Shown here: positions 1-64,000 of the stretch, one piece after another | How the letters are laid out: each line of letters opens with the position of its first letter | Numbering within the stretch: position 1 is the first letter of the stretch | Source: Bacteroidota bacterium | GTDB lineage: Bacteria > Bacteroidota > Bacteroidia > Chitinophagales > Saprospiraceae | DNA length: 64,000 bases | Direction of reading: 5' to 3' | Assembly (NCBI GenBank): GCA_029557915.1 | Contig: JAKQHS010000190.1 | Coordinates: 1 to 64,000, forward strand | Translations under genes and position numbers: made by a program | The notes under the pieces: generated by a model | Told to the model about the DNA's origin: nothing | The model's database searches: none | What the model saw: the letters and a program-made list of their open reading frames with translations, nothing else

Positions 1-44
1 TGGTATCCTTGCTGGAAAGGTGTTTTGAGCAGGAGAAGGCTGGG

Positions 45-446
45 TAGAAGCTAGAAGCTAGAAGTTAGAAGTTAGGGCGTTTTAGCCTGGCAGTTCCGAG
101 AGTTTGTAGTTCCTCCCCTAGCTTCCAGCTTCCAACTCCCAGCTTCCAAGTAAGAAGCTCGAAGCTAGAAGTTAGGGCGTATTGGCCTGGCATTTCCGGG
201 GGTTTGTAGTTCCTCCCCTAGCTACCAACTTCCAGCTCCCAGCTTCCAAGTTAGAAGCTCGAAGCTAGTAGTTAGAAGTTAGGGCGTTTTGGCCGGGCAG
301 TTCTGGGGAGTTTGTGGTTCCTCCCCTAGCTTCCAGCTTCCAGCTACCAGCTTCCAAGTTAGAAGCTCGAAGCTAGTAGTTAGAAGTTAGGGCGTTTTGG
401 CCTGGTAGTTCCAGGGGGTCGTAGTTCCTCCCCTAGCTTCCAGCTT
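45..446. repeat. Tandem array of about 107-nt units built from heptamers
   Basis: Four imperfect copies of a unit of roughly 100-108 nt; the landmark GGGCGT falls at 75, 175, 282 and 390. Each unit has a left arm of 7-nt words (TAGAAGC/TAGAAGT, seen perfectly at 45-72), a unique core ending near TAGTTCCTCCCC, and a right arm of AGCTTCC-type words. The right arm is the reverse complement of the left arm type, so each unit could fold into a hairpin with a loop of about 50 nt. Because the word is 7 nt long and contains TAG, stop codons appear in all frames on both strands. The last copy reaches the end of ilvE and provides its stop codon. Bases 1-44 hold nothing I can identify; they could be the tail of a gene outside the window. 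Confidence 0.9.
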
Positions 447-1520
447 CTAACTCCCAACTCCCACCCCGACATGGTGAACCCAACCGAATTTGTCCTCGAT
501 CAGCCCTTTTTTGATGGCATTCAGTTCGGATTTGAGCATGGGGGCGATCTGGAAGGAGCCGGGGTCCAGCTCGATCACACGGTCTTCATCGGTGATGGAT
601 TTAAATGGAATGACCACGACGGCGGTACCCACCCCAAAAGCTTCCCGGAGGATGCCTTTGTCGTACGCTTTAAATAATTCGTCCACGCTGACCGGCCTTT
701 CCTGTACTTCGTATCCTTTGTCTTTGAGTAAGGTGATCACCGAATCCCGGGTGATGCCATGAAGGATGGAACCGTCCAGGGAAGGGGTGACGGCTGCGTC
801 CCCGATGATAAAAAAGACATTCATGGTACCGCTTTCTTCCACCCATTTGTGATGGATGGCATCGGTCCACAACAGTTGGTCAAAGCCGCGCTGACGCGCC
901 AGCCTGGCCGGGTAGAGGGACCCGGCGTAATTGCCTGCAGCCTTGGCCTCCCCGGTGCCCCCTTTTACGGCACGGGCAAATTTTCTTTCGACCCAAAGGT
1001 TGACCGGATTGGCATAATAAGGGCCTACCGGCATCAGGAAAATGAGGAATCGATAGGTCTCGGAAGCGGCTACGCCAATAAAACTGTCCATGGCGATCAT
1101 GTAAGGCCGGATGTAGAGGGCGCCGTCTTCATTTTCCGGAATCCAGTCGGCATCCAGGTCCACCAGGGTCGTCAGGGCCTGGAGGAAGAGTTCTTCGGGA
1201 AGCTCCGCCATACACATCCGCCGCGCCGAAAAGTTCAGGCGGCGGGCATTCATCTCGGGCCTGAATAAAACGGGCTGGCCATCCTTGTCTTTTCCCGCTT
1301 TCATCCCTTCAAAAATAGCCTGGCCATAATGCAGGGTGAGGTTGGCGGGGTGGATCAGGATATCCGACACCGGCTTGATTTCAAGGTTGGTCCATTCTCC
1401 ATTCACATAATCCGCGACGAACATATGATCGGTAAAAGTGCGGCCAAAAGCGACCCGGTTTAAATCAACCTGGTTTATTCTGGATTGCGTGGTCTTCTCA
1501 ATTTTAATGGGATATGACAT
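447..1520 (-). CDS. ilvE: Branched-chain amino acid aminotransferase
   Basis: Transfers the amino group between glutamate and the 2-oxo acids of valine, leucine and isoleucine, a cytosolic PLP-dependent step used in both synthesis and breakdown. The 357-residue length fits class IV (BCAT type II) enzymes. The PLP lysine is Lys193 in the motif GEAKAAGNYAGS; upstream are LHYGQAIFEGMKA and ALYIRPYMIAMD, which line the pocket in this family. The start is ATG at 1520; a candidate promoter lies just upstream and a divergent gene begins at 1603. The C-terminus is odd: after DKFGWVHH it runs on as VGVGVGS, encoded by the edge of the adjacent repeat array, whose GTTAG gives the TAG stop. The original stop was probably overrun by the repeat, which the enzyme seems to tolerate because only the tail changed. 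Confidence 0.95.
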   Translation of the reverse strand: MSYPIKIEKTTQSRINQVDLNRVAFGRTFTDHMFVADYVNGEWTNLEIKPVSDILIHPANLTLHYGQAIFEGMKAGKDKDGQPVLFRPEMNARRLNFSARRMCMAELPEELFLQALTTLVDLDADWIPENEDGALYIRPYMIAMDSFIGVAASETYRFLIFLMPVGPYYANPVNLWVERKFARAVKGGTGEAKAAGNYAGSLYPARLARQRGFDQLLWTDAIHHKWVEESGTMNVFFIIGDAAVTPSLDGSILHGITRDSVITLLKDKGYEVQERPVSVDELFKAYDKGILREAFGVGTAVVVIPFKSITDEDRVIELDPGSFQIAPMLKSELNAIKKGLIEDKFGWVHHVGVGVGS

Positions 1521-1537
1521 AGGAATGGATGAATGGT

Positions 1538-1545
1538 TATCTTTG
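1538..1545 (+). promoter_or_regulatory. Candidate -7 box for the HolD-like gene
   Basis: TATCTTTG matches the Bacteroidota -7 consensus TAnnTTTG exactly and points toward the gene at 1603. No good -33 TTG is visible at the usual spacing, so this rests on the -7 box alone. It directly abuts an opposite-facing box. Confidence 0.45.
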
Positions 1546-1553
1546 CAAATATA
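1546..1553 (-). promoter_or_regulatory. Candidate -7 box for ilvE
   Basis: Read on the minus strand this is TATATTTG, an exact TAnnTTTG match, 25 nt before the ilvE ATG. No -33 TTG is seen. The box touches the plus-strand box at 1538-1545, so polymerase bound at one should block the other. Confidence 0.45.
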
Positions 1554-1602
1554 AATATTTTCAGAATGGGTTGCCGGAGGAAGGCAGGAGGTTTCGCGCC
1601 CT

Positions 1603-2112
1603 TTGGCTGCGAGTATACCACTTAAACTTTTCTATTACAACGACAACATACCTGTAAATCCACCGGATTTGCCCGCATCCCTTAATCCGCTTCATATGAA
1701 GGAGTTTCTTGCAACCGTCAAACACTACCGGGTCCCGGACCTGGTCCAGGATTGGCTCGAATCTCCGAAAGTGGTACTGGTCCACAAAAAGCCGGCTCCG
1801 GATGAACAGGCCTTCCTTGAAAAAATGACGGCGGCATTCCAATGGAAACCCGAAGAGATCCTCCAGGTCCACCATCCCGCCGAGACCGCAGTGAATTATC
1901 AATTGCTCTGGGCCAAACCCGCATTAAAACTGGTGCTCTTGTTTGGGATGCCTCCGGCGGAAATCGGAATTCATATCCAGGCAAGGCCCTATCAGCTTGC
2001 CCCCTGCCACCCTTTTCATTTGTATTTCGTGGATTCACTGGACCAGGTTGCCAGGAGCCGGGAAATGAAAGCGAAATTGTGGAACGATCTCCAGAAAATC
2101 GATTTAGGCTAA
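1603..2112 (+). CDS. Small HolD-like (DNA polymerase III psi-like) protein
   Basis: A 169-residue cytosolic protein with no signal peptide or membrane segment. The first start in frame is TTG at 1603, with AGGAGG at 1586-1591 ahead of it; the real start could differ because no ATG occurs before Met32. The layout recalls the E. coli psi subunit HolD: a strand like VVLVHKKPAPDEQAFLEKM followed by a helix and WKPEEILQVH (compare the HolD stretch with SPDQVLQL), then a hydrophobic strand VLLFGM, and a C-terminal SLDQVARS...KAKLWNDLQ that parallels the SPALTDLR...RAALWQQI end of HolD. Psi bridges the clamp loader and SSB through chi. No chi gene is nearby. The similarity is read by eye and is an inference; the safe call is a conserved hypothetical protein. 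Confidence 0.5.
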   Translation: MAASIPLKLFYYNDNIPVNPPDLPASLNPLHMKEFLATVKHYRVPDLVQDWLESPKVVLVHKKPAPDEQAFLEKMTAAFQWKPEEILQVHHPAETAVNYQLLWAKPALKLVLLFGMPPAEIGIHIQARPYQLAPCHPFHLYFVDSLDQVARSREMKAKLWNDLQKIDLG

Positions 2113-2121
2113 ATTGTTTTC

Positions 2122-2156
2122 CCTTCGCCCTTCACCTTTCACCCTTCGCCTTTCTC
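2122..2156. repeat. Heptamer tract between convergent genes
   Basis: Five consecutive 7-nt words of the form CYTTCNC (CCTTCGC, CCTTCAC, CTTTCAC, CCTTCGC, CTTTCTC) fill the gap between the HolD-like stop and the stop of the convergent PorE-like gene. The tract is all pyrimidine apart from a few A and G bases. Confidence 0.8.
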
Positions 2157-2160
2157 CCTC

Positions 2161-4170
2161 TTATTCCAGGACAATAAATGTCGTCCTCCTGTTCGCCTGA
2201 TGTTCGTCTTCCGTGCATTGTTCGCAAATGCACTTATTGATCAGCTGGGTTTCCCCATAGCCTTTTGGGAGCAGACGGTTTACGTCGATCCCGTTTTTAA
2301 TCAGGTATTCTATGGCTGCCTGCGCCCTTTTCTGGGAAAGGTCCAGGTTGTATTCATCCGTGCCCCGGCAGTCGGTATGGGAGGACAATTGGATCCGGAT
2401 CCGGGGATTGTCTTTCAGCAGTTGGACCAGGGTATTTAACGGGGGCTCGGCATCGGGGCGAATGTCCCATTTGTCGAGGTCATAAAAAATATCCGGGATG
2501 AGGACTTCCTTGCCGGTGAAGGGCCTGTCCAGGGTGATTTCCACATTGAACGTTTTGGTTGGGTTGTTTTCATCGCGCTCATTGTAGGTGCTGATTTCTC
2601 TGCTGGCGTTGAGCAGCCCCGGGGCCGTGGCCAGCACAAAATAATTTTCATCGTAGTTGATTTCTCGGAGCACATTCCCGTTGTTGTTGGTGCGGAGCTG
2701 GATCGGGGTGGCCCCTTCCCGCAACAGGACCAGGGTATTGGGTATGGGATTTTTCCCGATCACACGGCTGTTGGGATCATCCGGGTTTTCACGGATGGTC
2801 TGGACCACACGAATCGAAAGGTAGGCCTGATAGCGGACCGGTTTTTTCAAGGCGGCACTGTCTTCCGGTTTTCCGGGTTCCTGGGCGATCAGGATGGATT
2901 CGTCGGCTTTGGTCCGGACAAAGCGGTACAGATCGTCTTTGCCCATACCCCCCTCGCGGGACGAGCTGAAGAAACCATGCACCTGGCCATCCTCCGAAGA
3001 CCCCGGATCAATGATCAATGCAAAATCGTCCTCGCTGCTGTTGAGGGGTGATTTAAGGTTAATGGGAGGTTGCCAGTCACCATTTTCATTGACAAAGGAT
3101 TTATAAATATCCAGGCCTCCGAGTCCCCCCAGGCGGTCTGAGGCAAAATAGAGGGTATCCCTGAACATGAAGGGAAACTTTTCATTGGAAGGGCTGTTGA
3201 TCCTTTTTCCAAGCCTTTCCGGTTCAGACCAGTCATCCTCTTTCCATTCCGAATAATAAATATCGAAGCCCCCCTCCCCCCTTTCATGGTCGGAAACAAA
3301 AAACAAAACGGAATCGGAAGCGGCCAGGCAGGGATGCATATAGTTCACCTGTTCTTTCTGGAAGGCCAGCACCTGGGGTTCCGACCACCCGGCCCCGTCC
3401 CTTTTGGTCACGAACAGTTTGCAATAGGCGTCAGGTTGGTCCAGGGAGAGGCCGCAGCGTGTAAAAAACAGGATATTGCCGTCCTGGCTGAAACAGGCCG
3501 TGCCTTCATTGGCAGTAGTGTTGATCGCGGGATCCAGCAGGGTCGCTTCACTGCTGCCTTCCGTGGCGGTGAACAGATCTGAAAATTTCCTACCGGTCCA
3601 TTTATAGTTTTCTTCACCGGTCCCGCTGGGCCGGTCAGAAGTAAAGAGGAGCTCTCCTCTCACACTGATCACCGGGGCGTATTCCGACGCTTCCGTATTG
3701 ACGGGCAGCGGATAGACTTCATAAATATCCAATTTGTCCAGGTATAAGGCTTTGGCTTGCCTTGCGGAAGATAAAAGGAGCCTGAATTCTTCGGAATTGC
3801 CTTTTTCCTGGAGCCGGGATTCAAAAACCGCGATGGCCTCGTCGTAGGCCCGGTTTTGGATCAGGGCCAGGCCGTATTGCCTCCAGGCCACATCGCCGAA
3901 GCCAAGCTCCGCGGCCTCCCTGAACCAGGGTATCGACCGGGCGGTTTCGTTGGTCTTCTGATAGGACATGGCGGCGCCGTAAGCCAGTTTTGCCCGGATA
4001 TTTCTTTCGGCGTTGGCCCCGAATTCTTTTTCATAAAGGCTGGCGGCGAGAAAATATTGTTTACGGTCAAAGGCATCGGCCCCGGTCTTTGCTTTTTGAA
4101 CCGTCGTGCACCGGGCGGCAATAATCAGCGCGGTTATAACAAAAAAGGATTTCAAAAATGTGTTAGTCAT
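2161..4170 (-). CDS. PorE-like TPR/beta-propeller/OmpA outer-membrane protein
   Basis: A 669-residue envelope protein with the domain order described for the T9SS component PorE. After an N-terminal hydrophobic segment ending at Cys21 come TPR-type helices (about 30-130, with YGAAMSYQK and YDEAIAVFESRL), then PD40/beta-propeller blades (about 165-430, with LLFTSDRPSG, TLYFASDRLGGLGGLDIY and GGMGKDDLYRF), a carboxypeptidase-regulatory-like sandwich (about 450-545) and a C-terminal OmpA peptidoglycan-binding domain. The last has SSHTDCRGTDEYNLDLSQKR, containing the Asp and Arg that hold meso-diaminopimelate. Arg at -1 of the putative lipobox (AARC) is unusual, so lipidation is uncertain. PorE anchors the T9SS outer complex to peptidoglycan; other PD40-OmpA proteins share this order, so the function is likely but unproven. 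It is downstream of secDF but behind a possible terminator. Confidence 0.75.
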   Translation of the reverse strand: MTNTFLKSFFVITALIIAARCTTVQKAKTGADAFDRKQYFLAASLYEKEFGANAERNIRAKLAYGAAMSYQKTNETARSIPWFREAAELGFGDVAWRQYGLALIQNRAYDEAIAVFESRLQEKGNSEEFRLLLSSARQAKALYLDKLDIYEVYPLPVNTEASEYAPVISVRGELLFTSDRPSGTGEENYKWTGRKFSDLFTATEGSSEATLLDPAINTTANEGTACFSQDGNILFFTRCGLSLDQPDAYCKLFVTKRDGAGWSEPQVLAFQKEQVNYMHPCLAASDSVLFFVSDHERGEGGFDIYYSEWKEDDWSEPERLGKRINSPSNEKFPFMFRDTLYFASDRLGGLGGLDIYKSFVNENGDWQPPINLKSPLNSSEDDFALIIDPGSSEDGQVHGFFSSSREGGMGKDDLYRFVRTKADESILIAQEPGKPEDSAALKKPVRYQAYLSIRVVQTIRENPDDPNSRVIGKNPIPNTLVLLREGATPIQLRTNNNGNVLREINYDENYFVLATAPGLLNASREISTYNERDENNPTKTFNVEITLDRPFTGKEVLIPDIFYDLDKWDIRPDAEPPLNTLVQLLKDNPRIRIQLSSHTDCRGTDEYNLDLSQKRAQAAIEYLIKNGIDVNRLLPKGYGETQLINKCICEQCTEDEHQANRRTTFIVLE

Positions 4171-4205
4171 CCGGGGGGCATCAATCCCGGACTAAAATAC
4201 AAAGA

Positions 4206-4228
4206 GCTTGCCTGAAAGTCAAGCAAGC
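4206..4228 (-). terminator. Possible terminator after secDF
   Basis: Inverted repeat GCTTGC/GCAAGC with an 11-nt spacer lies between the secDF stop and the next leftward gene. Read on the minus strand it is followed by TCTTTGTATTTT, a loosely T-rich tail. The stem is short. Confidence 0.4.
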
Positions 4229-4254
4229 CCTTGAATTAGCTTGAATACGGTCGT

Positions 4255-7200
4255 TTATTTTTGTTTTGCGGCTTCCGGTTTTACGGCGGGTTTTGCAGCT
4301 GACGTTTTATGAGCAACAGATTTATCCGTTTTATTACCTACCCTTTCCAGATCCACCAGGACCGGTGCGGCCATAAAGATGGATGAGTAGGTCCCGGCCA
4401 AAACACCCACAGTCATGGCAAAAGCAAATCCCTTGATCGAGGATCCTCCAAAAATCAAAAGGACCAAGACGGTGAAGAAAACGGTCATAGAGGTGATCAC
4501 CGTACGGGTCAAGGTACTGTTGATGGCTTTGTTGACCACTTCCCGTTGTGACAGCGTGGTGTAGTGGCTCATGTATTCCCGGATCCGGTCGAAGACGATC
4601 ACGGTATCGTTGATGGAATAACCAATGAGGGTCAGCAGGGCTGCAATAAAGGTCTGGTCGATTTCCAGGGAAATCGGGAACCAGCCGTGAAACAAGGAAA
4701 ACACGCTCACCGTGATGAGCACGTCATGGGCCAGGGCGAGGGTGGCGCCAAGGCTGTATTGCCATTTGCTGAACCGGACCAAAATATACAGGAAGATGAC
4801 AATAAGGCCCACTACCGTGGACCAGATGGCGCTGGTCCGGATATCATCGGCTATGGTGGGGACCACCTTGGTGAAGGAAAGAATGTGCACGCCTTTCCCG
4901 TCCGGATTTTTAAAATCCTCCAGGCTGAGGAGTTCGGCGCCGGGAAGGGTTTTCAGCCCATCGTAGATCTTGGCCATCACCCGGTCCGGAGCATCGGCTT
5001 CCTGATCATTGATCAGGTAATCGGTGGTGACATTATAGGTATTGGATATGTCGATCGCCTTAATGATCGGGGAACCTCCAAGGGAGGAAGTCAGTGCGTT
5101 ACGCAAATCCTCACTCTTCACGGGGGTGCTCCCCAGATTGAGATTATAAGAATATCCTCCCTTAAAATCCACGCCCAGGTCAAAGCCCCGGGTGAAAATG
5201 GATATAATCCCGGCGAGGATGATGACCCCGGAGATCAGGTAAGCTTTTTTCCGCATGCCGATCCAATCCACATTAAAATGCGAGAACGCATTTTGGGTGG
5301 CTTTGGTCCAGAAATCGATCTGCCTTCCTTTTGAAGTCCAGTAGTCCACCATCAGCCTGGACAATAACAAGGCTGTAAATACGGTGAACACGATACCAAC
5401 GATCAATACCGTCCCGAATCCTTTGATGGGACCGATCCCAAAATAGATCAATACAAAACCGATCAGTAAGGTCGTGACGTTGGAGTCCAGGATCGCGGAC
5501 ATGGAATGTTTGAATCCTTCCGAGATGGAAGTAAGCAGCGATTTTCCCGCCCTGAGTTCTTCCTTGATCCGCTCATAGATGATGACGTTGGCATCCACCG
5601 CCATACCCATGGTCAATACGATACCTGCAATACCCGGAAGGGTGAGTACCGTACCCAGGGAAGCGAGGGCGCCGATGATGAAAAACAGGTTGGCCACGAG
5701 GGCCAGAATGGAAATGATACCACCCCTGCCGTAATAATAGACCATGAAGATCAATACCAGGCCAAAACCTATCCCCATGGCCCAAAGGCTATTGCGGATG
5801 TTTTCCTGTCCCAGGGAGGGGCCGATCAGCGACTCCTGGATGATTTTGGTCTGGGCAGGCAATTTTCCAACCTGGAGAATATTGGCCAGGTCGGTGGCTT
5901 CCTGGACGGTGAAAGCACCCATGATTTCCGTATCGCCCCCGGTGATGGGGCCGTTGACGCTTGGGGCGGATACCACTTCGTCATCCAGGCAAATGGCGAC
6001 CTCCCGGTTGTTGTCCTGGGCGGCTTTGGTGGTCATGTCGGCCCATACCTTGGCGCCCGCATTGTCCATTTTGAGGGTGACCGTGGTCTGCCCGGTGCGG
6101 TTGGTGCTGGGCTGTGCATTTACGATCCGGTCCCCTTCGAGGGGGGGCTCGTCGGAGCCTCTTTTTTTCTTGATGGCATAGAGAAAATACATATTTGAAT
6201 TTTCTCCATCCGTGGTGCTGGTCAGGCTTTCCGGTTTTGCCCCCCAACGGAATTCCAGTTCCCGGGGGAACAGGGCTTTGATGTCCGGATCGGTCAGCAG
6301 GGCCATGACCCTTTCCCGGTCCTTGCCTTCCGCCACTCCCATGATGGCCGGGGAGAAAGTAAAACTGGTGCGGTCCTGGTTGACAAAATTTGGAGTAAAC
6401 AGGCGCAGCAGGGGTCCCCTTCCGGCAAGCGGATCTGCGGCCACGGTGACCGTATCATAGGTGAAGGTGGTATCTATTACGTTGCCTATGGAATCATAGA
6501 CCGGGGTGATGAGGGTGTCCACCCTGGTGGTGGAATCCATGGACATCGTATCCTCTCCCATCCTTTTCCTGAGCAGCACGTCGGCATCCACCAGGGTATT
6601 CAGGATACTTGGAGATGTCGTGCCCGGGTCACCGGCGCGGTATACATCCCAAAACTCCAGTTTAGCCGTGCTTTGAAGCAAGCGGCGGGCCCGTTCCGGA
6701 TTCTCAATGCCGGGCAGTTCCACGGAAATCTGGTCCCGGGCTGCATCCAGAGAGACGTTAGGCTGGACGACCCCGAATTTATCGATACGGTTGACCAGGC
6801 GGTCGAAAGTCAGTTTTACGGTTTCATTGGCCCGGGTCCTCAGAATATTGAGCACGGCGGCGTCGGAAGTGCTTAGGTTGATTTCAGTGCGGAGTCCGGG
6901 ATCCCGCTGGAAAATGGAGGCCAGGGATTTGCCCTTGGCTACTTTCTGAAACTCCTCCCCGAAAATGGTGATGAAGTTCCGGTTATCGCTTTGCAATCTT
7001 TTTTCCGCATTATCCAGGGCGGCGAGGAAGTCAGGGTCCTGGCTGTTCCTGGACAGCCGGAGAAGAAAGTCCTTGAGATCCACCTGTAATATGGTATTCA
7101 AACCTCCTTTCAGGTCCAGCCCCAGCGCCAGTTGCTGTTGTTTAAGTTCCTGGTAGGTATATTTTTTGATCCCCGGGATGCTGAACACCACTTCATCGGA

Positions 7201-7401
7201 GATGGAATCCAGAAAGCGGGCACGGGCTGCTTTCTGCACGGTGTGGGCATCCAGGCTATCCGGCAATGAATCCACGGCGGCCAGCGCATATTTGTCTGCT
7301 TTTCTTTCAATCCGTCCGGTCGGCAGCATGAAAATATATTGCATGATGCATACCACCGCGAGGAGGACAAAGAAAAACTTCACTAAACCTTTACCTAACA
7401 T
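4255..7401 (-). CDS. secDF: Protein translocase subunit SecDF (fused)
   Basis: A single 1048-residue chain joining SecD and SecF, as is usual in Bacteroidota. It uses the proton-motive force to help pull proteins through SecYEG on the periplasmic side. Visible landmarks are a first membrane helix (about 6-28), the SecD motif GLDLKGGLNTILQVDL near 95-110, a large periplasmic region with GIENPERARRLLQ, the SecD membrane motif GMAVDANVIIYERIKEELRA near 595-612, the SecF entry GVDFKGGYSY near 742, and the matching SecF motif IGYSINDTVIVFDRIREY near 930. The C-terminus ends in a Lys/Ala/Pro-rich tail. The periplasmic part of SecD carries extra sequence rich in Thr and Asp, which accounts for the length above 1000. 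The ATG at 7401 is preceded by a -7 box 37 nt upstream. Confidence 0.97.
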   Translation of the reverse strand: MLGKGLVKFFFVLLAVVCIMQYIFMLPTGRIERKADKYALAAVDSLPDSLDAHTVQKAARARFLDSISDEVVFSIPGIKKYTYQELKQQQLALGLDLKGGLNTILQVDLKDFLLRLSRNSQDPDFLAALDNAEKRLQSDNRNFITIFGEEFQKVAKGKSLASIFQRDPGLRTEINLSTSDAAVLNILRTRANETVKLTFDRLVNRIDKFGVVQPNVSLDAARDQISVELPGIENPERARRLLQSTAKLEFWDVYRAGDPGTTSPSILNTLVDADVLLRKRMGEDTMSMDSTTRVDTLITPVYDSIGNVIDTTFTYDTVTVAADPLAGRGPLLRLFTPNFVNQDRTSFTFSPAIMGVAEGKDRERVMALLTDPDIKALFPRELEFRWGAKPESLTSTTDGENSNMYFLYAIKKKRGSDEPPLEGDRIVNAQPSTNRTGQTTVTLKMDNAGAKVWADMTTKAAQDNNREVAICLDDEVVSAPSVNGPITGGDTEIMGAFTVQEATDLANILQVGKLPAQTKIIQESLIGPSLGQENIRNSLWAMGIGFGLVLIFMVYYYGRGGIISILALVANLFFIIGALASLGTVLTLPGIAGIVLTMGMAVDANVIIYERIKEELRAGKSLLTSISEGFKHSMSAILDSNVTTLLIGFVLIYFGIGPIKGFGTVLIVGIVFTVFTALLLSRLMVDYWTSKGRQIDFWTKATQNAFSHFNVDWIGMRKKAYLISGVIILAGIISIFTRGFDLGVDFKGGYSYNLNLGSTPVKSEDLRNALTSSLGGSPIIKAIDISNTYNVTTDYLINDQEADAPDRVMAKIYDGLKTLPGAELLSLEDFKNPDGKGVHILSFTKVVPTIADDIRTSAIWSTVVGLIVIFLYILVRFSKWQYSLGATLALAHDVLITVSVFSLFHGWFPISLEIDQTFIAALLTLIGYSINDTVIVFDRIREYMSHYTTLSQREVVNKAINSTLTRTVITSMTVFFTVLVLLIFGGSSIKGFAFAMTVGVLAGTYSSIFMAAPVLVDLERVGNKTDKSVAHKTSAAKPAVKPEAAKQK

Positions 7402-7438
7402 ATTATAATTATTGTAGATATATATTTAAAAAGCGGCA

Positions 7439-7446
7439 CAAATATA
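7439..7446 (-). promoter_or_regulatory. Candidate -7 box for secDF
   Basis: TATATTTG on the minus strand, an exact TAnnTTTG match 37 nt before the secDF start. No -33 TTG at 17-23 nt is visible. The rest of the 181-nt gap to the divergent kbp gene holds a weaker plus-strand candidate (TAACTTTA) before kbp. Confidence 0.45.
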
Positions 7447-7582
7447 GTGCTTTTACCTGAATACCCCGGTCGGGGGACCCGCTCTTTTTTTGGTAAAGAT
7501 AAGGGATAAGCAAAAGGCCGGTTTGGGCCAAAAATGTGATTAACTTTAGGGTAGATTTTTTAAACAATAAAATTTTAGTGTT

Positions 7583-8050
7583 ATGGGATTATTTTCATTT
7601 TTAAAAGGTGCCGGAGAGAAGCTTTTCGGTAAAAAGAAAGAATCAGCCCCGGCGGTAGACCCTGCTGCCGTGGAAAGGGAAAGAAAGATTTCGGCCATGG
7701 AAAGTTACCTGATGGGCCTGGGTATCGAAGTGGACAACCTCGACCTTGATATGGAAGGGGATAAGGTCACCGTATATGGCCAGGTCAAACACCAGGCCGA
7801 CCGGGAGAAACTGATCCTCGCCCTGGGCAATATTGAAGGCGTGGGATCGGTGGATGACCGCATCTCGGTCCTGGTCAGCGAGCCTGAGGCGGAATTTTAT
7901 GAAGTAAAATCCGGGGATTCCTTATCCAAAATAGCGAAGCATTTCTATGGTGACCCCATGCGTTACCCGGAAATTTTCGAGGCCAACAAACCCATGCTTA
8001 AACATCCCGATAAAATTTATCCGGGACAGATGCTCAGGATACCAAAATGA
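7583..8050 (+). CDS. kbp: BON-LysM protein, Kbp/YgaU type
   Basis: A 155-residue protein matching the E. coli potassium-binding protein Kbp (YgaU) along its length: the same N-terminus MGLFSFLKGAGEKLFG, a BON domain (about 35-95, ending NIEGVGSVDDRI) and a C-terminal LysM domain (about 106-155, EFYEVKSGDSLSKIAKHFYG to IYPGQMLRIPK). E. coli Kbp is cytoplasmic and changes shape on binding K+, and it supports growth under osmotic stress. There is no signal peptide here either, so despite the LysM domain it is probably not a wall protein. The gene stands alone, divergent from secDF, and is closed by a strong terminator. Confidence 0.93.
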   Translation: MGLFSFLKGAGEKLFGKKKESAPAVDPAAVERERKISAMESYLMGLGIEVDNLDLDMEGDKVTVYGQVKHQADREKLILALGNIEGVGSVDDRISVLVSEPEAEFYEVKSGDSLSKIAKHFYGDPMRYPEIFEANKPMLKHPDKIYPGQMLRIPK

Positions 8051-8069
8051 TGCCAGCCACTGCATAATC

Positions 8070-8099
8070 AAGGCCCCACCCGGGGCCTTTTTTATTTTT
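8070..8099 (+). terminator. Rho-independent terminator of kbp
   Basis: Perfect 8-bp stem AAGGCCCC/GGGGCCTT (8070-8077 and 8082-8089) with a 4-nt loop, followed by a T-rich run to 8099. The T tract carries the stop codon of the convergent TonB receptor gene. Confidence 0.9.
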
Positions 8100-10419
8100 C
8101 TATCCTGTAATCCATTTTGAACGTGATATTTCTTGGGGCGTCCATCAGGGCCGGACGGCTTGAATATTCCTCATTTAATAGATTTTTCAGGATCAGGTTA
8201 AAGGTGAAGGGCTTCCATTTCCTGGCAATGCGCAGGTCCATGACCGTATACCCCTTATGCACTTCCCGGAACGCTTTCAGACCGCTGATGACCAGTTCAA
8301 AGATGGCATCAATGGCTTCCATCCGGCTGGTGTACAATATGCCGCTCCCCAGGATCCAGTCGCCGAAGGCATCCTCGACATCCAGCTTAAACAAATGCCG
8401 GGACCGGTATTTGAGGATATTAAAATCCGCCGAGGACCGCCGGTTGTCTTCTTCCGTAAAATGGACAAACTTTGGGTTAATATAGGTGTACCCCCCCAGG
8501 AAGGACCAACGGTGCCTGCCGGTGGAACCCGCACCCAGACTCAGCTCATAACCCTTGATGTCGGTGTTGCCAATGTTCTGGGACTGAAACCCTTTGACAA
8601 AGCCGGTAAAAACAAATTCCATCATATCCCGGTACCTGGACCAGAACAAGGCCCCGTCCACAAAGCCGGTCAGCCGGTTTATCCGGAAACCCTGTTTGGC
8701 TCCGATCTCCGCAGTCCAGCCGGTCTCACTTTTCAAGCCTGGGTTGGGGGAAATAAATGTGGAGCCAAAACTAGTGGTGATAAATTGTTCGGTCAGGGTG
8801 GGAAAACGGAAACCCTGGCCCAGGGAAGCCCGGAGAAAAGTCCCTTCTCCCACCTTCGTGTTCAGCCCCAGCCGGAAAAGATTTTTATGGTCCCTTTTTT
8901 TGCCCCCCAAAAGGGTATCGCCGGCCAGGACCTCGGGCCGGCTGAGGCGGTAGTCCTCCCAACGCCAGCCCAGCGATACGGTGGTACCGGACCCGAGTTT
9001 TTTTTCTGCCTGGATATAAGCGGCAGCCTGGTTCGATTTCAACGGTAGAAGGTTAAGTAAGGGGCTCTCACTCCTGTTGTGGGCGTACACCAGTCCCGCC
9101 GTCGTGACCAGTTTAAGACCGGTCCAGGCCTTTTGGAACCGGTATTCACCGTACCAGAGCGAGGAACTGTTGGATTGGCCGCTGGAAACGGAATTGTCGA
9201 CCACATAGACCCTGGACAAAAAACTATGCTTGTTTCCCCTTTGATCAAAATAGTGGACGTAGGGATCGACATGGTACCTGAATGAATTGGATTGACTCAG
9301 CGTGAGGGAATCCGGACGGTAAAACGCATGGACCCCGTCTTTCCAATAAAAAAAGCTGTTACCTTCCCGGTTGTTTATATTAAAATGAGTTCCGGCTACC
9401 AGGCGGTCGGTGATCCTGTATTGCACACTGCCGTTGACCCTTTGATAATCGGATCGGGAAGTCTGGTTATAACTTTTGTTGTTCAGGGCATAAAGGCCCC
9501 CGACCAGGTCCCATTTTCCGGCCTTGCGCGCATGGCTCAGGGACATTCCGGCCGTATAAGGCGCTGAAGACCACCATTGCTGGGATTTGTCCTTTGGGGC
9601 CATCACGGGGTTGTAAAACAGGGAAGCCCGGGTGAGGGGCTCCGTCCTTGCGAAAGCGGTCCTTACATGGACCAGGCCGTTGAGTGCGGCCGAACCATAT
9701 ATTGCCGAAGCGGCTCCCTTAATCACTTCAATCTGTTCAATATTTTCTACCGGGAGGTCGTCCCAGTTGGGATAACCAGCATCGGCCTGCAGCGCGGGGA
9801 TATCATTGACCATCAACAATACCCGGCTGCCTGCCCCGTAACTAAAGCCTGAACCCCCGCGTATATTGGCCTGGTCGCCAATCATGTTGAGCCCGGGTAC
9901 CTTATCCAGGACTTCATCCACAGAAGTGGAATTGAGGTGATCGATCAGGCCTTTTTTGATCAGTTCGAGGGAGACCGTGCTCTCCCCCAGCGGTTTTTGG
10001 TAGCGGGAATCGCTGATCACCGCGGTCTCAAGGATCCCGATAAGGGCTTCCAGCCTGATATCCATTTCGGCCCAGCCTGAGGGCGGAATTGTTATGTCCA
10101 CCGACCTGGTCTTGAATCCAATGTAGGAAATGGTCACCAGGTAGTTTCCGGGTTCCAAAGCCAACTGGAAATGCCCTTCAAAATCGGTAAAAATGCCTCG
10201 TTCACCGATCCGGACGGTTGCCCCGGCCAGGCCATTGCCCGTTTCCTGTTCCATCACAGTCCCTCTGAAACCGGTCTGGGCATACAAGCCTGAAAGCAAA
10301 ACCAGGTTGAAAAGGATCACGAACAAGCCGGGAGGCGTGGCCTTAAATCGCCTGCGTTGTATCTTCGCAAAACGAATCAGATGGTAAACTTCAAAAAATT
10401 TCAGGGATGAAAAAATCAT
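8092..10419 (-). CDS. TonB-dependent receptor with carboxypeptidase-regulatory domain
   Basis: An outer-membrane beta-barrel importer energised by TonB. It has a hydrophobic signal-like stretch ending in LLSGLYAQ, a carboxypeptidase-regulatory-like domain (about 50-130, GTVMEQETGNGLAGATVRIG and YIGFKTRSVDI), a plug (about 145-255: VDEVLDKVPGLN, NIRGGSGFSYGAGSRVLLMV, IEVIKGAASAIYGSAALNG) and a barrel ending in a strand FKMDYRIEK. The substrate cannot be read; LPVENIEQIEVIKG is shared by siderophore and vitamin B12 receptors. The start is doubtful: ATG 10419 lies inside the divergent gene that begins at 10407, and it precedes the signal sequence by about 30 residues including RRRF. There is no later ATG before the signal peptide, so either a non-ATG start is used or the two 5' ends truly overlap by 13 nt. 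Confidence 0.9.
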   Translation of the reverse strand: MIFSSLKFFEVYHLIRFAKIQRRRFKATPPGLFVILFNLVLLSGLYAQTGFRGTVMEQETGNGLAGATVRIGERGIFTDFEGHFQLALEPGNYLVTISYIGFKTRSVDITIPPSGWAEMDIRLEALIGILETAVISDSRYQKPLGESTVSLELIKKGLIDHLNSTSVDEVLDKVPGLNMIGDQANIRGGSGFSYGAGSRVLLMVNDIPALQADAGYPNWDDLPVENIEQIEVIKGAASAIYGSAALNGLVHVRTAFARTEPLTRASLFYNPVMAPKDKSQQWWSSAPYTAGMSLSHARKAGKWDLVGGLYALNNKSYNQTSRSDYQRVNGSVQYRITDRLVAGTHFNINNREGNSFFYWKDGVHAFYRPDSLTLSQSNSFRYHVDPYVHYFDQRGNKHSFLSRVYVVDNSVSSGQSNSSSLWYGEYRFQKAWTGLKLVTTAGLVYAHNRSESPLLNLLPLKSNQAAAYIQAEKKLGSGTTVSLGWRWEDYRLSRPEVLAGDTLLGGKKRDHKNLFRLGLNTKVGEGTFLRASLGQGFRFPTLTEQFITTSFGSTFISPNPGLKSETGWTAEIGAKQGFRINRLTGFVDGALFWSRYRDMMEFVFTGFVKGFQSQNIGNTDIKGYELSLGAGSTGRHRWSFLGGYTYINPKFVHFTEEDNRRSSADFNILKYRSRHLFKLDVEDAFGDWILGSGILYTSRMEAIDAIFELVISGLKAFREVHKGYTVMDLRIARKWKPFTFNLILKNLLNEEYSSRPALMDAPRNITFKMDYRIEK
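10360..10367 (+). promoter_or_regulatory. Candidate variant -7 box for the T9SS substrate gene
   Basis: TATCTTCG differs from TAnnTTTG at one base. The same octamer occurs before the genes at 14562 (plus) and 28917 (minus). It lies inside the 5' end of the opposite TonB receptor reading frame, another sign that that start is set too early. Confidence 0.35.
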
Positions 10420-11231
10420 GGGTCCTTTTTATTCTTGCCTCTTTCCAAATGTACAATATCCGGGCGCAAAACCCCGCCTGCCTTCCGGACCCCGTGTACA
10501 AAGACAGTACGGCAGGCATATATCCGCGGCCTTATAACGACAGTACCATGACGGGGGGCATCACCCGGCCTGTTTGTATCGGCCAGGATTATGAATATCC
10601 CCTCACGGTCAATATTCCCGATCTGATTACGGTCCCCTTTGGCAATACGACCATCACCATAGGTCTTGAAAGCGCCATCCTGGATACCTCTAATGCGGTA
10701 TCCGGCCTGCCTAAAGGGATCCGGTATCATTGTAACCCGGGCAATTGTATCATGGCAAAAAACCAGTTGGGCTGTGTCGTGCTGAAAGGAAGGGCCACGG
10801 AGGAAAATACCCCGGGCACTTATGATCTGGTTATAAATCTAAAACTCATCACCCAGGCAGGCTCTTTCGATGTGGCCTTTCCCGGGCCATTTTTTCCCGG
10901 TAAGTATTTTCTGACGGTCACCGAACCCGGATCCCAGGCCTGCCTGACCAGCCCGGCCAGGGAACTTCAGGCGGACCAGGTGAGCCACCGTGCCTTTCCC
11001 GTTCCGGCCGACGATCAATTAAATATAAGAGTGCATGCCTTCCAGCCTGGACAGGGTCATCTGATCCTCCGGGACCTCTCTGGAAGGACGCTTTCTGATA
11101 TGCCGATGAGTCTGGACAAGGGGGAGAATTCATTTTCCATCCCGGTCAGCCACCTTCAAAACGGGACTTACTGGTATACTTTACAAATAGGCCAATCGGT
11201 AAATACCCGGCGTTTTTCGGTCTTGCATTGA
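10407..11231 (+). CDS. Secreted protein with T9SS type A C-terminal sorting domain
   Basis: A 274-residue exported protein of unknown role. It has a signal peptide (about 1-20, MKKSWVLFILASFQMYNIRA), a Cys-containing immunoglobulin-like region (CLPDP, RPVCIGQDYEYPL, YHCNPGNCIM, NQLGCVVLKG) and a C-terminal domain from about 197 that fits T9SS type A signals: FPVPADDQLNIRV, then LRDLSGRTLSDM and HLQNGTYWYTLQ, ending in a beta strand RRFSVL. Such domains direct passage through the T9SS outer-membrane pore and are then cleaved. The six or so cysteines suggest disulphides outside the cell. Its partner, if any, is not adjacent; it converges on an unknown gene three bases away. Confidence 0.8.
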   Translation: MKKSWVLFILASFQMYNIRAQNPACLPDPVYKDSTAGIYPRPYNDSTMTGGITRPVCIGQDYEYPLTVNIPDLITVPFGNTTITIGLESAILDTSNAVSGLPKGIRYHCNPGNCIMAKNQLGCVVLKGRATEENTPGTYDLVINLKLITQAGSFDVAFPGPFFPGKYFLTVTEPGSQACLTSPARELQADQVSHRAFPVPADDQLNIRVHAFQPGQGHLILRDLSGRTLSDMPMSLDKGENSFSIPVSHLQNGTYWYTLQIGQSVNTRRFSVLH

Positions 11232-11234
11232 GGA

Positions 11235-11729
11235 TTATTCCTCTTCATCCCCGTTTTCCTGGTCTTCGTATTCCACCGGGTTGATCATGGGCAGCTTCAC
11301 CCATTTTGATTCTTCGGGGTTTACCGCCATGAAGCCAAGGAATCCACCGGAAGCTTTGGCTATTTCCTGGGCAAAGCGTACAAAGCCCCGGTACAGGAAG
11401 GCACCGGCCTTGGGGTGCAGCTTTGCAAGGATGGGGTTGAGTTGAGCCAGTTTTCCGGATATGGTTTCTCCGCGCAGCGCGGCATCTTCAGGCAGTTCCG
11501 AATTGAATTTTGCCAGTAAAGGCTCAAATTGTTCTTCGACCTTTTCGTAAAAGGCCTGGAGGTATTCCGGGGAGTTATAGGTCCGGATATGGGTTATTTT
11601 TTTGGCCAGATCCAGTTCTTTGACATCCAGCGTATTATCCGCTTTTCCGATCAGGATGGCAATAAGGGGAAGGGCGTTTGTCAGCGATTGAACCTCGTTT
11701 TCATTCAAAGATTTGAGAGCATTGGACAT
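11235..11729 (-). CDS. Conserved hypothetical helical protein
   Basis: Not recognised. The likely product of 164 residues starts at ATG 11729 (MSNALKSLNENEV); an upstream in-frame ATG at 11768 would add 13 residues. The sequence is mostly helical with ALPLIAILIGKADNTLDVKE near the N-terminus, which loosely recalls the first metal-binding helix pair of TerB-like domains (a short acidic loop after a hydrophobic helix), and an acidic tail EDQENGDEEE. No signal peptide, so cytosolic. It is expressed away from mutS, and its 3' end nearly touches the T9SS substrate gene. Confidence 0.7.
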   Translation of the reverse strand: MSNALKSLNENEVQSLTNALPLIAILIGKADNTLDVKELDLAKKITHIRTYNSPEYLQAFYEKVEEQFEPLLAKFNSELPEDAALRGETISGKLAQLNPILAKLHPKAGAFLYRGFVRFAQEIAKASGGFLGFMAVNPEESKWVKLPMINPVEYEDQENGDEEE

Positions 11730-11850
11730 ATCATCAATTTTATTAATATTCGGGGTAAAGATAAGCACGAATTGATTAATTTCTGCTGAACAGGGACAAG
11801 TGAAAGAGCCGGCCGCTCCGGGCTTTAGAACGGATTTGGGAGCAACTGTT

Positions 11851-11858
11851 TAAATTTG
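11851..11858 (+). promoter_or_regulatory. Candidate -7 box for mutS
   Basis: TAAATTTG, an exact TAnnTTTG match, ends 14 nt before the TTG start of mutS. A TTTG at 11835-11838 is too close to be a normal -33 element. Confidence 0.4.
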
Positions 11859-11872
11859 CCCAAAAGCAGGGA

Positions 11873-14512
11873 TTGGCCAGACCATCGAAAAATACAAAGT
11901 CCGTTGCCAGGGAAGAAGGGACCACTACCCCATTGCTGAGCCAGTATGCCCAGGTCAAAAGCAAGTATCCCGACGCCATCCTGCTGTTCAGGGTTGGCGA
12001 CTTTTATGAAACTTTTGGTGAAGATGCCATCGTGGCCGCCCGGGTGCTTGGGATCATTCAAACCAAAAGAAACAACGGGGCTACGGTCACGGAACTCGCG
12101 GGCTTCCCTTACCATGCCCTGAACCTGTACCTGCCCAAACTTATAAAAGCCGGATACCGGGTAGCGATCTGCGAGCAAATGGAAAAACCAGTCCCTGGAA
12201 GGGTGGTTCGCAGGGCGGTGACGGAAATGATCACTCCCGGTGTGATCACGGGGGACCAGTTTCTTGACCAGAAAAAAAATAATTTCCTGGGCTGCCTGTA
12301 TTTTGGAAACAAATCCAGGCACGGTCTGGCCTTCATCGATATCTCCACCGGGGAATTTCTGGTGGCTGAAGGCGACACTTCCTATGTTGAAAAACTGCTC
12401 CAGGGATTTAATCCGGCCGAAATCATTCTGGCCAGAAACAGTGCACGGTTATTTGAATCCACCTGGGGCAATGCCTATTACACCTATCCGGTCGATGACT
12501 GGATCTTTCAACATGCGTACGCCAGGGAAAAATTGCTGGAACAATTTGAAGTGCACAGCCTCAAAGGGTTTGGCATCGAGGACATGGACCTTGCCCAGGT
12601 GGCTGCCGGAGCTGCTTTGCATTACCTCAAAACGACTGAAAACCAAATCAGGCATATCCGCAATATTCAACGCATACCGGAATCCGAGTACGTCTGGCTC
12701 GACCGCTTCACCATCCGGAACCTGGAATTGCTGGAAAGCCCCCTTGACAAAGGAAAATCCTTTTTACAGGTTATGGACCAGACCTTGTCCCCCATGGGTT
12801 CCCGGTTGATGTATAAATGGGTGATGTTTCCTCTGCTGGATCTCAGGTCGATTAACCAAAGACTGGATGCCGTGACCTATTTTCACCGGCAATACGATCA
12901 GCTGGACCGCTATGGATCCCTGATCAGGCAGGTGGGAGACCTGGAAAGGCTCATCAACAGGGCGGCCATGGACCGGATCAGCCCGAGAGAAACCGTCCAG
13001 TTGCGCCGCGCCCTGGAAGCCCTTCCCCCCTTCAAAGACTTGCTGGTCTCCTCGGGAAACGAAGAGTTGAGGCACCACGGCGAAGCCCTTCAATTATGCG
13101 CCGAACTAAGGACGAACATTGAAGAGAAGATCAAGGAGGATGCGCCGGCTCTGACCAATAAAGGCGGCATTTTCAAGGAGGGTTGTGATGCCGCGCTGGA
13201 TGAACACCGCTATGTGGTGCAGCATGCCCAGGAACTTCTGCTCCAACTTCAACAACAGGAATATGAAAAGACCGGGATCCCGCTCAAGGTGGGCTTCAAC
13301 AGCGTCTTCGGTTATTACCTCGAAGTGACCAACCGGTACAAGGACCAGGTCCCGCCGGGCTGGGTAAGGAAACAGACCCTGGCAAACGGGGAACGATTCG
13401 TAACCGATGAATTGAAAAAACTGGAAAACCAGATCCTGGGCGCGGAAGAAAAAATCATTGACCTGGAGGAAAGTCTTTTCCGGGACCTGGTGAACCTGAT
13501 CAAGGAGTACGTCCATCCCATCCAACACGATGCCCAACTCATTGCCCGGGTCGATTGCCTGATGTCCTTTGCCCGCCTGGCCTATCAGAATCAATACCAC
13601 CGTCCGGTGCTGGACGACAGTTATATCATCGATATCCGGCAAGGCAGGCATCCCGTAATCGAAAAAAACCTTCCTCCCGGGGAAACCTATGTGCCGAACG
13701 ATCTTTATCTGGACAATGAAAACCAGCAGATCCTGATGATCACCGGGCCCAATATGTCAGGAAAATCGGCCATTTTGCGCCAAACCGCCCTGATCTGCCT
13801 GATGGCCCAAATGGGTAGTTTTGTCCCGGCTGAATCGGCGATCATCGGCATCATAGACAAGATTTTTACCCGGGTAGGCGCCTCGGACAATATCTCAAGC
13901 GGAGAGTCCACGTTCATGGTGGAAATGAACGAAACGGCCCTCATCCTCAACAATACCTCCGCCCGAAGCCTGATCCTGTTGGATGAAATCGGGAGAGGCA
14001 CGAGTACTTACGACGGGATATCCATTGCCTGGGCCATCGCGGAATTCCTCCACGATAGCCCTGCCAGGCCCAAAACCCTTTTTGCCACCCATTACCATGA
14101 GCTGAACGAACTGGCCGATAAACACCCTAGGATCAAGAACTTCCATGTGTCCACCAAGGAAGTCGGCAACAAGGTCATATTTCTCCGGCTGCTCAAAGAA
14201 GGCGGGGTCCGGCACAGCTTTGGGATCCATGTCGCCCGTATGGCGGGAATGCCCCAGAGTGTGGTCAGCCGGGCGCATAATATTCTCAAACACCTGGAGC
14301 AAAAATCCATTGAGGCTGCGGGTCCTGATACAAAAACGGCCGATAAGCTTAAAGGCATGCCCGCCCCCTTCCAACTCAATATATTTGAAAGTTCCGACCC
14401 AAGGGCGCAGGCCGTGATCAGGATGCTTGAAGAAACCGATATCGACCGGCTCAGCCCCATCGAAAGCCTGATGAAGCTCAATGAAATCAAGGGGATGCTG
14501 AAAGAAAATTAA
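11873..14512 (+). CDS. mutS: DNA mismatch repair protein MutS
   Basis: Recognises mispaired bases and small loops and starts repair through MutL. The 879-residue chain has the mismatch-reading Phe-X-Glu motif GDFYETF (Phe44, Glu46), connector and lever domains, a clamp region (FNSVFGYYLEVTNRY) and the ATPase: Walker A GPNMSGKSAILRQT near 624, then STFMVEMNE, Walker B LILLDEIGRGTSTYDG, and the signature ATHYHELNEL. A C-terminal helix-turn-helix segment (SPIESLMKLNEIKGML) completes it. The start is TTG at 11873; it gives the expected short leader before TPLLSQYAQVKSKYPD, and no ATG lies nearby. The gene is followed 50 bases on by a gene with its own promoter. Confidence 0.97.
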   Translation: MARPSKNTKSVAREEGTTTPLLSQYAQVKSKYPDAILLFRVGDFYETFGEDAIVAARVLGIIQTKRNNGATVTELAGFPYHALNLYLPKLIKAGYRVAICEQMEKPVPGRVVRRAVTEMITPGVITGDQFLDQKKNNFLGCLYFGNKSRHGLAFIDISTGEFLVAEGDTSYVEKLLQGFNPAEIILARNSARLFESTWGNAYYTYPVDDWIFQHAYAREKLLEQFEVHSLKGFGIEDMDLAQVAAGAALHYLKTTENQIRHIRNIQRIPESEYVWLDRFTIRNLELLESPLDKGKSFLQVMDQTLSPMGSRLMYKWVMFPLLDLRSINQRLDAVTYFHRQYDQLDRYGSLIRQVGDLERLINRAAMDRISPRETVQLRRALEALPPFKDLLVSSGNEELRHHGEALQLCAELRTNIEEKIKEDAPALTNKGGIFKEGCDAALDEHRYVVQHAQELLLQLQQQEYEKTGIPLKVGFNSVFGYYLEVTNRYKDQVPPGWVRKQTLANGERFVTDELKKLENQILGAEEKIIDLEESLFRDLVNLIKEYVHPIQHDAQLIARVDCLMSFARLAYQNQYHRPVLDDSYIIDIRQGRHPVIEKNLPPGETYVPNDLYLDNENQQILMITGPNMSGKSAILRQTALICLMAQMGSFVPAESAIIGIIDKIFTRVGASDNISSGESTFMVEMNETALILNNTSARSLILLDEIGRGTSTYDGISIAWAIAEFLHDSPARPKTLFATHYHELNELADKHPRIKNFHVSTKEVGNKVIFLRLLKEGGVRHSFGIHVARMAGMPQSVVSRAHNILKHLEQKSIEAAGPDTKTADKLKGMPAPFQLNIFESSDPRAQAVIRMLEETDIDRLSPIESLMKLNEIKGMLKEN

Positions 14513-14543
14513 TTTCCCGCTTTTTGCCTGATCTCATAGCGTG

Positions 14544-14551
14544 TATCTTCG
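14544..14551 (+). promoter_or_regulatory. Candidate variant -7 box for the HhH/barrel gene
   Basis: TATCTTCG (one mismatch to TAnnTTTG) ends 10 nt before ATG 14562. It overlaps an in-frame GTG at 14541, which is therefore unlikely to be the start. Confidence 0.4.
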
Positions 14552-14561
14552 GGTACACACT

Positions 14562-16661
14562 ATGATCACCTTCACTTCGCGGGGACTGGTTCCCCTATTC
14601 ATTCTATCTGCATGGCCCGCACCTTCCTTCCTGCTATATGCACAACAGGACAGCGCTTCCTGGAAGCCCACAACCCTTCCTTTTGAAGAGGCTCTTCAAT
14701 CCCTTGCCGAACATGGTGAAAATCCGGACGATACAGACCTGGGTTTAGCTACAGAACTTCTTGAATCATGGAGAAAAAAGCCTCTGAATATCAATGACCC
14801 GGACCATCCGGATCTTCAGGATTTCCTCTTGCTTGATCCGGTCCGGCTGGAAGCTCTCAGGCATTATATCCGCAGCCAAGGGCCTCTGATCAGCCTTTAC
14901 GAACTGCAGGTGGTGCCCGGTTTCGATACCGAACTGATCAGGCGGATCAGCCCTTTCATCCAGCTTCGGCCCGACCTGGACCGATTCACCATCAGTCTTC
15001 GGGACCAGTTTCTCTCCAGCCAGCATCAATGGTTGATCAGACTGAGCCGCAATTTAGAACCGTTGACTGGTTCAGGTACCGCCGCAGGGACTGGATTTAC
15101 AGGCAGCCCATTGGCTCTGTTGGTCCGATTCAGGCATTTTTATGAAAACCGTATGAGCATCGGCTTCCTGGGTGAAAAAGACCCTGGGGAAACTTTTTTC
15201 CGAAAAGACAACAAGGCGGGTTTCGACCATTATTCTTTCCACGCAGGGATCCGGCAGGTCGGCAGAATTCTTGAAGAGCTGGTGGTGGGTGATTACACGG
15301 TAAGCCTTGGCCAGGGTTTGTTGATGCATGCCGGCATGGGGGGAAGGAAGGGGGCCTTGGTTACAGGGATCAGGAAACCGGACCGCGTGTTCAAACCGTA
15401 TACCGCGGCCGGTGAGTTTAATTATTTTCGAGGGCTTTGCGCCCTATTAAAACCGAAACCCCCTTTTCAGCTGGCCGTTTTTTATTCCAACCGTCAAAAG
15501 GATGCCAATACCGGGTCCGCTTCCATGCAGGGACTTGGAGTGATCACCGGTTTTCTGGAAAGCGGATATCACCGGAGCCCTGCCGAACTGGAAGATGAAA
15601 AAAGAGTGAACGAACAAATGGCGGGCGGTTCGGTCAGGCATCGCTGGAGATCGGGCCATCTCGCCATCAATCTGGTTTCGAGCCGCTATGACAAGTTTTT
15701 CAAAAAGAAGGAATCGGCTTACACGGCTTTCTCTTTTTCAGGGCATAAGTTGACCCAGGCCAGCCTGGACTGGGGAATAAAATTCAGGCATTTCAATTGG
15801 TTTAGCGAAACGGCGTTCAGCAGCCCGGCCGGGATCGCCATTGTCTCCGGCTTGCAGACCAGCCTCGACAAAAGACTGGATCTAGCCCTTCTTTACCGCA
15901 GGTATGATAAAAAATACCACTCCTTTAATGCCAACGCCTTTGGCGAATTTGCGGATCCGGTCAACGAAGAGGGTTTTTATGCAGGCCTTCAATTCGCACC
16001 GGCATCCAGATGGAAAATCAACGCCTATTGGGATTTCTGGGTCCGGCCCTGGTACAGTTATCAGGCCGACGGTCCGTCGGCCGGCAACGAACAACTCGTC
16101 CGGGTCCAATATGCCGTGAGGTATAAAATGGATTCTTACCTTCAGTTGCGGTTCAGGTCGGGTGAGGAAAACGGTATGGAACCTTCCGTTTTAACTCCGC
16201 TCCTTGAACGAAGACAGGCGCAAATCAGGATCCATCTGAATTTATTCCACGGGAAAGGCCTGGAAACACGAAGCCGCATCGAATTCAACAGGAATAAGCT
16301 GGCCGGAGCAAAGGCGTCCACGGGTTTCCTGGCTTTTCAGGATCTTTTATATCAACCGGTGCAGTCCGTGTTTTCCGGAACAGCCAGATTCTGCTTTTTT
16401 TCGACCAGGGACTATGATTCACGAATTTACGCCTATGAAAACGACCTCCTGTACAACTATAGTGTCCCCGCATTCAGCGGAAAGGGCTTGAGACTGTATT
16501 TGAACCAGCGATGGGCCCTGTCCAAACAACTGGTTCTGGAAGGAAGGTGGGCCTGCACTTTTAAATTTAAAAGCCGCTTGAAAGATCCCGATTCCTATGA
16601 AAATGAAGGAAATAAGAACATGACCCTGAAGTTTCAATGCAGGTGGCAATTTGGAATTTAG
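14562..16661 (+). CDS. Helix-hairpin-helix domain protein with predicted outer-membrane barrel
   Basis: A 699-residue exported protein of a family common in Bacteroidota but without a known role. After a signal peptide (about 1-28, ending FLLYAQ) there are two helix-hairpin-helix units (about 75-140) of the ComEA type: KPLNINDPDHPDLQDFLLL and GPLISLYELQVVPGFDTELI. The rest reads as alternating beta strands with many aromatic residues, finishing in LKFQCRWQFGI, typical of an outer-membrane barrel. HhH units usually bind DNA, which would fit DNA uptake at the surface, but this is inference; they might also act in protein contacts. ATG 14562 was chosen because an upstream GTG lies within the probable promoter. 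The stop codon is followed immediately by an octamer array. Confidence 0.75.
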   Translation: MITFTSRGLVPLFILSAWPAPSFLLYAQQDSASWKPTTLPFEEALQSLAEHGENPDDTDLGLATELLESWRKKPLNINDPDHPDLQDFLLLDPVRLEALRHYIRSQGPLISLYELQVVPGFDTELIRRISPFIQLRPDLDRFTISLRDQFLSSQHQWLIRLSRNLEPLTGSGTAAGTGFTGSPLALLVRFRHFYENRMSIGFLGEKDPGETFFRKDNKAGFDHYSFHAGIRQVGRILEELVVGDYTVSLGQGLLMHAGMGGRKGALVTGIRKPDRVFKPYTAAGEFNYFRGLCALLKPKPPFQLAVFYSNRQKDANTGSASMQGLGVITGFLESGYHRSPAELEDEKRVNEQMAGGSVRHRWRSGHLAINLVSSRYDKFFKKKESAYTAFSFSGHKLTQASLDWGIKFRHFNWFSETAFSSPAGIAIVSGLQTSLDKRLDLALLYRRYDKKYHSFNANAFGEFADPVNEEGFYAGLQFAPASRWKINAYWDFWVRPWYSYQADGPSAGNEQLVRVQYAVRYKMDSYLQLRFRSGEENGMEPSVLTPLLERRQAQIRIHLNLFHGKGLETRSRIEFNRNKLAGAKASTGFLAFQDLLYQPVQSVFSGTARFCFFSTRDYDSRIYAYENDLLYNYSVPAFSGKGLRLYLNQRWALSKQLVLEGRWACTFKFKSRLKDPDSYENEGNKNMTLKFQCRWQFGI

Positions 16662-16665
16662 TTAA

Positions 16666-16705
16666 CAAGTTGGCAAGTTGGCAAGTTAGCAAGTTGGCAA
16701 GTTGG
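16666..16705. repeat. Octamer array, five CAAGTTGG units
   Basis: Five contiguous 8-nt units (CAAGTTGG four times, CAAGTTAG once, as the third) begin five bases after the stop of the HhH/barrel gene and end before the yidC promoter. Confidence 0.9.
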
Positions 16706-16750
16706 GTTGACTGGCCGCAGACCCGGGTCTTTCCGGTCATGCGCTGATTC

Positions 16751-16781
16751 TTGTCCATCGCATAAACTAAATGTACCTTTG
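16751..16781 (+). promoter_or_regulatory. Promoter of yidC
   Basis: A -33 TTG (16751-16753), a 20-nt spacer and a -7 box TACCTTTG (16774-16781) match the Bacteroidota consensus TTG-N17-23-TAnnTTTG. It is the best promoter in the window and fixes the yidC start downstream of it. Confidence 0.75.
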
Positions 16782-16800
16782 CGGCTCTTTAATAACTATA

Positions 16801-18648
16801 ATGGACAGGAATAATATTGTTGGTTTTATCTTGATTTTTGTCGTTTTGCTTTTGTGGTCCTATTTCAGCACCAGGCAACATCAACAGGAGGCGATTCAGA
16901 CCAGAATCCAGGACTCCATCACCCGGGTCCAGATCATTCAGGACAGCCTTCGGAATCAAATCCGTGCTTCCGGTACGGGAACTGATACCCTGGCCATGGC
17001 CGCGCCTGCAGGACCTCAGGCCGGGATGGCCGGAGTGCTCGTGGACAGCACGGCCAAAGCCAGCGATTATACCCTCGAAAATGAAGTGCTGAAGCTGACT
17101 TTAAACAGCCTGGGCGGCCAGATCACCAAGGCTGAATTGAAAGAGTATAAAAAAATGGTCGTGGTCTCCAAAGGGCCGGACCAGAAAGCTCCACTCTACC
17201 TGCTCCATCACCCCAGCAATCTATTGAACCTTACTCTTCCACTCAGGGACAGGCCGCTCGAAACCAAAAACCTGATCTTCTCAGTACCCGGATCGGATCC
17301 CTCGTCCGTGACTTTCAGGGCGGTCACCCCGGATGGGAAACAATTGGATTTGGAATACCGGCTGCACCCGGGCAGTTACCTCGTTGACTTTAAAATCAGC
17401 CTGAATGGATTTGACCAGGACCTGGCCGAAAAAGAAATCGTGCTAGATTGGCAGAATTACATAGAGCCCCTGGAAAGAGGCATCGCTTATGAAAAAACAC
17501 TGACCTCGCTTCATTACAAGCCCTTGGCGGACGATAAAGAAAGGCTGAAGGCGGGCGGGGCCGAAAAAGAATCTTTCGAAGGTCCGGTAAGCTGGATCTC
17601 CAACGCCCAGCAATTCTTCAATACCAGCCTACTTGCCGACGAACCCTTCCGGAACCTCACCGTCGAGACGACTCCGGGCCCGGAGGGTTCCGAATACCTC
17701 GCCCGATTCAATTCCCGGGTATCCATACCCTTCCAGGTCTCCGGCGCCCAGGGCTTAAAATGGTATATCGGACCCAATGAATTCGGCCTGCTGAAAGCCC
17801 AGGGCAATGGTATGGAAGACATCATTTCCTTTGGGGCAAGCATCCTGGGAAGCATTAACAAATGGGTGATCCGGCCCGTGTTTAATTTCCTTTCCGGTTT
17901 TATTGGCAGCAAGGGCATTGTCATCCTGGTTTTGACCTTTATCGTAAAACTTATGCTTTTTCCCCTGAGCTATAAAATGCTGCATTCCCAGGCAAAAATG
18001 GGGGCCTTAAAACCCGAGTTGAACCAGCTGAGGGAAAAGTTCAAAGGGGACCAGCAGGCGATGCAGATGGAATCAATGAAATTATACAGGGAATTTGGAG
18101 TGAACCCCCTGGGCGGTTGCCTTCCCATGTTGTTACAAATGCCCATCTGGCTGGCTCTCTACCAGTTTTTCCCGGCATCCATCGAATTCCGCCAAGCTTC
18201 CTTCCTTTGGGCGGATGACCTTTCTTCTTACGATGTGTTTGCCAAATTGCCGGTAAGTATTCCGTTTTTCGGAGCCCACATCAGCCTGTTTACCCTGATT
18301 TGGGTGGTCTCCACCTTGATTTTTACTTATTACAGCACCAAAGACCAGGATTTTTCCATGAATCCGGCGATGAAATACATGCAGTACATCATGCCCGTTT
18401 TTTTCCTCTTCTTCTTCAACAATTCTGCCTCCGGCCTCACGGCGTACATGGCCTTCAGTAATGTGCTCAATATCGGTCAGACCCTCGGGGGTAAGGCGCT
18501 TTTATTCCCTGAAACCAAAATGAAAGAGGAACTCCACGCCGCCCGGCATAAACCGAAAAAGAAAGGCGGATTCCAGGAAAGACTGGAAACCATGATGAAA
18601 GAACAGCAGAAAAAAATGGATGAAAGACAAAAACAGGTGAAAAAATGA
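16801..18648 (+). CDS. yidC: Membrane protein insertase YidC
   Basis: Inserts and folds inner-membrane proteins alone or with SecYEG and SecDF. The 615-residue product has a first membrane helix (about 6-22, IVGFILIFVVLLLWSYF), a large periplasmic beta-sandwich (about 75-340) and the conserved five-helix insertase domain. In the latter, VLTFIVKLMLFPLSYKML places Lys383 where E. coli YidC has its groove arginine; a basic residue there is the key feature. Also seen are the coiled cytoplasmic loop (KMGALKPELNQLREKFKG) and GVNPLGGCLPMLLQMP. The tail is Lys/Gln rich. ATG 16801 is preferred to an in-frame ATG at 16771 because the latter is inside the promoter. The last codons overlap the next gene by 4 nt (ATGA), implying translational coupling. 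Confidence 0.97.
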   Translation: MDRNNIVGFILIFVVLLLWSYFSTRQHQQEAIQTRIQDSITRVQIIQDSLRNQIRASGTGTDTLAMAAPAGPQAGMAGVLVDSTAKASDYTLENEVLKLTLNSLGGQITKAELKEYKKMVVVSKGPDQKAPLYLLHHPSNLLNLTLPLRDRPLETKNLIFSVPGSDPSSVTFRAVTPDGKQLDLEYRLHPGSYLVDFKISLNGFDQDLAEKEIVLDWQNYIEPLERGIAYEKTLTSLHYKPLADDKERLKAGGAEKESFEGPVSWISNAQQFFNTSLLADEPFRNLTVETTPGPEGSEYLARFNSRVSIPFQVSGAQGLKWYIGPNEFGLLKAQGNGMEDIISFGASILGSINKWVIRPVFNFLSGFIGSKGIVILVLTFIVKLMLFPLSYKMLHSQAKMGALKPELNQLREKFKGDQQAMQMESMKLYREFGVNPLGGCLPMLLQMPIWLALYQFFPASIEFRQASFLWADDLSSYDVFAKLPVSIPFFGAHISLFTLIWVVSTLIFTYYSTKDQDFSMNPAMKYMQYIMPVFFLFFFNNSASGLTAYMAFSNVLNIGQTLGGKALLFPETKMKEELHAARHKPKKKGGFQERLETMMKEQQKKMDERQKQVKK

Positions 18649-19259
18649 AATATGCCCCCCCGGTCTTTTTCTTGGCTCTCCTTTTGTTGCTGGCTTGCGC
18701 TTCTACCGCGAGATTAAAGCCTGCGTCGCCGGGTTCGGCGTCTCCTCCACCCCAAGCAGCCATTCCGGAAAATAAGCCAGCGGAAAATGAAGAGAACAAG
18801 CCCCCGGCGGCCGTGATGATTCCTGAAAGCACCAAATCCAGGGATACCATTCCCCCGCCTGCTTTTAAAATTGATACCCTGTTCACGGTATCCTATGGCC
18901 CCTGCCAGGGTAAATGTCCGGTATACCGGTTGAGCGTGACCAATGACGGGATGGTGTTTTGGAACGGCTTTCAGCATGTGGAGCGGACAGGGCCTCATAT
19001 TACCCGTTTGAATGAGGAGCAAAGGGGAAAACTGGAAGCAGCCATTGGCAGGGTCTTTCATTCGAGCCTGCAGGCCAGTTATCCGGGCAAGGATGAATTT
19101 ATTCCAACCTTCCCAATGAAGACCTATACCCTGAAGCTGAACAACCAGATGAAAACCATCGAAGTCAACCACAGCCCTCCCCGCCAACTGATAGATTTCG
19201 AGAGGCAATTGTTTTCCTGGCTGGAAAAAGCCGACTGGCGACCGGTACCGGCCCGGTGA
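18645..19259 (+). CDS. DUF6438-type lipoprotein
   Basis: A 204-residue predicted lipoprotein, translationally coupled to yidC through an ATGA overlap. The signal peptide ends in a lipobox LLACAS with Cys18, followed by a long Pro/Ala/Glu-rich linker (about 22-70). The domain that follows (about 75-200) carries GPCQGKCPVYRLSV, the Cys-containing signature of DUF6438, then WNGFQHVERTG. The function of DUF6438 is unknown to me; the paired cysteines could form a disulphide or bind metal. Pairing with yidC may mean it is simply co-expressed. Confidence 0.75.
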   Translation: MKYAPPVFFLALLLLLACASTARLKPASPGSASPPPQAAIPENKPAENEENKPPAAVMIPESTKSRDTIPPPAFKIDTLFTVSYGPCQGKCPVYRLSVTNDGMVFWNGFQHVERTGPHITRLNEEQRGKLEAAIGRVFHSSLQASYPGKDEFIPTFPMKTYTLKLNNQMKTIEVNHSPPRQLIDFERQLFSWLEKADWRPVPAR

Positions 19260-19302
19260 AATCGGGAAAGTTTTTTTTGAAATCTGCCTACATTGGAACA
19301 GG

Positions 19303-20343
19303 ATGAAGGAAGTGGTAGTCATTGGAGCCGGCAGTTTTGGCATTGCCGTTTCAAAATTGCTTGCCTATAATGTCCGGGTCCGGGTATTTACCAGGAACCC
19401 CGAAACCCTGCATAAGATCAATGTGGAACACCAGATGTTCAACGTGGCCCTTTCTGAGCGGATCGTAGCCACCCAGTCCATGGAAGAGGCGATCCGGTCT
19501 GCCAGGGTTATTTTTCCCATTGTACCATCCGACAGTTTTAATGCCATGATCCAGGAGGCGGCGCCCTTCCTCAGTCCGGCGCATGTGCTCATTCATGGTA
19601 CCAAGGGATTTGTCGTGAAAGAGTTCGGAGAGGAAGACCTGGGTAAAAGCGAACTGCGGAAAGAGAAAGTACTCACGATCAGTGAATTGATCCGCCAGCA
19701 AACCAGTGTGGTCAGGATCGGATGTTTGAGCGGCCCCAACCTTGCCAAGGAAATCCTGGATGGCCAGCCGACGGCCACGGTGATCGCGAGTGAATTTGAC
19801 GAAGTGGTCCGGATAGGAACCGAATTGCTTTCCAGTAACAAGTTTTTTGTTTTTGGAAGCAATGACCTCAAAGGGGCCCAGATCGCCGGGGCGCTGAAAA
19901 ACATCATCGCCATTGGCAGCGGTATACTTGACGGTCTGGGGCTGGGCAAGAATATCCAGGCGATCCTCATCACCCGGGGCCTGGGGGAGATCATCCATTT
20001 TGGCCAGAGAATGGGGGCCGGCAGCAGTGCTTTTTTGGGTACCGCCGGGATAGGTGACCTGATCGCCACCGCAACCAGCACCGACAGCCGCAATTACCAG
20101 TTCGGCAAACGCCTGGGCAAGGGGGAGAAAATTACGACGGTCCTGAACACTTCCGAGGAATTGGCTGAAGGAGCCCGGACCCTGAAGATCGTCTATCACC
20201 TTCTCAAATCCTTCCGCATGAGGTCTCCCATCATTGAGATCCTTTACCGGACCGTCTATGAGGATTATAACATCCAGGAAGGGATCAATTTCCTGATGCG
20301 TTACCCGGTCAAAAAAGATGTGGATTTTATCGAGGAGGATTGA
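19303..20343 (+). CDS. gpsA: NAD(P)-dependent glycerol-3-phosphate dehydrogenase
   Basis: Reduces dihydroxyacetone phosphate to sn-glycerol 3-phosphate, the backbone for membrane phospholipids. The 346 residues hold the Rossmann motif GAGSFGIAV (about 8-16), GTKGF in the substrate region, GCLSGPNLAKEI, and GALKNIIAIGSGILDGLGLG with the catalytic lysine, followed by LITRGLGEIIHFGQRMGA and FLGTAGIGDLIAT, all hallmarks of GpsA. The ATG at 19303 follows the lipoprotein stop by 43 nt, and probably belongs to the yidC operon. Confidence 0.96.
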   Translation: MKEVVVIGAGSFGIAVSKLLAYNVRVRVFTRNPETLHKINVEHQMFNVALSERIVATQSMEEAIRSARVIFPIVPSDSFNAMIQEAAPFLSPAHVLIHGTKGFVVKEFGEEDLGKSELRKEKVLTISELIRQQTSVVRIGCLSGPNLAKEILDGQPTATVIASEFDEVVRIGTELLSSNKFFVFGSNDLKGAQIAGALKNIIAIGSGILDGLGLGKNIQAILITRGLGEIIHFGQRMGAGSSAFLGTAGIGDLIATATSTDSRNYQFGKRLGKGEKITTVLNTSEELAEGARTLKIVYHLLKSFRMRSPIIEILYRTVYEDYNIQEGINFLMRYPVKKDVDFIEED

Positions 20344-20345
20344 CG

Positions 20346-20353
20346 TAATTTTG
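20346..20353 (+). promoter_or_regulatory. Candidate -7 box for the small membrane protein
   Basis: TAATTTTG, an exact TAnnTTTG match, sits in the 18-nt gap after gpsA and ends 8 nt before the next ATG, so a transcript from it would have almost no leader. The upstream gene may also read through. Confidence 0.35.
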
Positions 20354-20361
20354 TCCACAGC

Positions 20362-20871
20362 ATGAAGGTGATTTTCCGAAGCCTTGTGTTTTTAATCCTG
20401 GCGGGGGTCCTTGCATTTCCCTTTGTCAGGATCATGTATATTCACCTGAGGGTGGTCTCCCACCGGAAAATCATGCAGGGTGAGGAAATGGGCGACCATC
20501 CCGTGGAAACCCTGAATCTGACCGTTGCCGAACTAAACAGGTTTCGCCTGGATGAACGGGAACTCATTTATGAAGGAAAAAGGTATGATATCCGGACAGA
20601 AAAACGCCGGGGGGATAGCGTACGGCTTTTCGCCGTTCACGACTGGTATGAACAGTATCTTCTCCAGGAAATCATCGATCTTCATGAAAAGGGAAAACAA
20701 CCAGACCAGCAGGTAGCCCGGATGCTGACACCTGACTGGATCATTGTGAAAATCCTCCGGCTGAATGGTCCCAACAAACCGGCTCACCCCCTGCCCTTCC
20801 CGGAATACCTAATCCGCTGGATGCATACTCCCTGGCTTACCTGGTTTCCACCTCCGGATGGGAATATTTAA
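20362..20871 (+). CDS. Small membrane-anchored protein before a TonB receptor
   Basis: A 169-residue protein I cannot assign to a named family. One N-terminal membrane helix (about 5-25, FRSLVFLILAGVLAFPFVRI) precedes a periplasmic part with VAELNRFRLDERELIYEGKR and YDIRTEKRRGDSVRLFAVHD, which reads as a short beta-rich unit, then a C-terminal Pro/Trp-rich tail (HTPWLTWFPPPDG). Small proteins with an ELIYEGKRYDI-like motif are, as I recall, found next to TonB receptors in this phylum, so a helper role in the uptake of the next gene's substrate is a fair guess. That gene is 513 nt away and has its own regulatory region, so co-transcription is not assured. The stop codon lies inside the first copy of a repeated motif. 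Confidence 0.6.
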   Translation: MKVIFRSLVFLILAGVLAFPFVRIMYIHLRVVSHRKIMQGEEMGDHPVETLNLTVAELNRFRLDERELIYEGKRYDIRTEKRRGDSVRLFAVHDWYEQYLLQEIIDLHEKGKQPDQQVARMLTPDWIIVKILRLNGPNKPAHPLPFPEYLIRWMHTPWLTWFPPPDGNI

Positions 20872-20898
20872 ACCCAAACCATGCAATAGATTTTCTAT
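20868..20898 (+). promoter_or_regulatory. Composite motif copy A
   Basis: TTAAACCC, 7 nt, GCAATAGA, 1 nt, TTTCTAT. The second half is an inverted repeat (AATAGA-TTT-TCTATT at 20885-20899). The stop codon of the preceding gene is inside it. An equally spaced second copy lies 216 nt on. Confidence 0.5.
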
Positions 20899-21384
20899 TA
20901 CAAACCGGAATGCCTGCAAATACCGGCACTTCCCGGCCGAAAAGGTCAATTTATTATTAAGATCGGCTTCCCATTTTTATCCTCACCATAGGAGTGCCTA
21001 TGTTTGCGGTAAAAATAGTCCGGGAGCGCCAGTCTTTATTGGCCTTCCGGCTTTCATAACGAAACTCTATTGAATGATTTGGGTTAAACCCTTGACAAGC
21101 AATAGAATTTCTATACCTGCGGAAGTTCCCTTTAATTCCAGAACCTCCGGACTTGATGGGCGGGCCTCCCCCCTTTCTTACAAAACCTGGTTTTGATCTA
21201 TTCCGAAAAATGGATAGACCGGATTTTACCGGGGATAAAGTAAAAACATTCGGGATTTTGCCCATTCTGATCGGATTTTCGCCCTGCAGGATGAAAAGCT
21301 ATGCATTGATTTGGGTTAACACTGACGTTTTCGGTACCCTGCCGGTATCTGGAATTATTTATAAAAAATTAAACCAAATATCAT
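20872..21384. other. Long intergenic region before the haem-type TonB receptor
   Basis: This 513-nt stretch has no convincing gene. It holds two copies of a composite motif, a 13-nt direct repeat TGATTTGGGTTAA at 21075-21087 and 21307-21319, and an exact -7 match TATGTTTG at 20999-21006 that would give a leader of about 380 nt. I looked for a cobalamin riboswitch core and found none. The final 35 nt before ATG 21385 are A/T rich. Confidence 0.6.
21084..21114 (+). promoter_or_regulatory. Composite motif copy B
   Basis: Same arrangement as copy A: TTAAACCC, 7 nt, GCAATAGA, 1 nt, TTTCTAT, with a palindrome ATAGAA-T-TTCTAT at 21102-21114. The 7-nt spacers differ (AAACCAT and TTGACAA), so the outer parts look conserved. 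The TTAAACCC half also reads GGGTTAAACCC, itself palindromic. Confidence 0.5.
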
Positions 21385-23568
21385 ATGAAAATACGATGGC
21401 TGGTCCTGGGCCTGGTACTGACCACCCGGGCTGGCAGCCAGGATACGATTGCCTATACCCAGGAAACCGATGAGTTGGTGATCAGCGCCACACGCAGCGC
21501 CATGTCTTTCCGCCAGATTGCTCAGACCGTAAAATCGATCACTGCGAAAGATCTGGAATATTCCATGCCCCAGACCATGGCCGATGCCCTGCAAAAAACA
21601 GGTGGAATCACCGTTCAAAAAAGCCAACAAGGAGGGGGAAGCCCCATCCTTCGGGGATTCGAGGCAAACCGGATCCTCCTTGTAGTGGATGGTGTAAGGC
21701 TAAACAACCTGATTTTCCGAGGTGGCCATTTGCAGAATATCATCACCATCGATCCGAACATGCTCGAAAAAACGGAAATTCTGTTCGGGCCGGCTTCAGT
21801 GGCTTACGGTTCCGACGCACTTGGCGGGGTAATCCATGTTCTTTCCCGTAAACCTGCCCTGGGCTTGCCGAAAGCTTTTCAATCCTCCGTGGCAGCCCGC
21901 TACAGTACTTCAAACCAGGAGAAAATGATCCATTACGAAGGGGCCTGGAGCGGTAAGCGCTGGGCAGCCCTTCTCTCGGGAACCTATTCTGATTTTGGAG
22001 ACCTCAACGGGGGAAGGAGGAAAAATGGTTTCTACGACCACCGCTACGGATACCGCTATCATTACTTCAATTTTGAAAACGGAAAAGATGTTTTGAAGAC
22101 CAATGACAAGCCCTGGAAGCAGGTGGGTTCAGGCTACTGGCAGACCGATTGGCTTGGAAAGATCCGGTATTCAAGCGGAAAAAGGACGGACCATATCCTG
22201 AACCTTCAGTATTCAACCTCTTCTGACATCCCCAGGTATGACCGGTTGACGGATCCGGATAAAATGACCGTGCTTCGGAACGGCGACTGGTATTACGGAC
22301 CTCAAAAACGCTTGCTGATGTCCTATTCGGGGGAATTCAAGACCGGTTTCCCCCTGCGGATAAACCTGAATTACCAACAGGTGGAAGAAAGCAGACACAA
22401 CCGTCGGGCCGGCAATCCCAACCTGCAAAGCCGGTTTGAAAAGGTGGAGGTGCTGGGCTTCGATCTGCTGCATCAATCCGGAAACCGGGTCCACCAATGG
22501 ATCTTCGGACTGGACGGTCAATACGAAAGCCTTCATTCTTCAGCTTTCCTGGAAAACAAGACAAGTGGTACCCGTTCACCGCTCGACACGCGTTACCCTG
22601 CCGGTAGAAACAGGATGATGCGATCGGGCCTTTATGGCATGTTCACTCAAGTCATTTCGGAAAGGCTGGCTTTACAGGAGGGTTTACGTTTCGGTTTCAC
22701 GTCCCTGAATTCAAGGTTTGGAACGAAGGATTTTTTTGATTTCCCATTTGACCGGGTTCGCCAGACCCATTTCACTTATTCAGGAAATTTTGGACTGAGT
22801 TACAACCCGGGACCAGATACCAAATGGGGAGCAGTTCTGGCTAGCGGATTCAGGGTTCCCAATGTAGATGACCTGGCCAAGGTATTTGAATCTACCCCAG
22901 GAGTTCTGATCGTGCCCAATGATGCACTCCGTCCGGAAAAGAGCCTGGGCCTGGAGTTTAATTATACGCATTGGGGAAAAGACCGGCGTTCACAGATCCA
23001 GATCAGTTCCTACCTGACTTATTTGTTTGACGCTATTATCACCTCCCCTTTCCGTTACCTGGGTCAAGACAGCTTATGGTATAATGGGGTCATGAGCAGG
23101 GTTTTTGCCAATCAGAATCAAAACAAAGCCCGGATTGCCGGCTTGTCCCTGGAAGGCCGAACTCCGGTGACAGACCGTATCCTGGTCCAGTTGGTCACCG
23201 CCATGACCCGGGGCCGCATTTTGCGTAAATCGGGCAATACCCCTCTGGACCATATTCCCCCCTTATCCGGTAAGGTGGGCTTGTTTTACGAGGAAAATCG
23301 GTTTAACCTGGAATTCAACAGCTTATTCAATGGCTGGAAGCGGCTGGATCAATACCTCCTCAATTCGGAAGACAATGAAGCTTATGCTACCCCGGATGGC
23401 ATGCCAGCCTGGCTGACCATAAATATTTATGCCGGGTGGCAGGTTTCGGAATCCACCAGGCTCCGGCTCAGCCTTGAAAACTTGCTGGATACCTCTTACC
23501 GGGTCTTTGCCAGCGGGATCAATGCCTCGGGCAGGAATTTGAGTGTTATGATTAAGACGGGATTTTAA
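21385..23568 (+). CDS. TonB-dependent haem/haemoglobin-type receptor
   Basis: A 727-residue outer-membrane receptor without a carboxypeptidase-regulatory domain. After the signal peptide (about 1-19) comes a TonB-box-like DELVISATRSAMSF and a plug with GGITVQKSQQGGGSPILRGF, NRILLVVDGVRLNN and FGPASVAYGSDALGGVIHVL. This wording is typical of the haemoglobin/haem receptor family (HmuR, HutA type). In the barrel, GFRVPNVDDLAK and VPNDALRPEKSLGLEF parallel the FRAP and NPNL motifs between which haem receptors carry a ligand-binding loop, but the FRAP copy is altered to FRVP and the NPNL copy to PNDAL. The barrel ends NLSVMIKTGF. Haem or haemoglobin import is likely but another iron source is possible. 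ATG 21385 lies after the long regulatory gap. Confidence 0.88.
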   Translation: MKIRWLVLGLVLTTRAGSQDTIAYTQETDELVISATRSAMSFRQIAQTVKSITAKDLEYSMPQTMADALQKTGGITVQKSQQGGGSPILRGFEANRILLVVDGVRLNNLIFRGGHLQNIITIDPNMLEKTEILFGPASVAYGSDALGGVIHVLSRKPALGLPKAFQSSVAARYSTSNQEKMIHYEGAWSGKRWAALLSGTYSDFGDLNGGRRKNGFYDHRYGYRYHYFNFENGKDVLKTNDKPWKQVGSGYWQTDWLGKIRYSSGKRTDHILNLQYSTSSDIPRYDRLTDPDKMTVLRNGDWYYGPQKRLLMSYSGEFKTGFPLRINLNYQQVEESRHNRRAGNPNLQSRFEKVEVLGFDLLHQSGNRVHQWIFGLDGQYESLHSSAFLENKTSGTRSPLDTRYPAGRNRMMRSGLYGMFTQVISERLALQEGLRFGFTSLNSRFGTKDFFDFPFDRVRQTHFTYSGNFGLSYNPGPDTKWGAVLASGFRVPNVDDLAKVFESTPGVLIVPNDALRPEKSLGLEFNYTHWGKDRRSQIQISSYLTYLFDAIITSPFRYLGQDSLWYNGVMSRVFANQNQNKARIAGLSLEGRTPVTDRILVQLVTAMTRGRILRKSGNTPLDHIPPLSGKVGLFYEENRFNLEFNSLFNGWKRLDQYLLNSEDNEAYATPDGMPAWLTINIYAGWQVSESTRLRLSLENLLDTSYRVFASGINASGRNLSVMIKTGF

Positions 23569-23582
23569 TGAAGTAAAGGGTG

Positions 23583-23602
23583 GAGGGGAGATTCGTCCCC
23601 TC
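23583..23602 (+). terminator. Possible terminator after the haem-type receptor
   Basis: Stem GAGGGGA/TCCCCTC with a 6-nt loop, 14 nt after the stop. The tail is CT-rich rather than a T run, so confidence is low. Confidence 0.4.
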
Positions 23603-23689
23603 TTCCCTATTCCTTCCCACCTCGCACATCATCTCAACATATTACCACTATTTTAAATATATTGCAGGTTTAACCCGATCAAACAACCT

Positions 23690-24925
23690 ATGCAAAAAAT
23701 AGTATGTCCGGCCTGTAATCACGCTTTTCACGCGGAAGAAGTCATTAGCCGCCAACTGACCCGGGACCTTGAAAAAAAATTCAGGGAGAAGGAAGAATCC
23801 CTGCTCACCGACTTTCAGAAGAAAATGAACCTGCTGGAAGGCCGGGAGCAGGAGCTGGAAGCCAAAATCCGGAAGGAAAACACCTTATTTGCAGAACGCA
23901 TAGAAAAAGAAAAGATAAAAATCCAGGAACAAATCCGGATCCAGCAGGAACGGGATTTCAGAATCAAACTCGACACCCTGGAAAAAGAACGAAATGAACA
24001 GGCCGCCCGGCTGGAAGCCCTGACCCAGGCCGCGGTCGAGAATGAACAACTGAAACGGAAGCTGGGGACTTTAAAATCGGACCTCGAACTCCAGATGCAA
24101 ATCAAAATGACGGAAGAGCTCGGCAAGGACCGTGAGCAAATACGCAGGGAGGAATCCAGAAAAGCGGAATTGCGCCAAAGGGAACTTGAAAAACAACTGG
24201 ATGATCAGAAAAAACTCATCGAAGACCTGCAGCGGAAGACCCGCCAGGGCTCCAGCCAGGCGGTCGGTGAAGCCCAGGAACTGGCCATTGAGGATTATCT
24301 CAGGGAACAGTTTCCCCTGGACGAGATTGAAGAAGTGCGCAAGGGGGTCCGGGGGGCCGATTGCATCCAAAGAGTCCATACCCGGCTTATTCCCAACGCG
24401 GGAACGATTTATTATGAAAGCAAAAGGACCAAGGATTTCCAGGCCGGCTGGATTGAAAAATTAAAGGAAGATATGAGGCTGGTGGGCGCAGACCTGGGCA
24501 TTCTGGTGACCCAGGCCATGCCCAAGGATATGCCGCACATGGGTGAGCGCCAGGGGATTTGGATCTGCAGCTATGAAGACTTTAAACCCCTGGCGGGCAT
24601 CCTGCGTCACGGTTTGATCGAAGTGGCTACCGCCCTTCGTTCCCAGGAGAACAAATCCGATAAACTCCACCTGCTCTATACCTACCTCACCGGCAATGAT
24701 TTCAAGATGCAGATAGAAGCCATCGTGGAAGGGTTTAAACAAATCCAGGATGATTTGCAGAAAGAAAAAATTGCCATGCACCGGCTCTGGGCGCAAAGGG
24801 AGAAAATCATCGACAAGGTACTGCTCAATACCTCCCAGTTTTACGGCAGTGTCAGGGGTATTGCCGGGAGTGCGATCCCGGTGATTAGCGTACTGGACCT
24901 GCCCGGCGAACCGGAGTCCCTTTGA
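23690..24925 (+). CDS. DUF2130 protein with coiled coil and PD-(D/E)XK-like core
   Basis: A 411-residue protein. The N-terminus has a half zinc-knuckle CPACNHAF (two cysteines), then a long charged coiled coil (about 25-190). The conserved DUF2130 domain (about 200-360) includes EDYLREQFPLDEIEEVRKGV, GADCIQRV, GTIYYESKRTKDFQAGWIEK and ADLGILVTQAMPKDM. Asp224 and the Glu243-Ser-Lys245 triplet sit as the D and E-X-K of PD-(D/E)XK nucleases, so this may be a DNA- or RNA-cutting enzyme; DUF2130 function is not established. The C-terminus returns to helices (MQIEAIVEGFKQIQDDL). No signal peptide. It opens a three-gene run in which all products have coiled coils; the gap to the next gene carries a weak hairpin, so the three may or may not be one operon. 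Confidence 0.85.
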   Translation: MQKIVCPACNHAFHAEEVISRQLTRDLEKKFREKEESLLTDFQKKMNLLEGREQELEAKIRKENTLFAERIEKEKIKIQEQIRIQQERDFRIKLDTLEKERNEQAARLEALTQAAVENEQLKRKLGTLKSDLELQMQIKMTEELGKDREQIRREESRKAELRQRELEKQLDDQKKLIEDLQRKTRQGSSQAVGEAQELAIEDYLREQFPLDEIEEVRKGVRGADCIQRVHTRLIPNAGTIYYESKRTKDFQAGWIEKLKEDMRLVGADLGILVTQAMPKDMPHMGERQGIWICSYEDFKPLAGILRHGLIEVATALRSQENKSDKLHLLYTYLTGNDFKMQIEAIVEGFKQIQDDLQKEKIAMHRLWAQREKIIDKVLLNTSQFYGSVRGIAGSAIPVISVLDLPGEPESL

Positions 24926-24931
24926 TCTGAA

Positions 24932-24957
24932 AAAAGCCGAACTTGGTAAGGGCTTTT
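24932..24957 (+). terminator. Weak hairpin between DUF2130 gene and coiled-coil gene
   Basis: AAAAGCC/GGCTTTT stem with a 12-nt loop just after the DUF2130 stop. It ends in TTTT followed by A, so it may only attenuate. Confidence 0.4.
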
Positions 24958-25027
24958 AAGGCACTCAGCGATAAGATGAAAGAATTCCTGTTAAATCCCC
25001 GAATTTTACACGCATTAAACACAAGGC

Positions 25028-25576
25028 ATGCTTAACCAACTCAATGAATTGTTTCAATCGGCCAACCTGGACGGGAAAAGCCTTGAATTTCTCAATAATG
25101 CCATCAAAGCCCAGGCCCTGCAGGGTTTTGACTACCTCAAATTCAAACAATCGATCAAGGCGCTGCAGGACATGAGCATGAGCGAGGAAATGGCCATCCG
25201 GTCCGCCTTTTCCACCGCTTCCACCATGGGGATCACCAAACAGAAGATCCTGGAAAACATCCAGCATTACCAGGGTGTGTTGAACAAAGAGAAGTCTGAA
25301 TTCGATTCTGCCCTGCAAAAACAGACCAATACCCGCATCAACCAGAAACAAAACGAAACGTCCTACCTGCAGGAAAAAATCAAAGCGCATCAGGCGCAGA
25401 TCCTCGAATTGGAAAAACAGATCAAGGAATTCCAGTTTAAAATCGACAATGCCGACAAGGAAATCGAAGAGGCCCGCCAAAAGATCCTGGACACCAAAGA
25501 GAGGTTTGAAGAAACCTATACGCACTACATGGACGTGCTCCGGAGCGACATAGAAATATTCAACAAATATTTATAA
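25028..25576 (+). CDS. Coiled-coil protein of unknown function
   Basis: An 182-residue cytosolic protein I cannot name. The first half is helical and contains LEFLNNAIKAQALQGFDYLK and a segment SMSEEMAIRSAFSTASTMGI. The second half (about 85-175) is a near-continuous coiled coil rich in Gln, Lys and Glu (QKQNETSYLQEKIKAHQAQI, then KQIKEFQFKIDNADKEIEEA). No membrane helix. It lies 24 nt before the membrane protein at 25601, so the two are almost certainly co-transcribed and may form a complex through their helices. Confidence 0.75.
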   Translation: MLNQLNELFQSANLDGKSLEFLNNAIKAQALQGFDYLKFKQSIKALQDMSMSEEMAIRSAFSTASTMGITKQKILENIQHYQGVLNKEKSEFDSALQKQTNTRINQKQNETSYLQEKIKAHQAQILELEKQIKEFQFKIDNADKEIEEARQKILDTKERFEETYTHYMDVLRSDIEIFNKYL

Positions 25577-25600
25577 TTTTAAACTTAAATCATTGATATC

Positions 25601-26614
25601 ATGGCAGAAACACCGTTCAACCCGGCTCCCGCTAAACCCAAGTCCTTCTGGAAAAGGCCGGAAGGAGTCACGGGCACCATTGTCCTGCTTGGTTTGCTGG
25701 CAGGCGGAGGGTTCCTGTTGTACAAGGCCCTGCCTACCCTCATTGCCCTGGCCAGCAATATGCTGACCCTGGTCCTGATGCTCCTGGCGCTGGGCGCCAT
25801 CATCTACATGGTCCTTGACCCGAAGATGAGGGCCCTGGTGGGGTATGCCTATAAAAGCATCATGCGCTGGGTCACCGGCCTCTTCATCACCATTGACCCC
25901 ATCGGCATTCTCAAAAATTATGTGGAAGACCTGGAGGACAATTTATCCAAAATGAGCACCCAGATCGGCAATCTGAAAGGCCAGATCCGCAAGCTCACCA
26001 CCATGGTCGAAGAAAATACCAAGGAGATCCAGCAGAATATGGTGATCGCCTCCAAAGCCAAAGAACTGGGCCAGGAAAACCAGATGATCCTCGCCAGCCG
26101 GAAAGCGGCCCGCCTTAAGGAAGTAAATGTGAAATACGACGAGCTCCGGGGTAAAATGGATATACTTTACCGGGTGCTCACAAAAATGTACCAGAATTCA
26201 GAGGTCCTCCTGGAAGATACCCGCGACCAGGTCAAAATCAAGGAAGAGGAAAGAAAAGCCATCCGGGCTTCCCATGGAGCCATGCGTTCGGCCATGGCGG
26301 TATTGTCCGGCGATAAAGACAAACGGGCCATGTTTGACCTGGCCCTTGAAAACATAGCCGATGATGTGGCCGCCAAAGTGGGTGAGATGGAACGTTTCAT
26401 GGAATTGTCTTCAAACTTCATGAACAGCGTGGACCTGCAAAACGGCGTATTTGAAGAAGAAGGGGCCCGAATGCTGGAACAATGGGAGAAAGAAAGCCAC
26501 CTGCTCCTGATGAGCGGCAAGGAAAAAGCCAACAACGATTACCTCAACTTGGGAGAGCCTCAGAAGGCCACCCGCAGCAGCGGAGGTTATGAGGGCATGT
26601 TTGACGCCAAATAA
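25601..26614 (+). CDS. PspA-like coiled-coil membrane protein
   Basis: A 337-residue protein. After a short Pro-rich head there are two membrane helices (about 25-45, GTIVLLGLLAGGGFLLYKAL, and 50-70, MLTLVLMLLALGAIIYMVL), then IGILKNYVEDLEDNLSKMST and a long helical part to about 290, ending in a Gly/Ser tail. The stretch from DPIGILKNYVEDLEDNL resembles the start of PspA/IM30 coiled coils, which bind stressed membranes and belong to the ESCRT-III superfamily; here the coil is fixed to the membrane by its own helices. This resemblance is by eye. Coupled to the upstream coiled-coil gene, it could form a membrane-repair or membrane-shaping device, but the function is unknown. Confidence 0.75.
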   Translation: MAETPFNPAPAKPKSFWKRPEGVTGTIVLLGLLAGGGFLLYKALPTLIALASNMLTLVLMLLALGAIIYMVLDPKMRALVGYAYKSIMRWVTGLFITIDPIGILKNYVEDLEDNLSKMSTQIGNLKGQIRKLTTMVEENTKEIQQNMVIASKAKELGQENQMILASRKAARLKEVNVKYDELRGKMDILYRVLTKMYQNSEVLLEDTRDQVKIKEEERKAIRASHGAMRSAMAVLSGDKDKRAMFDLALENIADDVAAKVGEMERFMELSSNFMNSVDLQNGVFEEEGARMLEQWEKESHLLLMSGKEKANNDYLNLGEPQKATRSSGGYEGMFDAK

Positions 26615-26672
26615 TTTTCCGGTTTTTCGTGTACCAGGGGACCGGGTCCCTCAATGAAATACCATCCGTCGA

Positions 26673-27785
26673 TCAGTTCCCCAGTTTGTTTATTTCATCA
26701 AACAAGGCTTTGAAGGCATCCACATAATTGCCACCCCTCCGGGTGTTGACCGGTTGTCTTCCGTAAAATTGTTCTATAAAATTATCTCCGCCGGTCCAGG
26801 TGGTATGGAGGACGCCCAGGTAATTGTTTTTCACCGCCGGAGTGGCGAATTTCCTTTGGTTGACCATGATCTTCAATTGTTCCAGGGTCACATCGGGAAA
26901 GCGCCAGGGACAGGTAAGCACCCGGAAACCTTTTAAGGCAAACAGGATGGCCGTCGGATCCGGCCGTTCATAATGCCAGTCACATATCAAAACGTCTTTC
27001 GGGATCAGATCAATCGCACGGGAGGTGTTGTTGTAACTTCCCTCCCAGAAACCGACCCCGGTGGCCTTTCCGTCGATCAGCCGGTCCCCCCAGATCCAGA
27101 GTTCCTTGTTGTTTTTGGCCAGGTGGTTCCGGATTGCGGTCACTTCGCCGGCAAACAATTCCGCCTTGTCCCGTCCCGAACAACGGGGACATTTTTCTTC
27201 CCCGAGAAAAAAGACTTCATCCATCCCTGCGTGAAAGGCATCGGCTTCAAAGACTTCAACCAGTTCGTCCATGGCCTCGAAGACCACCTGGTGAACCTCC
27301 GGGTGCAGCGGGCAATAGCTGAAACAATACAATCCCCATTCATTGGGCCAGGTCACCGTACTCGAATCCTGCCTCGAAGGAATCCAGGGGGTTTCATTGA
27401 ACTGGGGATAAGCCTTCAGCAAGGGTCCTACCTTATTTGTGGACGATTGGTGGCCGAGCAGGTTGATCTGGGGGATGATCCGGATCCCGCCGGCTTTACA
27501 GGCATTGACGATTTTTTTAACCTGCATCTCGGAAAGGGCGTTGTCCGCCACCAGTTCAGGATGGGATTTGAATTGATACCGGTACCCGATCAGGAATACC
27601 AGGGTATTGACTTTACGGGGCACCAGTTCGGACCGGATGAATTCCGTAAACTTTTCCACGCCATCGGGACTTGGGGCCGACAGGCAGATTCCCCGGACCG
27701 GAAGGATTGAATCCAGCGTACCCTGTGCCGGCGATTCGGCAATCGCGGAGAAGAGGAGGATCAGGAAAAAGGTTATTTTGTTCAT
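26673..27785 (-). CDS. GH20-like glycoside hydrolase, tandem copy 2
   Basis: A 370-residue exported protein with a signal peptide (ends AIAESPAQ) and a TIM-barrel related to glycoside hydrolase family 20 (beta-hexosaminidases). The acid pair is DE in FHAGMDEVFFLGEE (Asp189, Glu190 from this start), as in the GH20 motif. Other marks are RIIPQINLLGHQSS, WGLYCFSYCPLHPE and KCPRCSG, where CxxC may hold a metal or disulphide. There is no GH20b domain in front, so the substrate may differ from chitin or glycan GlcNAc. ATG 27785 is chosen; the in-frame TTG at 27794 is nearer the upstream stop. The next gene upstream is a close paralogue with nearly the same length, and both should be one transcript. 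Confidence 0.85.
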   Translation of the reverse strand: MNKITFFLILLFSAIAESPAQGTLDSILPVRGICLSAPSPDGVEKFTEFIRSELVPRKVNTLVFLIGYRYQFKSHPELVADNALSEMQVKKIVNACKAGGIRIIPQINLLGHQSSTNKVGPLLKAYPQFNETPWIPSRQDSSTVTWPNEWGLYCFSYCPLHPEVHQVVFEAMDELVEVFEADAFHAGMDEVFFLGEEKCPRCSGRDKAELFAGEVTAIRNHLAKNNKELWIWGDRLIDGKATGVGFWEGSYNNTSRAIDLIPKDVLICDWHYERPDPTAILFALKGFRVLTCPWRFPDVTLEQLKIMVNQRKFATPAVKNNYLGVLHTTWTGGDNFIEQFYGRQPVNTRRGGNYVDAFKALFDEINKLGN

Positions 27786-27795
27786 AGCCGGCAAC

Positions 27796-28917
27796 TTATT
27801 TATCTAATTTATTAATTTCTTCAAACAGGACCTTGAAGGCTTCGACGTAATTGCCTCCTCTGCCCGTGTTGACTTCTTTTTTGCCGTAAAACTGGTCGAT
27901 GAATTCTTCCGCCCCCGTCCAGGTGGTATGCAGCATGCCCTGGTAATTGTTTTTCACGGTCCGGGAAGCAGATTTCCGGCTGTCCACCATGATTTTCAGT
28001 TGTTCAAGGCTGACGTCAGGAAAACGCCACGGACAGGTGATGACGCGAAACCCCTTTAAGGCAAACAGGATCGCCGTGGGATCGGGTCTTTCATAATGCC
28101 AGTCGCAAATCACTACGTCTTTGGGGATAAGGTCTATGGCCCGGTGCGTGTTGTTGTAACTGGCTTCCCAATAGCCGATGCCTGTGGTTTTCCCGTCGAT
28201 CAGGCGGTCTCCCCAGATCCAGAGTTCCCGGTTTTTCGATGCCAGGTGGTTCCTGAGCCTGGTCACCTCCCCGGCAAACAATTCGGCATGGTCCAGTCCG
28301 GCACAGCGGGGACATTTTTCATCGCCGAGATAAAACACTTCGTCCATCCCGGCATGGAAGGCGTCCGCTTCATATACATCCATCAATTCATCGATGACTT
28401 TAAACACCACTTTATGAACGTCCGGGTGCAGGGGACAATAACTGAGGCAGTATAAACCCCATTCATTCGGCCATTTCAGGTCCCCTGAGCCCTCTTTCAT
28501 GGGTACCCAGGGCGTTTCATTAAACTGGGGATAAGCCTTTAACAACTGACCCGTTTGCTGAAACCAGGACTGGTGGCCAAGCATATTGATCTGCGGAATG
28601 ATCCGGATCCCTCCCGCCTTACAGGCCTTTACTATTTTTTTTACCTCTTTTTTGGATAAGGCGTTTTCCGCCACCAGTTCCGGATGCGATTTGTATTTAT
28701 AATTGTAATCCACGAGGAGGACCAGGGTATTCACCCTTCGGGTCACCAATTCATCCTTGATAAATTTCACAAAACGGTCTACCCCTTCCGGTTTGGGCAC
28801 CGAAAGGCATATGCCGCGGACGGGAAGAACGGAATCCAGCACCGACTGGGAAGTGGCGGTACCGGAAAGGCTTATTAGAAGGAATAAGGAGACGGTTCGA
28901 ATGAAAAGGTTTGCCAT
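27796..28917 (-). CDS. GH20-like glycoside hydrolase, tandem copy 1
   Basis: A 373-residue paralogue of the next gene downstream (about two thirds identical by eye, co-linear with almost no gaps). The signal peptide ends near ATSQS; the acid motif FHAGMDEVFYLGDE has Asp192 and Glu193, and KCPRCAG and YCLSYCPLHPD are kept. The copies differ most in 115-145 (NMLGHQSWFQQTGQLL against the other copy's NLLGHQSSTNKVGPLL), where substrate loops may lie, which suggests they divided a task after duplication. First gene of the pair; a variant -7 box is 28 nt ahead of its ATG. Confidence 0.87.
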   Translation of the reverse strand: MANLFIRTVSLFLLISLSGTATSQSVLDSVLPVRGICLSVPKPEGVDRFVKFIKDELVTRRVNTLVLLVDYNYKYKSHPELVAENALSKKEVKKIVKACKAGGIRIIPQINMLGHQSWFQQTGQLLKAYPQFNETPWVPMKEGSGDLKWPNEWGLYCLSYCPLHPDVHKVVFKVIDELMDVYEADAFHAGMDEVFYLGDEKCPRCAGLDHAELFAGEVTRLRNHLASKNRELWIWGDRLIDGKTTGIGYWEASYNNTHRAIDLIPKDVVICDWHYERPDPTAILFALKGFRVITCPWRFPDVSLEQLKIMVDSRKSASRTVKNNYQGMLHTTWTGAEEFIDQFYGKKEVNTGRGGNYVEAFKVLFEEINKLDK

Positions 28918-28945
28918 AGGACGGGTCGTTTCAGGTTTCGGTTTT

Positions 28946-28953
28946 CCGAAGAT
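28946..28953 (-). promoter_or_regulatory. Candidate variant -7 box for the GH20-like pair
   Basis: TATCTTCG on the minus strand, one mismatch to TAnnTTTG, 28 nt before ATG 28917. It shares the octamer with two other candidate promoters in this window. Confidence 0.35.
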
Positions 28954-29008
28954 ATAAAAAGCGAAAATAGGATCAAAACCGTTATTTTAGTAAAGCAAGC
29001 GCTTCAAT

Positions 29009-29422
29009 ATGAAAACCATCTTCTTCCTGTTGGCCGGCCTGTTTCCTGTTTTTCTTGTTTCCCAGAACGAACACCCGGTTGAATACAAGATCGTAAGTAT
29101 TTTTTTCAGCGGGGGCAGTTATTATATATCCGAGGAAGAGAAGATGAAGGTCCGGGAATTCCTGGCCAATGAAATCCTGGGCAATTACGAGATCCACATC
29201 CACAGCCATACGGACAATATCGGCGGAGTGCGGTTTAACGAATGGTTATCCAAAATGCGGAGCGAATCGACCCTGGACTTTTTGATTGAAGACGGGGTGC
29301 CCACCAATAAAGTATTCATCAAGGATCACGGCCTTTTTAACCCCGAGTTCGACAACTCCACCTGGGACGGCAGGTTGAAAAACCGGCGGGTGGACGTGGT
29401 CTTGTGGCCCCTGCCTTTCTGA
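29009..29422 (+). CDS. Standalone OmpA peptidoglycan-binding domain protein
   Basis: A 137-residue exported protein: signal peptide (about 1-19, ends FLVSQ) then almost only an OmpA C-terminal domain. The pattern IHIHSHTDNIGGVRFNEWLS, followed by KMRSES, has the aspartate and arginine expected to bind meso-diaminopimelate, and LKNRRVDVVLWPLPF closes the fold. With no barrel, lipobox or partner domain it is a free periplasmic peptidoglycan binder. It converges with purU, ending 10 nt from it. Confidence 0.85.
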   Translation: MKTIFFLLAGLFPVFLVSQNEHPVEYKIVSIFFSGGSYYISEEEKMKVREFLANEILGNYEIHIHSHTDNIGGVRFNEWLSKMRSESTLDFLIEDGVPTNKVFIKDHGLFNPEFDNSTWDGRLKNRRVDVVLWPLPF

Positions 29423-29432
29423 TCCAGGCGAT

Positions 29433-30269
29433 TCAGCCCAATACGATGGTTTTGTTGCCGGAGACAAATACCTTGTCCTCCACGATCTTTTTCAGGGCTT
29501 CCGCCAGCACGGCTTTTTCTATTTCATGCCCGGCTTCGATCATATCCCTGAGTTCGTGTTCGTGATCGATTTCGATGGTCTTTTGCACGACGATGGGCCC
29601 TTCGTCCAGGTCGTCGCTGACCAGATGAGCCGTGGCTCCGATGATTTTCACTCCCCGCTCAAAAGCCCGTTTATATGGGTTTGCGCCTTTGAAGGCGGGC
29701 AAAAAAGAATGGTGGATATTCAGGATGCGGTTTTGATACCGGCTCACAAAATGCGGGGAGAGGATCCTCATGAATTTTGCCAGGACCAGGTAGTCCGGAT
29801 CAAACCGGTCCAGGGTTTCGATCATTTGCTTTTCAAAGACGGTCCTATCCTCCTCATGCGGGATATGAAAAAAGGGAATGCCCATCCTTTCGGTAAATGG
29901 CCCCAGGTCCCCATGGTTTCCGATCACCGCCAGGATCGAAGCATGCAACTCATCAAAATGATGCCTGACCAGGAGGTCGCTGAGGCAATGATGTTCCCGG
30001 GTGACGAAGAGAACCAGCTTTTTCTTCCTGCGCGGGATGATGGTGACCTCGGCCCCTTCGGGAAGGACGTTCCGGAAGCGGCTGGACAATAAATCGGCAT
30101 TCAGTGTGCCGGTCAGCTCAAGACGTGCAAAAAAAGTATTGGTGGATTGTTCCACAAATTCTTTCATCACCAGCACATTGTGATTGTGTTGAAAAAGAAT
30201 ACCCGATATCCTGGCGATCAGCCCCTTTTGATCCATGCACTGGATGCGGACCACATGGTTCTTGTCCAT
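29433..30269 (-). CDS. purU: Formyltetrahydrofolate deformylase
   Basis: Hydrolyses 10-formyl-tetrahydrofolate to formate and THF, balancing one-carbon pools and supplying formate for purine synthesis. The 278-residue product from ATG 30269 has an N-terminal ACT domain (about 5-80, MDQKGLIARISGILFQHNHN) and a C-terminal formyl-transfer domain with catalytic motif ILNIHHSFLPAFKG (Asn and His) and TAHLVSDDLDEGP (His and Asp). An in-frame start at 30365 would overlap the upstream transporter gene and adds an unrelated tail, so it is rejected. It is 25 nt downstream of the sugar porter gene and may share its transcript. Confidence 0.95.
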   Translation of the reverse strand: MDKNHVVRIQCMDQKGLIARISGILFQHNHNVLVMKEFVEQSTNTFFARLELTGTLNADLLSSRFRNVLPEGAEVTIIPRRKKKLVLFVTREHHCLSDLLVRHHFDELHASILAVIGNHGDLGPFTERMGIPFFHIPHEEDRTVFEKQMIETLDRFDPDYLVLAKFMRILSPHFVSRYQNRILNIHHSFLPAFKGANPYKRAFERGVKIIGATAHLVSDDLDEGPIVVQKTIEIDHEHELRDMIEAGHEIEKAVLAEALKKIVEDKVFVSGNKTIVLG

Positions 30270-30294
30270 AGGCGGTAACCGGTATTGATGGGAA

Positions 30295-31626
30295 TTATTT
30301 GACCAGCTTTTTCTCCAGGTCCTCCAGGGATACCCCTTTGGTCTCAGGCATAAGTTTCCATACAAAAAGAAGTTGGAGCACCATCATGAGGGCGAAAAAC
30401 AGGAAGATGGTGCCGCCCCCGTATTTGCTGTTGAAATGGGGAAATAAACCGGCGATCAGCGCCGCAAAAAGCCAATGCGTGCTCGATCCGAGGGAAGCCC
30501 CCCAGGACCTGACCCGGTTGGGGAAAATTTCAGAGATAAAAACCCAGATGACTGCCCCCTGGCCGATGGCGTGGGAAGCAATAAAAAGAAACAAAAGCCA
30601 GGGCACCATGGTCCCGCCGGTTCCGCGGAAAAAAGCAATGGATACCAGGGAAAGGGAGAGGATATATCCGAAACTGCCTATAAACATCAGAAAACGCCGG
30701 CCGTAGCGGTCGATCAGACTGAGTCCGAGCATGGTGAAAATAAGGTTCACCACCCCAATACCTACGGTGGATAAGAGGGCCGCTGACTTTCCAAGTCCGG
30801 TTTCTTCGAGGATCCGCGGGGCGTAATAGATGATGGCATTGATCCCTGACCATTGATTAAAAAAAGCAAACAGGAATGCAAGCAGGATGGGGAAATTGAA
30901 TTTACCAGAAACAAAATGCGCCAGGCTGGTTTCATTTTCCGGGTGCGGGCTCTGGATGGCTGCGAGGGAAGCCTCCGCCGTACCGGGATCGATCGTCTTC
31001 AGGATTTGTTTTGCTTCCTCCGTCCTGGATCTTCTGGTAATAAGCCATCTGGGGCTTTCAGGTACAAACAGGAGACTGATGATAAAAATTGCTGATGGAA
31101 TGGCCATGATTCCAAGCATTAGCCTCCAGGAATCCCCCGTCCCGGCGCCAATCAGAAAATTGGAGAAATAGGCCATCAGGATCCCAAGCACCAGGTTGAA
31201 TTGAAACAAGGCGGTCAGCTGGCCTCTTTTATGCTGGGGGGCGATCTCCGATATATACATGGGGGCGACCACGGACGAAGCGCCCACCCCGAGGCCTCCA
31301 ATGAACCGGAAAGCCATCAGCATCTCTACGTTCAAGGCCATAGCCGAGCCTATCGAACAGATCAGATATAAAATCCCGATAACAAAAAGGGTGTTTTTCC
31401 GGCCCCATCGTTCTGCCGGTATCCCCCCGGTAAGCGCGCCTATGATGGTCCCGTACAATCCCATGGCCACCATCTGGCCCACCATGACATCACTGAGGTC
31501 CCATAATTTCTGGATGGCTTGTTCGCCTCCCGAAATTACCGCGGTATCGAAACCAAATAAAAAGCCGCCCAGGGATACCGCAAGAGACCAGAAGGTCACA
31601 TTTCCCACCGTTTTAATCATATGCAT
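30295..31626 (-). CDS. Sugar porter family MFS transporter
   Basis: A 443-residue inner-membrane transporter with twelve predicted helices. Family marks are GGFLFGFDTAVISGGEQAI (helix 1), GGIPAERWGRKNTL (loop 2-3), PESPRWLITR in the central loop, DRYGRRFLMF (loop 8-9) and PETKGVSLEDLEKK at the C-terminus. It is therefore in the sugar porter family, likely a proton-sugar symporter for a hexose or pentose. ATG 31626 (MHMIKT) or 31620 (MIKT) is the start; a frame open to 32040 overlaps the divergent gene and has no transporter-like sequence there. With the nearby hydrolases it could import the sugar they release. Confidence 0.93.
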   Translation of the reverse strand: MHMIKTVGNVTFWSLAVSLGGFLFGFDTAVISGGEQAIQKLWDLSDVMVGQMVAMGLYGTIIGALTGGIPAERWGRKNTLFVIGILYLICSIGSAMALNVEMLMAFRFIGGLGVGASSVVAPMYISEIAPQHKRGQLTALFQFNLVLGILMAYFSNFLIGAGTGDSWRLMLGIMAIPSAIFIISLLFVPESPRWLITRRSRTEEAKQILKTIDPGTAEASLAAIQSPHPENETSLAHFVSGKFNFPILLAFLFAFFNQWSGINAIIYYAPRILEETGLGKSAALLSTVGIGVVNLIFTMLGLSLIDRYGRRFLMFIGSFGYILSLSLVSIAFFRGTGGTMVPWLLFLFIASHAIGQGAVIWVFISEIFPNRVRSWGASLGSSTHWLFAALIAGLFPHFNSKYGGGTIFLFFALMMVLQLLFVWKLMPETKGVSLEDLEKKLVK

Positions 31627-31638
31627 GTTTGTTTGAAC

Positions 31639-31672
31639 CAAATGTAACAAATTGACCATCTTTCCGGTACAA
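31639..31672 (-). promoter_or_regulatory. Candidate promoter of the sugar porter
   Basis: On the minus strand TTG (31672-31670), a 23-nt spacer, then TACATTTG (31646-31639), an exact -7 match. It ends 12 nt before ATG 31626, giving a very short leader. The opposite gene starts at 31690, so one stretch serves both. Confidence 0.5.
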
Positions 31673-31689
31673 TGTTTTATTTTCCTTCC

Positions 31690-33171
31690 ATGAAAACAAG
31701 CGGAATCAAAAGCTTCCTGTCCGGGGTGCTCCAGGGCAGCCTGGTATTCCTGATTCATGGCATTCTCAGAGCCCAGACGCTGCAATTGCATCCGGTCAAT
31801 CCTCATTATTTCAATTATAAAAACAAAGCCATCGTGCTGGTCGGGTCCGGGGAGCATTACGGGGCCCTTATGAATACGGCCTTTGACCTGGAAACCTATT
31901 TCGCCACCCTTAAGAAGGACGGGCTCAACCATACCCGGGTGTTTATGGGTGCATATTTTGAAAAACCGGGCGCTTTTGGGATTGAAAAGAATACCCTGGC
32001 TCCAAAGCCTGAACAAATGCTGCTGCCCTGGGCCTTCCAAGGCGGCTCATACGACCTGACCCTCTGGAACCCGGCTTATTTCCAAAGGCTGCACCAACTG
32101 ATGGCCCTCGCGGGGGAAGCGGGCGTCATCGTGGAAGTGACTTTATTTTCATCCTATTATGGGGCGGGTTGGGATTATCACCCTTTTCATGCCAAAAACA
32201 ATATCCACGGCCTGGATGAAACACTGGATTACCGGAAAGCCCATACTCCGGACAACGGCAAACTATTGCAATACCAGGAAACTTATGTCCGGAAACTGGT
32301 CGCGGAATTGAATGCATACGATCATTTTTATTTTGAAATTCAAAACGAACCCTGGGCGGATATCCGGGATACCCTGATCGTCTGGAACCAGAATTTCAGG
32401 CAGGAAGAACTCAAGGTTGCAGGAAATTTCTGGAAAAACACCATTGAAATACCTTCCGGACTTTCCCTGGACTGGCACCGGACGGTGTCCGGATGGATCC
32501 GGGATGAGGAAAAAAACCGGCCTAAAAAACACCTCATTTCCCATAACATCGCCAATTTCAAACTTCCGGTACCCGTCACGGATGACCGCATTTCGATTTA
32601 CAATTTTCACTATGCCTTTCCCGAATCGGTGGATTTAAATTATAAACTGAATAAAGCCATTGGTTTCAATGAAACCGGTTTTGCGGGGAGGCTGGACTCC
32701 ATCTACCGCAGGCAGGCCTGGCGTTTTATGATGAGCGGGGGCGCGCTGTTCAGCCACCTGGACTATTCTTTTTCTACGGACCATCCGGATGGAACGGATA
32801 CCCTGCAGAAAGCCCCGGGCGGGGGCAGCCCGGCCCTTCGTAAACAATTGAGGTTTCTCAGGACCTTTGTGGAAGGCTTGAACCTGGCGGGCCTCAGGCC
32901 GGCCCCTGATTTTATATATCACGTCGAAGGAGCCTTCCGTTGGGGTATGCAGGACGGGCGCCATTATGCCCTCTACCTGGAGGCCCTCTCCCCCAACCCC
33001 GCGAAAGTGCAGTTATTGCTTCGCCCGGGAAATTACCTGGCTGAATGGTATGAAGTAAACACCGGCCGGAAAATTCACAGCGAACCGGTCAAGGCTGTTA
33101 AAAAATGGTACGAGGGCAAGGCACCGGCCGGGATGGCCGATCTGGTCCTCCTGTTGAAAAAGACCCATTGA
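31690..33171 (+). CDS. Exported GH-A clan glycoside hydrolase (GH5-like)
   Basis: A 493-residue secreted protein with a signal peptide (about 1-27, ends HGILRAQ) and a TIM barrel of the GH-A type. FYFEIQNEPWADI near 220-232 resembles the acid/base strand (Asn-Glu-Pro), and KAIGFNETGFAG near 323-334 the nucleophile strand. The C-terminal 80 residues (DGRHYALYLEAL to MADLVLLLKK) form a beta-sandwich like the putative collagen-binding or carbohydrate modules in this clan. Exact family and substrate are uncertain. An in-frame ATG at 31672 is less likely because a signal peptide begins at MKTSGIKSF. It is directly followed by a glycosyltransferase gene (TGA then ATG with no gap). Confidence 0.75.
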   Translation: MKTSGIKSFLSGVLQGSLVFLIHGILRAQTLQLHPVNPHYFNYKNKAIVLVGSGEHYGALMNTAFDLETYFATLKKDGLNHTRVFMGAYFEKPGAFGIEKNTLAPKPEQMLLPWAFQGGSYDLTLWNPAYFQRLHQLMALAGEAGVIVEVTLFSSYYGAGWDYHPFHAKNNIHGLDETLDYRKAHTPDNGKLLQYQETYVRKLVAELNAYDHFYFEIQNEPWADIRDTLIVWNQNFRQEELKVAGNFWKNTIEIPSGLSLDWHRTVSGWIRDEEKNRPKKHLISHNIANFKLPVPVTDDRISIYNFHYAFPESVDLNYKLNKAIGFNETGFAGRLDSIYRRQAWRFMMSGGALFSHLDYSFSTDHPDGTDTLQKAPGGGSPALRKQLRFLRTFVEGLNLAGLRPAPDFIYHVEGAFRWGMQDGRHYALYLEALSPNPAKVQLLLRPGNYLAEWYEVNTGRKIHSEPVKAVKKWYEGKAPAGMADLVLLLKKTH

Positions 33172-34110
33172 ATGATCAGCGGATTCACTTTTCTCCGGAA
33201 TGCGGGAGCCCTCTATTATCCCTATGTTGAAAGCATCCTGAGCATCCTGCCGCTGGTCGATGAGTTCATTGTAGTGCTGGGGGAAGGGGACCCGGGCGAC
33301 CGCACCCGTGAGAAGCTGGATGAACTGAGGTCGCCCAAGCTGAAAATCCTGGATTCGGTTTGGGATACCGGCCGGTACCGGGGAGGGTCCATCTATGCCC
33401 AGCAAACGGACCTGGCCAAAGCAGCCTGCCGCGGAGATTGGTTGTTCTATCTGCAGGGCGATGAGGTGATCCATGAAGAAGATCATGCCTTGATCCGGCA
33501 AGCTTGTGAAGCTTATATCCAGGATCCTCGCGTCGAAGGGTTTGTTTTTGATTTTTTACACTTTTACGGGGATTACCGGCATTACTTCCGCGACCATTGC
33601 TGGTACAAAAAAGAAATCAGGATCATCCGGAACCTCCCCGGAATCCACTCCTGGCGTGATGCCCAATCGTTTCGCTATATCCCCGATTTTAAGGATCCTG
33701 ATTATTTCAGGACGGAGGGCACTCGTAAACTCAATTGCATTGCCCTTTCCGCCCGGGTTTTTCACTACGGTTGGGTCAGGCCCCCCGACAGGATGGCCCT
33801 GAAGAATGCCGAAGCAGGGAAAAACTACCAGAAGCCCGGGTACGAAAAATTTCAAGGTCGGTTTGATTACGGGAGGTTGGACCGGGCCCGGGTTTATGAT
33901 GGAAAGCATCCTTCGGTCATGAACGATTGGATGACCCAGTTGAATTGGCAGGACCTTCTGCGTTTCTCCGGGCCTGCGGCTTTAAACAGGCCCCTGATGA
34001 AACATGAGAAACTCAGGTACCGAATCCTTCATTCTATCGAAGAAAGGATACTGGGAGGCCGTGTGATCGGCGGTTTCAGGAATTACCACCTGCTGCAGGC
34101 GGAACAATAA
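33172..34110 (+). CDS. Family 2 glycosyltransferase
   Basis: A 312-residue cytosolic glycosyltransferase. The GT-A start ISGFTFLRNAGALYYPYVES is followed by DEFIVVLGEGDPGDRT and by GDWLFYLQGDEVIHEEDH, the acidic motif that holds metal and nucleotide sugar; RGGSIYAQQ and EIRIIRNLPGIHSW are further family-like features. No membrane helices. It begins at the base after the upstream hydrolase stop, so it depends on that gene for translation. The acceptor is unknown; a surface polysaccharide or glycoprotein is possible. Confidence 0.83.
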   Translation: MISGFTFLRNAGALYYPYVESILSILPLVDEFIVVLGEGDPGDRTREKLDELRSPKLKILDSVWDTGRYRGGSIYAQQTDLAKAACRGDWLFYLQGDEVIHEEDHALIRQACEAYIQDPRVEGFVFDFLHFYGDYRHYFRDHCWYKKEIRIIRNLPGIHSWRDAQSFRYIPDFKDPDYFRTEGTRKLNCIALSARVFHYGWVRPPDRMALKNAEAGKNYQKPGYEKFQGRFDYGRLDRARVYDGKHPSVMNDWMTQLNWQDLLRFSGPAALNRPLMKHEKLRYRILHSIEERILGGRVIGGFRNYHLLQAEQ

Positions 34111-34132
34111 AGCCTGTCTTTGACCATCCGGT

Positions 34133-35383
34133 TTAAAATTGGACTTCAAGGGATTTGACCTCGCCATTCCTTTTTATTTCTACATGGACCCGGTCCCCCT
34201 TCTGAAAGGACCCCAGGGCCTCCATATAGGCATAGATATCCTTGATGGCTTTCTCACCCATTTTGACAATGATGTCCCCTTTCTGCAGCCCTGCCAGCGC
34301 GGCGGGCCTTCCTTCGGTCACCCCGTCGACGCGCATGCCCCCTTCCTGGTACAGGTAATCGGGCATGACCCCCATGCTTACTTTGAAGGCCACGGCGCGT
34401 TTGCCGGATTCATCCTTTGTTTTGGTAAAGGCCAGCTTGCCTTTGGAATCCAGGTCTTCGATCAGGCCTATGATCAGGTCTGAGATTTGCAGGATCCCCT
34501 CGTAATTTACCTTGTGGGCGTCATCCGAAGGTTTGTGATAGTCCTGGTGCTGACCGGTAAAAAAATGTAAAACGGGGATATCCTTGAGATAAAAAGAGGT
34601 GTGGTCGGAGGGGCCTTGCCCGGACTCGGTGGCGCTTATTTTCATTCCGTTGGCCATGGCCTGGTTTTCAAAACGGGGTTTCCAGGACGGGGAGGTCCCT
34701 ACCCCGTTGATCGCCAGGATCTTTTCATGGTTGAGTCTGCCGATCATATCGAGATTGATCATGTAATTGACTTTGCCGGCCTGAAACAAGGTGGAGTCCT
34801 TGGTATAGGCATTGGACCCGAAGAGGCCCTTCTCTTCGCCGGAAAAAGCAATAAAAAGATAGTTGTTGTTTTTGGCCTTCAGGTTGTTTTTAAGTTTCGC
34901 CGCAATGGCCAGTAAACCCGCCACACCGGATGCATTGTCGTCGGCCCCGTTATGGATGGACGTATCGTTTGCAGCCAGAGAACCGGACCCCGTACCGCCA
35001 AAGCCCAGGTGATCATAATGCGCGCCGATGACAATGGTATTCGGGGCGCCGTGATCCAGCAAAGCCAGCACGTTGTTGCCTGTTTTGACCGGGCCCAGGG
35101 ACCTTTTGGCCGTATCGTGGGGATTGAGGGTTTCCTGGAAATTAAACGGATAAAGCCATCCGCCCTTCAAGCCTGCCGGCTTCAGCCCAAGCGATTCAAA
35201 CCGGTGCCTGATGTATTCCGCCGCCAGCTTTTCCCCTTCCGTGGCCGTTTCCCGCCCGGCCAGATAATCCGAGGAAAGGTAAACGACATCGATTTTCGCT
35301 TGCAGCAGATCCTGCGGATTCTGGGCAGTCATCCAGCCGTTTGTGCCCATGAGGAATAAAACCAGGAAGTGTATTTTTTTCAT
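34133..35383 (-). CDS. M28 family zinc peptidase with PDZ domain
   Basis: A 416-residue exported aminopeptidase-like enzyme. After the signal peptide (ends NGWMTAQ) and a PA-like insert come the two-zinc site residues: GAHYDHLGFG (His, Asp nearby), HNGADDNASGVA (Asp), FSGEEKGLFGS (catalytic Glu and zinc Glu), LDMIGRL (Asp) and DYHKPSDD (His). A C-terminal PDZ domain (about 325-405) has GVTEGRPAALAGLQKGDIIV and VEIKRNGEV. The family removes N-terminal residues from peptides in the periplasm. ATG 35383 gives the signal peptide; an earlier in-frame start at 35476 does not. Confidence 0.92.
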   Translation of the reverse strand: MKKIHFLVLFLMGTNGWMTAQNPQDLLQAKIDVVYLSSDYLAGRETATEGEKLAAEYIRHRFESLGLKPAGLKGGWLYPFNFQETLNPHDTAKRSLGPVKTGNNVLALLDHGAPNTIVIGAHYDHLGFGGTGSGSLAANDTSIHNGADDNASGVAGLLAIAAKLKNNLKAKNNNYLFIAFSGEEKGLFGSNAYTKDSTLFQAGKVNYMINLDMIGRLNHEKILAINGVGTSPSWKPRFENQAMANGMKISATESGQGPSDHTSFYLKDIPVLHFFTGQHQDYHKPSDDAHKVNYEGILQISDLIIGLIEDLDSKGKLAFTKTKDESGKRAVAFKVSMGVMPDYLYQEGGMRVDGVTEGRPAALAGLQKGDIIVKMGEKAIKDIYAYMEALGSFQKGDRVHVEIKRNGEVKSLEVQF

Positions 35384-35387
35384 GGCG

Positions 35388-35395
35388 CAAAAATA
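35388..35395 (-). promoter_or_regulatory. Candidate -7 box for the M28 peptidase gene
   Basis: TATTTTTG on the minus strand, exact TAnnTTTG, 4 nt before ATG 35383. Transcription from it would begin at about the start codon, giving a leaderless mRNA. No clear -33. Confidence 0.4.
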
Positions 35396-35531
35396 CCGGA
35401 TTTCGGCATGGAGGCAAGCCGGATGCAGGACCGGCAGGGCTTGTCCCTGATCAGGGTCATGGAGACCGGTGACCATGGTATCAAAAGGTCATGGACGCGG
35501 AGACTAACTTGCCATAATAAATTAAAGGATT

Positions 35532-35771
35532 ATGAAAAGGAATTTATCAAACCTGGACCGGTGGATAAGAATGGGACTGGCCTTTCTAATCGCTGTGCTT
35601 TATTTTACCAATGCCATCAGCGGCACGACGGCCATCATCCTGGCCCTCCTGGGCATTGTATTCGTTTTGACCAGCCTGGTAAACTGGTGCCCACTTTATC
35701 ATGTTTTGGGTATTTCCACCTACCCCAAAAAAGGACAACAAGTCTCAACGGGCAACCCTAAGCCGGTATAG
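35532..35771 (+). CDS. Small DUF2892 membrane protein
   Basis: A 79-residue inner-membrane protein with two membrane helices (about 12-31 and 34-50) and the DUF2892 end motif NWCPLYHVLGIST. DUF2892 also forms the membrane part of YgaP, whose rhodanese domain is absent here. The Cys in the motif is typical. Function is unknown. The last 27 nt overlap the end of the convergent DUF4249 gene, an unusual amount. Confidence 0.85.
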   Translation: MKRNLSNLDRWIRMGLAFLIAVLYFTNAISGTTAIILALLGIVFVLTSLVNWCPLYHVLGISTYPKKGQQVSTGNPKPV

Positions 35772-36731
35772 TCCGGTGGAATAGGCTCCCCATACCCCGA
35801 GGCCCCCTTTAATATTAGTATCAATGGTGGTATAGGATGAAAAGGGGCCTTGATTGCCTTTGTTGAATTCAAAGGTATTCCAGAAATTAAAATGGGCTTC
35901 ATCAATGGAAGTCCATTTGAGGGTAATGGAATCGCCGGTCCGGAAAAGACCGAAAGTGGACTGGTCGAATTCCTCTCCTTCCTGTCGGGGACGTATCAGG
36001 CGGAAATCAAAAGTCTTTCCGTCGATCAGGATATCATCGTTGACCGAACTAAAAGGGGTTTCAAAGGGGCCTTCATTGACTTTGCAGAAATAACGGTAAA
36101 AGTTTTTTTGACCTGGCGGGTCCTGAATTCTGGCCATGAGTTGGAGCAGGGTATCCACCGGCTTGCCCGGCGCCTCCCTCCACCAAAGAGAATCCAGGGG
36201 TACGTAAGCGGGCACAGTGGTAGAGGCTTCAATCCGTTGATCACCGGCTACGATGTTCAGATGGTAAGATTTTCCGGCTTCGGGTTTGATGGCCGCGTTG
36301 AGGTCGATGTATACACAGAAGTTAACCAATATACTGTCAGGGTTCAATCCAAGGCGTGCCGCGGCCAGTCGGCGAAGGTCCGGAGGAAGTTCATTAAAAC
36401 ACAATTCGTCCAGGGTTGTGGTTTGTTGGCCATCGTTTACCGTGACCACAGCGTTCCGGACAAAGAGGGCATCCAGTTCCGCCGGGGAAAGTTCGCTGAA
36501 AAAGGGTTTTGACCGGGTCAGGATGACATAGGCGGGCAGGGCTTCGGGTCCGGCTTCGATAAACCCTTCCACTACGATTTCAGGTTCCAGGTCGATATTC
36601 CTGGTTATAAACTCAACTTCGCAGGCTGGAAAGAAGGATACCATAAAAAGCAGGATAAGGATCCCGACGGAAAAGAGCCTGGCTTCCCGGTTCTTGGTTT
36701 TTTGATCTTGGAGATTGGGGGATTCCATCAT
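35745..36731 (-). CDS. DUF4249 lipoprotein, partner of the upstream TonB receptor
   Basis: A 328-residue predicted lipoprotein (lipobox FFPAC, Cys37 from this start) of the DUF4249 family, found next to TonB receptors of this phylum. It has the usual N-terminal beta-rich part EPEIVVEGFIEAGPEALPAY and two cysteines CFNE and NFCVYIDL, with a C-terminal GVWGAYSTGLYRLRV. The start ATG 36731 overlaps the receptor stop by 4 nt (ATGA), so translation is coupled; ATG 36740 is an alternative. It probably caps or assists the receptor at the surface, though DUF4249 has no proven role. It ends within the convergent DUF2892 gene. Confidence 0.88.
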   Translation of the reverse strand: MMESPNLQDQKTKNREARLFSVGILILLFMVSFFPACEVEFITRNIDLEPEIVVEGFIEAGPEALPAYVILTRSKPFFSELSPAELDALFVRNAVVTVNDGQQTTTLDELCFNELPPDLRRLAAARLGLNPDSILVNFCVYIDLNAAIKPEAGKSYHLNIVAGDQRIEASTTVPAYVPLDSLWWREAPGKPVDTLLQLMARIQDPPGQKNFYRYFCKVNEGPFETPFSSVNDDILIDGKTFDFRLIRPRQEGEEFDQSTFGLFRTGDSITLKWTSIDEAHFNFWNTFEFNKGNQGPFSSYTTIDTNIKGGLGVWGAYSTGLYRLRVAR

Positions 36732-39058
36732 GATTTCCATTTAAAATTCCAGGTGACTGAAGGGATGAGCGGGAAAAGCGTAACCTGGTATGCCGTGGCT
36801 TTCGCCCTGCCGGCAGAAAGGTCGGAGTCCAGGTCATAGTTGATAAAAAACGGATTCTTGCGGTTATATAAATTATAAACAGAAAAAGTCCATGAACCGG
36901 AGAACGCTTTTTTTGAATCGGGTTTAGGGGTGTAGTTTGCTGAAAAATCTGCGCGGTGATAATCCTGGTAGCGGGCGCTGTTCCGCGGCCCGTAACGGGT
37001 CACCAGGTCCTGATCAATGAAATAGACACTGCGCAGGGGGGTAAAGGGCCTGCCCGTCCCGTAAACAAAATTAGCCGACAGGCTCCACTTGCGTGAGACC
37101 TGATAGCTGGCTACCATTTCAAGGTCATGCGGCTTATCGAAAGAAGCCGGGAATTTCCGGCCTTGTTCAATGTCCCGGAACCAGCGCCAACTCCGGGTAA
37201 AGGTGTACCCGAGCCAGCCGGTCAGCTTGCCACGGGATTTTTGCACAAACAGTTCCAGGCCATACGCTTGACCTTTTCCAAAGACAAAAGCCTCTTCAAT
37301 TTCCGTACTTTGATTGCTGGTATACGTTTCGTGGTAATCAATCTGGTTGCGGAGACTTTTATAAAAGGTTTCCGCCGAAAGGTTCCAGGTCCCGTCCTTC
37401 AGGGTCTTGTACCAGCCTGCCGACCACTGGTTGCCCCGCTGAGGTTTCACATAAAGGCTGCTCGGGACCCAGACATCGGTGGGCAGGGTGCTTGCGCTGT
37501 TGGAAACCAGGTGGATATATTGTTGGTTCTGGCTGTAGCCGAATTTAAGGGAAGTCCTTGGGTTTAGCATCCAGGTTAAAAACAGGCGGGGTTCCAGTCC
37601 GTCAAACGATTTCACTGCTTCAAAATCATCATAGACTTTATCCCCGTCCCGGAAAGGACCGATCTGGGTAAAGCGGCTCCACCGCAATCCCAGGTTGGTG
37701 GTCAGTCGCTCGCTGATCCGGATTTCATCCTGGAAAAAGACCGCGGATTCAAGGCCGTACTTGGGTTTGTAATCATTGGTAAAAGTGGTTTCGCCGCTGG
37801 CCCCGCTAAGGATGTTGGGGGTAAACCGGTGATGGATCACATTGGCCCCAAAGCGGATAAAATGGCCGGGTGCAGGGTAATAATCCGTGTCCAGTTTGAG
37901 CTGAAAATCGCGGACCCCGTTGTTCAATCGAAAGCTGAAAAGGTCTTGTTCTCCGTCGAGCCTGAAACGGTAGCCATTGTAAACGGCGGTGGTATTCATG
38001 AACAATTTATTGCTGACCACGTGGTTCCATCTCAGGGTGGCCGTATTGTTTCCGTATGGCATCCGGAGGGCAAAATCCCGTTCTCCAGACCGGTAATCCA
38101 GGATATCCCGGCCAAAATAGCCGCTCAGATAGATGCGGTCCTTGTCGGAAAACCGGTGATTGACCTTTGCGTTGAGGTCATAAAAGTAATAGTTGGTCCC
38201 GGCGAAATCGGTCTTGCGGATAAAAGGCTGGGCAAGGTCCAGCAGATAGGTCCGTCTGGCGGAGACGATGAAGGAACTTTTGTCCTCCACCAAGGGCCCC
38301 TGGACGGTGAGTCTGGACGCGATAAGTCCAAGGCCCCCTTCCACCACGTAATCCCTGGCGTTGCCTTCTTTCATCTGGATGTCCACCACACTGGACAGAC
38401 GGCCGCCGTAATAGGCGGGCATCCCCCCCTTGATCAGCGAGGTGTGTTTGATGGCATCGGAATTGAACACACTGAAGAAACCCAGCAAATGGCCCGAATT
38501 ATACACCGGGGCTTCATCCAACAGAAGGAGGTTTTGATCCGCTCCCCCGCCCCGCACATAAAAGCCTGCGCCTCCTTCATCCGCGCTGAGTACCCCCGGC
38601 AGAAGTTGCAGGGCTTTTAAAACATCGACTTCTCCGAACAGCGCGGGCATCCGTTTGATCTGATCGGTGGGCAGATCGACCCTACCCATGGCCGTACTCT
38701 GCACCTGCTCCAGGCTTTTGTTTTCTTCCACCACCAGTTCTTCGAGCTGGATCCCTGGATTAAACAGGATGTCCAGTTTTTGATCCTGGCTCAGCCGGAC
38801 GGTTTCAATCCTGTCTTCAAAACCCAGGTAGGAAAAAACCACCGCATATTCGCCGGCCGGCAGGGACAGGGAATAAAAACCATAATGGTTTGAACTGGTA
38901 CCGATCTGGGGCCTGTCCCGGACATAAACATTGGCGCCGGTCAGGGTTTCCCCGCTCAGCGAGTCGCGCAGATAGCCGCTGAGGGTAAATGTTTTTTGCT
39001 GGGCCAGGAGGTCCAACGATAAGGTTAGCAGTAAAAAATAAAGGAATGCCTTTTTCAT
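36728..39058 (-). CDS. TonB-dependent receptor of a DUF4249 pair
   Basis: A 776-residue outer-membrane receptor. The signal peptide ends in LLAQQKT, followed by a carboxypeptidase-regulatory-like domain (about 25-105, LSGETLTGANVYVRDRP and SLPAGEYAVVFSYLGFEDRI), plug (about 120-250 with FYVRGGGADQNLLLLDEAPV, KGGMPAYYGGRLSSVVDIQM) and a long barrel ending PSVTWNFKWKS. The plug wording is that of receptors encoded with DUF4249 lipoproteins, whose ligands are mostly unknown. ATG 39058 starts a proper signal peptide (MKKAFLYFLL); an earlier ATG at 39100 adds 14 residues without use. No promoter box seen in the gap before it. Confidence 0.9.
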   Translation of the reverse strand: MKKAFLYFLLLTLSLDLLAQQKTFTLSGYLRDSLSGETLTGANVYVRDRPQIGTSSNHYGFYSLSLPAGEYAVVFSYLGFEDRIETVRLSQDQKLDILFNPGIQLEELVVEENKSLEQVQSTAMGRVDLPTDQIKRMPALFGEVDVLKALQLLPGVLSADEGGAGFYVRGGGADQNLLLLDEAPVYNSGHLLGFFSVFNSDAIKHTSLIKGGMPAYYGGRLSSVVDIQMKEGNARDYVVEGGLGLIASRLTVQGPLVEDKSSFIVSARRTYLLDLAQPFIRKTDFAGTNYYFYDLNAKVNHRFSDKDRIYLSGYFGRDILDYRSGERDFALRMPYGNNTATLRWNHVVSNKLFMNTTAVYNGYRFRLDGEQDLFSFRLNNGVRDFQLKLDTDYYPAPGHFIRFGANVIHHRFTPNILSGASGETTFTNDYKPKYGLESAVFFQDEIRISERLTTNLGLRWSRFTQIGPFRDGDKVYDDFEAVKSFDGLEPRLFLTWMLNPRTSLKFGYSQNQQYIHLVSNSASTLPTDVWVPSSLYVKPQRGNQWSAGWYKTLKDGTWNLSAETFYKSLRNQIDYHETYTSNQSTEIEEAFVFGKGQAYGLELFVQKSRGKLTGWLGYTFTRSWRWFRDIEQGRKFPASFDKPHDLEMVASYQVSRKWSLSANFVYGTGRPFTPLRSVYFIDQDLVTRYGPRNSARYQDYHRADFSANYTPKPDSKKAFSGSWTFSVYNLYNRKNPFFINYDLDSDLSAGRAKATAYQVTLFPLIPSVTWNFKWKS

Positions 39059-39119
39059 CAGTACACCGTTGTTCAACAAAAATGGGGTGGAAAGGATCAA
39101 ATATTTCCAGTGCTTTTTA

Positions 39120-39923
39120 TTACATGAGTGAAACGGGCCTTAAGGCAAAGCCGGCCGCTTTGAGCATCCTTAAGATACCCTTGGAGCCCGGGAGGTGGGC
39201 CGCGCCCAGGGCAAAGAAAACGGGAGGGCCTCCTTTGACCAGGATATTTTTGATAAAAGCGGTCATCTCCCTGTTTCTTTGGTCAATCATCAGCCTTCTC
39301 ATGCCGTTGAGTTGTCTCCGGCTTAATTTGTATAGATGGGTAAGGTCTTCGTGAGCATAGGCTTCTTCCAGTCTTTTTAGCTGGCGGAATGAAGCGGAGA
39401 GCGATTTCATCTGCGCTTTGACTTGCAGGAGCTGGATCCGGAAAGGAATTTTCTGATAGATTTCAAGCTGCCTTTCCAGGGATTCCACTCCGCCTGTTTC
39501 GAGGCCTGCCCGCTTTGCCAAATGCCAGAGCCTGATGTCCAGGGGATCTCCCCCGGAACGGGACAGGTATTTTTCATGAATCAGGGCCGGAATAAACAAA
39601 GGGGGTAAATATTGCAGGGCATCCAGGTCCAGGCCCTGCCATTTTTCAAGGAAGTGCCTTGCTTTGGCATAGGATGGCGGAGCAAGGAGGGATTTCAGGC
39701 CTTTCCATTCCAGTGGCGGGGCGGGCAATGAAGTTTCCAGGAGCTGGCCTATATCCGTTTCTCCGTAAAAGGCGCTGCAACCGAGGATATAGGGTTCCAC
39801 CCTCGGTACAAACTGCTGGGATGCCGGGCTCGCGCTGTGCATGGTGCCAAAAAGATAGGAGGCCGGCGAGGCAGGACCCGCTTCAATGCTCCAGAGCAAG
39901 GCATTCCCTGCGCTCATGCTCAT
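39120..39923 (-). CDS. TraB/GumN family protein
   Basis: A 267-residue member of the TraB/GumN family, a fold related to metalloproteases such as Tiki. The opening ALLWSIEAGPASPASYLFGT is followed by MHSAS, VESLERQLEIYQKIPFR and FFALGAAHLPGSKGILRMLK, which are the family marks including the two GxxH motifs (GTMH, GAAH). There is no clear signal peptide, unlike many members that are exported. It overlaps the Lrp gene by 4 nt (ATGA), so it is coupled to it. Function is unknown; it may cleave a small peptide or sense amino acid state. Confidence 0.82.
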   Translation of the reverse strand: MSMSAGNALLWSIEAGPASPASYLFGTMHSASPASQQFVPRVEPYILGCSAFYGETDIGQLLETSLPAPPLEWKGLKSLLAPPSYAKARHFLEKWQGLDLDALQYLPPLFIPALIHEKYLSRSGGDPLDIRLWHLAKRAGLETGGVESLERQLEIYQKIPFRIQLLQVKAQMKSLSASFRQLKRLEEAYAHEDLTHLYKLSRRQLNGMRRLMIDQRNREMTAFIKNILVKGGPPVFFALGAAHLPGSKGILRMLKAAGFALRPVSLM

Positions 39924-40396
39924 TCATATTGCAGGGGCAATACCATGGATTCTTTTGCCGTGGATAAGGTAACCATACTTTTCAGTCGCTCGATCTCTTC
40001 GATTTGGGACAGCTTCTTGAAAAGGATACTTTCATAACTTGGAATATCCTTGCAGACAATCTTAATGAGGGCATCTGCCTCGCCGGTGATGATATACACT
40101 TCGGTGACTTCGTCGATGCGTCTTATTTTTTCCAAAAATCGGTCCATCGTATCCGGACTTTTCCAGTTCAGGGAAACCAGGACGAAGGTTTTGACCTGAA
40201 AACCCATGGCCTTACTGTCCAGTTTGGCATGGTAGGAGGCAATGATTCCGGCCTGTTCGAGCTTTTTTACCCGTTCGAGCGTGGGCGCCGGGGATAAACC
40301 GATTAATTTGGACAGATCGAGATTGGTAATCTTGCTGTTTTCCTGCAGGATTTTAAGGATTCGGTAATCCAGTTTGTCTAATTTATAGTCAGTCAT
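39920..40396 (-). CDS. Lrp/AsnC family transcription regulator
   Basis: A 158-residue regulator: N-terminal helix-turn-helix (about 5-60, LDYRILKILQENSKITNLDL and PTLERVKKLEQAGII), then the RAM/ACT ligand-binding domain (about 70-150, VKTFVLVSLNWKSPDTMDRF, EVYIITGEADALIKIV). Such proteins bind an amino acid and control its metabolism. Sitting downstream of glutamate dehydrogenase, with a 38-nt gap, it likely responds to an amino acid linked to that enzyme. Confidence 0.92.
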   Translation of the reverse strand: MTDYKLDKLDYRILKILQENSKITNLDLSKLIGLSPAPTLERVKKLEQAGIIASYHAKLDSKAMGFQVKTFVLVSLNWKSPDTMDRFLEKIRRIDEVTEVYIITGEADALIKIVCKDIPSYESILFKKLSQIEEIERLKSMVTLSTAKESMVLPLQYE

Positions 40397-40434
40397 ATCG
40401 GGAATGTTTTAAGGTAAAGGGAAATAATTCTAAA

Positions 40435-41856
40435 TCAGGGGAATACACCCAAATTGGAATAGTCGCTGGCGATCTTGTCAAGAGCGCAGACAAAGGCCGC
40501 AGTGCGCAGGTCGCTGATCTTGTTCTTGCTTCTTTTGATTTCAAGGATTTGCTGGAGTGAACTGACCATAGTTTCTTCCAGGCCGGAACGCACCAGGTCA
40601 ATTTCATCGGCCCCTTTTACCAGCAGGTTTTTCTCGCGTTGGCCGATGTATTTTCCGGTGAGGTTTTCGACCATGGAAACCAGGTTGCCGTAAGCTTGCT
40701 GGTCGAATCTTTTTTCAATCCTTCCGAATCTCATGTGGGACAGGTTTTTCAACCATTCAAAGTAGGAAACCGTGACCCCTCCGGCATTGAGGTACATGTC
40801 CGGGATGATGGCCACGCCTTTTTTAAGCAACAATTCTTCCGCATCGGAACTCACCGGGCCATTGGCCGCTTCGGCGATCATTTTAGCTTTGATCTTCCGT
40901 GCATTTTGCATGGTCACCTGGTTTTCCAGGGCCGCAGGCACCAGGATGTCGCATTCCAGTTCGAGGGCCGACATCCGGTCAGGCAGGTTTTTGGCCCCTT
41001 TGAAATTAAGGATGGAACCGGTTTCCTTGCGGTGCTTCAGCAATTCGGTCACGGAAATACCCTTGGGGTCGTAAATGGACCCCTCGTATTCGGATACCCC
41101 GATCACCTTGACGTCTCCTTCTTCCTGGCAAATGGTGCCGGTATAGCTTCCTACATTGCCCAGGCCTTGAATGACCATGGTTTTACCGGCCACTCCCCGG
41201 TCCATTTTCAGGGCTTTCATTTCAGGTAATTCGTCGCAGAATTCCCGGATGCCGTAATATACTCCTCTCCCGGTCGCTTCCGTACGGCCACGGATACCAA
41301 ACTGGCTGACCGGTTTACCGGTGACGCAGGCAATGCCATCCAGTTCTCCACCCCGGAAGGTCATGTAGGTATCGTAAATCCAGGCCATTTCCCGGCTGCT
41401 GGTCCCGAAATCCGGCGCCGGCACATCGATGCCTGGCCCAATAAAGTTTTTCTTGATCAATTCAAGGGTGTACCGCCTGGTGATCCTTTCGATTTCTTCC
41501 GGCTTGAGGATGAAAGGATTGATTTTAACCCCACCCTTTGCCCCGCCGAAGGGCACGTCGACAATCGCACATTTATAGGTCATCAGGGATGCCAGGGCCA
41601 TGACCTCCTCCTGGTTGACCTCCATGCTATAGCGAATCCCACCCTTGGTAGGCTGGCGATGATGACTGTGCTGAACCCGGTAGGCTTCGATCACCACATA
41701 TTCGTCTCCGATTTTTGCAGGGAAAGTGATGTGATAGACTGCATTACAGGCCTTTATTTGTGCCAGCAAGCCCTTGTCCAGGTTGCTGTGCAGCGCGGCC
41801 TTGTCAAAATTGCGGCTTACGGATTCATAAAAACTAATTTGGTTTTTCTTGTTCAT
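40435..41856 (-). CDS. Glutamate dehydrogenase (Glu/Leu/Phe/Val family)
   Basis: A 473-residue NAD(P)-dependent dehydrogenase interconverting glutamate with 2-oxoglutarate and ammonium. It has the family dimerization part PTKGGIRYSMEVNQEEVMAL, the catalytic Lys region YKCAIVDVPFGGAKGGVKIN, GPGIDVPAPDFGTSSREM, and the Rossmann motif VIQGLGNVGSYTG near 227-240. The ending NAGGVTVSYFEWLKNLSH is the C-terminal hinge. The cofactor cannot be read with confidence. The start ATG lies 23 nt inside the end of ccmD, in another frame, so it is part of the ccm transcript; the reading fits the family from SVSRNFDKAA on. Confidence 0.92.
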   Translation of the reverse strand: MNKKNQISFYESVSRNFDKAALHSNLDKGLLAQIKACNAVYHITFPAKIGDEYVVIEAYRVQHSHHRQPTKGGIRYSMEVNQEEVMALASLMTYKCAIVDVPFGGAKGGVKINPFILKPEEIERITRRYTLELIKKNFIGPGIDVPAPDFGTSSREMAWIYDTYMTFRGGELDGIACVTGKPVSQFGIRGRTEATGRGVYYGIREFCDELPEMKALKMDRGVAGKTMVIQGLGNVGSYTGTICQEEGDVKVIGVSEYEGSIYDPKGISVTELLKHRKETGSILNFKGAKNLPDRMSALELECDILVPAALENQVTMQNARKIKAKMIAEAANGPVSSDAEELLLKKGVAIIPDMYLNAGGVTVSYFEWLKNLSHMRFGRIEKRFDQQAYGNLVSMVENLTGKYIGQREKNLLVKGADEIDLVRSGLEETMVSSLQQILEIKRSKNKISDLRTAAFVCALDKIASDYSNLGVFP

Positions 41857-42037
41857 TATGTTTGGTCATTTGATCTTCAATGCTTTTTAATTTTTTTTCC
41901 AGGCGAATGAGATAGAATAAGACCAGGAGCCAGATTACCAGCGCAACCACCGCTACGGTATAAATTTTACCGGTGCTTCTGAAAAAATCGGCATCCTGCA
42001 TCAGGAGGAGAAATATCGGTGGAATTGAAAAATTCAT
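41834..42037 (-). CDS. ccmD: CcmD-like haem exporter small subunit
   Basis: A 67-residue protein with one membrane helix (about 24-45, KIYTVAVVALVIWLLVLFYL) followed by a charged tail (IRLEKKLKSIEDQM), the standard shape of CcmD. CcmD helps release holo-CcmE from the CcmABC complex during cytochrome c maturation. It follows ccmC by 24 nt; its last 23 nt overlap the glutamate dehydrogenase start. An alternative start is Met13. Confidence 0.8.
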   Translation of the reverse strand: MNFSIPPIFLLLMQDADFFRSTGKIYTVAVVALVIWLLVLFYLIRLEKKLKSIEDQMTKHNEQEKPN

Positions 42038-42061
42038 GATTAAACTAATATTCTAAATAGA

Positions 42062-43108
42062 CTAATCTATTTTATTGTATAACAATTTGATACGATATCT
42101 TATCTGGGAAATCCAAAAGGCGATACAGATATAAGCGATCACCGCCGGATAAAAGACCAGTCTCATGGTATTGTCCAGGTCCTGGCTGCCAAAGGCCGGG
42201 TTTCCTCCACTGCCCGGGTGCAGGGAGTCGAACCTGCGGGGGATGATAAAAATCAGGGGGATGAGCAGGACAAAGGCAAAGATGTTATAGATGCTTGAAA
42301 TCCGGGCCCTGGCATCCGGATCGCCCAGATTGCTGCGTATCAGGAAATAACCACCGTATATGAGAAGGGATATGGCCGTCATATTTTGTTTCACATCGAA
42401 ACTCCAGAAAGCGCCCCAGGTGAACCTGGCCCATATCGCCCCGGTAACCGTCCCCAAAATGCCAAACAAGACACCAGCTGCGACCAGGGATTCTGTTTTC
42501 CATTCATCCTGTATTTCTTTGAATCTCAGGTACCTGTAACTATAATAAACGGAAAACATGAAAACCATGACCATGGCAAACCAGAGGGGAACATGGAAAT
42601 AGGTATTTCGAATGGTTTCTCCCAAAATGTTCCGGAAAGGATAATTAAAATTGGATTCCTCTCTTACGGTGAGCATTTCCTTTGACCATTGGCCGGCGGC
42701 CTGAAATCCGGGTGTTGCATGGGCCACATCCTGGCTCAGGCTGACCGCTGAAGGCAATACCAGGGGGCCGTCCGGGGTATCCATGACCAGGGAGAGATCG
42801 ACCTGATTTTGCATGGAATCGGGAAAAACAGGAATCGAAAAAACCAGGCTGGCATGTCTTTCATCCTGGACCAGGACCTGATCGGCCTCCAGATGCCATT
42901 CACCCTGGCGGAGCCAGGCTTTGATCTTGCCTTCAGAATTAAACCGCGTATTATACCCGGTAATGGTCAAGGTATTGGTATTCAGCGATTTGACTATAAA
43001 AGGATTGATGTTAACGATACCCTGCCCAAGGGGTACCATAAAGCCCATCAGGATCACGTAAGGCATAATTATTATCGCCACCCACTTCCACCAGGCCAAC
43101 TTTACCAT
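42062..43108 (-). CDS. ccmC: CcmC-like haem handling protein with a large periplasmic insert
   Basis: A 348-residue inner-membrane protein of the CcmC/CcsA haem-handling family. Its WGxxW-type motif RFTWGAFWSFDVKQNMT lies near 240, with His in NTYFHVPLW and SLHPGSG as likely haem ligands. The usual CcmC is about 230-250 residues; here about 125 extra residues follow helix 1 (about 40-165, with GKIKAWLRQGEWHLEADQVL), probably a beta-rich periplasmic domain. ATG 43108 gives a clean first helix; a TTG at 43129 would overlap ccmB by 13 nt. It moves haem to CcmE for cytochrome c biogenesis. The insert could stand in for the haem chaperone partner, which is not in this window. Confidence 0.85.
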   Translation of the reverse strand: MVKLAWWKWVAIIIMPYVILMGFMVPLGQGIVNINPFIVKSLNTNTLTITGYNTRFNSEGKIKAWLRQGEWHLEADQVLVQDERHASLVFSIPVFPDSMQNQVDLSLVMDTPDGPLVLPSAVSLSQDVAHATPGFQAAGQWSKEMLTVREESNFNYPFRNILGETIRNTYFHVPLWFAMVMVFMFSVYYSYRYLRFKEIQDEWKTESLVAAGVLFGILGTVTGAIWARFTWGAFWSFDVKQNMTAISLLIYGGYFLIRSNLGDPDARARISSIYNIFAFVLLIPLIFIIPRRFDSLHPGSGGNPAFGSQDLDNTMRLVFYPAVIAYICIAFWISQIRYRIKLLYNKID

Positions 43109-43116
43109 ATTTTGTT

Positions 43117-43770
43117 TTAATCCCGCCAAAGGATAGGAAATAAAAATACCGACAGTGCAAAGGTAATCAAGTTCATGGCGAAGATGGACAGGAGGTCCTT
43201 ATAATAATTACTGTCCTGGATCAATTCGATCGCCACGAGGCACAGACGACTGCCTGCCATGAGGATCGGGAAAATAAGAGGGGTAGCCAATATGGTCATC
43301 ACCACCGCCTGGTCCCCGGACTTGGCAGTAATCAGGGAAATAAAGGTAAAAATCAAGGATATTCCACTGGTACTCAATACCATAGTTAAAATGAACAAGG
43401 GCCAATGGGTAACGGGAAGGGTAAAAAACAAACCGATCAGAAGAATAGCCAGGGCATTGAGCCCGAGCAGGAGGATCAGGTTGTAGAGGACTTTGGAAAA
43501 ATAAACGGACAAAGGCCTGGCCAGGGTATAAATATACCAGTGCCTTTGTTTCACTTCCCGGCTGAAACAGCCTTGTACCGTATTGATTGACAGGAATATA
43601 AGTACAATCCACAACAGTCCGGTCCAGGTCATTCGTTCCACCCTCATCAGGGAATAGTACAGCACCAGAATGATGGAAAACAAGTACAAACTGATCGAAG
43701 TCAGAGCCTGCTTATTGCGCAATTCACTTTTAAAATCCTTTCCCAATAATCCAAAGACCTCTCTCAGCAT
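43117..43770 (-). CDS. ccmB: Haem exporter protein CcmB
   Basis: A 217-residue inner-membrane permease subunit with six predicted helices. The family wording is clear in the start LLGKDFKSELRNKQALTSIS, WIVLIFLSINTVQGCFSREV, KVLYNLILLLGLNALAILLI and the ILATPLIFPILMAGSRL segment. CcmB works with the ATPase CcmA, which is not in the window, to drive cytochrome c maturation. First gene of the leftward run; an exact -7 box is 16 nt ahead. Confidence 0.9.
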   Translation of the reverse strand: MLREVFGLLGKDFKSELRNKQALTSISLYLFSIILVLYYSLMRVERMTWTGLLWIVLIFLSINTVQGCFSREVKQRHWYIYTLARPLSVYFSKVLYNLILLLGLNALAILLIGLFFTLPVTHWPLFILTMVLSTSGISLIFTFISLITAKSGDQAVVMTILATPLIFPILMAGSRLCLVAIELIQDSNYYKDLLSIFAMNLITFALSVFLFPILWRD

Positions 43771-43786
43771 TATTTTTCTTCTCGGG

Positions 43787-43794
43787 CAAAATTA
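43787..43794 (-). promoter_or_regulatory. Candidate -7 box for the ccm-gdh-lrp run
   Basis: TAATTTTG on the minus strand, exact TAnnTTTG, 16 nt before the ccmB ATG. The nearest upstream TTG is only 14 nt away, so no proper -33. Confidence 0.45.
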
Positions 43795-43878
43795 ACAGTA
43801 TTTTATACCAAGTCGATTAAAATTAAGAAAAAGTGGCATCTTAATTGTCTTATATATTACACAATAAATACATTTGTT

Positions 43879-43886
43879 TATATTTG
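43879..43886 (+). promoter_or_regulatory. Candidate -7 box for the amidase gene
   Basis: TATATTTG, exact TAnnTTTG, 19 nt before ATG 43906, in an A/T-rich gap with repeats of TTTGTTTA. No -33 in range. Confidence 0.45.
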
Positions 43887-43905
43887 TTTAACAATTCTTT
43901 GTCCC

Positions 43906-45276
43906 ATGAAACAGTGTATCTACCCAAAAGGTAAGGCCCAGATTATCGGCATTTTTATGCTATTATCGGCTTATTCCCCGCTTATTGCTGAAAATTATAT
44001 CAGTGTCAAGATTAAAAGCGGGGATGGTCTGTATTCCCTGTTCAGGCGGTACCAGCTTCCCGCCAACAGTTGCAATATCAACCAGTTTAAACAAATCAAC
44101 CAGTTGAAGGATATAAACAAATTGCTCCTTGACCGGACCTATAGGCTTCCGGTCCTGCTCATGCCGTTCAATGGGAAAAGTGTAAGCACTTCCGTTCCGG
44201 GTATTGACAAGTCAACGGTGGTTAGAATTATCAATTACAACAAAACCGTTTATACCAATAAGCTTAGAAAATTGCCTTACAACCAGAGCAAATTGGTATG
44301 GATCCCTTATCATGAACTGAATTGTTCATCGGGATCGGCGATGAAGTCCTCTTCCGCTTCCGTGCGGACTACCCTTGCGGTGAGTTCTGCGAAACCGGCA
44401 TCCGCCGTCAAGCCGGCGGCAAGCCCTTCAGTAAAGAGCGTGAACAGCAAGCCTGAAACGGTCAAAGTAGAAAATGACCTGGAATCTACCGCCGAGACCA
44501 CTTCCAATCTTGAACCCGCGGTCAGCGAAAAAGCAGGGCTGCGTACCCGTACCGTTCCGCTCTTCGGACCAGATTTTAAGGAGATCCGGATCGAAAGCGA
44601 ACTCCTGAAAAATAAAGTATTCTACCTGGTCAGCGGTCATGGGGGACCTGACCCGGGCACCATGTACCAGGGCCAGAACATGACGCTTTGCGAAGACGAA
44701 TACGCCTATGATGTGACCCTCCGACTGGCCAGAAAACTGATGGAACGGGGTGCAACCGTACACATGATCGTACAGGACCCAAACGACGGCATCCGAAATA
44801 ATATGTACCTGCCCATGGACAAGGATGAAAAATGCATTACGGGTTACCCCCTGGTATTGAACCAGCGCCTGCGCCTTACCCAGACTACCGATGCCGTGAA
44901 TGACCTGTACCGGATGCACCGCAAACAAGGCATTGCCGAGAAGGATCAGGTAGCCATCCATATCCATGTCGATTCACAACACAAGGACCTTCGGAAAGAC
45001 GTCTATTTTTATTACCAGGAAGACAATAAACATTCGCTGGAAATCGCCCGGAAGATTCAGAAAACCCTGGATAACAAATACCAGGACCTGGCGGGCAGGA
45101 GTTACAACGGCACCATCAGCAGCCGGAACCTGTTTGTCATGCGCAACACCATCCCTTCAACCATTTTTATGGAACTGGGCAATATACAGAACACGATGGA
45201 TCATAAAAGGCTCCTGATCTCCTCCAACCGCCAGGCGCTGGCGGAATGGATCTATGATGGCATTGCCGGAGAATAA
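43906..45276 (+). CDS. N-acetylmuramoyl-L-alanine amidase, LysM-like head
   Basis: A 456-residue exported hydrolase of peptidoglycan that cuts the lactyl amide between sugar and stem peptide. The N-terminus has a signal-like hydrophobic stretch (about 12-28), then a LysM-like segment (VKIKSGDGLYSLFRRYQLPA), a Ser/Ala/Val-rich linker (about 145-210) and an Amidase_3 domain from about 240. The zinc ligands are visible: YLVSGHGGPDPG (His), CEDEYAYDV (Glu) and VAIHIHVDSQ (His); FMELGNIQN gives the catalytic Glu. The LysM segment may place it at the division septum. The ATG follows a clear -7 box. Confidence 0.9.
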   Translation: MKQCIYPKGKAQIIGIFMLLSAYSPLIAENYISVKIKSGDGLYSLFRRYQLPANSCNINQFKQINQLKDINKLLLDRTYRLPVLLMPFNGKSVSTSVPGIDKSTVVRIINYNKTVYTNKLRKLPYNQSKLVWIPYHELNCSSGSAMKSSSASVRTTLAVSSAKPASAVKPAASPSVKSVNSKPETVKVENDLESTAETTSNLEPAVSEKAGLRTRTVPLFGPDFKEIRIESELLKNKVFYLVSGHGGPDPGTMYQGQNMTLCEDEYAYDVTLRLARKLMERGATVHMIVQDPNDGIRNNMYLPMDKDEKCITGYPLVLNQRLRLTQTTDAVNDLYRMHRKQGIAEKDQVAIHIHVDSQHKDLRKDVYFYYQEDNKHSLEIARKIQKTLDNKYQDLAGRSYNGTISSRNLFVMRNTIPSTIFMELGNIQNTMDHKRLLISSNRQALAEWIYDGIAGE

Positions 45277-45304
45277 GCGTTCCTAGGGATTTCTTTGAAC
45301 CTTC

Positions 45305-46285
45305 TCAGGCCAATAACAAATTACAGCCCCTGATATCGCTGCGGTCCAACCTGCCCAGCACTTCAAACCGGCCGTCCCCGTAAACCCGGCCGAGGTCATC
45401 AGTCGCAATAAAAGCGCAGGAATCCACATTGGCGAGGTCGATGATGTTTAAGGCGGCCTGCTGCCCAGGCTGTTCCCTGCTGAGCGGATCGTTGATCTGC
45501 CGGGGAACCACCCTCATGCAGGGGCCCGGAACAAATAACCCCTCCGAAAGCGCATAGGCCTGGGACATCAATTCAGTCATCCCGTATTCCGAACAGACCG
45601 AGGTCACGCCAAAATTTTCCATGATCTTTTGATGAAGTTCCTGCCGGGTCATTTCTTTTTCCCTGCCTTTCATCCCGCCGGTTTCCATGACGAGGGTATC
45701 CCCGGAAAGCTGCAAGCGCATGGGCCAGTTGTATAGCGCATAACTCACCCCCCAGAGAATCGTTGGTTCTTTTATGGTTTTCTCCAGTTCGACGCTTAAA
45801 CCTGCAGGATCGGAGTGATAATACCCCCCCTGGCCCCTCTTCATGAATTGATCCAGCATATACAGCAGGGACGACGCTTGATTTTCCGCATAGGATGGAA
45901 GGACTGCGAGGTGCCTGAATTGGCCAGGCTGCTGACCGAAGATATGGCTAAAACAAACAGAGGCCATTTCATGATACCAACCGGGTTCCCGGAGGAAATG
46001 CCGGCTTCTTTGCTGGCCTGTGGTGGCGCTGCTTTCAAATACCAGGGAGGGATTGTAGGAACCGGTCCGGACTTCTTTGGTTTTAAAAAACTCGATGGGC
46101 AGGCAGGGGATTTCTTCGCAAGTATTGACGGCAGGCGCACTGCCATAAAGCAGGTCAAGGTATGCCCTGTAGACCGGGTTAAAGGCATACTGGGCTTCGT
46201 ACAACCTCAGGGCAAGCTCATCAAACACGAAGCCCCCAAGCCGGATAAGGTCCATGATCCCCTTCCGTTCCGTTTCCCAATGCAT
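45305..46285 (-). CDS. LuxE-like acyl-adenylate enzyme
   Basis: A 326-residue member of the LuxE/acyl-protein synthetase group of adenylate-forming (ANL) enzymes. LVFESSATTGQQRSRHF is the ATP-binding loop, SEYGMTELMSQAY the second motif and RFEVLGRLDRSDIRGCNLLL the hinge. In bioluminescent bacteria LuxE activates a fatty acid; here no luxC or luxD partner is near, so a role in making an acyl or amino-acyl adenylate for another pathway is more likely. ATG 46285 is the first start; ATG 46255 (MDLIRLGG) is possible. Confidence 0.8.
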   Translation of the reverse strand: MHWETERKGIMDLIRLGGFVFDELALRLYEAQYAFNPVYRAYLDLLYGSAPAVNTCEEIPCLPIEFFKTKEVRTGSYNPSLVFESSATTGQQRSRHFLREPGWYHEMASVCFSHIFGQQPGQFRHLAVLPSYAENQASSLLYMLDQFMKRGQGGYYHSDPAGLSVELEKTIKEPTILWGVSYALYNWPMRLQLSGDTLVMETGGMKGREKEMTRQELHQKIMENFGVTSVCSEYGMTELMSQAYALSEGLFVPGPCMRVVPRQINDPLSREQPGQQAALNIIDLANVDSCAFIATDDLGRVYGDGRFEVLGRLDRSDIRGCNLLLA

Positions 46286-46358
46286 GCTGCAATGATCGTA
46301 AAAATATGCCAGGCCAAAGCCGGTACGTGAACCAAAAAACCCGGATATTTACCTGTTC

Positions 46359-46853
46359 ATGATGGGAAAACGAATCCTCTTTCTGACCTTATTCCTGGTG
46401 GTCGTCCTGATCCAGGCCTGCATCATTGCGCCGGATTATCCGATCATCCCTGAAATCAGTTTTGAAGGGGTCAACAAGACCGTGGTCGATCAGGGCAGGG
46501 CCCGGGACGATTCCCTGTACATCCGGATTGCCTTCACAGACGGGGACGGGGATATCGGAGACGAACAAAACAAAGCGAATATTTTTATGGAGGATGACCG
46601 GGATGGAATGCTGGTGACCTACAGCATGCCTCTGATCCCGCAAAAAGGGGTGGCCAACGGGGTTTCCGGAACCATTACGATCCTTCATACTACCCTGTTC
46701 AACGTCTGCTGTTATTACCCCAATGCCGATCCCTGCAGCATCCCGGACAAACCCACCACGGATACCGTGACCTACAGCATTTATATTGAAGACCGGGCCG
46801 GACATAAAAGCAATGTGATCAAGATGCAGCCCATCGTGATCAATTGCAAATAA
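46359..46853 (+). CDS. Putative lipoprotein, unknown
   Basis: A 164-residue protein not recognised. It has a signal peptide with a lipobox VVVLIQACIIAP (Cys21), then a beta-rich region containing AFTDGDGDIGDEQNKANIF and CCYYPNADPCSIPDK, with four cysteines in the latter half and near the end that may form disulphides. The DGDGDIG pattern looks like an acidic calcium-binding loop. It is convergent with the saccharopine dehydrogenase-like gene (10 nt) and divergent from the LuxE-like gene. Confidence 0.75.
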   Translation: MMGKRILFLTLFLVVVLIQACIIAPDYPIIPEISFEGVNKTVVDQGRARDDSLYIRIAFTDGDGDIGDEQNKANIFMEDDRDGMLVTYSMPLIPQKGVANGVSGTITILHTTLFNVCCYYPNADPCSIPDKPTTDTVTYSIYIEDRAGHKSNVIKMQPIVINCK

Positions 46854-46863
46854 ACAGACTCTC

Positions 46864-48003
46864 CTATTTTGCGTAAACCCGGGTCACGAAGGGCCCTTCC
46901 ATAAAGCGGTAGGGGTCGATCTGGCTTTGGAATACCGGGCCTTTCCAGTTTTCCGTCAACAGCATCCTGGCGATTTCCGCCATCGGAGCGGCCGTGGTGG
47001 CCTGGATCGCCTTTAACTTGAGCTCGCCCCAGTTGATCTGGTTGATCCAATAAGACCTTTCATTCAGCCAAAGGGTATTGTTGGCATCCCTGCCCTGGGC
47101 GGAACTGTAGATCAAAACAAAATCTTCCTCCACCATCGGTATGTTTTCCAGCATGATGCGCTGCAATTCATCGATTTTATTCCGGTTTTGAGGAATGGTG
47201 GATGCCGAGATCTTGACCCAGTCGTAATGGCCCGGGAATCGAAGGGTTTTATAATCCAGTTCCGCCAATTTTCCTTTGAAAAAATCGGGCAGGTCGGCGG
47301 CCCCCCCGGAAGTGAGGTCCGCTTCAAAATGAATGCCGTCGATGATCAGCCGCTCCCTTGAAGACAGCGCCGGCACCAGGGTTTTCTGGTAATTGCGGAT
47401 GACCACACAATCTTCCAGGTATTCCGTAGCCACTCCCACGGGGCTCCAGGTAAATCCGTAAAAATGAGGGTCCCGGCAATTCAACGGCAGGGCCCCTACC
47501 CGCATAACGATCTTATCCGCCTTTTCCACGGGGTATTCCCTGAAGAGATCCAGGTAAAGCCGGTGCGCAAGGATATCGATAAATCCGGGCGCCAGTCCGG
47601 TTTGCAGTACAAAGGCGGTATCCGCCCCCTGGGCGATCCGGATCACTTCTTCCGTTTCCTTTACATATTCAGTGAGGTTTACGTAATGCAGGTTGAATTG
47701 CCGGGCCAGCCGGGCGATGCGGGGCGCCTGGGTGCCGGGTAGACAATCGAGTACAATACTGCTCGATCTCAGGATGGAATCCATCTCTTCATTGCTCCCC
47801 GCCGCAGGCATGGAGAAGGTTTTGACCTGTTCCGTATTCACCTGGCCGGATCGCAACCATTGTAAGGCGCTTTCGCAGGCCCTGGGATTTTGATCTCCGA
47901 TAAAGACACGGAGCCCGTCCCCGTAATGATCCGCAAGCATGAGCGCTACGGCTCTGCCTATCCCGCCGGCACCTGCGATCACAATCTGCCTGGTTTCGTT
48001 CAT
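46864..48003 (-). CDS. Saccharopine dehydrogenase-like oxidoreductase
   Basis: A 379-residue NAD(P)-dependent enzyme of the saccharopine dehydrogenase superfamily: Rossmann start VIAGAGGIGRAVALMLADHY, then VLDCLPGTQAPRIARLARQF, HYVNLTEYVKET, and LQTGLAPGFIDILAHRLYLD, all shared by the family. Saccharopine dehydrogenases act in lysine synthesis or breakdown through 2-aminoadipate semialdehyde, and related ones work on carboxynorspermidine. No lysine gene lies beside it, so substrate is open. An exact -7 box is 21 nt before the ATG. Confidence 0.82.
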   Translation of the reverse strand: MNETRQIVIAGAGGIGRAVALMLADHYGDGLRVFIGDQNPRACESALQWLRSGQVNTEQVKTFSMPAAGSNEEMDSILRSSSIVLDCLPGTQAPRIARLARQFNLHYVNLTEYVKETEEVIRIAQGADTAFVLQTGLAPGFIDILAHRLYLDLFREYPVEKADKIVMRVGALPLNCRDPHFYGFTWSPVGVATEYLEDCVVIRNYQKTLVPALSSRERLIIDGIHFEADLTSGGAADLPDFFKGKLAELDYKTLRFPGHYDWVKISASTIPQNRNKIDELQRIMLENIPMVEEDFVLIYSSAQGRDANNTLWLNERSYWINQINWGELKLKAIQATTAAPMAEIARMLLTENWKGPVFQSQIDPYRFMEGPFVTRVYAK

Positions 48004-48024
48004 TGATTTGGTTTAAAGTCGCCG

Positions 48025-48032
48025 CAAAACTA
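48025..48032 (-). promoter_or_regulatory. Candidate -7 box for the saccharopine dehydrogenase-like gene
   Basis: TAGTTTTG on the minus strand, exact TAnnTTTG, 21 nt before ATG 48003. The opposite gene at 48101 has a one-mismatch box TAGAATTG close to its start. Confidence 0.45.
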
Positions 48033-48100
48033 AGCATTCCCGGAAGGGATTGAGCAGCTAAAGTTATTTTTACCGCTCCAATTGTATTAGAATTGCATTC

Positions 48101-50989
48101 ATGAATGAGGAGAATCTCAAGGCGCTGCTAGCCTCCCTGGAAGGATCGCTTTCCTGGGACGAAACCAACCGGACCATTTACGCTACGGACGCCTCCGTAT
48201 ACCGGAAATTACCCGCCGCCATCGCCCTTCCAAAATCCGTGGACGACCTGAAAAAACTGATCCGGTTTGCCCATGAAAATAAAACCAGCCTTATTCCAAG
48301 GACCGCAGGGACTTCCCTGGCCGGCCAATGTGTCGGGGAGGGCATCGTGGTCGATTTCTCCGCCCATTTAAACCAGGTTCTCGAAATCAACAAGGAGGAA
48401 AAATGGGTCAGGGTGCAGCCGGGTATGGTCCGGGACAAATTGAACCAGGTCCTGGCTCCCCTTGCTTTGTTTTTCCCTCCGGAAACGGCCACGGCAAACC
48501 GAGCTATGATCGGCGGAATGGTGGGCAACAATTCCTGCGGGGCCAATTCGATTGTATACGGCACCACCAGGGATTATGTGCTGGAAATAAAAGCCCTGCT
48601 CAGCGACGGGAGCGAAGCGGTATTCCGATCCATCCGCCCTGAGGAAGTGAACCGGAAAACCGGTCTTGAAAAAAAAGTGTATGACCACGTTCTGGATGAA
48701 CTCGGCCACGAAGAAACCGTTCATGAGATCCGGAGCCAGTTTCCGAAAAAAAACATCCACCGCCGCAATACGGGTTACGCGGTGGATATGGTCCTGAACG
48801 AACTGGAAAAAGGACAGGTCGACCTGACCCGCCTGATCTGTGGATCGGAAGGCACCCTGGTGATGGTCACTGAACTGACCCTGAAACTGGTGGACCCTCC
48901 CCCGCCCTTTAACCTGATCGTGGTACCCCATTTCCATTCCATACACGAATGCATGAAGGCGGTGGTGGCCATTATGAAGCACCGTCCTTTTGCCTGCGAA
49001 CTGATGGACCGCGTGATCCTGAAATGCACGGATGGCCACGAAGTGTACAAGACATATAAATTCTTTGTGGACGGGGACCCGGAGGCCTTGCTCATGGTTG
49101 AATTCAGGGGTAACCACCAGGAGGAGATTGAACATCAGGCCCGGGAGTTGATCGAAGAACTCAAATCCCTCTCCTTCGGTTATGCCTGGCCCATTGTAAG
49201 GTCCCCGGAAACCAAAAAGGTCTGGGACCTCCGCAAAGCGGGTTTGGGCTTATTGGCCAATATGGAAGGAAAAGCCAGGGCCATTGAATGTATAGAAGAC
49301 ACTGCCGTAGCACTCGAAGATCTTCCCGCCTACATCGAGGAATTCGCTGCGCTGATGGAAACATATGGTCAAAAACCCCTGTATTATGCGCACGCCGGGG
49401 CGGGTGAATTGCACCTCCGGCCGGTCCTGGACATGCACGACCCGGAAGAAGTAAAGGAATTCAGGGCCATCTGCGAAGACAGTGCCCGCCTGGTGAAAAA
49501 ATACGGCGGATCGCTCAGCGGAGAGCATGGAGATGGCCGCCTTCGGGGGGAATTCATTCCCCTCGTGATGGGGCAGAAAAACTATGAACTTTTTATCCGG
49601 ATCAAGGAAACCTGGGACCCGCATTACATTTTTAATCCGGGTAAGATCGTTCATGCTCCAAGAATAGATGAGGACCTGAGGTATACCTATGAAAGGGCAG
49701 GAAAAGAGCCGGAAACCCAGTTTGATTTCAGTGGACAGGGGGGATTTTTTCATGCCTCGGCCAGGTGTTCCGGGTCCGCCGACTGCCGTAAACAGGCCTC
49801 CATGGGAGGGACCATGTGCCCCAGTTTTATGGCCACCCGACTCGAAAAGGACACCACCCGTGCGCGCGCCAACGCCCTGACCGCCTTTTACAGCGATCCA
49901 TCCTTGTCTTCCATCCGGGATATGGATTCGGTGAAGGAAATCCTGGACCTCTGCCTGTCCTGCAAGGGTTGTCGCAACGAATGCCCTTCCAATGTGGATA
50001 TGACCCTGCTCAAGGCCGAATTTACCCACCAATACCGGATGAAGAAGGGCCTCCCCTGGCGTTCCATGTTGTTCGGCGGAATTGACCATATAAACTCGGT
50101 AGCCGGTTTGATGCCCGTTTTGGCAAACAAAATCCAAAACAACCGTATCCTGAAAAAATGGATCGGGATACATCCGGACCGCAGCCTTCCCGCCCTGGGC
50201 AGCCATAGCCTGAGACAATGGACCAGTAGGTTCAAACCTTCGGCATCTTCCGGCAAACAACCGGTTTTGTTTTTTATTGATGAATTTACCAACCGGTACG
50301 ACGTGCAGGCCGGAATCAAGGCGATCCTTTTATTGGACCGCCTGGGTTTTCCCGTGCGATTTGCAAAACACCGTTCCAGCGGCAGGGCCCAGTTTTCGAA
50401 GGGCCTCCTCCCCGAGGCTAAAAAACTGGCTGCCTGGAATCTCCGAGTCCTGTCGGAATTTATACCCACACACCAGGTGGTGGGGCTTGAACCCTCGGCA
50501 ATACTCAGTTTCCGGGATGAATTTCCTAAATTGTTTCGGGGGGCGGAACAGGCCAAAGCAGAAGCCCTGGCGGCCCACTGTTTTACCATCGAAGAGTTCC
50601 TTTTCCATGAAATGCAGAAGGGAAATATCAGCGGGCAGGATTTTGACCAGACCCCCAGGATCCTCCTGATCCATGGTCATTGCCATCAGAAAGCCCTTTC
50701 AAAAATGGAATACACCTCCTTCCTGCTGGGTTTGCCCGCAGGCCATTCGGTGTCAACCATAGCTTCCGGATGTTGCGGCATGGCGGGAAGTTTTGGATAT
50801 GAGACGGAACATTATTCTCTGTCCATGCAGATTGGTGAACTGGTTTTATTCCCGGCGGTCCGTGCCGCATCTCCGGAGACCCGGGTTGTGGCTGCCGGTA
50901 CCAGTTGCAGGCACCAGATTTTGGATGGCACGGCCAGGAAAGCATTTCATCCCGTGGAAATCCTCTGGGAAGCCCTTAAATCCGCATGA
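48101..50989 (+). CDS. YdiJ-like FAD/iron-sulfur dehydrogenase
   Basis: A 962-residue fusion of a FAD-linked D-2-hydroxy acid dehydrogenase (about 1-520) and an iron-sulfur/CCG part. Landmarks are the FAD-binding PRTAGTSLAGQCVGEGIVVD and GMVGNNSCGANSIVYGTTRD, and the catalytic SGEHGDGRLRGEF. Two cysteine groups follow: C-x5-C-x10-C near 555 (SADCRKQASMGGTMCP) and CLSCKGCRNECP near 617, likely holding 4Fe-4S clusters, then CCG-type HGHCHQKAL and SGCCGMAGSFGYE near the end. E. coli YdiJ is a D-2-hydroxyglutarate dehydrogenase; D-lactate or other D-2-hydroxy acids are possible here. Electrons likely pass to quinone. It ends 1 nt from the convergent tamB stop. Confidence 0.9.
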   Translation: MNEENLKALLASLEGSLSWDETNRTIYATDASVYRKLPAAIALPKSVDDLKKLIRFAHENKTSLIPRTAGTSLAGQCVGEGIVVDFSAHLNQVLEINKEEKWVRVQPGMVRDKLNQVLAPLALFFPPETATANRAMIGGMVGNNSCGANSIVYGTTRDYVLEIKALLSDGSEAVFRSIRPEEVNRKTGLEKKVYDHVLDELGHEETVHEIRSQFPKKNIHRRNTGYAVDMVLNELEKGQVDLTRLICGSEGTLVMVTELTLKLVDPPPPFNLIVVPHFHSIHECMKAVVAIMKHRPFACELMDRVILKCTDGHEVYKTYKFFVDGDPEALLMVEFRGNHQEEIEHQARELIEELKSLSFGYAWPIVRSPETKKVWDLRKAGLGLLANMEGKARAIECIEDTAVALEDLPAYIEEFAALMETYGQKPLYYAHAGAGELHLRPVLDMHDPEEVKEFRAICEDSARLVKKYGGSLSGEHGDGRLRGEFIPLVMGQKNYELFIRIKETWDPHYIFNPGKIVHAPRIDEDLRYTYERAGKEPETQFDFSGQGGFFHASARCSGSADCRKQASMGGTMCPSFMATRLEKDTTRARANALTAFYSDPSLSSIRDMDSVKEILDLCLSCKGCRNECPSNVDMTLLKAEFTHQYRMKKGLPWRSMLFGGIDHINSVAGLMPVLANKIQNNRILKKWIGIHPDRSLPALGSHSLRQWTSRFKPSASSGKQPVLFFIDEFTNRYDVQAGIKAILLLDRLGFPVRFAKHRSSGRAQFSKGLLPEAKKLAAWNLRVLSEFIPTHQVVGLEPSAILSFRDEFPKLFRGAEQAKAEALAAHCFTIEEFLFHEMQKGNISGQDFDQTPRILLIHGHCHQKALSKMEYTSFLLGLPAGHSVSTIASGCCGMAGSFGYETEHYSLSMQIGELVLFPAVRAASPETRVVAAGTSCRHQILDGTARKAFHPVEILWEALKSA

Positions 50990-50990
50990 A

Positions 50991-53900
50991 CTAAAGATCG
51001 GAAGCCGGTCCTCTCTGGTTGAGATCGTCTTTCAGTTTTTGTTTGAACTCCCGGATGGAATCAAATTCCTTCCGCCAGCTCAAACCTCCTCCTATCCGGT
51101 CCCGCAGCTGCCCCTGGTTGATGTCATCCTTTTTGGCATAAGCCCTTATTTTGAGCCTGCGGTCCCTGGTCAGGGCATATTCAACCTCAAAATGGGGAGT
51201 GATCAGCCGGTTGAACAGGGTGCTGTTTATAAAATTGGCCCCTACGCCAACGCTGAGACGGTCCTCAAAAAAACGGGGACCAAGACTGATCGCCACTTCA
51301 TCGAAAACGGAAAGGTTGTTGATATCGATCGCGTTATTGTTATTGTAATAATTTACGTCGAAATCGAAACCGGAAATCACCGCGTTGTCCGCGACCAATT
51401 CTTTTAAGGCATTTTCCACCAGGATGGACAGCTGGTTTGATATAAACTGGGAAAGATTGTTGATCGTGGATCCGATCACCCCGCTTGAAGCAACGAGTTG
51501 GTTGGGCGGGAGGAAACTTCCCCAGACCATCAGCCCGAGCACTTGCTGGTTCAACGCGTTTTGATCGGATTTGAGGAGGTTGAGTTTATTGTCCACAATA
51601 TTCCTGAGGTTGCCGGTGAGGTTGGGGATGTCCAGTCCGAAACTGATTTCAGGCTTAAAGAGTTTGCCGAATAAATGCATGCTCAGGTCGACGGCAGACT
51701 GGGTGCGGAGTTCTGCGCTTTCAATGGCATTTTCATATTCGGGGAGCAGGTTAATCAGGCTCGAGGTAAGCCCTTTGTAATCCGCATCCAGATTGATGTC
51801 CGCATCGGTGGGGCTGCCGTCCCATCGGATGGTGCCCCCCTGCCGGATCACGAATGGTTTATTCACCACCCCGAGCAAGGTAAAGAGGTACTCACCCTGT
51901 TCCACTTCGTAATTGCCAAACATGGCAATGTCTCCGTTCCGTTCGAACCGCATTTGAAGGTCACCGTTGCCCCGGCCTTTCAGGATGTCCCCTCTTTTTT
52001 CGTCAAAAATGAGGGAGATTTCCGCATCGTCATTTACGGTGAGGTCAATGCTCACCGAAAGACCGTTGGCCGCCACCACGCGCGGCTCCTGGGTTTCGCT
52101 GGCGGTCGAGGCCTGGACGGGCCTGAATTTGACCAGTCGTTCGCTGGTGATTTCGGTAGTCTGGCTGATCGGGATATAAAGGACCGTGGGCCTCGCCGTG
52201 GTCCCCTGCACATCGATGTCAATCCGGTTGAAGGGACCGGTAAAACGGGCATTCACATTGCCGACCACGGTCCCGTAATAGTCCGGGTTCTGAACTTTTG
52301 TGGTCTTAAGTACGAGGAAACGGTTTGAACGGATCCCGGCATTTAATCTGAACCGGTTGAACCGGTCATGTTCAATACCTCCCTGGATGGTACCGGTGTT
52401 GCCAAGTTCGTCCCTCAGGCTAACCCCCGAGGCATCGATCAAATTATTCGTGATGGTCACGGGCTGGTTGCCGATCTGGAAACTGGTTCCGAGGTAATTG
52501 ATCTTGAGGGAGCCATCGCCGATATTTACCCGTCCTTTAAACTCCGGTTTCCCGCCCACCTTATTGATCTCAAAAGTTCCTACGATGTTGCCGCGGGTCT
52601 GGTCCACGATGTCGTCGATCATGAACTCAAACAACTTCAATGGGAAATCCTTGAAAAGTACCTTGAACTGGTAATTGTTTTTTACCCCGTTTGAATTTTT
52701 CCCCGAAGGGTCAAAAAAACCTTCCCCCATCAGCTGCCTGGAGCCGTCCAGCAAAGCCACGCTCAGGTTAAAAGGCTGATTGGTATTTACATTATAAAGA
52801 TTGAGGTCAAGCAGGCCAAAATAGGTGTCGTTGATATAAAAGGAATCGACCCTTCCGGATAACCGCACCCCACGGAAAGTGAATACATCCGCGATTTCCG
52901 CGTTAAGGTCCAGCCTTCCTCCGGCATCCCAGGCTTTTACGGGATTGAAGGAATTTACCCAGTTGATGTCAAAATCCGTAAACTGGACCCGGAGGCCTTT
53001 GTTGTCCCTGCTGACGATTTCAATCCGTTCGGTACCGTGTTCAAACCTCAGATTCTGCGTGCGGAGATATCCGGGGCGGTACACAATTTCATTGTTTGGC
53101 AGAATGCTCCAGTTTTTGTCCATGAAAGAAAGATTGGAAGGAGCCAGGGACAAATGCCAGGAGGAATCGATCAGGCGGATCGCCCCGTTGAGCGAGACGT
53201 TATTGAGCAATTTGGACACTTCCGGGGTACGGATGGAAAAATTCAGCAGATTGTAAGAAAGGTCAGCGGTCAATACCAATTGGGGTATTCTGAAGTTGCC
53301 GCTGTAGATCGAATCGATCAGGGAGGTGGTATAGGCCACGGCCCCTTTTGCTTCCAGCCTGCCAATGGCATTGAATACTTTAAAGTCTTTCCACCTGAAA
53401 TCGACGATATTCCAGTTGGCCACCATATATTTTTGAGCCGAATGGACGGATCCTTTAAGACGGAATGGTTGTGAGGCTTCCATATCCTGTTTCAGGATCC
53501 TGCTCAATCCCCTTAAATCCTTTACATCCAGCGTAAAGTCATAGGAACAGGAAATCACCGAATCCGGATTCTGTTTCAGGGCTTCCTGGATAGGCAGGGA
53601 TTTTAAGAAATCGGGGAATTGGTTTTTCAATTGTTGGTTTAGAGCCGGCCAAATGTTTTTAATCAGGTAGTTCCCTCTGAGTTCACCATCGATCCAGTCC
53701 GAATGGACCGTGATGCCCCGGGTTCCGTCCGCGCTGCGGTCGGCATCCACCTCCATGTTTTGAAGCAGGACCGGTACGGAATCCACCTGGATGATGACCT
53801 GGTCCAAATCCACCTTGCCAATGAGTTCATCGAAATTCCGCCCGATCATGGAAATTTCCGTATTGCCCGAAAAAGCCAGGGGCTTCTTGGAAATGTTCAA

Positions 53901-55769
53901 CCGGTAAAGGTCCAGTTGGCTGATTTCCGCTGTGAAATTGTAGGCAGGTTGGGTATTGGTAAAATCAATTTTTCCGATAAACGCCAGGTCTGCATTGGCA
54001 TCCCGCAGAATCAGTTTCCCGTCCAGCAGTTTTTGATTGAGATGACCGTCAAAGGTGATGTCTTTATAAGCGTACTTTTTAAAGTCCAGTTGGCTGACGA
54101 CGGCTTCCAGCGTGGCTTCGGCGGTCGCGGCAGTCAAGCCTTTCCCATCCGTAATTTTGGCTTTCAAGCTGGTTTTTCCCAATTCCTCGTTTTCAGCCCA
54201 TTTCCCAAGATCAAAATCAATCAGGTCGATTTCTCCGGAATAACTGGCCACCTCTGCCCCTTTCCGGGTATTCAGACGCATATCCATCCTGGACGAACCG
54301 ATGTCGGTTTGCAAGACCCCGTAGGCCACAAAGTCCGCCAGGGAGCCGTCAAAGTTTCCCCGGAAGCGAAGCTTGCCTAATTTATCAAAATTGGCCAGCT
54401 TTTCATTTGCGGGCAGGAGCTGCCTGAGGGAGGCCATATCCGTCTGCAGGTTTTTTAATCGCAGGGACAAAAAACTTTCTCCCGGAATGGTCACGTTGTT
54501 GAGGTCAAAATCTCCATTCAGACTCAGGGTATTTCCGATTTTTAAAACCACTTTTGAACCCTTCAGGTCATTGATCGAGCCGGTGAGCAATCCGTCCATC
54601 TCCAGTTTTTTGGCGGAATTGGCCTGGAGAAACCGGTTCTTTTTAAGGGAAGGCAGCCATTCGAGCAGCTCCGACACCGACAAACTGGAACCGTTTAAAA
54701 CCATTTTCCATTTTACCTCATCTTCAAAACGCGCAAAGTTTTCAAAACCCTTAAAATGGAGCTGGATGCTGTCCTTCAGGCGGCTGTCCCGGGTTTGCAG
54801 ATCCAGGCCGTTGAGCTGTATGGTTTGATAGTCCACAACAATGGATCCCGCGCTCAGGTTGCGGATGCCCATTTGTTGCGGATTCAGGGCTGTCAGTTTA
54901 CCCAGGGTCCCTTCCAGCCGGCCCTGGGATAAGCTGAGGCTTTCGACTTCAAGGCTGATGTCCTGGAGATGATTGGTGACGGCCTGCCAGGAAACCACCG
55001 GTTTTATATCGTAGCGATCGAAGCGTCCGTCCCTTATGCTCAATTCCCTGATCTTTACCGTGAGCAGGGAGTCTTCTATCCATTTGAAGGCTTTGCTTTT
55101 GGTTTTAGGCCCTTTGGAGCTCAAGCTGATGCTTGGCCTGGTCAGGACGATCCGGTCTATTTCAAACCTTTTGTTTTTGAGATCAAGGAGATCGACATTT
55201 ATCGCAGCGTCGTCAAGGTATATATCTGAAGTGGAATTCGGGGAATCCTGGATAAAATGAATTCTTCGGAGAGCCAGGGACTCCAGGTCCAGGGAAATGC
55301 CGCCTCCCCCGGATTTTTTGCCTCCTGACTTCAGGTTTAGTTTCCGAAGTGCCTGCTCCAGGGAACTCAGGGAATCTCCTTCGTATTGAAGGTCCTTGAG
55401 GGTCAGCCCTTCCAGAAAGGCCCCTTTGAAACGGAAATCTTTACGCAGCAGTGAAGTGATCGCCATATTGAGGTCCACCGCAAATCGATCGATATGAACC
55501 AGGGTGTCCTGGCGGGCATCGGATACATGAACACCGCTTACCATAAACCGGTTGAACCATTCCAGGGAAAAGCGGTCAATGGTTACGGCTTGGCCGAGTT
55601 TCCCGGACAAATAGACTTCAGCCTTAGTCCTTGCCCAATTTTGTACCGGAGGGGCCTGGATCACCAGGGCCAGAAACAAAATCAGCAAAATACAACCCAC
55701 GACCAGGGTCAAAAGGCCCCGGAATATCTTTCCCTTGAAAGTGGCTTTATATTTTTCTGGTATGGACAT
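50991..55769 (-). CDS. tamB: TamB-family translocation and assembly module protein
   Basis: A 1592-residue AsmA-like protein: one N-terminal membrane anchor (about 16-36, TLVVGCILLILFLALVIQ), then a long repeat beta-rich body that spans the periplasm, and the conserved TamB C-terminal domain (about 1130-1560; VNKPFVIRQGGTIRWDGSP, LINLLPEYENAIESAELRTQ, LGLMVWGSFLPPNQ). Such proteins form a hydrophobic groove that carries phospholipids between membranes and help outer-membrane protein assembly. The last 30 residues are charged. The TamA partner is not in the window. It is the third gene of folP-amidohydrolase-tamB, 68 nt after the second. Confidence 0.93.
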   Translation of the reverse strand: MSIPEKYKATFKGKIFRGLLTLVVGCILLILFLALVIQAPPVQNWARTKAEVYLSGKLGQAVTIDRFSLEWFNRFMVSGVHVSDARQDTLVHIDRFAVDLNMAITSLLRKDFRFKGAFLEGLTLKDLQYEGDSLSSLEQALRKLNLKSGGKKSGGGGISLDLESLALRRIHFIQDSPNSTSDIYLDDAAINVDLLDLKNKRFEIDRIVLTRPSISLSSKGPKTKSKAFKWIEDSLLTVKIRELSIRDGRFDRYDIKPVVSWQAVTNHLQDISLEVESLSLSQGRLEGTLGKLTALNPQQMGIRNLSAGSIVVDYQTIQLNGLDLQTRDSRLKDSIQLHFKGFENFARFEDEVKWKMVLNGSSLSVSELLEWLPSLKKNRFLQANSAKKLEMDGLLTGSINDLKGSKVVLKIGNTLSLNGDFDLNNVTIPGESFLSLRLKNLQTDMASLRQLLPANEKLANFDKLGKLRFRGNFDGSLADFVAYGVLQTDIGSSRMDMRLNTRKGAEVASYSGEIDLIDFDLGKWAENEELGKTSLKAKITDGKGLTAATAEATLEAVVSQLDFKKYAYKDITFDGHLNQKLLDGKLILRDANADLAFIGKIDFTNTQPAYNFTAEISQLDLYRLNISKKPLAFSGNTEISMIGRNFDELIGKVDLDQVIIQVDSVPVLLQNMEVDADRSADGTRGITVHSDWIDGELRGNYLIKNIWPALNQQLKNQFPDFLKSLPIQEALKQNPDSVISCSYDFTLDVKDLRGLSRILKQDMEASQPFRLKGSVHSAQKYMVANWNIVDFRWKDFKVFNAIGRLEAKGAVAYTTSLIDSIYSGNFRIPQLVLTADLSYNLLNFSIRTPEVSKLLNNVSLNGAIRLIDSSWHLSLAPSNLSFMDKNWSILPNNEIVYRPGYLRTQNLRFEHGTERIEIVSRDNKGLRVQFTDFDINWVNSFNPVKAWDAGGRLDLNAEIADVFTFRGVRLSGRVDSFYINDTYFGLLDLNLYNVNTNQPFNLSVALLDGSRQLMGEGFFDPSGKNSNGVKNNYQFKVLFKDFPLKLFEFMIDDIVDQTRGNIVGTFEINKVGGKPEFKGRVNIGDGSLKINYLGTSFQIGNQPVTITNNLIDASGVSLRDELGNTGTIQGGIEHDRFNRFRLNAGIRSNRFLVLKTTKVQNPDYYGTVVGNVNARFTGPFNRIDIDVQGTTARPTVLYIPISQTTEITSERLVKFRPVQASTASETQEPRVVAANGLSVSIDLTVNDDAEISLIFDEKRGDILKGRGNGDLQMRFERNGDIAMFGNYEVEQGEYLFTLLGVVNKPFVIRQGGTIRWDGSPTDADINLDADYKGLTSSLINLLPEYENAIESAELRTQSAVDLSMHLFGKLFKPEISFGLDIPNLTGNLRNIVDNKLNLLKSDQNALNQQVLGLMVWGSFLPPNQLVASSGVIGSTINNLSQFISNQLSILVENALKELVADNAVISGFDFDVNYYNNNNAIDINNLSVFDEVAISLGPRFFEDRLSVGVGANFINSTLFNRLITPHFEVEYALTRDRRLKIRAYAKKDDINQGQLRDRIGGGLSWRKEFDSIREFKQKLKDDLNQRGPASDL

Positions 55770-55837
55770 TAATTTATTAACGCAGCCCGGGCTTCAATAA
55801 TTTCTGTTCGGAAGGCCTTAACCCCTGTTTAACCCTG

Positions 55838-57136
55838 TCAATCATGCCTGTAGATCCTGCCTTCTTTCATTACAAAACGGACTTGCTGAATCCGGTTGAA
55901 ATCCCGCATCGCGTCGCCTTCAACGGCCACAATGTCTGCAAACTTCCCGGCCTCCAGGGACCCGGTCTGGTCCGATATGCCGAGGATGGAAGCATTGATG
56001 ACGGTTGCCGCCCGGATGCAATCCATTGGGCTCATGCCGAGCTCGTGCATGTATTGGAATTCCAAGCCGTTTTTGCCATGGGGAAATACCCCGGCATCCG
56101 TTCCGAAAGCGATCCGGGCGCCTTTTTTGACCAGTTTTTCAAATACGTTCCGGATCAATCTGCCGGTTTCTATGGCTTTTACGCGGACCATTTCCGGAAA
56201 AAAACCAGGTATCCGTGCAGAATCGGACACCGACATGCCCGCGGTCAGGGTCGGCACATAATAAACTCCTTTCCGGACCAGCAGATCCATGGTGGAATCC
56301 GTCATCTGTGAACCATGCTCTATGGTGGTTACCCCCGCGAGGATGGCCCTGCGGATCCCCTCGTCCCCGTGGGCATGAGCGGCGACATGAACCCCATAAT
56401 CCCGGGCCGTCTCCACGATGGCATTCAATTCTTCCTGTGAAAACTGAGGCCTGCTCCCGTCTCTGGTCAGGCTGGTCACCCCCCCGGTAGCAGTCACTTT
56501 GATCACATCCGCACCGTCTTTCAACATTTGCCTCACGGCTTTGCGGCATTCATCGGGGCTGTTGGCCACACCCGATTCCGGGCCGGGAGCGTTGTAGATC
56601 CCTTTTTTTGCACCGGAGGTTTGGTCGCCGTGGCCACCGGTACTGGAAATAGCCTTGAAGGAAGTATATATCCTCGGCCCGGTGGCCAGCCCTTTGAGAA
56701 TCGCGTTTTTATAGGCTACGTTCACTCCTGTTCCGCCCAGTTCCCTGACTGTGGTAAATCCGGCGAGGAGGGTCTTTTCACCAAAAGAAGCGGCCAGGTA
56801 AGCCACATCGGATTCGGAAAGCGTAAACCGGTTGATATAACTTCCGCGCTCGATCACGGACTCGATGTGGACATGCATATCGATCCAGCCTGGCATTACG
56901 GTCTTGTCTTTGAGATCAATGAGTTTGGCGGAAGCCGGAGGGTCCACATATCCATGCAGAACCTCCCGGATTTTTTTCTGTTCGACCACCAGGGTCATTC
57001 CGGGTTCTACTTTACCACTATTTACATTCACCAGATTACCGCAATGGAGATAGATGGTTTGCGAGTACAGCTGAACGGTGCAAACGAAAATCAGGCATGA
57101 ATGGAGAACGAGTCCTATGGTATTCTTTAACTTCAT
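55838..57136 (-). CDS. Exported metal-dependent amidohydrolase
   Basis: A 432-residue amidohydrolase-superfamily enzyme with a signal peptide (ends VQLYSQ). The metal site is seen in WIDMHVHIES (HxH), HVAAHAHGDEGIRR, TTIEHGSQMTDS and AFGTDAGVFPHGKNGLEF (Asp). The layout matches the imidazolonepropionase/prolidase-like group; many secreted members cleave dipeptides or cyclic amides. Substrate is unknown. ATG 57136 is the right start because an upstream ATG at 57187 would overlap folP and gives no signal peptide. It is 11 nt after folP. Confidence 0.87.
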   Translation of the reverse strand: MKLKNTIGLVLHSCLIFVCTVQLYSQTIYLHCGNLVNVNSGKVEPGMTLVVEQKKIREVLHGYVDPPASAKLIDLKDKTVMPGWIDMHVHIESVIERGSYINRFTLSESDVAYLAASFGEKTLLAGFTTVRELGGTGVNVAYKNAILKGLATGPRIYTSFKAISSTGGHGDQTSGAKKGIYNAPGPESGVANSPDECRKAVRQMLKDGADVIKVTATGGVTSLTRDGSRPQFSQEELNAIVETARDYGVHVAAHAHGDEGIRRAILAGVTTIEHGSQMTDSTMDLLVRKGVYYVPTLTAGMSVSDSARIPGFFPEMVRVKAIETGRLIRNVFEKLVKKGARIAFGTDAGVFPHGKNGLEFQYMHELGMSPMDCIRAATVINASILGISDQTGSLEAGKFADIVAVEGDAMRDFNRIQQVRFVMKEGRIYRHD

Positions 57137-57147
57137 AAAAGGCGAAT

Positions 57148-58014
57148 TTAGCTGTTTTCGGGGGCGCTCCCTTGCAATTTCTCCCACACTTTTATAGTAT
57201 CGTTGGCGGCTCGCACATCATGGACCCTCAGCAGCCGGGCGCCGGCATTCAGGGCCTGTATGTGGAGGGCGGTGGTGCCATGCAGGGCGTCCTCCGGTGT
57301 TACGCCCAGCGTTTTCCAAATCATGGACTTTCTCGACAAACCGACCAAGATGGGGAATTCCAGCAATTTAAAAACGTGAAGGTTTTTCAGCAGAACATAA
57401 TTCTGGTCCACGGTTTTGGCAAATCCGAACCCGGGATCGAGAATAAGGTCATGGACTCCTTTTTTAAGCAGCAATGGAATCCGCTGGATAAAATAGTCCA
57501 GCACTTCGCGGATGAGGTCATCGTATTGCACCAGACTGTTCATCGTCCTCGGCGTTCCTTTCATATGCATGAGGATATAAGGCAATTTATACTGGGCGGC
57601 CCAGTCCCAGATCTCTCCCCCCGCCCCCCCGCTGACATCGTTGACCAGGTGGATCCCATATGGGGCTATCGCTTCCAGCACGGAAACCCGGTAGGTATCG
57701 ATGGACAAGAGGACTTCGGGAAAGCGGGAGCGGATGCAGGAACAGGCCAGATGAAGCCTTTCCTTTTCAACTTCTTCTTCCAGTTCGGGGGCGCCCGGCC
57801 TTGTGGACATCGCACCCAGGTCAATAAACCGGGCCCCTTCGGAGATCATCCGCCCTGCCTTCTCCAGGATCTCGTCTTCCCGGATCGCCCTCGAACCTTT
57901 ATAAAATGAATCCGTGGTCAGGTTGAGAATACCCAGTAGTACGGGCCTTTCCAGCGACACCAGGGTTCCCCGGCAATTGAGGCTAGGCGGGACAAAAAAG
58001 GGATCCGTATACAT
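57148..58014 (-). CDS. folP: Dihydropteroate synthase
   Basis: Joins p-aminobenzoate to the pterin pyrophosphate in folate synthesis; target of sulphonamides. The 288-residue product from ATG 58014 has VLLGILNLTTDSFYKGSRAI (substrate loop 1; the usual family word is Asn-Val-Thr-Pro-Asp-Ser-Phe, here Asn-Leu-Thr-Thr-Asp-Ser-Phe), ARFIDLGAMSTRPGA (loop 2, with Thr-Arg-Pro-Gly), LVNDVSGG, PYILMHMKGTPRTM and LILDPGFGFAKTVDQNY, and ends VHDVRAANDTIKVWEKL. A GTG at 58044 is a longer alternative. Start of the leftward three-gene run. The 267 nt upstream to 58282 hold no convincing gene. Confidence 0.95.
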   Translation of the reverse strand: MYTDPFFVPPSLNCRGTLVSLERPVLLGILNLTTDSFYKGSRAIREDEILEKAGRMISEGARFIDLGAMSTRPGAPELEEEVEKERLHLACSCIRSRFPEVLLSIDTYRVSVLEAIAPYGIHLVNDVSGGAGGEIWDWAAQYKLPYILMHMKGTPRTMNSLVQYDDLIREVLDYFIQRIPLLLKKGVHDLILDPGFGFAKTVDQNYVLLKNLHVFKLLEFPILVGLSRKSMIWKTLGVTPEDALHGTTALHIQALNAGARLLRVHDVRAANDTIKVWEKLQGSAPENS

Positions 58015-58281
58015 GCTTAAAACGAAGGTCGTCAAAATATTCACAGGGAGACCATTAAGAGAAAAAAGGCTATATGTTAAATTGTTTGTTTCATAAAGAT
58101 TTTAAATTACTTTTAGGACTTCAGGGCTTGACCAGAAGGGTTCCCATAAACGATGCCATAAAGTGCGTGAATGGAAGAGGGTCCATTAAAAAATGGCTGG
58201 TGTGCTTCCCGGTCTTCATGGCAGCGTTTTTTTCTTTTGGGCATCCCCTGAAACGAATTGATTTATTAACCAAAAACTTGT

Positions 58282-59628
58282 TTGACCGTGCGGATTAGTC
58301 ATCGACAGAATCAGGGGGATCGTTTTGCCTCATCGCATACACGTTATGGTATTTTTCTCTTTTGCAGTTTCCTCCTTTTCAGTTCTTTCTTTTTATTTCC
58401 CGCCCGTTTTGGAAAGCTCTCTGCGCCTCCGGCTATTCAGGAAGAACAATGCGTGGAACCGGTCTATCTCTACGGTTTTGACAGTAACATTTTTCACATT
58501 GAAGAAGGTAAAATCCTTCGAAACGATTATCTCGGTAAAATTCTCTCCAACTGCGGCATCCCCGGCGACCTGATCCACCAGATTTCCGAGCACGCCAAAG
58601 ATATTTTTTCAGTCAATAAATTGCAGGCCGGTAAAAAATTTGCCCTCGTCTCCGGGCAACCCTGCGGCAAACCGGATTATTTTGTTTATGAACCCAATCC
58701 CTGGTCCTTCGTGATTTATGGGCTGGGTGAAAAACCGGAGGCCAAAGTGGTCCAGAGGCCCATCGTCACGAGCACCCATTTTAAAGAAGGCCATATTGAA
58801 AGTTCGCTCTGGAATGCCATGGCTGATCAGGGATCCACCCTGCAACTGATCTCCCTGATGGAGGAAGCCCTGGGCAGCCAGGTGGATTTTTATCACGTCC
58901 AGCAGGGTGATTCTTTCCGCCTCATCTATGAAACCCGGGCCGTCGAAGGGGAAATCGTGGATATCGGGAAACTTACGGGCGCCTATTTTAAGAATGAAAA
59001 CAAAGAATATTACGCCATCTATTATGAGACCTCAAAACACAAGGGTTTCTTTGACCTGAAGGGCGCACCGACTAAAAAGTCCTTTCTGAAATCCCCGGTG
59101 GAGATCGGATATATTTCCTCCCGCTTCAATCCGAGCCGGCTCCATCCCATTTTGAAATACCGCAGGCCTCACCTGGGCACCGATTATGCAGCCCGGCACG
59201 GCTCGCCCATCCGGGCGGTCGCTAACGGAACCGTTACAGAAGCCCAGCGTAAAGGCGGCAATGGATTATATGTTAAGATCAGACACGACAAGACCTATGA
59301 GACCCAATACCTGCACATGTCTAAACTGGGAAGCGGCATAAGGCCCGGAACCCGGGTAAACCAGGGGCAGACCATAGGTTATGTCGGCCAATCCGGATTG
59401 GCCACCGGCCCGCATGTTTGTTTCAGGTTTTGGAAGAACGGCAGGCAGGTAAACCATCTCCGGGAAAACTTTCCGGATCCCGATCCCATGCCTAAAGAAG
59501 ACCTTCCTGCTTTTTTCCAGTGGAGGGATAAGATCATGGATCAACTGAGATCGGGCAATTCCCTCGATGCACAAAATCACCCGGATTTTACCGACTATCC
59601 AAGACCCATCCCTCTGATTAAATCCTGA
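58282..59628 (+). CDS. M23-type LytM domain protein with an altered zinc motif
   Basis: A 448-residue exported protein with a membrane or signal segment (about 24-42, IFLFCSFLLFSSFFLFP), a middle region containing a LysM-like or opacity-type part (QVDFYHVQQGDSFRLIYETR) and a C-terminal LytM/M23 peptidase domain (about 268-410). In the M23 site, His297 and Asp301 (PHLGTDYA), His345 (YLHMSKL) and His378 (GPHVCFRF) are present, but the zinc ligand usually at the second His of H-x-H is Cys380. Enzyme or regulator (as in EnvC/NlpD activators) cannot be decided. TTG 58282 is the first start in frame; GTG 58288 is also possible. Confidence 0.85.
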   Translation: MTVRISHRQNQGDRFASSHTRYGIFLFCSFLLFSSFFLFPARFGKLSAPPAIQEEQCVEPVYLYGFDSNIFHIEEGKILRNDYLGKILSNCGIPGDLIHQISEHAKDIFSVNKLQAGKKFALVSGQPCGKPDYFVYEPNPWSFVIYGLGEKPEAKVVQRPIVTSTHFKEGHIESSLWNAMADQGSTLQLISLMEEALGSQVDFYHVQQGDSFRLIYETRAVEGEIVDIGKLTGAYFKNENKEYYAIYYETSKHKGFFDLKGAPTKKSFLKSPVEIGYISSRFNPSRLHPILKYRRPHLGTDYAARHGSPIRAVANGTVTEAQRKGGNGLYVKIRHDKTYETQYLHMSKLGSGIRPGTRVNQGQTIGYVGQSGLATGPHVCFRFWKNGRQVNHLRENFPDPDPMPKEDLPAFFQWRDKIMDQLRSGNSLDAQNHPDFTDYPRPIPLIKS

Positions 59629-59649
59629 GTCTTAACCTTCGCACGGAGC

Positions 59650-60699
59650 TCATTCCACTTTGCCCGCAAGGGTAAAACTGAAAACCGTTCCTTTGCCCGG
59701 ACTGCTTCTGACCTTGATCTGCTGCCCGTGTGCTTCCACAATGTGTTTCACGATGGACAAGCCCAGGCCGCTTCCGCCTGCCTGACGGGATCTGGCCTTA
59801 TCGACCCGGTAAAACCGGTCGAAAATATGACGCAGATGCCGGGCTTCTATACCCGGGCCGTCATCCGCCACTTCCACCAGCACCTGCTCCCCAAGATCAT
59901 GAAGGCTGATGGTGGTATGACCTCCGGGATTGCCGTATTTTATGGAATTTTCAAGTAAATTGACAAATACCTGGCGCAGGTAGTCGGGATCCGCTTTAAC
60001 CCAGATTTCATGATCCGTCTCCGTCTTGAGATCCAGGGAAATTTTTTTCTCAGCGGCCATCAGTTCCATTTCATGAAGCATGGCTTCCGTAAAACCGATC
60101 ATTTCAATTTCTTCCCATTCCAGGGAAAGCTGGTCCGATTCCAGCTTATAGATCGAGTCGAGGTCTTCGATGATTTTGATCAGGCGGTCCGTGTTTTCCG
60201 CTGTTTTCCGGAGATAAAGCTGATTGACCTTCGGATCGGTCAAAGCCCCGTCAAGGAGGGTATGGACATAACCCTGGATATTAAAGATAGGGGTCTTCAG
60301 TTCATGGGCCACATTCCCGACAAAGTCCTGGCGGTAACGCTCCAGGTCCCTCAGGGCGCTCATTTCCTTATTCTGGGACTTGATGAACTGGGAGACTTCC
60401 TTTTCAACTTGTTGGAACAAGGGTTTGTCCGGATAAATCTGAGTTGGAGCATCTACCGTCGAGCTTGGACGGTGGATCATTTCGTAAATATGCCTGACTT
60501 TGGGAACCAGGTATTTGTTTATAATAAACCGGGTGACCCCATAGGCCATCAGGCCGGTAAACAGGGCAATGACCAGGCGGAGGATATTTTGCTGCTCGCT
60601 GTACAGGATTTGGGTAAAAAACCATTGGTTAAAATAGACGGCCGCGCAGACGACGGCTCCGGTCAAAATGGCCAATTGCCTGGGGGTGATGTTTTTCAT
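59650..60699 (-). CDS. Sensor histidine kinase of PhoR type
   Basis: A 349-residue membrane sensor with two N-terminal helices (about 8-24 and 38-56), a short linker, the H-box DFVGNVAHELKTPIFN (His132), and catalytic boxes NLLENSIKYG (N), VADDGPGIE (G1) and GGSGLGLSIVKHIVEAHGQQ (G2). The periplasmic part between helices is very short, so the signal may be sensed in the membrane. Encoded 5 nt after the regulator gene, as one operon. Confidence 0.92.
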   Translation of the reverse strand: MKNITPRQLAILTGAVVCAAVYFNQWFFTQILYSEQQNILRLVIALFTGLMAYGVTRFIINKYLVPKVRHIYEMIHRPSSTVDAPTQIYPDKPLFQQVEKEVSQFIKSQNKEMSALRDLERYRQDFVGNVAHELKTPIFNIQGYVHTLLDGALTDPKVNQLYLRKTAENTDRLIKIIEDLDSIYKLESDQLSLEWEEIEMIGFTEAMLHEMELMAAEKKISLDLKTETDHEIWVKADPDYLRQVFVNLLENSIKYGNPGGHTTISLHDLGEQVLVEVADDGPGIEARHLRHIFDRFYRVDKARSRQAGGSGLGLSIVKHIVEAHGQQIKVRSSPGKGTVFSFTLAGKVE

Positions 60700-60704
60700 T
60701 CCAT

Positions 60705-61379
60705 TTAAAAGACAAATTTATAGCCCACCCCTTTAATGGTCTGAACATATTTGTCCCCGATCTTTTCCCGGAGTTTACGGATATGGACGTCGATGGTCCG
60801 GTCCCCTACGATCACTTCCCTGCCCCAGATTTTGGCAAGGATTTCATTCCTGCCAAAAACTTTTCCGGGTTTGGATGCCAGCAGGTGCAGGATCTCAAAT
60901 TCCTTTTTGGGTAAATCCACGGGTGTCCCTTTGATGGAAACGGTAAAACTTGAAGGATCGATGACGAGGTCTTCAAACTTCAGGCTTTCATTGGTTTTAA
61001 TATCGCTGCGCCTGAGCAGCGCGTTGATCCGGCTAAGAAAAACGGAGGGTTTCAGCGGTTTGGTGATGTAATCGTCGGCGCCTACATTCAGCGCTTCGAT
61101 CTGGGTCTGGTCTTCCTGCCGGGCGGTGAGCATGGTGATCAGGACATCTTTAAACTCCGGTTTCGCGCGTATTTTCCTGCAGAGTTCCACGCCGGACATG
61201 CCAGGCATCATGATGTCCAGTACAAAAATATGGGGATTAAACCGTTCGGCGAGCTTCAGGGCTTCCAGGCCATCTGCAGCGACCTCCACCTGGTATCCGT
61301 TTTTGGACAGATTATAGGCTAAAAATTCCCGGATATCATCCTCATCGTCCACCACCAGCACCTTGGCTTTGGTCTCCAT
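60705..61379 (-). CDS. OmpR/PhoB-type response regulator
   Basis: A 224-residue transcription factor: receiver domain (about 5-118) with acidic DDEDD near 11 and phospho-acceptor Asp55 in FVLDIMMPGMSG; C-terminal winged helix (about 130-222) with FEILHLLASKPGKVFGRNEI and WGREVIVGDRTIDVHIRKLR. Partner of the kinase at 59650. Such pairs in this phylum often respond to phosphate or envelope signals; the target genes cannot be read here. Confidence 0.94.
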   Translation of the reverse strand: METKAKVLVVDDEDDIREFLAYNLSKNGYQVEVAADGLEALKLAERFNPHIFVLDIMMPGMSGVELCRKIRAKPEFKDVLITMLTARQEDQTQIEALNVGADDYITKPLKPSVFLSRINALLRRSDIKTNESLKFEDLVIDPSSFTVSIKGTPVDLPKKEFEILHLLASKPGKVFGRNEILAKIWGREVIVGDRTIDVHIRKLREKIGDKYVQTIKGVGYKFVF

Positions 61380-61470
61380 ACTTTGACTTTTGTGGTAAAT
61401 TAAAGGCTATTCTTAGGGTTGGCCCATAAATTAAAGATTAAGTTAATATTAAATTTTGTATGACGGTCCT

Positions 61471-61815
61471 TTATTCAAACGACAGATTGGAGGAATCCTC
61501 CAGCTGATCCAGTCTTTTGGTCATCTCTTTGGTGATCTCGAGCATGAGCTCCGGATCGGCTTCCAGGGGCTGCAGGCTTTGTTTGAGGGAGGCGATATCT
61601 TTAAACCCATAGATCTCGCAGATCCTTTGCTGATAGACAAAACGCAGGCTGTCTTTATTGGTTAGTACGGAATTGAGGATGATGGTTTCCGCCACCTGGA
61701 GGTCCAGGATGATGTCCCGGTATTCTTCTTTGGATAATTTTCGCTCGTGGGCGCCACAGGAACCGGCCGGGCAGGTCAGGCTGATCAGAAAAGCCAGTCT
61801 AATCATCGCCTTCAT
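61471..61815 (-). CDS. DUF4296-like small lipoprotein
   Basis: A 114-residue protein with a signal peptide and a Cys near 17 or 18 in CPAGSCGAHE, then a helical region EYRDIILDLQVAETIILNSV and FVYQQRICEIYGFKDIASLK, as in DUF4296. The likely start is ATG 61815, which overlaps the SixA stop by 17 nt; ATG 61806 is possible. Function of DUF4296 is unknown. It is coupled to sixA. Confidence 0.7.
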   Translation of the reverse strand: MKAMIRLAFLISLTCPAGSCGAHERKLSKEEYRDIILDLQVAETIILNSVLTNKDSLRFVYQQRICEIYGFKDIASLKQSLQPLEADPELMLEITKEMTKRLDQLEDSSNLSFE

Positions 61816-62308
61816 CCGGCATGAATTGTTTGGGATAGATAAAGTGTTTGAGCGCCGTATGGTCAGGCTGGACGTCTTTCCAGGAGTGGATATTGAGTTG
61901 GACCACCAGGATGCCGCAGGTAGGCACATGGATATGGTCTTCGGAAAAAAGGGCGGCCAGGTAATTCATGGTCGGGTTGTGCCCGAACAAAAAAACAGTA
62001 TCCACGGTATCGGGCAGCTTGCGCAGGATGTCGAAGATGGCTTGTTCGTCCCCTCCATAGATCAGAGGTTCGACCTGCATTTCCTCTTTTTTTATCCCGT
62101 ATTGTTTTCTGAAATATTTGGCGGTCTGACGCGCCCTTTTGGCAGTGGAACTGATGATCAGGTCCGGTTTAAAGCCTCTTTCGGCGAGTATCTTGGCCAT
62201 CAGGGGAGCGGTCACCTTCCCTCTCAGGTTCAGAGGACGGTCAATGTCCGCAAGTCCAGCCTGGTCCCAGCTGGATTTGGCGTGTCTGATGAAGCAGACG
62301 GTTTTCAT
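61799..62308 (-). CDS. sixA: Phosphohistidine phosphatase SixA-like
   Basis: A 169-residue enzyme of the histidine phosphatase superfamily with the RHG motif FIRHAKSSWDQAG (His9), the second motif ISSTAKRARQTAKYF and the closing GHNPTMNYLAALFS with catalytic His. SixA removes phosphate from histidine on signalling proteins such as phosphotransfer domains and PTS components. The final acidic tail PDEGDD is not conserved. Single gene with the DUF4296 protein downstream. Confidence 0.85.
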   Translation of the reverse strand: MKTVCFIRHAKSSWDQAGLADIDRPLNLRGKVTAPLMAKILAERGFKPDLIISSTAKRARQTAKYFRKQYGIKKEEMQVEPLIYGGDEQAIFDILRKLPDTVDTVFLFGHNPTMNYLAALFSEDHIHVPTCGILVVQLNIHSWKDVQPDHTALKHFIYPKQFMPDEGDD

Positions 62309-62770
62309 GGGTCGAGGAGCTTGAAGTACTGTTTGTTCAAAATGAAGATAATATTATTCAGGTTATGATCCTGTCCGCTTCAAAGATAGAGTATGGGATT
62401 CATCTCTTATCAAACCGGGTCCGATAAAATACAGAGGACCCCGGGAAAAGGACAGGAATGGCTTTGAAACTGGCAAAACGCTGAAGTGAACCAGGGATTT
62501 TCTGGATTAGGATCACAGCAGATACACGGAAAGTGAATTTTATATCAAAATGGGTTAAATCAGTGGAAATATTCAATTCTTTTATATATTTAAAACAAAT
62601 TGAATATTTGAGCCATTACCTGGTTTTCATACTGAAGCGTAGACCATCTTTACCGGCTGGTTTAATACATTCCTTATTCCTTTTCCCTTTACCCTTTTTT
62701 CTCGCGGCCCGCAATAACATGCCAGGCATTCATATTCAATCCGTTGTGTCACGAAACAAACAGTTTATAT
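62309..62770. other. Intergenic region before the SusC-family receptor
   Basis: 462 nt with no convincing gene. The right half is A/T rich with a large perfect inverted repeat at 62567-62609. A one-mismatch -7 candidate (AATATTTG) overlaps its right arm. No riboswitch motif seen. Confidence 0.6.
62567..62609. repeat. Perfect 12-bp inverted repeat
   Basis: AAATATTCAATT at 62567-62578 pairs with AATTGAATATTT at 62598-62609, with a 19-nt A/T-rich spacer. It lies 161 nt before the SusC-family ATG. It could be an operator or an RNA hairpin in the leader. Confidence 0.8.
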
Positions 62771-64000
62771 ATGAAAAAACGATTCGCTTTATTGATTTTA
62801 CTCCACCTTAGTCTGGGGGCAGCGCTGGCACAGCGAACCGTCACGGGTACGGTGTCCGACGACCAGGGGGAATTACTCATCGGGGCCAGTGTCCAGGTGA
62901 AAGGGACTACCACAGGAACGCTTACGGATGTGGATGGTCGTTTTTCCATTCAGGTCCCTGAAGAAAATACGGTCCTGATCTTTTCTTATGTCGGGTTTGA
63001 AAGAATGGAAATCGTTGTTGGGAACCAGAGCCATATCGAGGTCATCCTTCAATCGGCAAGCCAGTTGCAGGAAATCATCGTGGTGGGTTACGGAACCCAG
63101 AAAAAAGCGGATTTGACCGGTTCGGTGGCATCCGTTGACGTGCCGAGCATGCTCACCAGACCCGCGGCGGACCTGACGCAAATGTTCCAGGGACGGGTGG
63201 CCGGGGTAGTGTCTTCAGGCTCCAATCAGCCCGGGGGCAATGGATATGTGCGGATTCGGGGGATCAGTTCATTTGGCAGCAATGAACCGCTGGTCATCAT
63301 TGACGGGGTCCAAACCAACGGGACCAATTCCCTTAATCCCAACGACATTGAAAGCGTCAACTTTCTGAAAGACGCTTCCTCCGCTGCGATATATGGCGCA
63401 AGGGGAGCCGGCGGGGTCATTATCATCACGACCAAGAAAGGGGTGCCAAACAAAACCCGCATCACCTATGACGGCTATTACGGCGTCTCCAAAGTGATCC
63501 GCTACCCGGATATGGTGAATACCGCAGAATTGGGACAACTCCTCTGGAAACAGGCCGCGGGGGCGGGAATCGCTCCCTCCTCCCCTCAATATGGAAAAGG
63601 GGCGAGTCCGGTCATACCGGATTATATCCTGGCGGGATCATCCGGCGGTCTATTGGAAGGCAACCCGGCCGTGGATCCGTCCAAGTATGTCTATGATCAA
63701 AACGGCTTTTATCAAATAGTGAGGGCCAACAAGGAAGGCACCGACTGGTTTAAGGAACTCACGCAGACCGCTCCGGCCCAGAGCCATAACCTGAGCGCCT
63801 CGGGCGGCAGCGACCGGGCGATTTACAACCTCAGCCTGGGTTATTATTCGGAAGACGGTTTACAGAAATATACCTTCTATGACCGCTACAGTGCCCGCGC
63901 CAATTCGGAATTCAAACTCGGGAAACGCATCCGTTTTGGAGAGACCCTGTTCGGGTCCTTCCGGAAAAGGAAAGGGTCCGCGGACAATGGAGAAGGCGCC
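62771..64000 (+). CDS. SusC/RagA family TonB-linked outer-membrane protein (5' part)
   Basis: The first 410 codons of a SusC-type receptor; the gene runs off the window. Signal peptide (about 1-20, MKKRFALLILLHLSLGAALA), carboxypeptidase-regulatory-like domain (about 24-95, VTGTVSDDQGELLIGASVQV and VGFERMEIVV), the SusC motif QEIIVVGYGTQKKADLTGSV, plug (about 118-215, YVRIRGISSFGSNEPLVIID and AAIYGARGAGGVIIITTKKG) and the start of the barrel (GETLFGSFRKRKG). SusC proteins import glycans or peptides with a SusD lid; a susD gene should follow outside the window. Confidence 0.95.
   Translation, partial: MKKRFALLILLHLSLGAALAQRTVTGTVSDDQGELLIGASVQVKGTTTGTLTDVDGRFSIQVPEENTVLIFSYVGFERMEIVVGNQSHIEVILQSASQLQEIIVVGYGTQKKADLTGSVASVDVPSMLTRPAADLTQMFQGRVAGVVSSGSNQPGGNGYVRIRGISSFGSNEPLVIIDGVQTNGTNSLNPNDIESVNFLKDASSAAIYGARGAGGVIIITTKKGVPNKTRITYDGYYGVSKVIRYPDMVNTAELGQLLWKQAAGAGIAPSSPQYGKGASPVIPDYILAGSSGGLLEGNPAVDPSKYVYDQNGFYQIVRANKEGTDWFKELTQTAPAQSHNLSASGGSDRAIYNLSLGYYSEDGLQKYTFYDRYSARANSEFKLGKRIRFGETLFGSFRKRKGSADNGEGA

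Follow-up and report, generated by a model that had tools for sequence, protein, structure and literature searches.

In a Bacteroidota genome of the little-studied family Saprospiraceae we describe a gene pair, g2 and g3, that probably encodes a two-protein, membrane-anchored relative of PspA/Vipp1 within the bacterial ESCRT-III superfamily, with the DUF2130 gene next to it being a separate entity. Within the window, as we call the whole 64,000-nucleotide stretch of DNA that was analysed, inspection of the open reading frames confirmed an earlier sequence-only reading that had placed three neighbouring genes on the forward strand: the DUF2130 gene (23690–24925, 411 residues, PF09903), g2 (25028–25576, 182 residues) and g3 (25601–26614, 337 residues). 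The gap between the DUF2130 gene and g2 measures 102 nt and that between g2 and g3 only 24 nt. All three products contain coiled coils, as had been claimed; this shared character is a weak argument for treating them as a unit. The hairpin reported after the first gene does exist, as a weak, terminator-like element at 24932–24957 on the forward strand, but it is no stronger than in shuffled sequence (z = +0.67). In the window, the neighbours of g3 are g2, DUF2130, GH20 and TonB receptor genes, the GH20-like glycosidase genes forming a tandem of two, 73% identical to each other, downstream on the opposite strand (26673–28917).

Similarity of g3 to PspA and Vipp1

Hydropathy analysis of g3 places hydrophobic stretches at approximately residues 22–50 and 43–76, and the structural model predicts transmembrane helices at approximately residues 20–72. 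Downstream of these, the model features an alpha0-like helix (74–96), an I-D-P motif (D99-P100), three further helices (100–156, 159–235 and 239–305) and a disordered tail, with a mean pLDDT of 70 overall, values of about 90 in the hairpin helices and a pTM of 0.39. When the model was compared with the PDB using Foldseek, the best 14 matches were Vipp1 or PspA without exception, with a lowest E value of 6.2e-4, and CHMP1B/IST1, Asgard ESCRT-IIIB and Shrub were found among the weaker matches. At the medium confidence of this model, the predicted helical fold is that of the PspA/Vipp1/ESCRT-III superfamily.

Neither g2 nor g3 receives a Pfam or NCBIfam assignment above cut-off, and the best sub-threshold Pfam match of g3 is to PF04012 (PspA_IM30), with an E value of 0.018 and 15.1 bits, below the cut-off of 33.9. 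Homology of g3 to bona fide PspA is nevertheless detectable in profile comparisons. A g3 profile matches PF04012 PspA proteins in three distant Bacteroidota genomes (E 1e-5 to 2e-4), and in the reverse direction PF04012 matches a g3 homologue from an ABC operon in another family at 4.2e-8 (33.5 bits, against the cut-off of 33.9), which is the best relative scanned; a PspA HMM matches the ABC-operon homologue at 3.5e-8. A profile search of the window's own genome found no PF04012 match, and the same search of the Saprospiraceae genome G018 returned the g3 gene as its sole match (9e-4). Alignment of g3 to PspA alignments with hhalign gave an E value of 4.4e-6 over 190 columns and paired the g3 stretch VTGLFIT-IDP with a PspA stretch ending in SSMEDP. 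Because of this pairing, the region of g3 ahead of the DP motif, which is occupied by helix 74–96, appears to correspond to the alpha0 position of PspA, and the two transmembrane helices that precede it look like an N-terminal addition to a PspA-like core. Profiles and model together argue that g3 is a divergent PspA/Vipp1 relative; the two membrane helices and the PspA/ESCRT-III-like coil that had been proposed for it from the letters alone are thus borne out by hydropathy, model, Foldseek matches and reciprocal profiles.

The g2–g3 pair, its duplication and the tail of g3

The product of g2 is predicted to be soluble, with no transmembrane segment; its N-terminal region is helical and conserved (FDYLxFKQS... 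SAxxTAsxxGiTkxk), and its C-terminal part is extended and coil-like. Neighbourhoods collected with a g2 profile place g2 immediately before g3 in most loci, as a rule no more than about 100 nt away, making it the usual partner of g3. This pairing spans several families of the Bacteroidia, with or without a DUF2130 gene, and holds in loci of other families where g3 is only 23–36% identical. Among the genomes listed from a sample of the order, all those of the same family have g3, and nearly all of these carry two copies.

The second pair in the window's genome lies on contig C36 (L034:4355–9625), where it heads an operon in the order g2', g3', substrate-binding protein, ABC permease and ABC ATPase. 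The binding protein combines an NMT1 domain with OmpA; it has a hydrophobic N-terminal segment and carries the peptidoglycan-binding OmpA domain at its C-terminus. ABC operons with g2–g3 recur in Saprospiraceae, in other Chitinophagales families and in another family of the class. The ABC ATPase, permease and binding-protein–OmpA genes that accompany the C36 paralogue are absent from the operon of the window copy. In family f30 (L239 and L240), the pair is followed by a transmembrane protein of about 355–361 residues that lacks an OmpA match and replaces the binding protein with OmpA; the one in L240 has a weak match to Ppx/GppA. A g3 tree separates an ABC-linked (B) type from a transporter-free (A) type and puts the window copy in the latter; the tree was built by a quick method, shows long branches and weak support at many of its forks, and is used here for gross clades only. 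The pair usually occurs in duplicate in Saprospiraceae, the window holding the paralogue that lacks transporter genes. In the ORF lists and in Pfam scans of part of the neighbours, no AAA+ ATPase gene was recognised beside either copy. Among the neighbours of the window g3 named above, none was recognised as a classical Psp partner (PspB, PspC, PspF or similar), and the single PspC-domain match of this genome lies on another contig, C25.

The A-type g2 has been lost in many loci (L038, L101, L111, L135, L149 and others), where g3 follows directly after gpsA. Seven genomes with gpsA–g3 loci were checked, and the g2 that they hold is of the ABC type only; going by these loci, a g3 of the window type may not strictly need a g2 of its own.

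The disordered tail of g3 ends with a Y-x-x-[LFMI]-[LFM] motif (also reported as Y-x-x-[LFM]-[FL]) in 141 of 146 loci, usually with L-D-L-N before it. In the window g3 it reads Y330-E-G-M-F, within GGYEGMFDAK in the region of residues 316–337. As the motif is kept in 38 of the 41 g3 loci in which no adjacent g2 was detected, its dependence on an adjacent g2 is not supported. In layout, and purely by analogy, the motif is similar to the C-terminal docking (MIM) motifs of ESCRT-III proteins.

DUF2130 as a nuclease-like neighbour

The protein encoded at 23690–24925 is, by its match to PF09903 (E 1.1e-71, 241.5 bits against a cut-off of 26.7), a clear DUF2130 member with nothing unusual about it. 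It has an N-terminal CxxC (C6 and C9) and no membrane segment by hydropathy. Residues D224, E243, S244 and K245 sit where the sequence-only reading had put them, and D224, E243 and K245 are invariant across the 12–13 DUF2130 proteins aligned. The AlphaFold2 model (mean pLDDT 81) consists of a single long coiled-coil helix of about 170 residues (15–183), a core and C-terminal helices. The core begins with a helix (193–207), three strands (212–215, 225–229 and 238–245) and a second helix (253–265); its modelled order of helix, three strands, helix and strand, with D224 just ahead of the second strand and E243 and K245 on the third, is the alpha-beta-beta-beta-alpha-beta arrangement with D...E-x-K of PD-(D/E)XK proteins. 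Foldseek searches of the PDB with this model returned Holliday junction resolvases, SPARDA, BstEII, Bax1, MspJI, DdmD and BamHI, with a moderate best E value of 4.6e-3 and probabilities mostly of 0.9–0.98 among the leading matches; a few unrelated non-nuclease proteins, such as Rep15, are scattered among them. Invariant residues, modelled core and mostly-nuclease matches make the PD-(D/E)XK reading, as a fold, well supported. A sequence search of solved structures with DUF2130 and g3 gave only coiled-coil or artefact matches, the viral contigs searched held one relative of DUF2130, and a search of the available literature library did not find a functional paper on DUF2130. The protein is best read as a cytosolic nuclease-like protein, separate from g2–g3 and sharing the locus with them by descent.

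Weighing the alternatives and a proposed role

The sequence-only reading had considered that DUF2130, g2 and g3 might jointly form a membrane-tethered nuclease device for defence or DNA processing. Both of its fold predictions, for the first and the third gene, proved right, and the nuclease-like core modelled in DUF2130 would suit such a device, as would the recurrence of DUF2130 as a same-strand neighbour in several other Saprospiraceae loci: the order DUF2130–g2–g3 is found on the same strand in L045, L110, L125 and L126, and DUF2130–g3 without g2 in L040, L106, L114 and L118. The transporter-free type includes one subclade whose upstream genes are gpsA and/or DUF2130 and another in which sbcD–sbcC take that place; this nuclease pair lies immediately upstream of g2–g3 in L099:2309–7190 and similar loci, and in 18 loci sbcC is no more than 2.5 kb away, so that genes of a nuclease type turn up here repeatedly. 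The order of the trio is, however, inconstant across relatives. Of 41 Saprospiraceae genomes sampled, 11 were found to carry DUF2130, which adjoins g2–g3 in 3 of those 11; it is a same-orientation neighbour in a handful of genera, reversed in a single clade of five and missing from most, and at some loci gpsA or sbcDC takes its place. The only relative available from the same genus is G595, from which L095 comes; there g2–g3 follow a methyltransferase-like gene, and a different contig carries DUF2130, with unrelated genes after it; in G599, DUF2130 follows gpsA with no g3 alongside. In addition, the 102-nt gap gives no strong sign of an operon, and PADLOC models returned coiled-coil noise only for all three genes, which speaks against a defence system. 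The gene-order data therefore rule against the trio as a single operon or device, the conserved unit being g2–g3 instead. We consider the three-gene device very improbable and unsupported; an ancestral gpsA–DUF2130–g2–g3 order followed by losses could explain the pattern with no functional link, and the repeated presence of nuclease-type genes (DUF2130, SbcCD) upstream may be coincidence.

Two further explanations concern the pair itself. The likeness of g3 to PspA could reflect convergence of long helical hairpins, with g3 being an unrelated coiled-coil membrane protein. The low Pfam score of the window g3 fits this, as do other coiled-coil families matched at similar E values, coiled coils being prone to spurious matches (TACC_C in 7 of 15 g3 members, against PspA in 6). 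The explanation is nevertheless an improbable one given the reciprocal profile matches to bona fide PspA with an intermediate homologue at 4.2e-8, the matched DP motif and alpha0 position, and top Foldseek matches confined to Vipp1 and PspA; the hhalign controls were also far weaker, with E values of 0.0068 over 18 columns for g2 against PspA and 0.0025 over 13 columns for g2 against g3. Alternatively, the window pair could act in trans as a regulator or scaffold for the ABC importer of its paralogue, and not on the membrane in general. Paralogous pairs do head operons for an SBP-OmpA protein, permease and ATPase in this and many other genomes, including other Bacteroidia families, and nearly every genome of the family carries both an A and a B copy. 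Yet the A-type copy was not seen beside a full set of ABC genes and forms a clade of its own, and in several B-type loci of the family, too, no ABC genes are linked, leaving the importer explanation unlikely, if less so than convergence.

Our preferred explanation remains that g2 and g3 constitute a membrane-anchored PspA/Vipp1-like system distinct from DUF2130. The added pair of N-terminal transmembrane helices would anchor g3 in the inner membrane, with the alpha0-like helix and PspA-like hairpin predicted to face the cytoplasm. There g3 would probably assemble into a polymer on the membrane and so stabilise or reshape it, possibly under stress, and g2 would bind g3 as its soluble coiled-coil partner and probably control that assembly. 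As the paralogous module is encoded with an ABC importer carrying an OmpA binding protein, a function connected with transport and the integrity of the envelope is suggested. The pair is best read as an inner-membrane, ESCRT-III-like scaffold with a putative role in envelope stability.

Operons of a related kind have been described by Ravi et al. (2024), who reported PspA and transmembrane-bearing Snf7 homologues whose operons also encode an AAA+ ATPase, an ABC ATPase, a permease and a PBPB-OmpA protein, as well as a Bacteroidetes neighbourhood in which a further coiled-coil gene is present (PMC11237479). In the published operons, of which OGG56892.1 marks an example, the AAA+ ATPase is a two-domain protein and PspA accompanies it (PMC11237479). 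Compared with that published description, from which the likeness is drawn, our loci share the transmembrane-bearing PspA-superfamily protein and, in the L034 paralogue, the set of ABC ATPase, permease and SBP-OmpA protein; they differ in that no AAA+ gene was recognised beside the pair, the genome lacks a PF04012 match and g2 stands in the place of the partner; the transporter genes, moreover, have been lost from the window copy. With PspA/Vipp1 (IM30, PF04012), g3 shares the predicted fold, the DP motif after an alpha0-like helix, the helical hairpin and profile homology, whereas the two N-terminal transmembrane helices, the tail motif, the sub-cut-off Pfam score and the neighbours set it apart. 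The superfamily fold is also what it would share with ESCRT-III (Snf7/CHMP), from which it differs in its transmembrane anchor and in having no gene for a Vps4-like ATPase alongside. The kind of system is therefore already reported (PMC11237479); new here are a transporter-free duplicate with no AAA+ gene recognised beside it, the lack of a PF04012 match in the genome and the conserved tail motif.

A more far-reaching proposal, which we put forward tentatively, is that duplication from an ancestor coupled to an ABC importer has left nearly every Saprospiraceae cell with one transporter-linked copy and one copy for general envelope remodelling, the latter being a free-standing, transmembrane-anchored ESCRT-III-like system that has g2 as its partner, manages with no Vps4-type ATPase and carries its tail motif as a docking tag. 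If this were true, the near-invariant tail motif of g3 would, as this tag, bind a further factor. The loci described here offer an example of an ESCRT-III-like protein linked to an ABC importer that has a subunit of the peptidoglycan-binding kind, and they bear on the question, posed in PMC11237479, of how assembly is controlled in PspA homologues that lack an AAA+ ATPase. Proteins so far annotated as hypothetical, in a single large family from the environment and elsewhere in the Bacteroidia, thereby gain a testable role as probable PspA/ESCRT-III relatives.
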